Part shown: positions 1-29,407 of the stretch, piece by piece
How the letters are laid out: each line of letters starts with the position of its first letter
Position numbering within the stretch: the first letter of the stretch is position 1
Virus record (IMG/VR): IMGVR_UViG_3300007540_000069
Coordinates: 1-29,407 of that record
Length of the DNA: 29,407 bases
Reading direction: 5' to 3' (one strand)
Origin: a virus
Notes under the pieces: generated by a model
Seen by the model: only the letters and a program-made list of their open reading frames with translations
Databases searched by the model: none
What the model was told of the DNA's origin: nothing
Position numbers and translations under genes: made by a program

Positions 1-1304
1 AAAAATACGGCGATGATGCTTTTGAAATCAAAGCTCCTAAGGGTAGGATTTTGGGTGGGAGGCAAAATGAATCCTTCAGTATTGCCGAAAGCATCGAATA
101 CACTGACGGTGATCGTAAGCGTATCATGGAAGCACTCAAAGGTTTCTGGGAACAGCTTGAGGATTACATCAAGGACGTTGCACACGTCAACGAAACATAT
201 TCCGAATCCGGAGATGCTCGGGTGTACATTCTTCAGTTCGAAGACTCCGAAGATCGTCTTAAGACCGTCACTAAAATTGACAGTATGGCTAAACAGCTTG
301 ACGATGAACTTGATGATATTTTTGATGAGTTTGGTCGATCTGAATACGATAGTAATTTCTCTTCTTCGGCATCTCAGTTCGAGGGAACTCTAAGAGCTAC
401 TCTAGGCATCCTCGATAAGGATGGCCTATCAGATGCGTATTTCCTGATGAAGTCTATGTCAGCAAGAAAAATTAGACTTGCAATGCTGAAGCAAACCGCT
501 CTTCAAAAACTGGTCAAGCTTCAAACCGCTCCATTCGTGGCACCGACCGATGATGTCGCTGATGCCGAAGATGGTTCTGTTGTCAGTGAACCAATTCCAT
601 CCGATGGAGTTGCGTTGCCTGTTGGTGGAAATCCTCTCGGTAATACTGCGGCTGCATCTATCTCACGTCTCGGAGAATCCAAAAAGGTCAAGGTGAATAA
701 TATTCAGCCTAAGGACAAAGATGGTGACGGTGAGCCAGACGAAGATGAAGCCGAAGATGAAATTGATGAGTCTGTAGGTGGTGTTTCGGTAAGTGGTGGT
801 GGTATCTCACTTCCGACCGATGCCAAGAAACCCGGTTCTGGTAAGAAGCTTCGTCATGGTCGCCGTAAGTTCAAGCTACGAGCTAAATCCAAAATCGCCA
901 AGAAGACTGCCCCTAAAAAGGTTGTCTATCGCCACGCCGAGGACACAGTAAAGTCTGGCAACGCTATCGAGGAAGTCAAAGCTCCGAAGGTTCCTAAAAA
1001 AGATCAGCATATCAAAGATGCTGATGATGTTGTGAACACTGGCCTACGTGGTGCAAATGCCAAGTTCCCTCACATTCCAAAGAACCCTATGAAGGTTGAA
1101 GGAAACATCTGGCAGGGCGATATCGAAGACAGTGTTATCGATGCGATTCGTCTAATGCAGAACGAAGCAGTTCAAAGATGGATTGTTCAATATCCTGATG
1201 AGCAAACAGGCAACACCAAACGCAAAGTATTCACCAACAAGGGACTATTCATGAACTTTATGGACAAAACCGATGGTGCTGTTGAGATGGATCAGGAAGA
1301 TTAA
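1..1304 (+). CDS. Unidentified protein, possibly virion-associated (5' end outside window)
   Basis: The frame is open from base 3, so the true start lies upstream; an in-frame TTG at 51 has no special support. About 433 residues are visible. The N-terminal half is helical and acidic. A low-complexity linker follows, with a DxDGDGxPD calcium-loop-like stretch (714-743) inside a run of Asp/Glu, and then a strongly basic Lys/Arg-rich segment (about 830-940). The C-terminal part looks globular and contains KFPHIPK (1063-1083), whose codons are identical to a stretch of the gp32 gene. I do not recognise the family. Charge-segregated proteins of this kind occur among phage scaffold or core proteins, but that is only a guess. 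Confidence 0.75.
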   Translation, partial: KYGDDAFEIKAPKGRILGGRQNESFSIAESIEYTDGDRKRIMEALKGFWEQLEDYIKDVAHVNETYSESGDARVYILQFEDSEDRLKTVTKIDSMAKQLDDELDDIFDEFGRSEYDSNFSSSASQFEGTLRATLGILDKDGLSDAYFLMKSMSARKIRLAMLKQTALQKLVKLQTAPFVAPTDDVADAEDGSVVSEPIPSDGVALPVGGNPLGNTAAASISRLGESKKVKVNNIQPKDKDGDGEPDEDEAEDEIDESVGGVSVSGGGISLPTDAKKPGSGKKLRHGRRKFKLRAKSKIAKKTAPKKVVYRHAEDTVKSGNAIEEVKAPKVPKKDQHIKDADDVVNTGLRGANAKFPHIPKNPMKVEGNIWQGDIEDSVIDAIRLMQNEAVQRWIVQYPDEQTGNTKRKVFTNKGLFMNFMDKTDGAVEMDQED

Positions 1305-1305
1305 T

Positions 1306-1719
1306 ATGGTTGATGTAACAAACGAAGCTAGTCTTCTAGGTAAGGTTAGGAATTTCTTCAAGCCCGGTGTAGTGAAGAAGGTTAATGCAATCGTCGATAA
1401 GACAATCACCAAGCTTGGTGGTAAAATCCTAATGTCCCCTCAATCGGTTGGCAGTCCTGACGGTGAGATGTGGACAGATGGCGAGTATCAAGTCAAAGTC
1501 CCGGTTGGTCGTGATCCTTATGCATTTCAACTAAGAGGCCTTAGAGCGCTGAAGCGTGCCCTTCGCGGTGGAGACATCATTAAGAACCCACATCGGTTTG
1601 CTGCTAACTTTGGTTCGACTCAGGTCAATGTTGACGCTGCTACTGGTTCTGACGAGGGTACTGTCCATTTTGGTGTTGCAATCTCGTCCAAGAACCCTGA
1701 AGATGATGAGCAATACTAA
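1306..1719 (+). CDS. Hypothetical protein, 137 aa
   Basis: The ATG at 1306 lies one base after the preceding stop (TAATATG), which suggests translational coupling; an upstream in-frame ATG at 1273 would overlap the previous gene and is less likely. The protein is basic at its N-terminus (VRNFFKPGVVKKVNAIVDK) and rich in Gly/Asp at its C-terminus, with no membrane segment or recognised motif. It sits between the unidentified gene at the window edge and the spanin pair. Confidence 0.75.
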   Translation: MVDVTNEASLLGKVRNFFKPGVVKKVNAIVDKTITKLGGKILMSPQSVGSPDGEMWTDGEYQVKVPVGRDPYAFQLRGLRALKRALRGGDIIKNPHRFAANFGSTQVNVDAATGSDEGTVHFGVAISSKNPEDDEQY

Positions 1720-1725
1720 TACGTC

Positions 1726-2133
1726 ATGGTGGTTCTAGGCGCGATTATTGGTTGGGTATTAAAAAACTGGCAAATCACTCTCGGGGTGATGGCAGTGGGA
1801 CTGATTATACTCTTGACAAATCAGTTCGGAGATGCTATAAGGGACAGTGTTGTTAACGAATGTAATGCAACACAACTCCAAACTGAATTGGACGCTGCCA
1901 ATGCGTCGTTGATTGTTGAACGAAACCTTAATGGTGAAATTCAAAAGGAACTTGCATTGGCCCAATCAGAAGCTATTGAGCAAGCAACGTTCATAACAGC
2001 TCTCCAAGACACGGTTAGAACCGGACAAGTCCCAGAGGCTGATGGTTCCCTATCCAATAGGACCAGAGTGTTTATGACATTGCTCAACCAGCGAGCCGCT
2101 ACCCTACAAGAAGAGTTATCTGACAATGAATAA
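1726..2133 (+). CDS. Probable i-spanin (Rz-like)
   Basis: The 135-residue protein begins with one membrane segment (about residues 4-31), followed by an Ala/Gln/Glu-rich stretch with coiled-coil character (about 45-90) and a polar C-terminus. This is the architecture of an inner-membrane spanin, which joins the outer-membrane lipoprotein partner to fuse the two membranes at the last step of lysis of Gram-negative hosts. The next gene overlaps its 3' end by 8 bases and encodes a lipoprotein, the usual Rz/Rz1 arrangement. The call rests on topology and neighbourhood, since spanins diverge fast. Confidence 0.65.
   Translation: MVVLGAIIGWVLKNWQITLGVMAVGLIILLTNQFGDAIRDSVVNECNATQLQTELDAANASLIVERNLNGEIQKELALAQSEAIEQATFITALQDTVRTGQVPEADGSLSNRTRVFMTLLNQRAATLQEELSDNE
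1813..1841 (+). promoter_or_regulatory. Intragenic sigma70-like promoter candidate
   Basis: TTGACA (1813-1818), 17-base spacer, TATAAG (1836-1841), inside the i-spanin gene. The match is 11 of 12 to the bacterial consensus at ideal spacing. It could give extra transcript for the o-spanin and the two genes after it, or be chance within coding sequence. Confidence 0.4.
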
Positions 2134-2464
2134 AGTGCTACTAGTATGCATCGCCTCGATTTTTATCACAGGGTGTGCATCATTATTCAATCGTGGACCT
2201 GACATTGATCGTGTGAAGATTGAAACGGTATTCTCTACCATCCCTGATGACTATATGACATGTCCATTACCGCCAGTTGTTCCTGCTGAGATTCTATCGA
2301 TGATTCTTCAGTCAGAGACGGGCGAGGATGATTATAATCGAATAATGGTTACAGAATATTTCAATAATAATGAGACGTGTGCCCGTAACATGGCACGCAT
2401 TCGAAGACTAAATCAGAGATGGCAAGATCATAATGATCTATTGTCGTCCGAGGGAGATAATTAA
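2126..2464 (+). CDS. Probable o-spanin lipoprotein (Rz1-like)
   Basis: The 112-residue protein starts with a short signal peptide ending in a lipobox (FITGC, Cys16), which predicts lipidation and outer-membrane anchoring. A proline-rich patch (TCPLPPVVPAE) follows, as in many Rz1-type proteins, then an acidic helical tail with an NETCARNMARIRRLNQRW segment. The gene overlaps the i-spanin gene by 8 bases in another frame. Together the two genes would form the two-component spanin complex. An unrelated phage lipoprotein is the main alternative. Confidence 0.65.
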   Translation: MNKVLLVCIASIFITGCASLFNRGPDIDRVKIETVFSTIPDDYMTCPLPPVVPAEILSMILQSETGEDDYNRIMVTEYFNNNETCARNMARIRRLNQRWQDHNDLLSSEGDN

Positions 2465-2949
2465 TGAAAGACGTAATGGACGCATATACCAAGATGGGCA
2501 CCTGCCCATTCATTCGAGACGAGGATGATCCTACCAAGACAATGCCCGTCCGAAATCCAAATAACAATTTCCATAAGGCCGCTTCTGGGCAACTCCGGGA
2601 AGCTGGTCAAGGTACGGCAGTATATGATAAGACCGGAACCCCTATTGCAAGCGATCCCCATGAGGTGGAGGAATCTAGCCTTGATGCTCTTGAGTTCGAC
2701 ACATTCAGCCTACCATCAGTGACATTTATGTTGGAACTAGCACCTGCCCATCACGGTAAGACACTGGCCGCACAAAACCATTTTGCATCTATCGCAGAAA
2801 GCTCTTATAGCCTAAGTATTACTAGTAAAGCTACCGACAAAGCTAAAAAGGTTCGGCTGGTTGTCGAGGGAGACGAGGCAGACCTTGCTCGTTTCGGTCG
2901 TGATCTAAAGAATCTGAAGTCTCTCACAAGTGTAAGGATAACGAAATAA
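2464..2949 (+). CDS. Hypothetical protein, 161 aa
   Basis: The ATG at 2464 overlaps the o-spanin stop (TAATG). The protein is soluble. Its N-terminus carries a TCPFIRDEDDPTKTMP segment, the middle is acidic, and the C-terminus (SLSITSKATDKAKKVRLVVEGDEADLA and beyond) looks like a compact alpha/beta unit. I recognise no family. It is co-transcribed with the spanins and with the acidic protein that follows. Confidence 0.7.
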   Translation: MKDVMDAYTKMGTCPFIRDEDDPTKTMPVRNPNNNFHKAASGQLREAGQGTAVYDKTGTPIASDPHEVEESSLDALEFDTFSLPSVTFMLELAPAHHGKTLAAQNHFASIAESSYSLSITSKATDKAKKVRLVVEGDEADLARFGRDLKNLKSLTSVRITK

Positions 2950-3257
2950 TGTCAGACCTAAATGCTGTAGAGGCATACAGAGAAATGATTGAAAGTTCAA
3001 TTGCCGAAGATCATGCTATCATCGATTCTTTCAATGAAGATTGTGGATGTGATGATCCCGATAAGATGCTCGATGAGGAAGAAGAAGAAGGCGATGAAGA
3101 CAGTCCACTATGGCGGGCAATGCTGGTCAGAAAACTAGCTCAAACTTCAAAGCTCGTTGACTCCAATCAAGCTCCTTCTCCTGAGATGGTTCAAGACTTG
3201 ATTCGTGAATTGGGTCGCTGGTCACAAATGTCAGCGCCGTCAGTTCCGACTGCCTAA
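2949..3257 (+). CDS. Hypothetical acidic protein, 102 aa
   Basis: It starts at an ATG whose first base is the last base of the previous stop (TAATG). The middle (about residues 30-53) is very acidic (DEEEEEGDED) and includes a CGC pair; the rest is helical and Gln/Ser-rich. No motif is recognised. It ends this operon; the next gene follows after a 63-base gap. Confidence 0.7.
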   Translation: MSDLNAVEAYREMIESSIAEDHAIIDSFNEDCGCDDPDKMLDEEEEEGDEDSPLWRAMLVRKLAQTSKLVDSNQAPSPEMVQDLIRELGRWSQMSAPSVPTA

Positions 3258-3287
3258 CTAAAATTCATTAACAATTAACATAATACT

Positions 3288-3307
3288 CTGAATGTCTCAA
3301 CATTCGG
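3288..3307 (+). promoter_or_regulatory. Stem-loop just upstream of the nrdB ribosome-binding site
   Basis: CTGAATGT and ACATTCGG form an 8-bp stem with one G-U pair around the loop CTCA. It is directly followed by the ribosome-binding site ACAGGAG (about 3308-3314) of the gene at 3321. The upstream gap (3258-3287) is A/T-rich, but I see no -35/-10 pair with good spacing. The hairpin may set mRNA 5' stability or translation of the reductase genes. Confidence 0.35.
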
Positions 3308-3320
3308 ACAGGAGTTCTGT

Positions 3321-4550
3321 ATGCGAATTATCAATATGTACACTAAGGATGGTTGCCCATTCTGCGTGAAGGCCAAGAGGTTTCTGGCTGATCGCGACAT
3401 TCGATTTACAACCCATGACCTTAGTGATGATGAACTTCGCAAGGACTTCTATCGCGATACGGGAACTTCAAGTGTTCCCCAGATTTATGCAACATGTGAT
3501 GGTGAGGAAGTTCATATTGGAGGCTATGATAATTTGATCGAGTCTCCGATTATTCTCGGACCTCAGATGTACATACCCAAAGAGGCGTATGTGTTCGACT
3601 ATAAGGCCCCGGTCGAAATGGCCAAGTCTCAGAATGATGTGTTCTGGACCTCAGATGAAATTGAAGTCGAAAAAGATGTTCAGGACATCATGGTCAACTT
3701 TACCGATTCTGAGCGCCATGGGGTGATTACGGTCCTCAAGCTATTCACCCTATATGAGCTAGTTGCCGGTAATGAATATTGGGGCGGTCGAGTCAAGAAC
3801 TCCTTCCCCAGACCAGACATCCAGAAAATGGCCAATTCTTTCTCATATTTTGAGATCAATGTCCATGCACCATTCTACAACAAAATCAACGAAGCCCTAC
3901 ACCTCAACAACGAAGAATTCTACACAGATTATGTGAACGATCCTGACCTCAAGGCTAGGATGGAATTTGTTGATGAATATGTCAACAATGAGGATGATGA
4001 TCTATTGTCTTTGGCAGTTTTCTCTATGGTTGAGGGAGCTGTCCTATATTCCTCGTTCGCATTCCTGAAGCACTTCCAATCCAAGGGTAAGAACAAGCTC
4101 CTCAATGTCGTACGAGGAATTAATTTCAGCGTACGGGATGAGAACCTACACTGTCTGGGTGGAGCATGGCTTTACAAGCAACTGAAGGCCGAACTAGAGG
4201 CTTCCAGAGCATTGGGTGACCACGAGGCCCGAGAACAGAAAATCATTGATGCTGCCATGCAGGTTCGCGACCACGAGTTTAGAGTCGTTGACATGATTTT
4301 CGAGAAAGGTGATATCGAAGGCATCACTAAGCGTCAAATGCAGCACTTTATCGAATCTCGGATCGACGAATGCCTTAAACAGCTCGACATGAAATCAATA
4401 TTCAAAGTCACATACAATCCAATTGCCGAATGGTTCTATGATGGGATCAATGGATATCAGATGAATGATTTTTTCACTGGGATTGGAAATCAATACAATA
4501 GAAACTGGAACGAAGACAACTTTACATGGGAACCCGAAGATGGTGAATGA
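3321..4550 (+). CDS. nrdB: Glutaredoxin-ribonucleotide reductase small subunit fusion (class I NrdB)
   Basis: A 409-residue fusion. Residues 1-80 are a glutaredoxin: active site CPFC (12-15), the cis-Pro loop TSSVP (49-53) and GGYD (67-70). From about 100 on is the radical-generating beta subunit of class I ribonucleotide reductase. Metal ligands can be placed at E146, E178, H182, E238, E274 and H277 (RDENLH), with Y186 in HAPFY at the radical-tyrosine position. E178 and H182 are four residues apart, whereas the usual motif is ExxH. The fused domain presumably re-reduces the C-terminal cysteines of NrdA. It overlaps nrdA by 11 bases. Grx fusions to RNR subunits are known but uncommon. Confidence 0.95.
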   Translation: MRIINMYTKDGCPFCVKAKRFLADRDIRFTTHDLSDDELRKDFYRDTGTSSVPQIYATCDGEEVHIGGYDNLIESPIILGPQMYIPKEAYVFDYKAPVEMAKSQNDVFWTSDEIEVEKDVQDIMVNFTDSERHGVITVLKLFTLYELVAGNEYWGGRVKNSFPRPDIQKMANSFSYFEINVHAPFYNKINEALHLNNEEFYTDYVNDPDLKARMEFVDEYVNNEDDDLLSLAVFSMVEGAVLYSSFAFLKHFQSKGKNKLLNVVRGINFSVRDENLHCLGGAWLYKQLKAELEASRALGDHEAREQKIIDAAMQVRDHEFRVVDMIFEKGDIEGITKRQMQHFIESRIDECLKQLDMKSIFKVTYNPIAEWFYDGINGYQMNDFFTGIGNQYNRNWNEDNFTWEPEDGE

Positions 4551-6249
4551 CTCAGACCTGACAATTATCGACAAACTCAGGGAGGAGCGTAAACTAGCAG
4601 TAGAAGCCGGAACGGCCCCCGATTGGTTGACTACTAATGGCTATCAATTATTTCAAAGCAAATATGTGCTGCCGGGCGAAACCGTAAAGTCCACGTTCGA
4701 GAGAATTGCCAAGGCCGCAGCTAAACACCTACCGGAAGACATCCAAGGACAGGCAGAATCAAAGTTCTTCCAGATGCTATGGAATGGCTGGCTGGCTCTG
4801 GCAACACCAGTACTCGCCAATATGGGAACAGCCAGAGGATGTCCTGTGTCCTGTTCCGGTGGATATGTCGAAGATTCGATCTATGGCTTCTACGATGCTC
4901 AATTAGAAACAGCGATCCTGACCAAAAATGGTTTCGGGACGTCTTCGTATCTGGGGAACATTAGACCGAGAGGCGCACCTATCGCTTCTGGTGGCCATGC
5001 GTCAGGCACATTGACAGTCTTGAAGGATTTCGTACAGTTATCTCGTGACGTCTCCCAAGGAAATACTCGTAGGGGCGCTTGGGCTGGATATATCGAGATC
5101 GATCACCCAGACTTCTTTGAAATTGTGGAACACATGTATTCAAATCCTGACGATTTAAATATCGGATGGATTGTATCCAAGGCTTTCATTGCCCGGCTAG
5201 AGGCTAATGATCCAGATGCAATTCGTCGATGGAAACGTGCGATGAAAACAAAATGCGTGACCGGTAAGGGATATCTATTCAAGGTCGATCATGTCAACGA
5301 TCAAAACCCTCCAATGTATGCCGCCCATGACCTATCAGTCAAGGCATCAAATCTCTGCACAGAGATCACTCTTCATTCAGATGCTGATCACACATTCACA
5401 TGTGTCCTATCGTCAATGAATGCATCCAAGTATGATGAATGGAAGAATACCGATTCCGTTTTCTGGGCAACGATCTTTCTGGATTGTGTTGCCGAAGAAT
5501 TTATCACATTGGGTCGCAACATCAGAGGGCTTGAGCGGGCTGTACGAGCTACCGAAAAGGGTAGGGCACTCGGGCTAGGACTTCTAGGTTATCACACCTA
5601 CATCCAGTCACACATGATCCCCTTCGAACAGTCCGCTGATATCAATATTGAGATATTCAAACACCTTGACGATGAAAGTCTTCGGGCATCGAAATATATG
5701 GCCGAGGTTATGGGAGAACCTGAATGGTGCCGAGGATTTGGAGTTCGCAATACTCATAGACTAGCTGTAGCTCCCAACACATCTTCGGCATTGATTTGTG
5801 GTGGCGTTTCTCAGGGCATCGAACCAGTGGTGGAGAATGTTTACAATCAGGCAACTGCTGCCGGAGAGATGGAACGGGTCAATCCTGCATTCATAGCCTT
5901 TGCAAAAAGTAGAGGAAAGTGGACCAAGGCCCTTGCAAAGAACATCATCGACACCAATGGATCAGTCCAACATGTTGACTGGATGACACCTCACGAGAAG
6001 GATGTTTTTAAAACCGCATTCGAGATCGATCAATACTCAATCTTGAAACTGGCTAGTGCCAGACAAAAATATATCGATCAGGCACAATCAATCAATTTGT
6101 TCTTTGGTGCTGATGCCCACGAGGCACATATTTCCAGAGTCCATAGGTATGGTTTGATGGATGATAATATCAAGAGTCTGTATTACATGAGATCGAAGGC
6201 CGGTATCAGTGCCGCCCGAGAATCTACCTGTGAATCCTGTGAAGGATAA
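4540..6249 (+). CDS. nrdA: Ribonucleotide reductase large subunit (class I NrdA)
   Basis: The ATG at 4540 overlaps nrdB and gives 569 residues; the longer reading from 4465 would run deep into nrdB. The protein reduces ribonucleoside diphosphates. Visible landmarks are the first active-site Cys in GCPVSCSGG (C105 or C101), N271/C273/E275 in NLCTEI, C288 in CVLSSMN, the radical-transfer pair Y548-Y549 and the C-terminal CESC (C564, C567). It is shorter than the roughly 750-residue cellular enzymes and has no room for an N-terminal ATP-cone, so overall allosteric dATP inhibition is probably missing. The C-terminal CxxC is the likely substrate of the glutaredoxin domain fused to NrdB. Confidence 0.95.
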   Translation: MVNDSDLTIIDKLREERKLAVEAGTAPDWLTTNGYQLFQSKYVLPGETVKSTFERIAKAAAKHLPEDIQGQAESKFFQMLWNGWLALATPVLANMGTARGCPVSCSGGYVEDSIYGFYDAQLETAILTKNGFGTSSYLGNIRPRGAPIASGGHASGTLTVLKDFVQLSRDVSQGNTRRGAWAGYIEIDHPDFFEIVEHMYSNPDDLNIGWIVSKAFIARLEANDPDAIRRWKRAMKTKCVTGKGYLFKVDHVNDQNPPMYAAHDLSVKASNLCTEITLHSDADHTFTCVLSSMNASKYDEWKNTDSVFWATIFLDCVAEEFITLGRNIRGLERAVRATEKGRALGLGLLGYHTYIQSHMIPFEQSADINIEIFKHLDDESLRASKYMAEVMGEPEWCRGFGVRNTHRLAVAPNTSSALICGGVSQGIEPVVENVYNQATAAGEMERVNPAFIAFAKSRGKWTKALAKNIIDTNGSVQHVDWMTPHEKDVFKTAFEIDQYSILKLASARQKYIDQAQSINLFFGADAHEAHISRVHRYGLMDDNIKSLYYMRSKAGISAARESTCESCEG

Positions 6250-6252
6250 ATA
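6245..6252 (+). promoter_or_regulatory. Possible T4-type late promoter element
   Basis: GATAAATA matches seven of eight bases of the T4 late element TATAAATA. It lies about 30 bases before the 6283 gene, whose product has a capsid-targeting-like N-terminus and would be expected late, and a gp33-like coactivator is encoded in this window. It overlaps the nrdA stop codon. One short match of this kind can arise by chance. Confidence 0.3.
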
Positions 6253-6282
6253 GTAGTATAACAATCAAAACTGGTACTTTAT

Positions 6283-6810
6283 ATGCTAACATTTACCCAA
6301 TATCTTGCCGAAGCTAATGCCGAAAAATCAGCCCCAGAGAAAATCAGCAGATTTGAAGTTAAGCTTGGCACATCGAGGCTACACTCTCGATTATGGTATC
6401 ATCCAAAAACCGAAAAAGTAATTCTTGTGCCTATTGGTAGTAACCATTCACAGTTGGTTGCCGAGTTCCCGGAAAGCTTTGACTTAACTGACGATGAAAT
6501 TCCATCAGATAGACGAATTCGAGATTATGATGATGAGCTATTACACACTGTAATGGAAAAGGGTTGGGTTCGAGTTATGGTGGACATTCGATTCCCAGAA
6601 GCCAATTCAAATCTAGAAGCAACCAGCCATTTTGGTTTGAGGAAAGCCGCCCAATGGTATTTGGACACATTTCCTAATTTCAGAATGCTTGTTATATCAT
6701 TAAGAACCGGCCATACTGGCGATGTGCCTGATAGGGCTAAATTTAAAACTCTGGATCAGTCTGACATCGAAAGATTTATCAAATCCTCAACATGGACGAC
6801 TAAATCCTAA
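6283..6810 (+). CDS. Unknown protein with capsid-targeting-like N-terminus, 175 aa
   Basis: The first residues MLTFTQYLAEA closely follow the T4 capsid-targeting sequence MKTYQEFIAEA found on internal head proteins and on Alt. LAE matches the (L/I)xE consensus cut by the T4 prohead protease gp21, so cleavage after E10 is predicted. The remainder is a soluble alpha/beta protein with no recognised family (a conserved-looking segment is FGLRKAAQWYLDTFPNFRML). No clear Shine-Dalgarno sequence precedes the ATG. It opens a block of co-oriented, overlapping genes running to 9327. A packaged and injected protein is an inference from the N-terminus only. Confidence 0.75.
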   Translation: MLTFTQYLAEANAEKSAPEKISRFEVKLGTSRLHSRLWYHPKTEKVILVPIGSNHSQLVAEFPESFDLTDDEIPSDRRIRDYDDELLHTVMEKGWVRVMVDIRFPEANSNLEATSHFGLRKAAQWYLDTFPNFRMLVISLRTGHTGDVPDRAKFKTLDQSDIERFIKSSTWTTKS

Positions 6811-7229
6811 TGAGTTGGACATATGATGGTGTCGAGTTCACTGAAGCAAACGAGGACCATATCGGTTTCGTATACTGTATCACCGAACTCTCGACCGGAA
6901 AGAAATATATCGGCAAGAAGCTGCTGTGGAAAACAGTTAGACTTAAACCTCTCAAGGGAACTAAGCGAATCAGAAAGGTCAAGCGATCTTCTGACTGGCA
7001 GAAATACTATGGATCAAGTAAGGCACTAGAAGAAGCTATTGCCAAAAATGGTCATGAAAATTATCACCGAGAGATCATTAGGTTTTGTACCACCAAGGGC
7101 GAATTGTCGTATTATGAATTGAAGGAGCAGATTGACCGAAAGGTGCTGTTCCGGGAAGACTACTATAACGAATTCATTGGGGTTAAAATCCACTCCAAGC
7201 ATTTAGGAGCTTGTGATGAAACGATTTAA
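6810..7229 (+). CDS. SegE-like GIY-YIG endonuclease domain protein
   Basis: The 139-residue protein carries a GIY-YIG core: GFVYCIT (19-25) and KKYIGKK (31-37), then DWQKYYGSSK, an Arg-containing helix and YYELKEQ (101-107) with the probable metal-binding Glu103, and a late Asn120 (YYNEF). This matches the free-standing Seg-type endonuclease domains of T4-like phages. No intron or DNA-binding tail is visible, so it may be a solo homing endonuclease or a domesticated nuclease. The start ATG overlaps the stop of the 6283 gene (TAATG), and the 3' end overlaps the next gene by 14 bases. Confidence 0.85.
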   Translation: MSWTYDGVEFTEANEDHIGFVYCITELSTGKKYIGKKLLWKTVRLKPLKGTKRIRKVKRSSDWQKYYGSSKALEEAIAKNGHENYHREIIRFCTTKGELSYYELKEQIDRKVLFREDYYNEFIGVKIHSKHLGACDETI

Positions 7230-7929
7230 AAATATGATAGAAATGTCATCTGGTCCTGTTGGGTCTGGCTTTCCAAATAGAATGGATCGCTTTGACGAAG
7301 ACATGGAACGCATCCTAACCAAGATCGATGCATCTAATGTGCAGTTCAAGGACTTGGGTGTGAATGATCACATGCGGGTTATTGTCGGCGTATATAAGCA
7401 GGAGCCTAGAATTGTTCTTGGGATCGACCCTAGCTTAGATTTCAAGCGACCAGACTTCAGCTTTGTTGATGAGATCGGTACTGATATCGAAACCACCAAA
7501 TTATATTTCTACTCATCTGTGAAGAAGGATGATCATAATTTCGCCGGAGATTTGGTCAAGCTATCTGGGCAGGACGTTGCGTACGAGATGGACTTCCCTA
7601 AGGTCCATCCTAAAAAGGCAAGACTTGGACTGGCCACGTTCGCATATTCAGCTATGGCCAAGAGATATTACATTATGGCCGACCATGTGCAATCTACCGG
7701 AAGTCAACACGTATGGGCCAAGGTCATTGGAAATCGATTGGCACCGTATGCATATTCGGTTCTTATCAATGGATATCTCGGGAAGATAGAATTTCTTAAA
7801 ATGATCAATGGCAGTGCCAAAGATTATCAACAACATGCTACTAATTACGATACCGGTCACCTTGAACCGGAACAGCGACACGATTTTATTATCGGCCCCA
7901 AGAAGATTAAGCCCCGGAGAATGGGATGA
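7216..7929 (+). CDS. Unknown protein, 237 aa
   Basis: The ATG at 7216 is preceded by TAGGAG (7204-7209); a GTG at 7213 in the same frame is less likely. The first residues (MKRFKNMIEMSSG) only loosely resemble the capsid-targeting-like start of the neighbouring 6283 and 8584 products: Phe4 and Ile8 are shared, but there is no clean (L/I)xE. The rest is mixed alpha/beta, with GIDPSLDFKRPDFSFVDEIG and a basic C-terminus (KKIKPRRMG). No family is recognised. It overlaps its neighbours on both sides, so it belongs to the 6283-9327 operon. Confidence 0.75.
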   Translation: MKRFKNMIEMSSGPVGSGFPNRMDRFDEDMERILTKIDASNVQFKDLGVNDHMRVIVGVYKQEPRIVLGIDPSLDFKRPDFSFVDEIGTDIETTKLYFYSSVKKDDHNFAGDLVKLSGQDVAYEMDFPKVHPKKARLGLATFAYSAMAKRYYIMADHVQSTGSQHVWAKVIGNRLAPYAYSVLINGYLGKIEFLKMINGSAKDYQQHATNYDTGHLEPEQRHDFIIGPKKIKPRRMG

Positions 7930-8591
7930 CCGTGTTCGATAGAAACATACCAGAATCATCTGGACATCCTGAATATGCCTCAGAATATCATCACGGGGAC
8001 TACTTCGATGACGAAGCTGGTTCGTTTGCAACACAAATCGACCGACAAACTTCTGATGATATAGATTCAGAATTCATTGGACGAACAGACAAAGTTGTGG
8101 TATACCGTATATCTGCCAAGCGTTCTGATAATTATATTTTCGGCTTCGGTCCTGAATATGAGGGAGCCAATCCGCTTCATCTTCTTCACAAACAAGAGGC
8201 GATTATATTTGTAGGCCGGATTACACAATTCGAAGGCCAGCATCTAAGACATGTCGTGAAACCCAATGGACTTCCGTTCGCATCAGTATATTTACCCCTA
8301 GTCAGGAAAGAATTCCTCAGACAAGGGATTGCCGTTTCGATCTACAAGATGCTCACCCATCATTATAACATCGTGGCATCTAACGAGCAGTCGAAACAAG
8401 CCTCGTTTATGTGGAAAGAAAAGCTGAACCATGTCGTAAATCATATGTATTCTATTAGCGACAATCCTATCACGTTTGACGAGGTTACTGGTGACGACTC
8501 CAAATACCGTAGCCATATGATATCCCATAGTGATGCCGAACGGCATCATTTCGTGGCGACATCAAAACCATTAGAGCGAAAAAATGCATAG
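7926..8591 (+). CDS. GNAT-like acetyltransferase candidate, 221 aa
   Basis: The start ATG overlaps the previous stop (ATGA). The central part reads YLPLVRKEFLRQGIAVSIYKML and then IVASNEQSKQASFMWKEKL. The first segment has the R-x-x-G-x-A layout of the acetyl-CoA pyrophosphate loop, and the second the S...A...W...L helix seen near the end of GNAT folds. Strands expected before them (KVVVYRI, AIIFVGRIT) are present. The acidic, His-rich N-terminus (residues 1-45) looks disordered. The substrate is unknown. The call rests on motif spacing, so it is tentative. Confidence 0.55.
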   Translation: MTVFDRNIPESSGHPEYASEYHHGDYFDDEAGSFATQIDRQTSDDIDSEFIGRTDKVVVYRISAKRSDNYIFGFGPEYEGANPLHLLHKQEAIIFVGRITQFEGQHLRHVVKPNGLPFASVYLPLVRKEFLRQGIAVSIYKMLTHHYNIVASNEQSKQASFMWKEKLNHVVNHMYSISDNPITFDEVTGDDSKYRSHMISHSDAERHHFVATSKPLERKNA

Positions 8592-9327
8592 TTTTATCGA
8601 GTTTTTAAAGGAAGACCTACCCAAGGCCATCAAAGCAGCCAAACGGCTCTCAGCGGCCCCTCCTGACGTCTCAGGGATAAGTATGAAATCTAATCTCGCA
8701 GGCAGACAGGTTAAGATGCAGAAGTTTATCACAGGCTTTGTTGAGGAAGCCTTCAAGGGTGCCAAGCTGGTCAGTGATACTAGTGGATTTGCTGTGGTCT
8801 ATACTGCCAACAAATATGCGATACGAGTGACACACAAACCCGATCCAGCATATGAGAGATGGATTAAGTTTGTCACAAACCCTGCCGAACGAAGTCAGTG
8901 GCCAGCTATCGTATCAACTCCGAAAATCTATATCTCATTTAGATATGGTGGTGGTCGAAACACCGTTACGATCATGGAGAAGTTGAAGCCACTTAATTCC
9001 GAACGAATTAACCTGATCAGACTTCTATGGAACAACGACACCATTTGGAATGACATACCGGATAAGTACAAGAAGAAGTATGGTAAATTTATTCGGGAAT
9101 ATGATAAGGTTGGCGAATGGGCTGGCATAACCAGAGGCGTTGAAGCAGACCTTCATTCGGGAAACATAATGATGAGATTTGGTGGGCAGATGATATTCAC
9201 TGATCCTGTATATTCTAGGAATAATGCCGAATCAATTCCAGAAGCCGCAGATATAGTAAATGATATCGATGATATCGAAATTATGTATATTGATCCTGAG
9301 CTAGCAAAGGCACTCAAGGACACATAG
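8584..9327 (+). CDS. Kinase-fold protein with capsid-targeting-like N-terminus
   Basis: The 247-residue protein contains ADLHSGNIM (188-196), with D189 and N194 as the catalytic-loop residues of kinase/aminoglycoside phosphotransferase folds, and FTDPV with D207 at the DFG-Asp position. EKL (132-134) could be the hinge. The expected strand-3 lysine is not obvious (KYAIRV, 77-82). The N-terminus MHSFIEFLKE has the spacing of a T4 capsid-targeting sequence with an (L/I)xE cleavage site. A phosphotransferase packaged in the head and delivered with the DNA would parallel T4 Alt; this is inference. It overlaps the GNAT-like gene by 8 bases. Confidence 0.65.
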   Translation: MHSFIEFLKEDLPKAIKAAKRLSAAPPDVSGISMKSNLAGRQVKMQKFITGFVEEAFKGAKLVSDTSGFAVVYTANKYAIRVTHKPDPAYERWIKFVTNPAERSQWPAIVSTPKIYISFRYGGGRNTVTIMEKLKPLNSERINLIRLLWNNDTIWNDIPDKYKKKYGKFIREYDKVGEWAGITRGVEADLHSGNIMMRFGGQMIFTDPVYSRNNAESIPEAADIVNDIDDIEIMYIDPELAKALKDT

Positions 9328-9340
9328 GAAAGCGAATATT

Positions 9341-10183
9341 ATGATTTTAGTTGATTTCAGTGGAGTGGTATTCAGTCGAATCGTCCACTCCGAAACTCCC
9401 CAACCAATGTCTCTGGACGAAACCAGACATGTTATTCTGGCTGCCCTACGGGAGATCAGGGTTAAGTTCCCGAATCATGGAACCATGGTAATATGCTGTG
9501 ACAATGGCTCATGGCGGCGTGATGTGTTCCCGCAGTACAAGGCCAGACGTCGAGAGACTAGAGCCAATGATGGTATTGACTATGCGTCTATGTGGGAATC
9601 AGTCAATACCGTTCTGGACGAGATCGATGCGCATATTCCATGGCTGGTGATCAGGCAACCTAATACTGAAGCTGATGACATCATTGGAACCTTGGTGCAT
9701 CACAATCCAGCAGACCCTATCATGATAGTGTCTAGGGATAAAGACTTCATCCAGCTCCATGGGCGACCGAATGTTTATCAGTACGATCCGATCACAAAGA
9801 CTAGGGTCTATGCAGAAGATGCCCGTAGGTATGCATTCGAACATCTGATCCGAGGAGATGTCGGTGACGGCATTCCCAACATCCTGTCTGAGGATAACTG
9901 CTTGTCTGATCGCATCCGGCAGAAGTCTATTACCAAAAAGGTTCTGGCCGATTTCATATCGGAAGACAGTTCAACTTTACTCACCGGTAATATGGATGCC
10001 GACACAATCAGACGATTGAAAAGAAATCTCAAATTGATTTCACTTAGTCATATTCCCGATGAGATCGTTAATGGCATTCTTGACGGGTATGAGAAGAGCA
10101 ATTCAATTACTATCGGAACCCCGTTGGAGTATTTCATCAATAAAAACGTGAACTTTAAAGATATGGTAGGAGATTTCCGATGA
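9341..10183 (+). CDS. rnh: RNase H / 5'-3' exonuclease (T4 Rnh, FEN-like)
   Basis: The 280-residue protein has the acidic clusters of the FEN/T4 RNase H family: D5 (MILVDFSG), D54 (ICCDNGSWRRDVFPQYKAR), E110-D112-D113 (EADDIIG), D133/D135 (SRDKDF) and D173/D176 (RGDVGDGIPNI) at the start of the helix-hairpin-helix. It removes RNA primers and adjacent DNA from lagging-strand fragments, working with gp32. The start is preceded by AGGAAAG. In T4 this gene lies near 33-59-32; here it sits about 14 kb upstream of them. Confidence 0.92.
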   Translation: MILVDFSGVVFSRIVHSETPQPMSLDETRHVILAALREIRVKFPNHGTMVICCDNGSWRRDVFPQYKARRRETRANDGIDYASMWESVNTVLDEIDAHIPWLVIRQPNTEADDIIGTLVHHNPADPIMIVSRDKDFIQLHGRPNVYQYDPITKTRVYAEDARRYAFEHLIRGDVGDGIPNILSEDNCLSDRIRQKSITKKVLADFISEDSSTLLTGNMDADTIRRLKRNLKLISLSHIPDEIVNGILDGYEKSNSITIGTPLEYFINKNVNFKDMVGDFR

Positions 10184-10353
10184 CTGAACTTGAAAAGGAT
10201 ATGTTCGTAAAGGCTATGGAGACTTCCCCTAAAGACTTTATAGTGTCTTCGGAAATTATAGACGATAAATATGAGTTTGTTGTTGAACAAACTTCCACAG
10301 GAAATTCCATGACATATGATGAATATATGAAAATTCGGGACGAACTCGAATGA
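10180..10353 (+). CDS. Small hypothetical protein, 57 aa
   Basis: The ATG at 10180 overlaps the rnh stop (ATGA), and its own stop overlaps the next ATG the same way, so it is a translationally coupled member of the operon. It is acidic, with SSEIIDDKYEFVVEQ and TYDEYMKIRDELE and no motif. Its length and phase match its neighbours. Confidence 0.65.
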   Translation: MTELEKDMFVKAMETSPKDFIVSSEIIDDKYEFVVEQTSTGNSMTYDEYMKIRDELE

Positions 10354-10544
10354 AATATATTCTTAACTCTCAATTCGTCAATGAGTTCACGCTCCAAGAT
10401 TCGAAACAGGTGACTGACTTGGTTGAAATCGAGCGTCTTATGCTTGACGAGGACACTCTTATGACGGTTGAGCGAGACAACATCTCCGCAATAATTCTAG
10501 ACCCTGAGACTGGCTCATGGGCACAAATAGGTGAAAACATATGA
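10350..10544 (+). CDS. Small hypothetical protein, 64 aa
   Basis: It is coupled by ATGA overlaps at both ends. The protein is acidic and mostly strand-like (MKYILNSQFVNEFTLQD; ISAIILDPETGSWAQIGENI). No family is recognised. Confidence 0.65.
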   Translation: MKYILNSQFVNEFTLQDSKQVTDLVEIERLMLDEDTLMTVERDNISAIILDPETGSWAQIGENI

Positions 10545-10963
10545 ATAAGATTCTACATACCGTACCGAAAGAGATTTTCGAAGTTCTTTCGCAATGTGCT
10601 GCCCTGCCCGACGACAACGCGAAGGTGCTATTTCTGCGCAACAACTATTCAAAGGGTCTTGAGGGCTATATCCGAGGCACATTTGACAATGATATCAATT
10701 GGGACTTGCCTGAGGATATGCAATATTCACCTTCGACAGATTGGTCATATCCTACGTCACTTCGCAAGGTCGATAACATGATCGCCATGTCTGCATCGGG
10801 GACCAATACACTCACCACCCGCACCCGCATGATGAAAAACATCATGGAAGGTATTCATCCAACCGATGCTCTGCTGCTTATCAACATGATGAATAAGTCC
10901 TTCCCGTACGACATCTCTCACGATGTGCTTAAAAGGGTGTTTCCGCAAGTCATCAAAGACTAA
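10541..10963 (+). CDS. Conserved T4-type phage protein resembling DUF6433
   Basis: The 140-residue protein contains LEGYIRGTFDNDINWDLPE followed by an ATYP-like linker and TRTRMMKNIMEGIHPTDALLLINMMNK. This order (I/L-R-G-x-F-D...I-x-W-x-L-P, then R-x-x-x-x-x-x-M-E-G-x-H...A-x-L-L) is what I remember of the DUF6433 family of T4-like marine phages, whose function is unknown. It overlaps the previous gene by ATGA. The family assignment is from memory. Confidence 0.65.
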   Translation: MNKILHTVPKEIFEVLSQCAALPDDNAKVLFLRNNYSKGLEGYIRGTFDNDINWDLPEDMQYSPSTDWSYPTSLRKVDNMIAMSASGTNTLTTRTRMMKNIMEGIHPTDALLLINMMNKSFPYDISHDVLKRVFPQVIKD

Positions 10964-10971
10964 ATAAACGT

Positions 10972-10986
10972 ATGGGAAACTTGTAC
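10972..10986 (+). repeat. Left arm of a 15-bp inverted repeat
   Basis: ATGGGAAACTTGTAC here is the exact reverse complement of 11275-11289. The arms bracket the small gene between them. The first 11 bases also recur in direct orientation at 12086-12096. Confidence 0.7.
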
Positions 10987-11256
10987 GTAGCTACTCCAAT
11001 TCTTGAACACCGTGAACCTTTTAAGGAGGTTTGCGGTGTTTCTATTTCAGAAGGTTTAACAAACATGTTACCACCAACACAAGAACAGCGCCTACGTCAA
11101 GATATCAATAAGCTTCGTTATAAAGAAATTCGATTAACCAAAAAGGGTCAAACCACAATGGCTGCAAAAACTCGACTGAAACGAGAGTATATGCAAACTG
11201 AACTCGAACAGTTTTATGATGATATAAACCGGCTCACAGACATTAGGTGGGCTTGA
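10972..11256 (+). CDS. Hypothetical basic protein, 94 aa (start uncertain)
   Basis: The frame is open from ATG 10972, but no Shine-Dalgarno precedes it. A second in-frame ATG at 11065 follows AGAAGG and would give 63 residues (MLPPTQEQRLRQDINKLRYK...), which is the more clearly helical and basic part. The codons between the two starts look coding. The 5' segment also carries a hairpin (11006-11040) and one arm of a 15-bp inverted repeat (10972-10986). Function unknown. Confidence 0.55.
   Translation: MGNLYVATPILEHREPFKEVCGVSISEGLTNMLPPTQEQRLRQDINKLRYKEIRLTKKGQTTMAAKTRLKREYMQTELEQFYDDINRLTDIRWA
11006..11040 (+). promoter_or_regulatory. Hairpin presenting a strong Shine-Dalgarno
   Basis: AACACCG (11006-11012) pairs with CGGTGTT (11034-11040) and AACC (11015-11018) with GGTT (11028-11031), separated by a TG/TG internal loop. 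The apical region holds AAGGAGG (11023-11029). That ribosome-binding site does not serve the main frame. It precedes a GTG with seven sense codons (11036-11059) that ends 5 bases before ATG 11065. It may be a translational control element. Confidence 0.4.
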
Positions 11257-11274
11257 CTCCCTAACTAATATATG

Positions 11275-11289
11275 GTACAAGTTTCCCAT
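11275..11289 (-). repeat. Right arm of the 15-bp inverted repeat
   Basis: GTACAAGTTTCCCAT, the exact reverse complement of 10972-10986. It covers the start of the metallophosphoesterase gene at 11288 and leaves no room for a normal ribosome-binding site there. Confidence 0.7.
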
Positions 11290-11833
11290 GGCTAATACAT
11301 TTTTTATATCCGACACACATTTCCACCATGCAAACATGCTGAAGTTTACCGACTATGACGGTAACAAGGTTCGGGATTTTGCATGTGTCGAAGACATGAC
11401 CGAATATCAGGTTAAGCAATGGAACTCTGTGGTTCGTCCACAAGACCATGTTTATCATCTGGGTGACATTGTTATCAACAAGACAGGTTTCGATGTCCTG
11501 CCCCGCCTGAATGGTCATAAGCGACTTATTGGTGGTAATCATGATATCCATCATCATGAAATCAACAAGCACTTCGAAAAGGTCTATGGTGTTCGGGCAA
11601 TGTACGGTGGAGTTCTCACTCACGTACCGGTACACCCTGATTGTCTTGAGCGTTGGAAGGTGAATGTCCATGGTCATCTTCATACCAACACCATACGGAC
11701 AGTTGACAATGAACCAGACATGCGTTACATTAACATAAGTTGTGAACAGCTTGACCACGTTCCTATCTCACTGGACGAACTTAATGTCATAGTGAAGGGT
11801 CGTGGATTTGATGTCACTTTGAAATTCAAATAG
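11288..11833 (+). CDS. Calcineurin-like metallophosphoesterase
   Basis: The 181-residue protein has the complete metal-site series of the family: D9-x-H11 (SDTHFHH), D60 (LGD), N84-H85 (GGNHD) and VHGHLH (127-132) with H130 and H132. It is a small phosphodiesterase or phosphatase; the substrate cannot be read from sequence. Phages of this type often carry one next to nucleotide and DNA metabolism genes, as here. The start has no visible Shine-Dalgarno and lies in an inverted-repeat arm. TTGACT at 11253-11258 is a weak -35 candidate. Confidence 0.9.
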   Translation: MANTFFISDTHFHHANMLKFTDYDGNKVRDFACVEDMTEYQVKQWNSVVRPQDHVYHLGDIVINKTGFDVLPRLNGHKRLIGGNHDIHHHEINKHFEKVYGVRAMYGGVLTHVPVHPDCLERWKVNVHGHLHTNTIRTVDNEPDMRYINISCEQLDHVPISLDELNVIVKGRGFDVTLKFK

Positions 11834-11843
11834 GATATTTGTC

Positions 11844-12101
11844 ATGAGATTATATCGTTGTATCAACAGGGCCAGAGATCGTGTGTACATTGTCGCAGAG
11901 CATGTTGACGATGCAAGACAGATGCATTTTGACCGAGGCTTTGTTCGTAAGATAGAAAACTCAACGATCATCGACTTCACCGAAAAATATACTCTGACCT
12001 ATGGTAATGGCCATAGTGGGTTTGATGTGAATACACTCACTCCCGGTGTCATGGTGAAAGTAATAGGGGAGCCAACCGGCCCCAGATGGGAAACTTACTA
12101 A
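11844..12101 (+). CDS. Hypothetical protein, 85 aa
   Basis: It starts 10 bases after the phosphoesterase, behind TAGGA. The protein is small, basic and strand-rich (MRLYRCINRARDRVYIVAEH; DVNTLTPGVMVKVIGEPTGP) with no known motif. Its stop overlaps the next start (TAATG). Confidence 0.7.
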   Translation: MRLYRCINRARDRVYIVAEHVDDARQMHFDRGFVRKIENSTIIDFTEKYTLTYGNGHSGFDVNTLTPGVMVKVIGEPTGPRWETY

Positions 12102-12340
12102 TGCCAATGTATCATTTTAAAAATAAGACAACCGAAGAGATCATCGAACCTTTCGTACCATCTTCGGAATATGATGAGTTTGTGAAAGAGCTTGGGGATG
12201 ACTGGGAACGGGTATGGATTAGTGCCCCTTCTCTGGTATCTCAACAAGGCTCGACCCTCTCCAAGACTTCGGACGGATGGAAAGAGGTTCTAAAGCGAAT
12301 TAATAAAAGCGCTCCGGGGAACAATACCGTCAACAACTAG
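12101..12340 (+). CDS. FmdB-like small phage protein without zinc cysteines, 79 aa
   Basis: The ATG at 12101 overlaps the previous stop; an in-frame ATG at 12086 is an alternative. MPMYHFKNKTTEEIIE followed by an acidic helix, then SAPSLVSQQG and a GWKEVLKRI helix, follows the layout of the MPTYxFxNKxTGE-type proteins common in T4-like phages. These resemble the N-terminus of FmdB-type regulators but, as here, lack the CxxC zinc ribbon. The function is unknown, and the family call is from memory. Confidence 0.65.
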   Translation: MPMYHFKNKTTEEIIEPFVPSSEYDEFVKELGDDWERVWISAPSLVSQQGSTLSKTSDGWKEVLKRINKSAPGNNTVNN

Positions 12341-12357
12341 ATAAGAAAAGATACTGA

Positions 12358-13074
12358 ATGTCCAGAAAAAGGCCTGTGACTTCTAAGAAGGTCAGACTTT
12401 TTGATATGGTAGATATTGAACCGATGACTGATGCCCAAGATAAGGCATTAGGTGCTTATGACAATGGTGACCACTTGATCCTATCTGGATCAGCCGGTAC
12501 CGGGAAGACCTTTCTGGCAATTGCCATGGGTATTGAAGATGTCCTCGATCCGGACTCAGATTATAAACGATTGATGATTGTTCGATCTGTGGTCCCTACC
12601 AGAGACATGGGGTTTCTGCCCGGTACTGAACAAGAGAAGACCGAAGTTTATACCAGACCATATGAAGGCATTCTCCATGAACTATTCAAGGTTCCGGATG
12701 CTTGGAAGAAGTTAACCGAAGACGGCACCATTCAATTCGAATCTACATCATTCGTTAGAGGCGTATCATGGCATGATACTATTGTCATTGTGGATGAGAT
12801 GCAAAATTTAACTGGACATGAGCTGGATTCTGTGATAACAAGGTTAGGTAAGAATTCCAAGATTGTTCTGTGTGGTGACTATACCCAGACAGACCTTGAA
12901 CGATCCAAAGATAAGGCAGGCATTGCCCAATTCCTCAAGATCGCCAATGAAATGGAAGATTTTACAATCGTTGAGTTCGGTTGGAAAGATATTGTAAGAA
13001 GCGGAATCGTTCGTGATTACATTATGACCAAAGAACGTCTCAAGAATAGCGGAATGCTACCACCAGACTTTTAA
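12358..13074 (+). CDS. phoH: PhoH-like ATPase
   Basis: The 238-residue protein has a Walker A GSAGTGKT (44-51), a Walker B IVIVDEMQN (142-150) with D146/E147, and CGDYTQTDL (172-180), a PhoH-type sensor segment. PVTSKKVRL and MTDAQDKAL precede the P-loop, as usual for the family. PhoH-like proteins are predicted ATP-dependent nucleic-acid (probably RNA) enzymes and are very common in marine T4-like phages; the phage role is not settled. Start: the only ATG before the conserved part, behind a weak AAGAAAAG. Confidence 0.93.
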   Translation: MSRKRPVTSKKVRLFDMVDIEPMTDAQDKALGAYDNGDHLILSGSAGTGKTFLAIAMGIEDVLDPDSDYKRLMIVRSVVPTRDMGFLPGTEQEKTEVYTRPYEGILHELFKVPDAWKKLTEDGTIQFESTSFVRGVSWHDTIVIVDEMQNLTGHELDSVITRLGKNSKIVLCGDYTQTDLERSKDKAGIAQFLKIANEMEDFTIVEFGWKDIVRSGIVRDYIMTKERLKNSGMLPPDF

Positions 13075-13085
13075 GGATTATCGTG

Positions 13086-13214
13086 ATGGCCAAATATGGC
13101 AAACGTGACCCCCGTAACCGGAAAGCTAATAAGCACAAACGAATCACTCTAGACGAGTGGAAGCCCCGGTCAGTAAGAAAACGAGTATTTAATGGTAAGA
13201 ACGTTCACCCATGA
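13086..13214 (+). CDS. Small, very basic protein, 42 aa
   Basis: ATG 13086 lies 7 bases after AAGGA. The product is about 40% Lys/Arg (MAKYGKRDPRNRKANKHKR, then DEWKPRSVRKRVFNGK) and would bind nucleic acid or a ribosome/RNAP surface. It overlaps the following exonuclease gene by 23 bases. A start with a good ribosome-binding site and a position between two real genes argue that it is expressed. Confidence 0.6.
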   Translation: MAKYGKRDPRNRKANKHKRITLDEWKPRSVRKRVFNGKNVHP

Positions 13215-13845
13215 ACTTCTAGAGTTTGAAGAATTAGATTGTGACACACAAGAGGATGGGAGGACGTACGTAACGCCTAACGGTAACGTATACCCTTCCA
13301 TCACCACTTGTCTTAATCATCTGTCTGCCGATATCATAGCCGAGTGGCGAGATCGCATCGGGCATGAAGAAGCTGATGCCATTGTATTCCAAGCTGCCAA
13401 TCGAGGCACTGCCCTTCACTCATGCGTTGAACGATATCTGAACAACAAAGAGATTGCAGCAACACCTTTAGTCAGAATGAATTTCAATGACATTAAACCA
13501 TTTATCGATAAACACATCGGTATCATCTACGCCCTAGAAGCCCCTCTGTACTGTGATGAGCTTGGGGTTGCAGGCCGAGTTGATATCATTGCAGAATGGG
13601 ATGGCGAACCTGCTATCATCGATATCAAAACATCAGGCAAGCCCAAGAGGGAAGAATGGTGTACCGGATATTTCATGCAGGAAGAGTTTTATGCAATGGC
13701 CGTCGAAGAACTTAAAGGCTTTCGGATTAAGAAGCTCGTCACTGTTATTGCGGTCGATAAAGGCCCTGCCCAAATCATAGTGCAAGATCGAGGTGTCTGG
13801 AACACACCAATGAGAGAAGCAATCCTTATGCATAAAAACGGTTGA
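13192..13845 (+). CDS. PD-(D/E)XK exonuclease (MGME1/RecB-like)
   Basis: The 217-residue protein shows RGTALHSCVERYL (71-83), a possible Glu at E116, then GRVDIIAEWDGEPAIIDIKTS with D131, D144 and K146, and Q163 in YFMQEEFYAMA. This is the order of the PD-(D/E)XK nuclease core in the RecB/MGME1-like exonucleases widespread in phages. The enzyme probably acts on single- or double-stranded DNA ends in recombination or repair. It follows PhoH and the small basic gene, and ends just before a promoter. Confidence 0.88.
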   Translation: MVRTFTHELLEFEELDCDTQEDGRTYVTPNGNVYPSITTCLNHLSADIIAEWRDRIGHEEADAIVFQAANRGTALHSCVERYLNNKEIAATPLVRMNFNDIKPFIDKHIGIIYALEAPLYCDELGVAGRVDIIAEWDGEPAIIDIKTSGKPKREEWCTGYFMQEEFYAMAVEELKGFRIKKLVTVIAVDKGPAQIIVQDRGVWNTPMREAILMHKNG

Positions 13846-13870
13846 CATTGAAAACTCTATACGGTACCTT
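13842..13870 (+). promoter_or_regulatory. Sigma70-like promoter
   Basis: TTGACA (13842-13847), 17-base spacer, TACCTT (13865-13870). The -35 is perfect and the -10 keeps T1, A2 and T6. It overlaps the exonuclease stop and would start RNA about 25 bases before the 13902 gene. Confidence 0.55.
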
Positions 13871-13901
13871 ACAGATAACGAATTTAACCCCGGAGATTTA
13901 A

Positions 13902-14252
13902 ATGCCATTGACCTTTACGCCTACCGAGAATGAAGACGTCCATGGTGCTGTTCTTGAAACGGTACATACCGAAGAAAAGAAAGTCGGTTGGATCATTCGA
14001 TACAAGGCTGGCTATATGGGAATTTTGGGGGGTGTCATCGGATACCCTCATCAATGGCCTTCCGAGAACCAGACTGATATTGAATCCGTGCGGACAGAGG
14101 TCACCGAGTTCTTCGATAATAATGAAGAACTCCACCTGATGCCACGGACACCTATACAAACCGAAGCTGATGTCGTCGAGGAAGACGTAGCAGTGGAAGT
14201 TGCCAATGAAAATGAATCTGCCGAGGAGGCAGTTAGCAATGAACAAACATAA
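13902..14252 (+). CDS. Hypothetical acidic-tailed protein, 116 aa
   Basis: It starts behind CCGGAG and the promoter at 13842. Residues 1-80 appear folded (GWIIRYKAGYMGILGGVIGYP); from about 85 on, the chain is a Glu/Val-rich acidic tail typical of an unstructured C-terminus. No family is recognised. The 3' end overlaps the HAD gene by 14 bases, and the ribosome-binding site of that gene lies within the tail. Confidence 0.7.
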   Translation: MPLTFTPTENEDVHGAVLETVHTEEKKVGWIIRYKAGYMGILGGVIGYPHQWPSENQTDIESVRTEVTEFFDNNEELHLMPRTPIQTEADVVEEDVAVEVANENESAEEAVSNEQT

Positions 14253-14859
14253 TACCATATTGATCGACTGTGATGGAGTTCTGATGAATTGGAACCAGTC
14301 CTTCGAAGAGTGGATGATCACTCAAAAGGGTCACATTATCGCTGACAACACTCAATATCCTATCCACCATAGATACGATATTAGCCCAAGAGAAGCGATG
14401 GATTGTGTGGCTCATTTCAATGACACTCAGTGGATTAAATATCTTGATCCACTTCCACGAGCTGTTCCTATCATCAAATCACTCTATCATGATCATGGAA
14501 TTCGGTTTGTTGTGATTTCGTCTCTGGGAGGTGATCACTATTCTGCTGATCATCGGCGTCATAATCTGTATGAACACTTCGGACCAGCTATTAAAGACAT
14601 TCACTGTCTCCCCACTAACGTTTCGAAAATGGGAGTCCTTAAATCTTTCGCGCCGGGCCATATCTGGATTGAAGATCATGTGAATAATGCAGTTATCGGT
14701 GCTGGTGTGGGCCATAAGACTATCATCCATACACACCCATATAATCTGCATGAAGCAATCGTTGCCTTCAAAGATGACACTACTGACAATATGATGGGAT
14801 GTGTTTCAAATTGGCGCGACATGGAAGATAAGATTCTAGACACGCTTGGAGCAATGTGA
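14239..14859 (+). CDS. HAD-superfamily phosphatase
   Basis: ATG 14239 is preceded by GAGGAGG (14223-14229); an upstream ATG at 14200 is less likely. In the 206 residues, motif I is ILIDCDGVLMNW (D10, D12), motif II FVVISS (S94/S95), motif III probably K130, and motif IV HIWIEDH (E145/D146). This is a haloacid dehalogenase-type hydrolase, in phages often a nucleotidase or the phosphatase of nucleic-acid end repair; the substrate cannot be told. It is coupled to the next membrane protein by ATGA. Confidence 0.82.
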   Translation: MNKHNTILIDCDGVLMNWNQSFEEWMITQKGHIIADNTQYPIHHRYDISPREAMDCVAHFNDTQWIKYLDPLPRAVPIIKSLYHDHGIRFVVISSLGGDHYSADHRRHNLYEHFGPAIKDIHCLPTNVSKMGVLKSFAPGHIWIEDHVNNAVIGAGVGHKTIIHTHPYNLHEAIVAFKDDTTDNMMGCVSNWRDMEDKILDTLGAM

Positions 14860-15131
14860 TGGGTGTTTTGGGAAATGCAATATATTTTACCCTCAAGTTT
14901 ACAGTATATTTCTGTCTCGGATATATACTGGTTCATTTCTATGTTCTAGCGATTAACTGGTTGCTGGCAATTCATCTTGTTGCGGCGGTCGCTGGTGGAG
15001 CATTCATGATATTCCTACTGTTAGGATATCTTATGGAAAGCGCCAAGAAGGCAGCCGAAGATAAACGGGCACGAATGAAAGCATTTCTTAATCCTGATGA
15101 AGAGAAAGATGACGACAATGAAGACAAATGA
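14859..15131 (+). CDS. Small membrane protein, 90 aa
   Basis: ATG 14859 overlaps the HAD stop. The protein has two membrane segments (about residues 7-28 and 33-57) and a charged cytosolic C-terminus ending in an Asp/Glu run (PDEEKDDDNEDK). A holin-like or inner-membrane takeover role is possible, but there is no specific evidence. It overlaps the next gene by 14 bases. Confidence 0.7.
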   Translation: MGVLGNAIYFTLKFTVYFCLGYILVHFYVLAINWLLAIHLVAAVAGGAFMIFLLLGYLMESAKKAAEDKRARMKAFLNPDEEKDDDNEDK

Positions 15132-15351
15132 CGATGATGACTTTCGGATTATCAGCGAAATGTTACGACTGAAGGCCGAGTATGAACATCTCACCAATGG
15201 GAAGCCACTTAATGATGCGGCTCGCCTCAGGTGGATTAAGAACCGAGACTGTGGTGTCGATAAATCACACAAAAACCACAGACGGCTATTGACAGTCATG
15301 ACCGAGTACTGTACATATTTGAAACAGTTTGGAATTAACAGCAAGAGGTAA
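15118..15351 (+). CDS. Hypothetical protein, 77 aa
   Basis: The start at 15118 (MKTNDDDDFRIISEM) is the last ATG compatible with a short overlap. The protein is charged and helical (LRLKAEYEHLTNGKPLNDAA; RLRWIKNRDCGVDKSHKNHRR), possibly nucleic-acid binding given its basic middle. No family is recognised. Confidence 0.65.
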   Translation: MKTNDDDDFRIISEMLRLKAEYEHLTNGKPLNDAARLRWIKNRDCGVDKSHKNHRRLLTVMTEYCTYLKQFGINSKR

Positions 15352-15353
15352 TT

Positions 15354-15500
15354 ATGGCAAAGGCAGTCGGAGGCAACTCCAAAACTAAGCCCACTATCAA
15401 GAAGAAGACTTCTATTGGTGGGTCATTCCGATCTCGGGATATTTCCAAGGGCGCACAGACCAAGCGTCGATTCACTCGCGGCCAAGGTCGCCCTCAATAA
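15354..15500 (+). CDS. Small, very basic Gly/Ser/Lys-rich protein, 48 aa
   Basis: ATG 15354 follows AGAGGT and sits 2 bases after the previous stop. The sequence (MAKAVGGNSKTKPTIKKKTS... RRFTRGQGRPQ) is disordered and strongly cationic, like a ribosomal-protein tail. It is a candidate nucleic-acid-binding peptide. The spacing and ribosome-binding site support expression. Confidence 0.6.
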   Translation: MAKAVGGNSKTKPTIKKKTSIGGSFRSRDISKGAQTKRRFTRGQGRPQ

Positions 15501-15515
15501 CCGAAAGGGTTTGTT

Positions 15516-15944
15516 ATGACTAAAGAAGAGTACAGTGCAATGAGTGCCGAAGAGAAGGTGAATTTTCTTGAAGGTCACATTATCGGCATGGAAGAAATGA
15601 TGATCATGTCATCAAAGCTTTCGTCTCGGGTTGCTAATCGTCAGTTCCGTGCAGGGTTTGAAGCAGCGAATTCACCGGGCGTCAAGGACATGGATGTTGA
15701 CAGTGACGAGTTCGACCGCATGGTTGAAACCAACACTGTCATGGCCCTCATGACCGAAACAATGGAAATTGTTCAGGCTCGTATGGCTGGTAATTCGGAA
15801 GAGGCCGATACCGCCGAAGCTACCGACAATGAAGGCGCACGAGATGTCGATGATGGCGTTAACGAGTTTACCGATTCGAAGGCTGGTTCTTCACTTCGGG
15901 ACTTTATGATGCGATCCGCTCCGGGTACGCCGACTAAGCAGTGA
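15516..15944 (+). CDS. Hypothetical protein, 142 aa
   Basis: It starts behind GAAAGGG. It is a helical, Met-rich acidic protein (SAEEKVNFLEGHIIGMEEMM) with a disordered Ala/Glu/Asp C-terminus. No membrane segment or known motif is seen. It is followed by a strong hairpin at 15954. Confidence 0.7.
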   Translation: MTKEEYSAMSAEEKVNFLEGHIIGMEEMMIMSSKLSSRVANRQFRAGFEAANSPGVKDMDVDSDEFDRMVETNTVMALMTETMEIVQARMAGNSEEADTAEATDNEGARDVDDGVNEFTDSKAGSSLRDFMMRSAPGTPTKQ

Positions 15945-15953
15945 TAAGTAAAC

Positions 15954-15977
15954 GGGAGGGGTAATAATGCCCCTCCC
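15954..15977 (+). terminator. Strong stem-loop between genes (terminator or leader hairpin)
   Basis: GGGAGGGG (15954-15961) pairs perfectly with CCCCTCCC (15970-15977) over an 8-base loop. No U-run follows, so a classical intrinsic terminator is doubtful. The loop ends in an ATG that opens a 10-codon frame (MPLPNTLRNS) stopping at 15997-15999, exactly on the next gene's ATG, so a translation-coupled leader is an alternative. Confidence 0.5.
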
Positions 15978-15998
15978 AAACACTCTGAGGAATTCCTG

Positions 15999-16391
15999 AT
16001 GGTAACCTTTAAGGCTGAAGTGTCACGATCCACTAATCTGAAACTCCTTTTGGATGAATTGACCAATTCTCAATTGGTGGATACCGAAGATGAAGCTGTA
16101 GTTCGACACTACAGTAATGTTCTCGGATTGAATGATGCACTCTATGGCTCACTGAAGTCTGCCCTTGATGGGAATTATAGTGAAGCACTGTCTATCATCG
16201 ATCTGACATATAACAATGTTAGTTGGGTGATCTCTGGTGGTTCCGATATGATTCCGGTATCAGTAACACTCATTCATGAGGATATTACCATCACCAAAGA
16301 CGATAGCACACATCGATACACAATGTCATATTTAATTCTGGCGTGTCTGGTCGAACTTATCCTTGCTATCAATGCGAAGAAAGGCAGTTAA
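15999..16391 (+). CDS. Hypothetical protein, 130 aa
   Basis: It starts behind GAGGAA (15986-15991). The N-terminal half is helical and includes HYSNVLGLNDALYGSL, which resembles EFINLLEWTNAVYGDL in the gene at 16467. The C-terminal third is hydrophobic (YLILACLVELILAIN), perhaps a membrane or buried helix. Function unknown. Confidence 0.65.
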   Translation: MVTFKAEVSRSTNLKLLLDELTNSQLVDTEDEAVVRHYSNVLGLNDALYGSLKSALDGNYSEALSIIDLTYNNVSWVISGGSDMIPVSVTLIHEDITITKDDSTHRYTMSYLILACLVELILAINAKKGS

Positions 16392-16395
16392 TACC

Positions 16396-16470
16396 ATGGC
16401 AGCTTTAATCATTCTTGGATTATTTGTAATCGGTGCAGGAATTTTCTGCCTTTTAGCATATATACTATGA
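16396..16470 (+). CDS. 24-residue single-span membrane microprotein
   Basis: ATG 16396 opens a 24-codon frame, MAALIILGLFVIGAGIFCLL then AYIL, which is almost entirely one membrane helix. It starts 5 bases after the previous stop and its TGA overlaps the next ATG (ATGA), as for real genes here. The ribosome-binding site is weak. It may be only a coupling frame, but composition and phase favour a real peptide. Confidence 0.5.
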   Translation: MAALIILGLFVIGAGIFCLLAYIL

Positions 16471-16808
16471 GCAAATCAACTATAACCGAAGCCACGGCTA
16501 TGCTGGAAATGAGTCCAGATGATTTTGGTGCGGGCAATGTAAACAGTGCCAGAGCAGCAAGAGAAGAAGAAGATGTGTGGACTGTCGGTGGGGCTGGTAC
16601 TCGTTCTAGGGAGGATGCTCGTAAGCATATTACTAAAAAGCTTGCCAATCTTGAGAGCGTGGCTCTCGATCCAGAGAAAGACAATTCCTATATTAGCGAA
16701 TTCATCAATCTTCTTGAATGGACGAACGCGGTCTACGGCGATCTCCCTGAATTCAAATATCTAGAAACCACGATGACTCGTATCACTAAATCGCATGGGC
16801 ACAAGTAA
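16467..16808 (+). CDS. Hypothetical protein, 113 aa
   Basis: It is coupled by ATGA to the membrane microprotein upstream and by TAATG to the methyltransferase downstream. The N-terminal half is Ala/Gly/Glu-rich and probably flexible; the C-terminal half is helical and weakly similar to the 15999 product (NALYG/NAVYG segment). No function is recognised. Confidence 0.65.
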   Translation: MSKSTITEATAMLEMSPDDFGAGNVNSARAAREEEDVWTVGGAGTRSREDARKHITKKLANLESVALDPEKDNSYISEFINLLEWTNAVYGDLPEFKYLETTMTRITKSHGHK

Positions 16809-17347
16809 TGCTTCATAGACGGTATGTGATAGAGCGATTGATCAAGAAGCACGGGTATAAATCCGGAGTTGAACTTGGTGTGTGGAAGGGTGATACTTTC
16901 AAACATATTTGCAGGCAATGTCCCGACATCGCTTACGTTGGGATCGATCTCTATGCACCTCAAGAGGGCACCGAGGAGACTTATACTGAAGGTGAGAATG
17001 GCCACAAGTGGGATCATGCTGCATATGCCAAGGACATCGTGAATTTTCTTGGGGACTTGGAGCAGCATAGTCATAGATTGCTCATCGAAGATACTGTTGC
17101 CGCCTCGTGGCGTTTTGTTGATGGCTCTATAGACTTCGTATTTGTTGACGCCGATCATTCATATGAGGGTGTGAAGAGAGACATTGAGGCATACTTGCCA
17201 AAGATTAAAAATGGTGGTATGATGATCTTTCATGACTGGGGTGATCCGAGATTTCCGGGTGTCCAACAAGCAATTTTAGAATTTTTTGATATTGGAATGG
17301 TAACCGAATATGACGACCACATTGCTACAGTCCGAATTCGAAGATGA
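16808..17347 (+). CDS. Class I SAM-dependent methyltransferase
   Basis: In the 179 residues, motif I is GVELGVWKGDTF (20-31) with the Gly-rich turn, an acidic strand end follows at YVGIDL (43-48), and FVFVDADHSYEGV (110-122) then GGMMIFHDWGD carry the D-A-D-H...HDW signature of the Methyltransf_24-type enzymes, which are usually linked to sugar or small-molecule methylation. It overlaps the GT8-like gene by 38 bases, which supports a joint role in making a modified glycan. Confidence 0.85.
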   Translation: MLHRRYVIERLIKKHGYKSGVELGVWKGDTFKHICRQCPDIAYVGIDLYAPQEGTEETYTEGENGHKWDHAAYAKDIVNFLGDLEQHSHRLLIEDTVAASWRFVDGSIDFVFVDADHSYEGVKRDIEAYLPKIKNGGMMIFHDWGDPRFPGVQQAILEFFDIGMVTEYDDHIATVRIRR

Positions 17348-18086
17348 TTTCACTTACCTTCTAGGTAGTGATAATAATCAGGTCGATTATATGCTGGCGG
17401 TAATTCGTCAACTGATGTATCATGAGCAACGGGCATATAAAGGCGAGGTTCTCAGCAATTTCCATATCGCAGACTTTGGTATGTCCGAAGATAATATTGA
17501 AATCGTCAAGGAGTTCGTTCTGAGATATAGTGGCAAACCAGCTACTATTATTCCGATCCCTGATGATGGTAAGCAGAAAGGCCCGGCATGGCTGAAGAAG
17601 CCAACCGCTCTCCTCAATTGCACAAGTGATCGAGTCTTGTGGGTTGATAATGATGTTGAGGTTCGGGCTAATATGCGTGCTTCAGTTCAAAGATATACCG
17701 ATAATTTGGAAAAATATCATATTGGACACTGCATTGCCGTTACTAACGATTGGTATACCGGTGGTATCAATTCAGGAGTGATAGTTAAATATGGTCGCCC
17801 TATAGTTCTTGCCGAATGGGAAGCCGCACCGCGTCATCATCCTAAACAAAGAGGTGATCAAGAATATTTGGATTGCTTGATGAGAGGTAATGAAAAATAC
17901 TTGAAAGGCATCCAATTTTTGGACTATTCTTGGAATTACCAACGACTAATGATAGTAGCGGGATATGAATACGATGAACCTAAAATACTTCATTGGACCG
18001 GACCAGCCGGAAAGCGACACATCAAACGAAGAATCTTCCCTGTCCTTGAGCAAAGCTGGCCCCTCAAAGATTCAGTCCCCTTCTAA
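17310..18086 (+). CDS. GT8-like glycosyltransferase (GT-A fold)
   Basis: The 258-residue protein has the metal-binding DxD as VDNDVEV (D113/D115), then a GGINSGV loop (151-157), RGDQEYLD (181-188) and ILHWTGP (226-232). This is the order found in GT8-like transferases (DxD, NSGV, DQ, HWTG). It would move a nucleotide-activated sugar to an unknown acceptor. Start 17310 overlaps the methyltransferase by 38 bases, and its last 40 codons overlap the next gene in another frame. Confidence 0.8.
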   Translation: MTTTLLQSEFEDDFTYLLGSDNNQVDYMLAVIRQLMYHEQRAYKGEVLSNFHIADFGMSEDNIEIVKEFVLRYSGKPATIIPIPDDGKQKGPAWLKKPTALLNCTSDRVLWVDNDVEVRANMRASVQRYTDNLEKYHIGHCIAVTNDWYTGGINSGVIVKYGRPIVLAEWEAAPRHHPKQRGDQEYLDCLMRGNEKYLKGIQFLDYSWNYQRLMIVAGYEYDEPKILHWTGPAGKRHIKRRIFPVLEQSWPLKDSVPF

Positions 18087-18762
18087 AAAGATCGCCATTG
18101 TTGGCAACGGTCCAAGTAGGGCTAATTTTATTGCCATACAGGACGAATTTGAATGGGATGATGTCATAGGCATCAATGTGTATGATGAGGCTCTGGTGGG
18201 CGTACAGACGGTTGTGTGTGCAGACTCGCTAGCAGTAATGATGTACCGAAACTATCCACTTAGAAATCGATTGGATGATATTCGATTTGTAATGTCGAGA
18301 CGCGCCCATAATGGATGCTCGACATTCAAGAACAGACCGGCCTCTCCCGATACGTTCAAAGATTTTCTGGATGCCAGTGATCTATTGGAAGCTGTTGTCG
18401 AATGTCCTGAAGAGTTTGCGCTCGACGACAAGCAACGATATCTCTCAAGTGGACATCTGGCATATCTGTATGCAAGTGATAAATATCCTGATAGTGAAAT
18501 TCACATGTTTGGATTTGACAGTGTGTTTACCGGAGACTCTTCCGCTACATATTCCAATCGAGACATCAAGAATTACGACGATCCAAACATAACCAGATCA
18601 GAAGTTTCTGAGAAGACAGACTTCACTAAGGTCTGGGAAGAGTATTGGATCATCTGTCTTAGTGACAGGTTCAACACGTTTAAGAGTGTGACATTCTACG
18701 GAATTGATGGAGATAGACGTCCAGAATTCAATTCCCCCAACATGAAGGTAGCTTACATATGA
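17965..18762 (+). CDS. Sialyltransferase-like (GT29/GT42-type) or MptE-like protein
   Basis: In the 265 residues, IAIVGNGPS (43-51) resembles the CMP-binding G-N-G-P-S loop of GT42/GT29 enzymes, and RYLSSGHLAYLYA followed by IHMFGFDSVF (158-188) resembles their second motif (S/T-S/T-G...A...I-x-x-x-G-x-D). MptE/DUF115-like proteins share the first motif and are the main alternative. The first 40 residues are Ser/Pro-rich and lie entirely in the 122-base overlap with the GT8-like gene. A non-ATG start near 18040-18050 (for example TTG) would avoid much of that overlap. Confidence 0.6.
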   Translation: MNTMNLKYFIGPDQPESDTSNEESSLSLSKAGPSKIQSPSKKIAIVGNGPSRANFIAIQDEFEWDDVIGINVYDEALVGVQTVVCADSLAVMMYRNYPLRNRLDDIRFVMSRRAHNGCSTFKNRPASPDTFKDFLDASDLLEAVVECPEEFALDDKQRYLSSGHLAYLYASDKYPDSEIHMFGFDSVFTGDSSATYSNRDIKNYDDPNITRSEVSEKTDFTKVWEEYWIICLSDRFNTFKSVTFYGIDGDRRPEFNSPNMKVAYI

Positions 18763-19202
18763 GTTTGAAATATTATAAGGAAGCAGAGTTCCGGGGATAT
18801 TATCACAGGATCGAAGTGATGACACTGTTAGGTGCTGATGCGTTCAGACACTTGTGGGGTGCCCCTGTTGAAGTATCTCCGGCACCGGGTGCTATCCTTA
18901 GAAACCTAGGCCCTGACAATACGTCAGGTCACAATGAAGATCGCTGAGGGAAGTCCCTTGCTCTTGATCTCATGCCTCACGGTATGGATACGGCAGAAGA
19001 TCGACAACGAGCCGTTGAAATCGCCACAACAGTTGGCTTCATTGGAATTGGGGTGTATCCTGATTGGAAGCCCCGCCCCGGACTTCATTTGGATATGAAG
19101 CGTCGGGAAGGTCGAGGTTTCGGCAATCCCGGCACTTGGTCAGCATTTCGGAATCCCGAAACTGGCGAACAAGAATATTTTGATCTAGCAAAGGCATTAT
19201 GA
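18759..19202 (+). CDS. M15-type D-Ala peptidase/endolysin-like gene interrupted by in-frame UGA
   Basis: Two open segments in the same frame (18759-18944 and 18948-19202) are separated by one TGA (18945-18947). Read through, they give 147 residues with a continuous M15A-like protein: GAPVEVSPAPGAILRNLG, SGHNEDR (first zinc His), then GKSLALDLMPHGM (zinc Asp), VGFIGIGVYPDWKPRPGLHLDM (second zinc His). In family members I remember, R-W-G occupies the spot of R-stop-G, so the TGA probably replaces TGG. The ATG at 18972 lacks a ribosome-binding site and the first His, so the 3' part is not a sensible independent gene. It is either a nonsense allele, a sequencing error or readthrough. Its start overlaps the previous stop (ATGA). 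Confidence 0.7.
18945..18958 (+). other. In-frame UGA at a probable Trp codon, with adjacent hairpin
   Basis: CGC TGA GGG inside the M15-type gene. Bases 18947-18958 (AGGG, AAGT, CCCT) can fold into a 4-bp stem with a tetraloop at the stop. UGA is a true terminator elsewhere in this window (nrdB, rnh and many ATGA junctions), so general recoding is excluded. Confidence 0.7.
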
Positions 19203-19203
19203 T

Positions 19204-19326
19204 ATGAATCAACCACCAGTAACATACAAGCAGCTTCTTAAATTAACCACAACATATTATACATATAGAACGCCAGCGCTTTTCTTCGAACTAAATAAAG
19301 CACACGCCATTTGTAATGGCTATTGA
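19204..19326 (+). CDS. Small hypothetical protein, 40 aa
   Basis: ATG 19204 sits one base after the peptidase stop. The short frame (MNQPPVTYKQLLKLTTTYYT... FFELNKAHAICNGY) ends on the TTGACA of the following promoter. There is no ribosome-binding site of its own, so it depends on coupling. Coding status is uncertain. Confidence 0.4.
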   Translation: MNQPPVTYKQLLKLTTTYYTYRTPALFFELNKAHAICNGY

Positions 19327-19351
19327 CACAAGTGCGCCTGCCGGTTATCAT
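19323..19351 (+). promoter_or_regulatory. Sigma70-like promoter
   Basis: TTGACA (19323-19328), 17-base spacer, TATCAT (19346-19351). RNA would start about 19358, giving a roughly 23-base leader with GGAGG before the 19381 gene. Confidence 0.75.
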
Positions 19352-19366
19352 GTAGTCAATGATAAC
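19344..19366. promoter_or_regulatory. Operator-like inverted repeat over the -10 and start site
   Basis: GTTATCAT (19344-19351) and ATGATAAC (19359-19366) are perfect 8-base arms 7 bases apart. The left arm contains the -10 hexamer. It may be a repressor site or a 5' RNA hairpin. Confidence 0.45.
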
Positions 19367-19380
19367 ACTTGGAGGCTATT

Positions 19381-19551
19381 ATGGTTGAAGAAGTCATCGT
19401 ATTTGACATGACCGAACAGGAAATTTCTTCGGCCCGTTCCCTTGGTCTGATCGTCAAGACTAATATTGGCGAAGATGGTGCTGTGTCACTATCCGGACTT
19501 CAGTGGACCGTAGAAGCATTCCTTCTCGACAATAACCTCAAGGGTAATTAA
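19381..19551 (+). CDS. Hypothetical protein, 56 aa
   Basis: ATG 19381 lies 7 bases after GGAGG, directly behind the 19323 promoter. The protein is acidic (MVEEVIVFDMTEQEISSARS; WTVEAFLLDNNLKGN) and may be a small early protein. No family is recognised. Confidence 0.7.
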   Translation: MVEEVIVFDMTEQEISSARSLGLIVKTNIGEDGAVSLSGLQWTVEAFLLDNNLKGN

Positions 19552-19552
19552 T

Positions 19553-19834
19553 ATGCGTGAAGATGAGTATATCGTTGATTCGGACTGGGATAATCTCGAT
19601 GGTGTTGACGGTACAGAATTCTGTATCAATACTGATGGGACTGTCATACTAGACACCACATTAACCGGCCCACATTCAATGGTCTTCACGGGAACAGATG
19701 GTGAGATGTTAATATCTATCGATCTCAACACTCGTCACATCACCTTCAATGAAGAATTCGTTTCAGACATGGACGATCTAGCTCTCAAATTCGTTGAGGC
19801 TGTTGATCGACTCCAAGAAAATATGAGGTACTAA
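19553..19834 (+). CDS. Hypothetical acidic protein, 93 aa
   Basis: It starts one base after the preceding stop. The chain is very acidic and strand-rich (EFCINTDGTVILDTTLTGPH; GEMLISIDLNTRHITFNEEF), ending in a helix. It has the size and charge of a small host-interaction protein, but nothing specific is recognised. Confidence 0.7.
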   Translation: MREDEYIVDSDWDNLDGVDGTEFCINTDGTVILDTTLTGPHSMVFTGTDGEMLISIDLNTRHITFNEEFVSDMDDLALKFVEAVDRLQENMRY

Positions 19835-19836
19835 CT

Positions 19837-20055
19837 ATGATTTGGATTATCGGATATATTGTTATTGGATTGATTGTTGGAAGTTTGGTGGGCATATCCC
19901 TTCGAAATGTTTCGAGACTGGGTTCTGATGTTATCATGGTGAGCATTATTCAATTTGCTGCTATGGTATTCTGGCCAATTGTTGCCATTGGATACCTTAT
20001 GTGGAAATCGACCGATCTAGCACAATTTCTATTGAAGTCGCTATTGACACGGTAA
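19837..20055 (+). CDS. Small membrane protein, 72 aa
   Basis: It has two membrane segments (about residues 2-21 and 33-55) and a basic C-terminus, and lies just upstream of the endolysin promoter. Holin function is conceivable from size, topology and position next to the SleB-like enzyme, but the sequence does not prove it. The 3' end overlaps the TTGACA of the next promoter. Confidence 0.65.
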   Translation: MIWIIGYIVIGLIVGSLVGISLRNVSRLGSDVIMVSIIQFAAMVFWPIVAIGYLMWKSTDLAQFLLKSLLTR

Positions 20056-20072
20056 TGCTCGACTGATATACA
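20044..20072 (+). promoter_or_regulatory. Sigma70-like promoter before the endolysin gene
   Basis: TTGACA (20044-20049), 17-base spacer, TATACA (20067-20072). It precedes TTGGAGG and ATG 20099. The -35 is perfect and the -10 matches 5 of 6. Confidence 0.75.
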
Positions 20073-20098
20073 CCTGCCAACAATTGGAGGTTCGTATT

Positions 20099-20692
20099 AT
20101 GAATAGCGAAGCAAAAATATCTATCATCATTGCGGTCGGAGGACTTGTTGCATTGTTTCTTGCTGGGATTTTAGTATCCTTCCAAGGTCCGAACGATGTA
20201 CAACAAGCCCTTCGACCGAATGTCGTTATGACACAGGCCGTACCTATCTCGCCATTCAGCCCCATAATGGTGGCTACAATCGACGTAGAGGCACCGCCAG
20301 CGGTCGCCATTGATCGAAACCGGCCAGACATCATGTGCATGGCTCTAAACATATATCACGAGGCCAGAGGCTCATCTCTTGAAGATAGGATTGCTACTGG
20401 TCTTGTGGTATTGAACCGGATGGAATCTGAGAACTTTCCGGATACCGTATGTGATGTTGTGTGGGAACGCTCACAATTTTCATGGACAAACGATGGTCGA
20501 TCTGATATACCTCATAATCTAGAAGCATACGAAGCAGCATTGCTTCTTGCCAGTTTTATTATATCAGGAGCATATCCGGACTTTACATATGGGGCGACTC
20601 ACTACCATACTGCGGAAATTCGACCGTATTGGAGTGATGGAAGTCTCGCCAAGGTTCGTATCGGCGCTCATGTTTACATGGAGACTAATTGA
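20099..20692 (+). CDS. SleB/CwlJ-type cell-wall hydrolase (endolysin) with N-terminal membrane segment
   Basis: ATG 20099 follows GGAGG. In the 197 residues, 7-28 are a Gly/Ala-containing hydrophobic segment (signal anchor, possibly a releasable SAR type), a Pro-rich linker follows, and the Hydrolase_2 domain begins at about 76: MALNIYHEARG with catalytic-type Glu88, IATGLVVLNR, VCDVVWERSQFSW, and TYGATHYHT (163-171). The family cleaves peptidoglycan as lytic transglycosylase-like enzymes. The membrane segment would allow Sec export without a classic holin. This is the best candidate for the main endolysin. Confidence 0.85.
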   Translation: MNSEAKISIIIAVGGLVALFLAGILVSFQGPNDVQQALRPNVVMTQAVPISPFSPIMVATIDVEAPPAVAIDRNRPDIMCMALNIYHEARGSSLEDRIATGLVVLNRMESENFPDTVCDVVWERSQFSWTNDGRSDIPHNLEAYEAALLLASFIISGAYPDFTYGATHYHTAEIRPYWSDGSLAKVRIGAHVYMETN

Positions 20693-20694
20693 TC

Positions 20695-21117
20695 ATGAAA
20701 AAAGTTGACCCCAAAGCGCAATCCAAAAAGGATATTAGGCTTACTAATGTAATTGCACAACTTACAGACAGTAAGACTGTGTATGAGCAAGGCAGGCTTG
20801 TTGTGGGGATCATGGATCATTATGAAAAACTTGCTGGCAATGCTATAAAATTTGGAGATGAAGAACGCAAAAACAGGATTTCGGCTCAGGTCGAAGCAGA
20901 TGCTCTTAATAGGAAGATCGAGAATTTGAAAAATATGATTAATACGCTGAATGGTCATATCAACAGATTAGTGACTGAACAGTCAAATACCGAAAGACAA
21001 TCTCAGTATTTTGATGTTGTTAGGAAATTGGGATTCACCCAAGAATATTTCGAGGCTGGGAATGTAACCCATGCCGATATTATGGATATGATTGAAGGAC
21101 AGTTCGATGAACAATAA
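20695..21117 (+). CDS. Coiled-coil protein with shared C-terminal module (member 1), 140 aa
   Basis: ATG 20695 is 2 bases after the endolysin stop. The basic N-terminus is followed by a long Asn/Lys/Glu-rich helix with coiled-coil character (about 65-105). The last roughly 35 residues (FDVVRKLGFTQEYFEAGNVT, then HADIMDMIEGQ) match the ends of the products at 21107, 21633 and 23922: V-x3-GF-x3-x3-G-x-V/I-T/S-H-x-x-L/I-hydrophobic-D. The function is unknown. Confidence 0.7.
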   Translation: MKKVDPKAQSKKDIRLTNVIAQLTDSKTVYEQGRLVVGIMDHYEKLAGNAIKFGDEERKNRISAQVEADALNRKIENLKNMINTLNGHINRLVTEQSNTERQSQYFDVVRKLGFTQEYFEAGNVTHADIMDMIEGQFDEQ

Positions 21118-21631
21118 TATTAGATTAGATGACATTAATATTGCGATTGATCATCTCCAAGTCGATATGGTTGGTGCATTAGACACTATGTCTAATTTGC
21201 GAGACGATCTCAATTATATTAGCAGTCACGCTGACGGGAATACAGCAGCCGTAAAGGCTCGTCTCCTTGACCTTGAAACTGAGATTTATATCCTCAAAGA
21301 GACTCCGAACAAACACCAAGAGCTGTATGATGACATTCAGTATATGAATGGTCGCGACAAGGAACTGTCATGCATCCTCCACGAATATGATGGCAGGTTG
21401 GCTGATCTCAAAAAGCACAATGAAGGACTTCAGGAAGCCATTGCCACTGCCGTCAAGAATGCCAATGCAGAACAAGTTGCTATGGCAGATGTTATTGCGA
21501 GGGGAGCAAAGTACGAAGCCCTCTACAATCAGGTTCTTGATGCGGTCGGATTTTCTTCTGAGGCAATCGTCAATAAGGTTATCACCCACGAGGAGCTACT
21601 TGATCTCCTGAAAGACTCGATGGATTTTTAA
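21107..21631 (+). CDS. Coiled-coil protein with shared C-terminal module (member 2), 174 aa
   Basis: ATG 21107 overlaps the end of member 1 by 11 bases. The first 135 residues are helical and acidic (IDHLQVDMVGALDTMSNLRD, then a long Lys/Glu/Ala coiled coil). The C-terminal module reads YNQVLDAVGFSSEAIVNKVI, then THEELLDLL. No known family. Confidence 0.7.
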   Translation: MNNNIRLDDINIAIDHLQVDMVGALDTMSNLRDDLNYISSHADGNTAAVKARLLDLETEIYILKETPNKHQELYDDIQYMNGRDKELSCILHEYDGRLADLKKHNEGLQEAIATAVKNANAEQVAMADVIARGAKYEALYNQVLDAVGFSSEAIVNKVITHEELLDLLKDSMDF

Positions 21632-21632
21632 T

Positions 21633-22232
21633 ATGGAATATGAAACAACATACGAAGACCTGTTCGAAACTATCACTAAAGCCCAATCGGAATTGGGTGA
21701 AGTTGATGGTCCGTATGAATTTGACATCGAGGGAGCAATTGCCGATCTGTACAAAGTGTACAATGAAAAGGCAAGCGCCGACATGGGCAATCAGACTCGA
21801 TACATGCAAGACTTTATAACAGAAGTCCACAAATTGAGAAAATTCCACAATAGAATTGAGGCCAATATTGCCGAGGCTGCCAACCGGGCTGATCATGATA
21901 CTCTGTTAGAGAAGCCCGTAGCTGACCTTATGGATATGATTTACGAATTGCGTGATGAAGTTAATCATCTTCAGCACAATATTGATATTAGTAGGGCCGA
22001 AGCGGCAGACTCCAAAGCAACTGCCAAAGGGTATTGTGCTAAAATAGACAGATTGGAAAGTGACATAGCTGATCTCAAAATACTGCTTGAAGCATCTGTG
22101 AGCGAAGGTCTTAAATACAAGTCTCGCTATAATGATGCTGTGGTTGCTGCCGGGTTCACCGTTGGATTTTTTGAGAGTGGAGCAATCTCTCATGAAGAGC
22201 TTATTGATGCTATCACTGAAATTGTCGATTGA
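21633..22232 (+). CDS. Coiled-coil protein with shared C-terminal module (member 3), 199 aa
   Basis: It follows member 2 after one base. The N-terminal part is acidic and helical; a long coiled coil runs from about 100 to 160 (LRDEVNHLQHNIDISRAEAA). The C-terminal module YNDAVVAAGFTVGFFESGAI, SHEELIDAI is the closest to a consensus. The gene ends on the promoter at 22229. Confidence 0.7.
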   Translation: MEYETTYEDLFETITKAQSELGEVDGPYEFDIEGAIADLYKVYNEKASADMGNQTRYMQDFITEVHKLRKFHNRIEANIAEAANRADHDTLLEKPVADLMDMIYELRDEVNHLQHNIDISRAEAADSKATAKGYCAKIDRLESDIADLKILLEASVSEGLKYKSRYNDAVVAAGFTVGFFESGAISHEELIDAITEIVD

Positions 22233-22257
22233 CATCATGAGTTGGCATATGTATTAT
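22229..22257 (+). promoter_or_regulatory. Sigma70-like promoter
   Basis: TTGACA (22229-22234), 17-base spacer, TATTAT (22252-22257). The TGA of member 3 is embedded in the -35. RNA would start about 22264, with GAAGAGGAA before ATG 22286. Confidence 0.75.
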
Positions 22258-22285
22258 AGCCGTAACGTTTGAAGAGGAAATTACG

Positions 22286-22582
22286 ATGACCAAATCTATT
22301 AATGATGTTCCAGTCATGCAGTCCGGAGAGTTTCTTCGGGAGTATGGTGATGTTATGGTGACCAGAGTTCCACATAATATCCCCGGTATGGCTGCATGGG
22401 CATGGCAGGCTTGTCTTGATGATGGTCGAGCTATCAATATCATTTCACAGGTCCGTCACAAGCCGACACCCACCGAAGTTTCCATGACGAAGCTGTGCTA
22501 TGAACTCGCTGCTATCGGCGGTGGACTGTTCTCATCTAGCGACGATGGTGCTGATATGCTGGTGGGTGTGGTATTCCAGTAA
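22286..22582 (+). CDS. Hypothetical protein, 98 aa
   Basis: It starts behind GAGGAAA and the 22229 promoter. The sequence has VPHNIPGMAAWAWQACLDDG and GGGLFSSSDDGADMLVGVVFQ, giving a compact, Gly-rich, probably enzymatic or binding fold that I cannot name. It is followed after one base by the next gene. Confidence 0.7.
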   Translation: MTKSINDVPVMQSGEFLREYGDVMVTRVPHNIPGMAAWAWQACLDDGRAINIISQVRHKPTPTEVSMTKLCYELAAIGGGLFSSSDDGADMLVGVVFQ

Positions 22583-22583
22583 T

Positions 22584-23684
22584 ATGGCCAAAACCAAAAC
22601 CCGAGCAACAATGGACCGGAATCTGGAACGTAAGTATGCGTCAGAACCAGATTGGTCCGAATGTCCGTCCGATCCAAAGGAGCGACTGCTTGCCAAATAT
22701 GACAGGGTTCAGTATCTAAATTATTTCTACACCCAGAAAGAATACCGCCCTTATGTGGTGAAGTATCTTATCGCCTTGGGGTGGACTAATCCAAATCTTT
22801 CTCGATATCGTCAAAGCCCAATGTGGGCATTGTCCCCTGCTGCCGAAAGACTTATTGTCATGGCAGATAAAGGATGGGAACTTGATGATGATGAGAAGGA
22901 TTATATCGGTGGTGCCCTCGCTATATTTTTGAATTCACCACAATTCGATGTGGCGAAAAGGGTCGAACATTCCGAAGATGCAATTCCCAGATACATTCCA
23001 TCACCTATCATTGATGCTATCGAAGATATGGTGGATGAATGGATGGCCGGTAACTATGAAGCCGGGATCGATATCAAGGGACTTCATGCCAAGCATGGAG
23101 AAACCCTAAAATCAATTCGTGAGAAAGTTCGTCCACTCATCCTTGCGATGCTAGATGACTTCAAGGATCGCGGTGAGCAGGCCAAGGAAGGCTATAATTA
23201 TCTTTCTGATGCCGAGCGTAGGGCTTGTGCTAAAACGCTTCAGGCGGCTCTCAAGAGCGTTGACGGCATACTTGGTGATCATGCCAAGAAGCCTCGTGCC
23301 AAGAAGGTAATCACTGCCACCAAACAGACTGCCGGAATTAAATATCTGGCAGAGTCCAGCGAGTATGGCATCAAGTCTATCGATCCTCGAAAGATTGTTG
23401 GCGCTCAACGGCTGTTCATGTTCAATACCAATCTTCGGATTATCATTGAACTGGTTGCTGATGGTCCGAAAGGGTTTACCTGTAAAGGCACAACTATCTA
23501 CGGATGGAACGCTGATCAATCTCGATCTACCAAACTCCGAAAGCCAGATGAGTTCCTTCCTCATGTTATGAAGAAAGCACCATCGACGATCAACAGGGAA
23601 TGGAATAAGCTCACTACGAAGCCTTCCAAGACCACTGGTCGAATCAACGAACACATTGTACTATTGAGGGTGCTTGACAAATGA
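22584..23684 (+). CDS. Conserved T4-type phage protein of unknown function, 366 aa
   Basis: ATG 22584 follows the previous stop by one base; longer starts would overlap the upstream gene. The C-terminal part (SIDPRKIVGAQRLFMFNTNL, then KGTTIYGWN, LRKPDEFLP, GRINEHIVLLRVL) matches, from memory, a conserved protein of marine T4-like phages (V-D-P-x-K-I-I-G-A-Q...L-x-V-K-G-T-T...L-R-K-P...G-R-I-N). The middle is a helical, Lys/Ala-rich region. No catalytic motif is evident. Its position just before 33-59-32 suggests a replication or transcription role, which is inference. Confidence 0.75.
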   Translation: MAKTKTRATMDRNLERKYASEPDWSECPSDPKERLLAKYDRVQYLNYFYTQKEYRPYVVKYLIALGWTNPNLSRYRQSPMWALSPAAERLIVMADKGWELDDDEKDYIGGALAIFLNSPQFDVAKRVEHSEDAIPRYIPSPIIDAIEDMVDEWMAGNYEAGIDIKGLHAKHGETLKSIREKVRPLILAMLDDFKDRGEQAKEGYNYLSDAERRACAKTLQAALKSVDGILGDHAKKPRAKKVITATKQTAGIKYLAESSEYGIKSIDPRKIVGAQRLFMFNTNLRIIIELVADGPKGFTCKGTTIYGWNADQSRSTKLRKPDEFLPHVMKKAPSTINREWNKLTTKPSKTTGRINEHIVLLRVLDK

Positions 23685-23929
23685 CTAAGATTATGAAAAA
23701 TTCTGAATTTGGTGAATTGGTCCAAGTTGTGGTCGATGATCATGAGATGACCTATATCAATGCAGTCCTTCAGGTATGTGAGGACAGTGGATTTGACCCT
23801 GCTGATGTAGGTGGATTAATCCCGAAATACATCCAAGATAAAATTGAGAAGGAAGCTATTGACCTTCGGATGTTAAAGGCGTATGATACGGTCAATATTA
23901 TTGAAGAGTTTGGAGATACCGATGGCTAA
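23681..23929 (+). CDS. 33: Late-transcription coactivator, T4 gp33-like
   Basis: In the 82 residues, HEMTYINAVLQVCEDSGFDPADVGGLIP followed by KIEKEAIDLRML is the pattern of T4 gp33 relatives in marine phages. gp33 binds the RNA polymerase beta flap and links the sliding clamp to late promoters together with gp55. The order 33 - (insert) - 59 - 32 matches T4 synteny, which strengthens the call. It is coupled to its upstream neighbour by ATGA and overlaps the downstream gene by 8 bases. Confidence 0.78.
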   Translation: MTKIMKNSEFGELVQVVVDDHEMTYINAVLQVCEDSGFDPADVGGLIPKYIQDKIEKEAIDLRMLKAYDTVNIIEEFGDTDG

Positions 23930-24815
23930 ATATGATCACGATGATTTAGTTGATAAGTCAACAAGCGAAGTTATCGTAAGCGATCCGTCACGATTTATTG
24001 CAAATAGGTTTCAGGCGTTTGCTGGTAATATTCATTCAAATATCACTGATAGTGACGACAAGCACACGGCCTTTACCACTTGGCATACCAGACTCATTGA
24101 CACTTTCATTGAGTGTGTCCAAGATGTAAAATGTGATGAAGAAAACGCCTTGGCAACATTTTATGTCAAATTTGAACCCTATGCCAAGTGGTTCGTAGCC
24201 TTTGGTTATATGCTTCCATCTAAACATCCTATGGATACTGGTATTATCAACAGATATGCACTATGGCGGTCGGGACTGCCTACGCAACTGCCTGATGCTG
24301 CCCAAGTTGATAAGGCAACTTCGGGCGATTTCAAATTGTCAATGGGGGACTTGTGTGAAATTTCCCATGGTAAGGCTTTGTATGATGTTGCTCTCCATCA
24401 GCATATGGAGAGCGATCCCATCGACTCATTTGAAGAAATATTACAACGATTCCCAAATCTTGAGTATAATGACCGGCATCATCTGATGATTATGGATACC
24501 CCCGATATGATCGATCTTGTCGAAGAGCTTAGGGCTATAACAGAAAAACAATCCAAGACAGTCCTGCATGCCAAAGATATTATCGAAGATCACAAGACAC
24601 TTACCATTCAACGCAATAATTTAAAGGACCAATTGGTGATCGCCACCAACGCAGTTATTCCTCTCCAAGAAGAGAATGGGAACTTGATGACGTTTCAAAG
24701 ACGAGTTCTTGGGGCGTGTGGGTTCTCACATGAGGGCTTGTCTAGTGGTGCCGTCACTATCGATGATCTTATCGATATCATCAACGACGCCATAGACGGT
24801 GATGATGATGGTTGA
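23922..24815 (+). CDS. Protein with shared C-terminal module (member 4), between 33 and 59
   Basis: ATG 23922 overlaps gene 33; 297 residues. The first 190 residues are a distinct helical domain (AFTTWHTRLIDTFIECVQDV; FYVKFEPYAKWFVAFGYMLP). A coiled-coil stretch follows (about 205-260), then the module RRVLGACGFSHEGLSSGAVT, IDDLIDII and an acidic end. Genes 33 and 59 are adjacent in T4, so this looks like an insertion of a family member that also occurs in the 20695-22232 cluster. Function unknown. The 3' end overlaps gp59 by about 14 bases. Confidence 0.72.
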   Translation: MAKYDHDDLVDKSTSEVIVSDPSRFIANRFQAFAGNIHSNITDSDDKHTAFTTWHTRLIDTFIECVQDVKCDEENALATFYVKFEPYAKWFVAFGYMLPSKHPMDTGIINRYALWRSGLPTQLPDAAQVDKATSGDFKLSMGDLCEISHGKALYDVALHQHMESDPIDSFEEILQRFPNLEYNDRHHLMIMDTPDMIDLVEELRAITEKQSKTVLHAKDIIEDHKTLTIQRNNLKDQLVIATNAVIPLQEENGNLMTFQRRVLGACGFSHEGLSSGAVTIDDLIDIINDAIDGDDDG

Positions 24816-25395
24816 TGCGGTCGAAGTCTATCAGATGTATAATGCTATCCGATTGCACTTCACCAGTAAGAGCTATGACTGCATCAAATATAATATGAAG
24901 TCTCATGCGACTCCCGAATCATATTGGAAGCGACGAGATAAGGGGTTCTTTGCGCGTCTTGCAAGAAAACTCCGTACGGCAGATAATGTCAAAGGATATC
25001 TCGTCGCCAACTTTCTGGCAGACAACACATGGATTGGAGATATGGACGATGATGTTTTCCGAGAATGGGAAGCCCGTCAAGAATCTCTGACATACACATT
25101 CGAGAGCGACGTTCGACAATTGTCCGAACATCCTCTAAAAGAAATTCTTGTTTCGGTCGATGGTAATGTTCCATCAATCGTTCAAGATATGATAGCTATT
25201 GAAGTCTCTATCGAGACAGTAGTTATCATCGATGCGATCACAGATTTCATTCGTAAGAACGATGATCGTATCACCGATACATTGCTATGGCCAGAGGTGA
25301 AACTCAAGCTGCAAAAGTATAGATCGTTTATGGACCTTAGTCCAACCCGTCTCCAAAAATTTGCAGAAATTATGAGAAAACACTTTACATCATAG
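24802..25395 (+). CDS. 59: DNA helicase loader, T4 gp59-like
   Basis: The frame begins with ATG at 24802, 24805 and 24808 (GTG at 24799); the exact start is open, giving about 195-198 residues. VYQMYNAIRLHFTSKSYDCI, then KYN, ESYWKRRDKGFFARLARK and NFLADNTWIGD align well with T4 gp59 as I remember it (VYKLYLMIKQHM, YDVIKYN, YQKRRDKYFFQKL, NLVANQDAWIGD). gp59 loads gp41 helicase on gp32-coated forks and D-loops. The position directly before gene 32 fits. Confidence 0.9.
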   Translation: MMMVDAVEVYQMYNAIRLHFTSKSYDCIKYNMKSHATPESYWKRRDKGFFARLARKLRTADNVKGYLVANFLADNTWIGDMDDDVFREWEARQESLTYTFESDVRQLSEHPLKEILVSVDGNVPSIVQDMIAIEVSIETVVIIDAITDFIRKNDDRITDTLLWPEVKLKLQKYRSFMDLSPTRLQKFAEIMRKHFTS

Positions 25396-25412
25396 TCAAT
25401 GTATGGTATACT
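25384..25412 (+). promoter_or_regulatory. Sigma70-like promoter of gene 32
   Basis: TTTACA (25384-25389), 17-base spacer, TATACT (25407-25412). It overlaps the end of gene 59 and would give a leader of about 62 bases before ATG 25481. Confidence 0.7.
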
Positions 25413-25422
25413 TCACCCTTAC

Positions 25423-25469
25423 ATCATGAACCTCCGTGATAACAAAAATCAATAAAAGCTAATATGGAG
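25423..25469 (+). promoter_or_regulatory. gp32 leader: hairpin plus A-rich unstructured region
   Basis: ATCATG (25423-25428) pairs with CGTGAT (25435-25440; one G-U) around the loop AACCTC. CTCC (25432-25435) could pair instead with the GGAG ribosome-binding site (25466-25469). Between them lies an A-rich single-stranded stretch (25441-25464). T4 gene 32 is autoregulated through a 5' structure followed by an unstructured A-rich leader, and this layout is similar. Confidence 0.45.
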
Positions 25470-25480
25470 CAATAATACAC

Positions 25481-26425
25481 ATGGGTTTTTCAGACTTTAA
25501 GAAATCTCGGCGTTCGGTCGAGGAAATGATCCAAGTTGCAAAGCAGATCGATCAGACTAAAACATCAGGCGATGATCGTATCTGGAAGCCAACTGCCGAC
25601 AAGGCCGGTAACGGTACGGCACTCATTCGATTTGTGGGACCAGCACATAACCATGGTGACACATTCGAATACGTCAAGTTCTTCAATCACTTTTTCCAAG
25701 GACCAACCGGAAAGTGGTATGTACAGAACTCACTATCAACTCTCAATCAAGACGATCCTGTAGGCGACTATAATCGTGCCCTGTGGAATGCAGGACGGGA
25801 AGACCTTGCCCGAAAGTATAAGCGCAAGCTTCACTACTATGCCAACATTGTGGTTCTGGAAGACGATAATAATCCAGACGCAGTAGGTAAGGTGTGGATT
25901 TATGATTTCGGTGCCACTGTCTACGATATGATCAAGGATGCAATGGAACCCAAGTTCCCTCACATTCCAAAGATCAATCCGTTCGACTTCGATGAGGGTG
26001 CCAATCTTCGACTGATGTATGAGATTGGTTCTAACAAGCAGCGGACATATGCCAAGTCATACTTTGAGCCTCAAAGCCCATTGTATGGTGGTGATGATAA
26101 GATGCAAGAGATGGTGTATAACAGCATGCATCCCTTGGAAGCAGAGATTGCTCCGGATAAGTTCCGGACATATGCAGAGCTAGAGGCAGAACTCTATGCT
26201 GTGCTTGGGGAACTGTCCCCATCTCAGAAGGCCGCTGCTGCCGGTGCTGCAACACTTCCTGTTGCTCCTGCACCAGTACGACCAACAGTGGATAGTCGAT
26301 CACCTATGATTTCTGATACTGCCGAGACGATCCGGGAGATGAGAATGCCCATTGATGATGATGATGATGATGATGATCTCGATGCCAACATCGACTTCTT
26401 CAAGAATATGTCATTGGATGATTAA
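25481..26425 (+). CDS. 32: Single-stranded DNA-binding protein, T4 gp32-like
   Basis: In the 314 residues, the basic N-terminal element KKSRRS (7-12) serves cooperativity. The core includes FVGPAHNHGDTFEYVKFFNH, WYVQNSLSTLNQDDPVGDYN (79-98), KRKLHYYANIVVLED (114-128) and the NPFDFDEGANLRL segment. The C-terminal tail is very acidic (a run of 8 Asp), as needed for contacts with gp59 and other replication proteins. There is no cysteine anywhere, so the T4 zinc site is absent, as in cyanophage-type gp32. It coats single-stranded DNA in replication, recombination and repair. Confidence 0.93.
   Translation: MGFSDFKKSRRSVEEMIQVAKQIDQTKTSGDDRIWKPTADKAGNGTALIRFVGPAHNHGDTFEYVKFFNHFFQGPTGKWYVQNSLSTLNQDDPVGDYNRALWNAGREDLARKYKRKLHYYANIVVLEDDNNPDAVGKVWIYDFGATVYDMIKDAMEPKFPHIPKINPFDFDEGANLRLMYEIGSNKQRTYAKSYFEPQSPLYGGDDKMQEMVYNSMHPLEAEIAPDKFRTYAELEAELYAVLGELSPSQKAAAAGAATLPVAPAPVRPTVDSRSPMISDTAETIREMRMPIDDDDDDDDLDANIDFFKNMSLDD
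26354..26377 (+). repeat. (GAT)8 trinucleotide run in gene 32
   Basis: Eight GAT codons in a row encode the Asp tail of gp32. It can vary in length by slippage without leaving frame. Confidence 0.8.
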
Positions 26426-26445
26426 TATATACCAATGAATAAGAG

Positions 26446-26479
26446 AAGGGCACTAGGAGTAATCTTAGTGCCCTTTTTT
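26446..26479 (+). terminator. Rho-independent terminator after gene 32
   Basis: AAGGGCACTA (26446-26455) and TAGTGCCCTT (26466-26475) form a 10-bp stem with a 10-base loop, running into six T (26474-26479). It is the clearest intrinsic terminator in the window. Confidence 0.92.
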
Positions 26480-26480
26480 A

Positions 26481-26509
26481 TTGACACCTCCAAAGCTTTA
26501 ATTTATGAT
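26481..26509 (+). promoter_or_regulatory. Sigma70-like promoter after the gene 32 terminator
   Basis: TTGACA (26481-26486), 17-base spacer, TATGAT (26504-26509). It begins one base after the terminator T-run and serves the 26532 gene. Confidence 0.78.
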
Positions 26510-26531
26510 ATTGGGAAATAGGAGACGTATA

Positions 26532-27083
26532 ATGATTAGGCTTGATAGTATGAATATGTTATCATGTAGGGTTGGAAAGTTCTCATTTTCAAGTGCCTTG
26601 AATGTGAAGCTCGATATTGACCAATGTCTGGATGATATTGACAGTAATATTCCTGTAAGTGGTTCTATTATTTCCCGATTATCCTCGAATTTGGATAATA
26701 TATGCCTGTGGGATCATTTGGGTGATCTGACAGCGGAACGTATGTCCAATGCGTATAGTGAGGTTACTAAATATTCAGTCCATGACTCTACTGACCAAGA
26801 CACCGACAATTTGAGAATTGCGCTTGAGAAAGTTAAGCCAATTGTTGAGCAATTGATTACTGGGTATGTGTCGCTGATGCCAACCATGTATGTCCCCGGC
26901 TTCACTGATGTTATTCTCCAAGGCGGCAATAGATCGGCTACCCATGTAACTATTGAAGAGTATAATGCCAAGGTCGCTGAACTCACAGACGAAAGAGATT
27001 ACTATGCATCTGAAATCGAATTGATGTCGGATGACATTGCTAATCTGCAAGAGGCACTTGACAACTCTAATCCCATCGAGTAG
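26532..27083 (+). CDS. Hypothetical protein with C-terminal coiled coil, 183 aa
   Basis: ATG 26532 follows TAGGAG and the 26481 promoter. The N-terminal 90 residues are mixed; a hydrophobic segment (VEQLITGYVSLMPTMYVPGF) follows, then an acidic helix with coiled-coil character (KVAELTDERDYYASEIELMS). It lacks the GF...LID module of the 20695 family. Function unknown. Confidence 0.68.
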   Translation: MIRLDSMNMLSCRVGKFSFSSALNVKLDIDQCLDDIDSNIPVSGSIISRLSSNLDNICLWDHLGDLTAERMSNAYSEVTKYSVHDSTDQDTDNLRIALEKVKPIVEQLITGYVSLMPTMYVPGFTDVILQGGNRSATHVTIEEYNAKVAELTDERDYYASEIELMSDDIANLQEALDNSNPIE

Positions 27084-27086
27084 GTT
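27058..27086 (+). promoter_or_regulatory. Sigma70-like promoter candidate
   Basis: TTGACA (27058-27063), 17-base spacer, TAGGTT (27081-27086; keeps T1, A2, T6, the same positions as the 13842 promoter). It overlaps the end of the 26532 gene and lies 35 bases before ATG 27122. Confidence 0.42.
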
Positions 27087-27121
27087 GAATGCAAGTTAAC
27101 TCCAACCAAAGGAATATTACA

Positions 27122-27328
27122 ATGGCTTTTGATGATAACTGGACTGCCGAACGGCGCGAAGCTTATGATCGCAAGGTTGCTCTGAATGCCACGTATGGCC
27201 GACAGGCAGATGCCGAGCTTGAGGATTTCCAATATCGGAATGAAGTCGGCGCTGTTGTACTCGGTCGATTGCTTGCTGCCCCATTTGTGTGGGCATGGCG
27301 TAAGGTGCGTTCAATTGCAAAAATCTAA
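27122..27328 (+). CDS. Hypothetical protein, 68 aa
   Basis: ATG 27122 follows AAAGGAA; an in-frame ATG at 27089 is less likely. The N-terminus is charged and helical (WTAERREAYDRKVALNATYG), and the C-terminus hydrophobic then basic (VVLGRLLAAPFVWAWRKVRS), so it may touch the inner membrane. No family is recognised. Confidence 0.65.
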   Translation: MAFDDNWTAERREAYDRKVALNATYGRQADAELEDFQYRNEVGAVVLGRLLAAPFVWAWRKVRSIAKI

Positions 27329-27518
27329 TTCAGACAGATTTGTAAAAGTCATGTCCCGGAAGGGATACCCGATATGGATCAATACTGATCGTATCGGGTC
27401 TGTCTGGTATGAAGGTGAGTATGCCGCTTTGTCCGTTGATGGTATCGTCCATTCGTTCGAAAGAGATAAAGGGTTTGATGATCTTCTCATGGTCCTCTAT
27501 GGCAGTATCGAAAAATAA
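27315..27518 (+). CDS. Small FlbD-like-fold hypothetical protein, about 67 aa, probable TTG start
   Basis: The only ATG (27351) would cut off the strand RFVKVMS, which reads as part of the fold (FVKVMSRKGYPIWINTDRIG, then a turn and ALSVDGIVHSF). An in-frame TTG at 27315 lies about 8 bases after AAGGTG and overlaps the previous stop by 14 bases, so I prefer it. Similarity to small FlbD-type proteins is only in layout. Confidence 0.55.
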   Translation: MQKSNSDRFVKVMSRKGYPIWINTDRIGSVWYEGEYAALSVDGIVHSFERDKGFDDLLMVLYGSIEK

Positions 27519-27529
27519 AGGTTTGTGAC

Positions 27530-28297
27530 ATGAGTACGAAAATATATAATGGTTTGATTGTAAACTTGCGCGGTATGACGCAAATTGCTGCTATGAATGC
27601 GGTGACCGATCAAGTCAAGGAAGTAGCTGAACGTTCTGCTATCCGAGCATATGAAGCCGAGTTAGCGATTCGATATCGTTCTATCATGGATGCCTTGGAT
27701 GTCGGCGTGTCTCTCTGGCCGGGCGAAGCCGAAGTTATGAAATGCTATGCGCATAAGACCGATCCGGCAGTTGCTGGGTTCTATACGGCCAAACATATGG
27801 TGGGTGATCGTTTTATGCCGGAAGGTATGGACCCAACCATTCACATCATATTCTTCCCGATATCAAGGGGAAGAATATTGGCCTTGCTCAATTGTCATAG
27901 CAGGCGCGTGGATGCGTATATGGACATTGATGATGTCACATCGTTATCCGAATATGGTTACTGGGATAACGCCGATCAACCAGACGATATGCCTGATGCC
28001 AAGTGGGCTACCAGATGTCGTCATTGGGAAGAGGCCATACCGGGCTTTGCTTTGAATTCTGGGGCAGCATATGAGAGAGTTGTACTCTCTAGGATGGACA
28101 TGCTTCAGATCACTCTAGATGAAAAGTATTTTGTAGAGCAACGTGATAAATTCAGATTAGACTGTGCGTCTATCGAAAAACGTATCAATAGCGTCTTTCC
28201 TAAATATAAGGATGAAGTCTGGCCACGAAGTGATTGTGATAATGATGAGATTATTAAAAGTCACATCAGATTAATTCTAGAGACGACAGGGAGCTAA
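27530..28297 (+). CDS. Hypothetical protein, 255 aa
   Basis: It starts behind AAAGG. The N-terminal helical stretch (AMNAVTDQVKEVAERSAIRA), a middle with YTAKHMVGDRFMPEGMDPTI and IHIIFFPISRGRILALL, and a charged helical C-terminus look like a folded cytosolic protein. I recognise no motif. The gene is followed one base later by a small one. Confidence 0.7.
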   Translation: MSTKIYNGLIVNLRGMTQIAAMNAVTDQVKEVAERSAIRAYEAELAIRYRSIMDALDVGVSLWPGEAEVMKCYAHKTDPAVAGFYTAKHMVGDRFMPEGMDPTIHIIFFPISRGRILALLNCHSRRVDAYMDIDDVTSLSEYGYWDNADQPDDMPDAKWATRCRHWEEAIPGFALNSGAAYERVVLSRMDMLQITLDEKYFVEQRDKFRLDCASIEKRINSVFPKYKDEVWPRSDCDNDEIIKSHIRLILETTGS

Positions 28298-28298
28298 C

Positions 28299-28514
28299 AT
28301 GCTTAATAATGGATTGGCTGACTTTGCGGTGTTCGTAAACTATACGGGCACTGATCATAAGAATTGGAACACGCTGAAGGCATTCAATTGTCATTCTCTG
28401 GCAGAGGCTCTCGGGCTGGCAATACTGAACATCAAGTCCAATGATAATGATGCTATAATCCATAAGTATATGGTGATCAATGTCACCGATGCTACTGCCC
28501 CTGTTGGAGTCTAG
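28299..28514 (+). CDS. Hypothetical protein, 71 aa
   Basis: It starts one base after the preceding stop, with GGGAGC upstream. It is a compact sequence (ADFAVFVNYTGTDHKNWNTL, SLAEALGLAILNIKSNDNDA) of alpha/beta character. No family is recognised. Confidence 0.68.
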   Translation: MLNNGLADFAVFVNYTGTDHKNWNTLKAFNCHSLAEALGLAILNIKSNDNDAIIHKYMVINVTDATAPVGV

Positions 28515-28517
28515 TAA

Positions 28518-28946
28518 ATGGCCACGCTCGTATGTAATAATAGCTCTGGCGTATTCGTGTGTCAGTCATGTGGATATGTGGCCCCCAATTCTAACGATGC
28601 ATCAAGACATTCCCTAGGTAATTGTGAGGAAATAATGGATGCTCATAGAAAATCATACCCAAAGGAAGCTGATAAATATCTTGAGCGAAAGCGTGCCGTC
28701 GAAATACTCGTCCGGGACGCACGCCATTATCATAAATCACATATCTTCTATCTCAGTAATGTGAGATATTTTCAGCACGCACTCGCCAAGGCTAAGACCA
28801 AGACTGGTATCGAAAGAATTATATCCTCGATACAATCAGAAAACAATATGGCAATTCGAATGAAGTCTCGAACTGTTGGCCTTATGAATGCTGCATTCAA
28901 AGTGAAAGGAATCACTCGTGCCCGACAACGCCCCTCAAGGCCATAA
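28518..28946 (+). CDS. Zinc-finger (C2HC) protein, 142 aa
   Basis: The N-terminus has C15-x2-C18-x12-H31-x4-C36 (VCQSCGYVAPN, then RHSLGNCEE), a plausible C2HC or C2H2-like zinc finger. The rest is helical and very basic (LERKRAVEILVRDARHYHK; RMKSRTVGLM; KGITRARQRPSRP). This suggests nucleic-acid binding, possibly a regulator. Homology is not recognised, so the role is inference from the metal motif and charge. Confidence 0.68.
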   Translation: MATLVCNNSSGVFVCQSCGYVAPNSNDASRHSLGNCEEIMDAHRKSYPKEADKYLERKRAVEILVRDARHYHKSHIFYLSNVRYFQHALAKAKTKTGIERIISSIQSENNMAIRMKSRTVGLMNAAFKVKGITRARQRPSRP

Positions 28947-28968
28947 CGAACCATCAAGAGGACTTCTA

Positions 28969-29217
28969 ATGTCCATGGCCATACGAGTAGATCATGGTCT
29001 GGGTGTCCCCGGTTACTATGATCAGTTCTTTGGAGGTGGTGCCCACAAGAAACGTCTTGAGGCTACCATTCAGGATATGCGGCGAGCATGGGAGGAAATG
29101 TCTGGCAACGGGTTCTATCATCCTGACTTGGAAGACATGTATGCTAACCAATACGAGGATTGCCAGCTAGTCACAGACATTCCTATGCTGGCCTCTGAAG
29201 CACCTGTAGGTGATTAA
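28969..29217 (+). CDS. Hypothetical protein, 82 aa
   Basis: ATG 28969 follows AGAGGA (28957-28962); a GTG at 28918 in the same frame would overlap the previous gene. The protein contains GLGVPGYYDQFFGGG and a Trp/Tyr-rich acidic C-terminus. It is the last + strand gene; its stop overlaps the stop of a minus-strand gene. Confidence 0.65.
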   Translation: MSMAIRVDHGLGVPGYYDQFFGGGAHKKRLEATIQDMRRAWEEMSGNGFYHPDLEDMYANQYEDCQLVTDIPMLASEAPVGD

Positions 29218-29407
29218 GTTAGTGAGAGTGCCTGAGAAACTGGTACCATACTAGGATATACATTCCTACTCGTATTATTGTTAGAGACTGTACTAGAATT
29301 GTTAACAGCATTCATAATCTGGATGCTGCTATTTTGATTCGTGGTAGCGATATCTCTTGAGGTCGAGTCCACTGATGCAGCTCTTCGGGTCGTATTGGCC
29401 GAAGCAA
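29214..29407 (-). CDS. Partial minus-strand gene, C-terminus of a Ser/Thr/Asn-rich protein
   Basis: On the minus strand the frame is open from the window edge to a TAA at 29216-29214, giving the last 63 residues of a protein (for example STSRDIATTNQNSS and SNNNTSRNVYPSMVPVSQAL). The codons show a clear purine-first, pyrimidine-last pattern, and no + strand frame is open here. The low-complexity Ser/Thr/Asn composition suits a phage structural or fibre-type protein, but the family is unknown. It is convergent with the 28969 gene, the stop codons overlapping by 2 bases. Confidence 0.65.
   Translation of the reverse strand, partial: ASANTTRRAASVDSTSRDIATTNQNSSIQIMNAVNNSSTVSNNNTSRNVYPSMVPVSQALSLT

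Follow-up and report, generated by a model that had tools for sequence, protein, structure and literature searches.

Short sequences that recur at multiple sites of a single T4-type genome have been described as PeSLs, that is, mobile regulatory cassettes of T4-type phages that combine an early promoter with a stem-loop and lie between genes (Genome Biol Evol 2010, 2014, as mentioned in PMC4503421). The 24-base repeat described here is like these elements, so far as that text characterizes them, in being a short sequence that recurs within one T4-type genome; unlike them, both of its copies lie inside open frames, the 24-mer on its own is predicted to form no hairpin, and simple consensus scans gave no sigma-70-type promoter overlapping either copy. 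Among the best matches listed for a literature search on short intragenomic copying, nothing was on point, as judged by titles and the beginnings of abstracts.

The window (the whole stretch of DNA that was analysed, 29,407 nt) contains the 24-mer CCAAGTTCCCTCACATTCCAAAGA as an exact match at 1060-1083 and at 25950-25973. The two copies and the genes around them are as follows.

3..1304, + strand: gene 1, open at the left end of the window, 433 aa here, no known family
1060..1083, + strand: copy A, the KFPHIPK codons with two flanking bases on the 5' side and one on the 3' side, in gene 1 (exact match, phase, translation)
24799..25395, + strand: helicase loader family (phrog_269), the gene preceding gene 32 (PHROG match)
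25481..26425, + strand: gene 32, T4-type single-stranded DNA-binding protein, 314 aa (phrog_224, PF08804, structure model)
25950..25973, + strand: copy B, gp32 residues 158-164 (exact match, position, family alignment)

As the sequence-only reading had reported, the two segments are identical, encode KFPHIPK with the two reading frames in the same phase and use the same synonymous codons; on rechecking, the match is exact and seven of seven codons are equal. The identity ends abruptly, with no extra matching base on either flank of either copy. The 24-mer is the longest direct repeat in the window, the next being 15 nt when a TGATGA run at 26353 inside gp32 is set aside. No third site is present in the window at up to three mismatches, and no ten-base piece of the 24-mer occurs outside the two sites on either strand. 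The search for further copies that had been proposed was also run on the near-identical 42-kb contig IMGVR_UViG_3300025543_000062 and gave the same result (two copies only, up to three mismatches allowed). The 24-base repeat between gene 1 and gene 32 is genuine.

An exact scan of IMG/VR for the 24-mer identified four further stretches on three contigs, all of which are strain copies of the same two sites; the 42-kb contig carries both copies, and two more contigs carry one copy each. Because the same two sites recur in three other contigs, the repeat is not an assembly slip of the window record alone. The main aligned pieces of the strain contigs are at least 99.2% identical to the window, and neither copy differs between strains; with strains about 99% identical or closer, this conservation carries little weight. 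The exact 24-mer was found at no third site in IMG/VR and nowhere in the cellular genome collection, and none of nine other phage records contains it at up to three mismatches. Across the tract, all four matching stretches (on three contigs, a small sample) keep colinearity with the window, and the two sites are linked in none of them; the rearrangements joining these points that the sequence-only reading had proposed to look for are absent from these stretches, and its suggestion of a recombination hot spot is left without support.

Elsewhere in the strain comparison, the first 11301 bases of the window differ from the 42-kb contig in 17 places, 16 of which fall at 44-362 (the remaining one is at 4163), and this cluster suggests mosaic exchange between strains. 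Contig IMGVR_UViG_3300022200_003528 loses colinearity with the window after its base 5104 (window 28929 onward) and resumes at window 29196-29407 with 93% identity, about 270 bases being absent.

How common such repeats are was surveyed in nine phage records (18 stretches of 40 kb each), counting exact repeats of at least 20 bases that lie at least 300 bases apart and leaving out low-complexity repeats and those with alike flanks; ORFs were called by length alone, a weakness of the survey. Repeats of 20-35 nt were found in eight of the 18 stretches (18 rows). Only one of these rows joins two different length-called ORFs with strand and phase in agreement, and it has a copy inside a called tRNA-Pro gene; another, of 32 nt, joins two length-called ORFs on opposite strands, with neither copy in a called tRNA. 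One row pairs a tRNA-Ala with a place just outside a tRNA gene, and the remaining rows lie within one ORF or have one copy outside ORFs. Thus, short dispersed repeats are ordinary in T4-type phages; the present repeat was the only one seen to be in phase between two clear protein genes.

Once KFPHIPK is given, seven matching synonymous codons have a probability of about 0.002; their agreement therefore favours copying of DNA over convergence of peptides. The flanks are no better matched than background (simple DNA scoring against 5000 random pairs; 13% score as well upstream and 93% downstream). The tract therefore has the pattern looked for in an ectopic copy or gene conversion, that is, DNA identity that includes synonymous sites, abrupt ends and unlike flanks. 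Upstream of the tract, no longer homology between the two proteins was found. Downstream there is a borderline, gapped likeness of NP, EG and N, encoded by different codons in the two genes; an equally good score is reached by 3.5-4.2% of random segments, and this likeness may be chance.

Ten other IMG/VR stretches could encode KFPHIPK, with 15 to 19 of the 21 bases in agreement and open frames of 15-160 residues. In tblastn with the whole proteins, the best of these is L124 to gp32 (E 0.049; 24% over 108 residues, in a frame open for 15 residues only), and L125 matches gene 1 at E 0.17 (16 residues); the peptides alone gave better E-values (to 1e-4, for L125), but they had been picked for holding the heptapeptide. 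We took the ten stretches as chance occurrences.

The gene at 25481-26425 is a genuine T4-type gp32, so the name given to it by the sequence-only reading stands, and it resembles known T4-type gp32 in both sequence and core fold. It matches phrog_224 (E 3.3e-80, 271.3 bits) and Pfam PF08804 (96.3 bits; curated cut-off 26.8), and its structure model, which is confident in the core, matches the cores of RB69 gp32 (2a1k; Z 22.5 over 210 residues, 2.4 Å) and T4 gp32 (1gpc; Z 21.6). By model and alignment, copy B is located in a loop between helix 145-155 and strand 175-182, ahead of the NPFDF block, and the tract aligns with the family without an indel. The alignment contains the window gp32 and 100 loci among the matches listed; two of these are strain copies and one is cut off before the site, leaving 97 readable relatives. 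The relatives are distant, with all 2368 phage records below 60% identity and those in a further comparison at most 48%.

Among these 97 readable relatives from the matches listed, P157, two of whose three bases are within the tract, is kept in all 97, and position 159 is occupied by F in 87 relatives, by Y in 8 and by L in 2; for this reason, part of the tract looks native to gp32. Another part looks unlike the family: K158 occurs once (in Xanthomonas phage X1), P160 three times, and H161 and I162 never, the relatives having D161 in 92 cases and E162 in 95 instead. KFPHIPK as a whole occurs in none of the 97, and the window gp32 differs from the family majority (Q-F-Q-D-E-T-P at 158-164) at all positions of the loop except one of the seven. 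Judged by this alignment, the tract is a poor match to the gp32 family but not an exceptional one: 25 of 209 heptamer windows in gp32 match the majority at no more than one position, as the tract does, and the protein keeps 65 of 95 residues that are near-invariant in 74 distinct relatives (three further rows, L019-L021, were left out), having lost 30.

The window gp32 also differs from relatives L009-L012 in having no cysteine in the stretch (residues about 69-98) that aligns with their CPxC motif, and many relatives are likewise without it. We take these cysteines to be the zinc site known from T4, which the window gp32 and many of its relatives probably do not have. A literature search on gp32 and zinc returned no match.

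Gene 1 is complete in the 42-kb contig (9185-11302, 705 aa), and copy A corresponds to residues 626-632 of the full protein. A single-sequence model, poor (mean pLDDT 39.5) and used only as a hint, places these residues with low confidence in a linker predicted to be coil, before a small C-terminal helix-strand-strand-helix unit. No Pfam family matches gene 1 at E 0.1, and its only two PHROG matches (E 0.014 and 0.063) are both of unknown function. A tblastn search of 50,697 phage records, with E-values of up to 1 accepted, found no relative; an IMG/VR search, by a method that requires shared peptide words, returned near-identical strains only, and a search of 12 chosen records, run without a positive control and hence weak, returned no relatives. 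The gene is preceded by a cytidyltransferase family member and phrog_407 and followed by ribonucleotide reductase genes, a neighbourhood that resembles those of cyanophage ACG-2014a and phage C48C1. When L112, C48C1 and ACG-2014a were reached via the conserved upstream neighbour phrog_407, the surrounding DNA matched gene 1 by tblastn at chance level only (best E 0.82). The comparison of the two sites in relatives that the sequence-only reading had proposed was therefore informative on one side: the gp32 site can be read in 97 relatives, all distant and all without KFPHIPK, and the gene 1 site in strain copies only. Downstream of gene 1, at 3321-4550, a thioredoxin-domain stretch (phrog_22, residues 4-74) is fused ahead of the small ribonucleotide reductase subunit (phrog_86, residues 83-402).

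Our best reading, to which we assign a probability of roughly two in three (0.68), is that a single short ectopic copy was made between the two genes in the recent history of the lineage, more likely from gp32 to gene 1. A DNA tract of at least 24 bases would have been copied once from one gene to the other, more likely with gene 32 as donor and the unstructured linker of gene 1 as recipient, e.g., by a strand end that switched template, or by conversion, during recombination-driven replication. Such replication is usual in T4-type phages. The copy would have survived with both frames staying open and both sites tolerating the tract. Of the options offered by the sequence-only reading, a recent copy or gene conversion is thus the best supported, by the identical synonymous codons, the background-level flanks and the lack of a third site. 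Some observations fit this reading less well: a blind DNA copy would give coinciding frames in roughly one case in five or six (a figure reckoned from the frames of the 24-mer that are open), which leaves some room for a cause at the level of protein, and a single recent copy does not explain the NP, EG and N shared downstream with different codons. If true, the repeat is a clean small example of in-phase ectopic copying between unrelated genes in a phage genome, present across strains; it is probably a small evolutionary accident with no sign of a working system, and the finding would weigh more only if the copied peptide worked in its new place.

That the gene 1 sequence overwrote the gp32 loop by gene conversion is unlikely, although the loop has features of a sequence that was replaced: six of the seven gp32 tract residues differ from the family majority, and the near-invariant D161 and E162 are gone. 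Against this direction, an exact replacement of equal length, with no indel and with the F of the family retained, would require coincidence, and gp32 is divergent in many other places; a gp32 source accounts more readily for the unchanged length and the retained F, and for this reason gp32 is slightly favoured as donor. A functional explanation, in which KFPHIPK is a short binding motif of both proteins for one partner and was kept or copied under selection, would account for the shared phase, for the position of the tract in a loop of gp32 and a predicted coil of gene 1, and for the borderline likeness downstream with different codons. We consider it very unlikely: selection on a peptide alone does not preserve synonymous codons, the motif is absent from all 97 readable gp32 relatives among the matches listed, and a six-frame search of the window and the 42-kb contig for FPHIP, KFPH, PHIPK or K.PHIP returned only the two sites. 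The shared binding peptide suggested by the sequence-only reading is thus not needed, and the ten other stretches that could encode it differ in their codons. A more specific proposal, that the gene 1 protein mimics the gp32 loop with a peptide acquired from gp32 and thereby competes for, or recruits, a partner of gp32, with the copy kept by selection, is highly improbable; if true, T4-type phages would more generally have, in short ectopic copying, a means of passing binding peptides from one protein to another.

Two further explanations were weighed. The tract could be a DNA or RNA site (protein-binding, regulatory or for recombination) that happens to fall in two genes, as its exact identity and its invariance between strains might suggest; this is extremely unlikely, given that the strains are too similar for their conservation to weigh much, that the 42-kb contig holds two copies only and that no recombinant junction appears among the four stretches. 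Scans by simple consensus, restricted for promoters to the sigma-70 type, gave no promoter- or terminator-like site that overlaps copy A or copy B; apart from copy A, there are a weak promoter-like match at 1282-1310 and a minus-strand terminator-like match at 1025-1003. The window has no Rfam match, the 24-mer alone is predicted to be unpaired, and the folds around it differ between the two sites, being somewhat better than shuffles in gp32 (z -1.44) and worse in gene 1 (z 1.30), so no structure is shared. Plain chance deserves hardly any weight, in agreement with the sequence-only reading, which had called chance identity of such length very unlikely: base composition predicts 1.8e-6 exact repeats of at least 24 bases per window, the longest repeat in each of 60 order-4 Markov sequences was 13-17 nt, and 100 dinucleotide shuffles produced no match to the 24-mer at up to three mismatches. 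KFPHIPK is the sole heptapeptide common to two of the 30 predicted genes (a second repeated heptamer belongs to a poly-D run within gp32), but a shared heptapeptide by itself is not very rare, with 0.054 expected from composition. Because the first stage presumably covered many windows, the per-window probability exaggerates the surprise, and chance across very many scanned windows keeps a very small share of the probability.

A second repeat lies upstream of the window in the 42-kb contig, where an exact 39-base sequence occurs at 1826-1864 and 3346-3384 and ends 2 and 0 bases, respectively, ahead of the start codons of two NAD-salvage genes.

1867-2928 of the 42-kb contig: nucleotidyltransferase-Nudix protein, the NAD-salvage gene after the first 39-base copy
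3385-4791 of the 42-kb contig: nicotinamide phosphoribosyltransferase, the NAD-salvage gene after the second 39-base copy

For this repeat, Rfam gave no credible match, IMG/VR contains its first 21 bases at no other place, and its fold is not better than that of shuffles; its GGAG is in the loop of a predicted CUUAG/CUAAG hairpin. We regard the 39-base repeat as a candidate shared leader for a phage NAD-restoration pair, and it is arguably more interesting than the 24-base repeat.

Follow-up and report, generated by a model that had tools for sequence, protein, structure and literature searches.

The locus and its virus

Does the operon at positions 6283–9327 of this viral DNA encode proteins that travel inside the phage head and enter the host cell together with the genome? 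The preliminary description proposed as much from N-termini that resemble the capsid-targeting sequence (CTS) of phage T4. In T4 this tag brings a protein into the prohead core, gp21 cuts it after Glu10, and the protein is ejected with the packaged DNA; the cargo includes anti-restriction proteins and Alt, which modifies RNA polymerase (PMC9026906, PMC3012670, PMC5694885). We give a probability of roughly 0.7 to the reading that the operon likewise encodes CTS-tagged, protease-processed internal head proteins that are injected with the genome.

The window, by which we mean the whole 29,407-nt stretch of DNA that was analyzed, is the entire record of IMGVR_UViG_3300007540_000069, a virus fragment, and IMGVR_UViG_3300025543_000062 (42.4 kb), a second contig of this virus in IMG/VR, adds approximately 13 kb upstream of it. 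Scans of IMG/VR with protein 8584, protein 6283 (proteins are named here by the first position of their genes), RNase H and an alignment of 8584 with its relative in phage DLP6 returned three further contigs of this virus and nothing else. Since the phage carries T4-type replication genes (gp32, RNase H and a helicase loader) as well as PhoH, we place it in the T4 lineage, and from this gene content it is an uncultured T4-like virus of bacteria.

The operon lies on the plus strand, with nrdA before it and the RNase H gene after it, and consists of four genes (6283, 7216, 7926 and 8584) plus a gene for a SegE-type GIY-YIG endonuclease at 6810–7229 (PF19835, E = 3.9e-35), the product of which has no CTS. 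Gene 6810 starts at the stop of 6283, and the pairs 6810/7216, 7216/7926 and 7926/8584 overlap. In the neighboring region of the window, the ribonucleotide reductase small subunit (3321–4550) has a glutaredoxin-like domain fused at its N-terminus (phrog_22 match, residues 4–74), and NrdA (4465–6249), from its listed start, shares 86 bp with nrdB; its translation more likely begins at an in-frame ATG near 4540. On the upstream contig L008, the gene at 3–1553, cut off by the contig start, encodes an open protein of 516 aa that matches nothing in Pfam or PHROG, and by eye it appears to contain repeated modules with NES/NEA-type sites between them, so that it could be a protease-processed polyprotein. 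The cytidyltransferase-like protein at 9304–10080 of the same contig (phrog_395) begins with MIKSFSKFMGKLP, in which the CTS-like aromatic spacing is one residue off and the Glu is missing.

A late-promoter-like site had also been described ahead of the first gene. The sequence GATAAATA is indeed found at 6245–6252 on the plus strand, some 30 bp ahead of the ATG at 6283, and it overlaps the stop codon of NrdA. The window contains 4 copies of ATAAATA vs. 5.9 expected, a count within chance; on its own the site therefore does not count as evidence, and we rejected it as support.

Occurrence of the capsid-targeting-like motif

The first gene of the operon (6283–6810) encodes a 175-aa protein beginning MLTFTQYLAE|A, and the last (8584–9327) a 247-aa protein beginning MHSFIEFLKE|D, where the bar marks the predicted cut after Glu10. 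The spacing of the T4 tag that the preliminary description attributed to these two N-termini is confirmed, with F4, Y7, L8 and E10 in the CTS-like propeptide of 6283 (codons 1–10, 6283–6312) and F4, F7, L8 and E10 in that of 8584 (codons 1–10, 8584–8613), as is the presence of an (L/I)xE prohead-protease site in each, LAE in the former and LKE in the latter. T4 mutagenesis has shown residues 4 and 7 to act in targeting and residues 8 and 10 in processing (PMC9026906), and the capsid-targeting reading gains support because these same positions are conserved here. The body of 6283 offers little further guidance, as relatives outside its own virus were undetectable in Pfam, PHROG, IMG/VR and the cultured phages, and a single-sequence structure model (pLDDT 43, helix at 4–13) is too weak for use.

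It is important to consider that such a likeness could arise by coincidence, with ordinary cytoplasmic phage proteins (kinase-like 8584, the paralogs 7216 and 7926, and the orphan 6283) simply happening to start M..F..[FY]L.E, and the fact that the motif fixes just four loosely defined positions makes this a reasonable concern. We defined the full motif as aromatic at 4, aromatic at 7, hydrophobic at 8 and Glu at 10, and scanned the 70 gene starts of the combined 42-kb contig. Only 6283 and 8584 match, both in one operon, where 0.011 matches are expected from composition (P ~6e-5, a value that is indicative only, the motif having been fixed post hoc after the data were seen). No full match follows any of the 352 internal Met codons of the 42-kb contig, and the same contig has no match to the motif displaced by −2 to +5 residues. 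The identical scan of 48 kb of T4, as a positive control, returned ipII and ipIII only, and 77 other viral loci around nrdA, 1.27 Mb in all, gave a single full match. This rarity speaks against coincidence, which we regard as unlikely although it keeps some weight, since 7216 and 7926 both fail the full motif.

The partial matches nevertheless have a pattern of their own. Aromatic-4 together with hydrophobic-8 occurs at five listed gene starts, among them 6283, 7216, 7926 and 8584, which are all of the non-endonuclease genes of the operon. The product of 7216 (7216–7929, 237 aa; ATG at 7216, with an in-frame GTG at 7213 as well) had been called a looser match, and this description holds: its degenerate start MKRFKNMIEM keeps F4 and I8 but has M7 and M10. 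The 221-aa product of 7926 (7926–8591; MTVFDRNIPESSG) was overlooked in the preliminary description; it begins MTVFDRNIPE|S, with F4, I8, E10 and an IPE site, and departs from the motif only in having N in place of an aromatic residue at 7. Since 7216 and 7926 are paralogs, they do not count as independent cases of the motif.

The kinase-like protein and the paralogous pair

Protein 8584 matches phrog_15752 (E = 5e-11), a profile that places it distantly within the protein-kinase family of T7 gp0.7. Its putative catalytic loop and metal-binding Asp lie in DLHSGNIMMRFGGQMIFTDP (9148–9207), where D189, N194 and D207 (DxxxxN plus the metal-binding Asp) are invariant across six aligned proteins. 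The Gly-loop is degenerate (SDTSGFAVVYT) and an Arg takes the place of the beta-3 Lys (YAIRV), which differs from what is seen in active kinases; because of these two features the protein may be inactive, and hence we use the term "kinase-like". A PDB sequence search with 8584 gave no meaningful match. An alignment of six kinases proved too weakly conserved to serve as a scanning query, and a degenerate DNA pattern for the kinase contained too few fixed bases.

The gp0.7-type kinases of T7-like phages are reported to inactivate several bacterial defense systems by phosphorylation, and one family member, JSS1_004, inactivates DndFGH and targets other defense proteins too; it is an early gene product made after infection, it has a C-terminal shutoff domain, and the family has been described as almost exclusive to Autographiviridae (PMC12345140). 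Protein 8584 resembles T7 gp0.7 and JSS1_004 in matching the profile and in keeping the catalytic Asp, the Asn and the metal-binding Asp, whereas it sits in a T4-like phage, carries a CTS-like tag, differs in the Gly-loop and beta-3 positions given above, and extends only about 40 residues beyond the kinase C-lobe, where JSS1_004 has its shutoff domain. Of 28 records of phages and viruses, three (RHph_I1_18, DLP6 and Munch) contain kinases of this family. The relatives in DLP6 and Munch have no CTS tag, as would be expected if the N-terminus of 8584 were a coincidence.

The paralogy of 7216 and 7926 is evident from BLASTP (E = 3e-6), and 7926 also has a weak match to phrog_3307; a phrog_3307 search of 28 related records gave no match, and its control was likewise without a match. 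A central segment of the pair, e.g., VRKEFLRQGIAVSIYKMLTHHYNIVASNEQ, looks by eye like GNAT motif A, and from this motif reading we describe both proteins as putatively acetyltransferase-like; neither matches a GNAT profile in Pfam at E = 10, and we do not class them as GNAT members. The PDB fold search with the pair gave no usable match and the PDB sequence search no meaningful one, the single-sequence model of 7926 (pLDDT 47) is too weak for use, and among cultured phages there are no convincing homologs of either protein.

Similar tags in other T4-like phages

The remaining kinase-bearing record, that of Rhizobium phage RHph_I1_18, includes a T4-type head module and a protease homologous to T4 gp21. 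Its kinase QIG70573 (L012 1201–1866; phrog_15752, E = 9.5e-8), of the same family as 8584, has the CTS-like N-terminus LKSFSEHIAES, with an annotated TTG start, and the next gene starts MISFKSHLNES, also CTS-like. A T4-like phage other than the window phage, and one that encodes a gp21-type protease, thus places this kind of tag on a kinase of the 8584 family, which argues against coincidence. QIG70573 and 8584 are alike in family, in their CTS-like start and in being followed or accompanied by another CTS-like gene, while they share only 25% identity over the alignment; QIG70573 keeps the beta-3 Lys and the Gly-loop, has His at 7 instead of Phe/Tyr/Trp, and has no head-protein annotation.

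CTS-like N-termini occur on approximately 10 different proteins of RHph_I1_18, several of the others beginning M-[IQ]-[STP]-F-K-[QE]-H-[IL]-x-E-S. Two proteins with CTS-like starts that are annotated as hypothetical (L097 1134–1613, minus strand, and L012 1866–2567) look ADP-ribosyltransferase-like by eye, with HGTS and LYRGH motifs, and one of them has a weak PARP match. Caulobacter phage Cr30 has a single full-motif protein, MKTFKQFFNES, which is ADP-ribosyltransferase-like (PARP E = 0.0018, below the curated cut-off; RNA 2'-phosphotransferase PHROG E = 1.4e-6) and in this respect reminiscent of T4 Alt. Taken together, RHph_I1_18, Cr30 and T4 give 10 matches at the correct offset vs. 0–3 at other offsets. 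We rejected the pooled gp21 loci as statistical support for the tag, since the 10 matches at the correct offset are approached by shifted offsets (up to 9) and equalled by the reversed motif (10); homologous genes with conserved internal starts perhaps inflate all counts in these loci.

A second alternative is that the shared N-terminus docks these proteins to something else, e.g., a phage partner that they share inside the cell, without packaging or cleavage. A short amphipathic tag on otherwise different proteins would suit any docking partner, and no head genes are seen on the 42-kb contig itself: no gp20–gp23 head module or gp21 is seen on this fragment, which is a partial genome, a Peptidase_S77 search of it gave no match (the control genomes were equally without a match), and two gp21 scans of IMG/VR found no contig from the same metagenomes. 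These negative results also count against the capsid-targeting reading. The location of similar tags in other phages points instead to the prohead core. In RHph_I1_18, the protein located between the portal and the protease begins MKKFGDFLED, with Asp at 10, a residue that in T4 IPIII allows targeting and blocks processing (PMC9026906), and in the gp21-linked contig L112 the sequence MLSFIDFLTES begins a protein directly upstream of gp21 that matches a head-scaffold PHROG (E = 0.0015). The hydrophobic residue at 8 and Glu at 10 moreover match the protease site specifically, and we find docking for another purpose quite improbable, more so than coincidence.

Individual gp21 loci also contain sequences close to the T4 tag. 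In L196, tandem small proteins directly downstream of gp21 (8663 and 9056) begin MTTYRQFIVER and MTTYRQFIAEA, the latter similar to the T4 CTS itself. A lytic transglycosylase-like protein in a contig with gp21 (L141 8519–8938; DPBB_1, E = 2.3e-12) has the full CTS-like start MKTFKQFVIEA and is possibly another tagged cargo.

Proposed route into the host cell

We return to capsid targeting as the preferred reading. Each of the four proteins would carry a short N-terminal CTS propeptide, complete in 6283 and 8584, partial in 7926 and eroded in 7216, in which residues 4 and 7 would direct docking in the core of the prohead. A gp21-type protease of the phage would then cut after Glu10, and the mature proteins would be packaged and subsequently injected along with the DNA. 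Inside the host they would act on host proteins, most plausibly blunting host functions or defenses before phage gene expression, with 8584 acting in a kinase-like and 7216/7926 in an acetyltransferase-like capacity and 6283 by an unspecified route. A gp0.7-family protein delivered with the DNA could phosphorylate host or defense proteins immediately. That the proteins are targeted, cut, packaged and injected is something we infer by analogy with T4, and what they do as enzymes, and to which host proteins, is likewise inferred.

The analogy to IPI, IPII, IPIII and Alt of T4 seems reasonable in that the aromatic residues at 4 and 7, the hydrophobic residue at 8, Glu10 and the predicted cut site are the same, and in that one genome places one tag on several different proteins. 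The systems differ in that the protein bodies are unrelated, the cargo here being kinase-like and acetyltransferase-like, and the tagged genes of the window are grouped in a single operon, with nrdA on one side and the RNase H gene on the other; the T4 proteins are packaged and cleaved, and for those of the window both steps are predicted. The earlier proposal of injected internal head proteins is thus partly supported, the capsid-targeting reading having survived the rarity scan, the T4 control and the comparison with RHph_I1_18, and loses its late-promoter argument.

Implications

T4-style capsid targeting with unusual cargo is well supported but unproven. That a T4-like phage packages operon-encoded, capsid-targeted, host-directed enzymes (a gp0.7-family kinase and an acetyltransferase-like pair), with modification of the host or its defenses from the moment of DNA entry, is a more tentative proposition, and one that we hold at somewhat less than even odds. 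If true, modification of host or defense proteins would be broad and would begin before the expression of any phage gene. The gp0.7 kinases of T7-like phages need to be expressed in the cell first, whereas a relative targeted to the capsid would come in with the phage DNA.

In T4-like phages, CTS-like N-termini would also make injected proteins easy to look for from sequence. The full-motif proteins in T4 are known internal proteins, and the tagged set of RHph_I1_18 and Cr30 includes kinase-like and ADP-ribosyltransferase-like proteins now annotated as hypothetical or unplaced. For the virus described here, the tagged operon suggests that host-modifying proteins are delivered into the cell together with the DNA.
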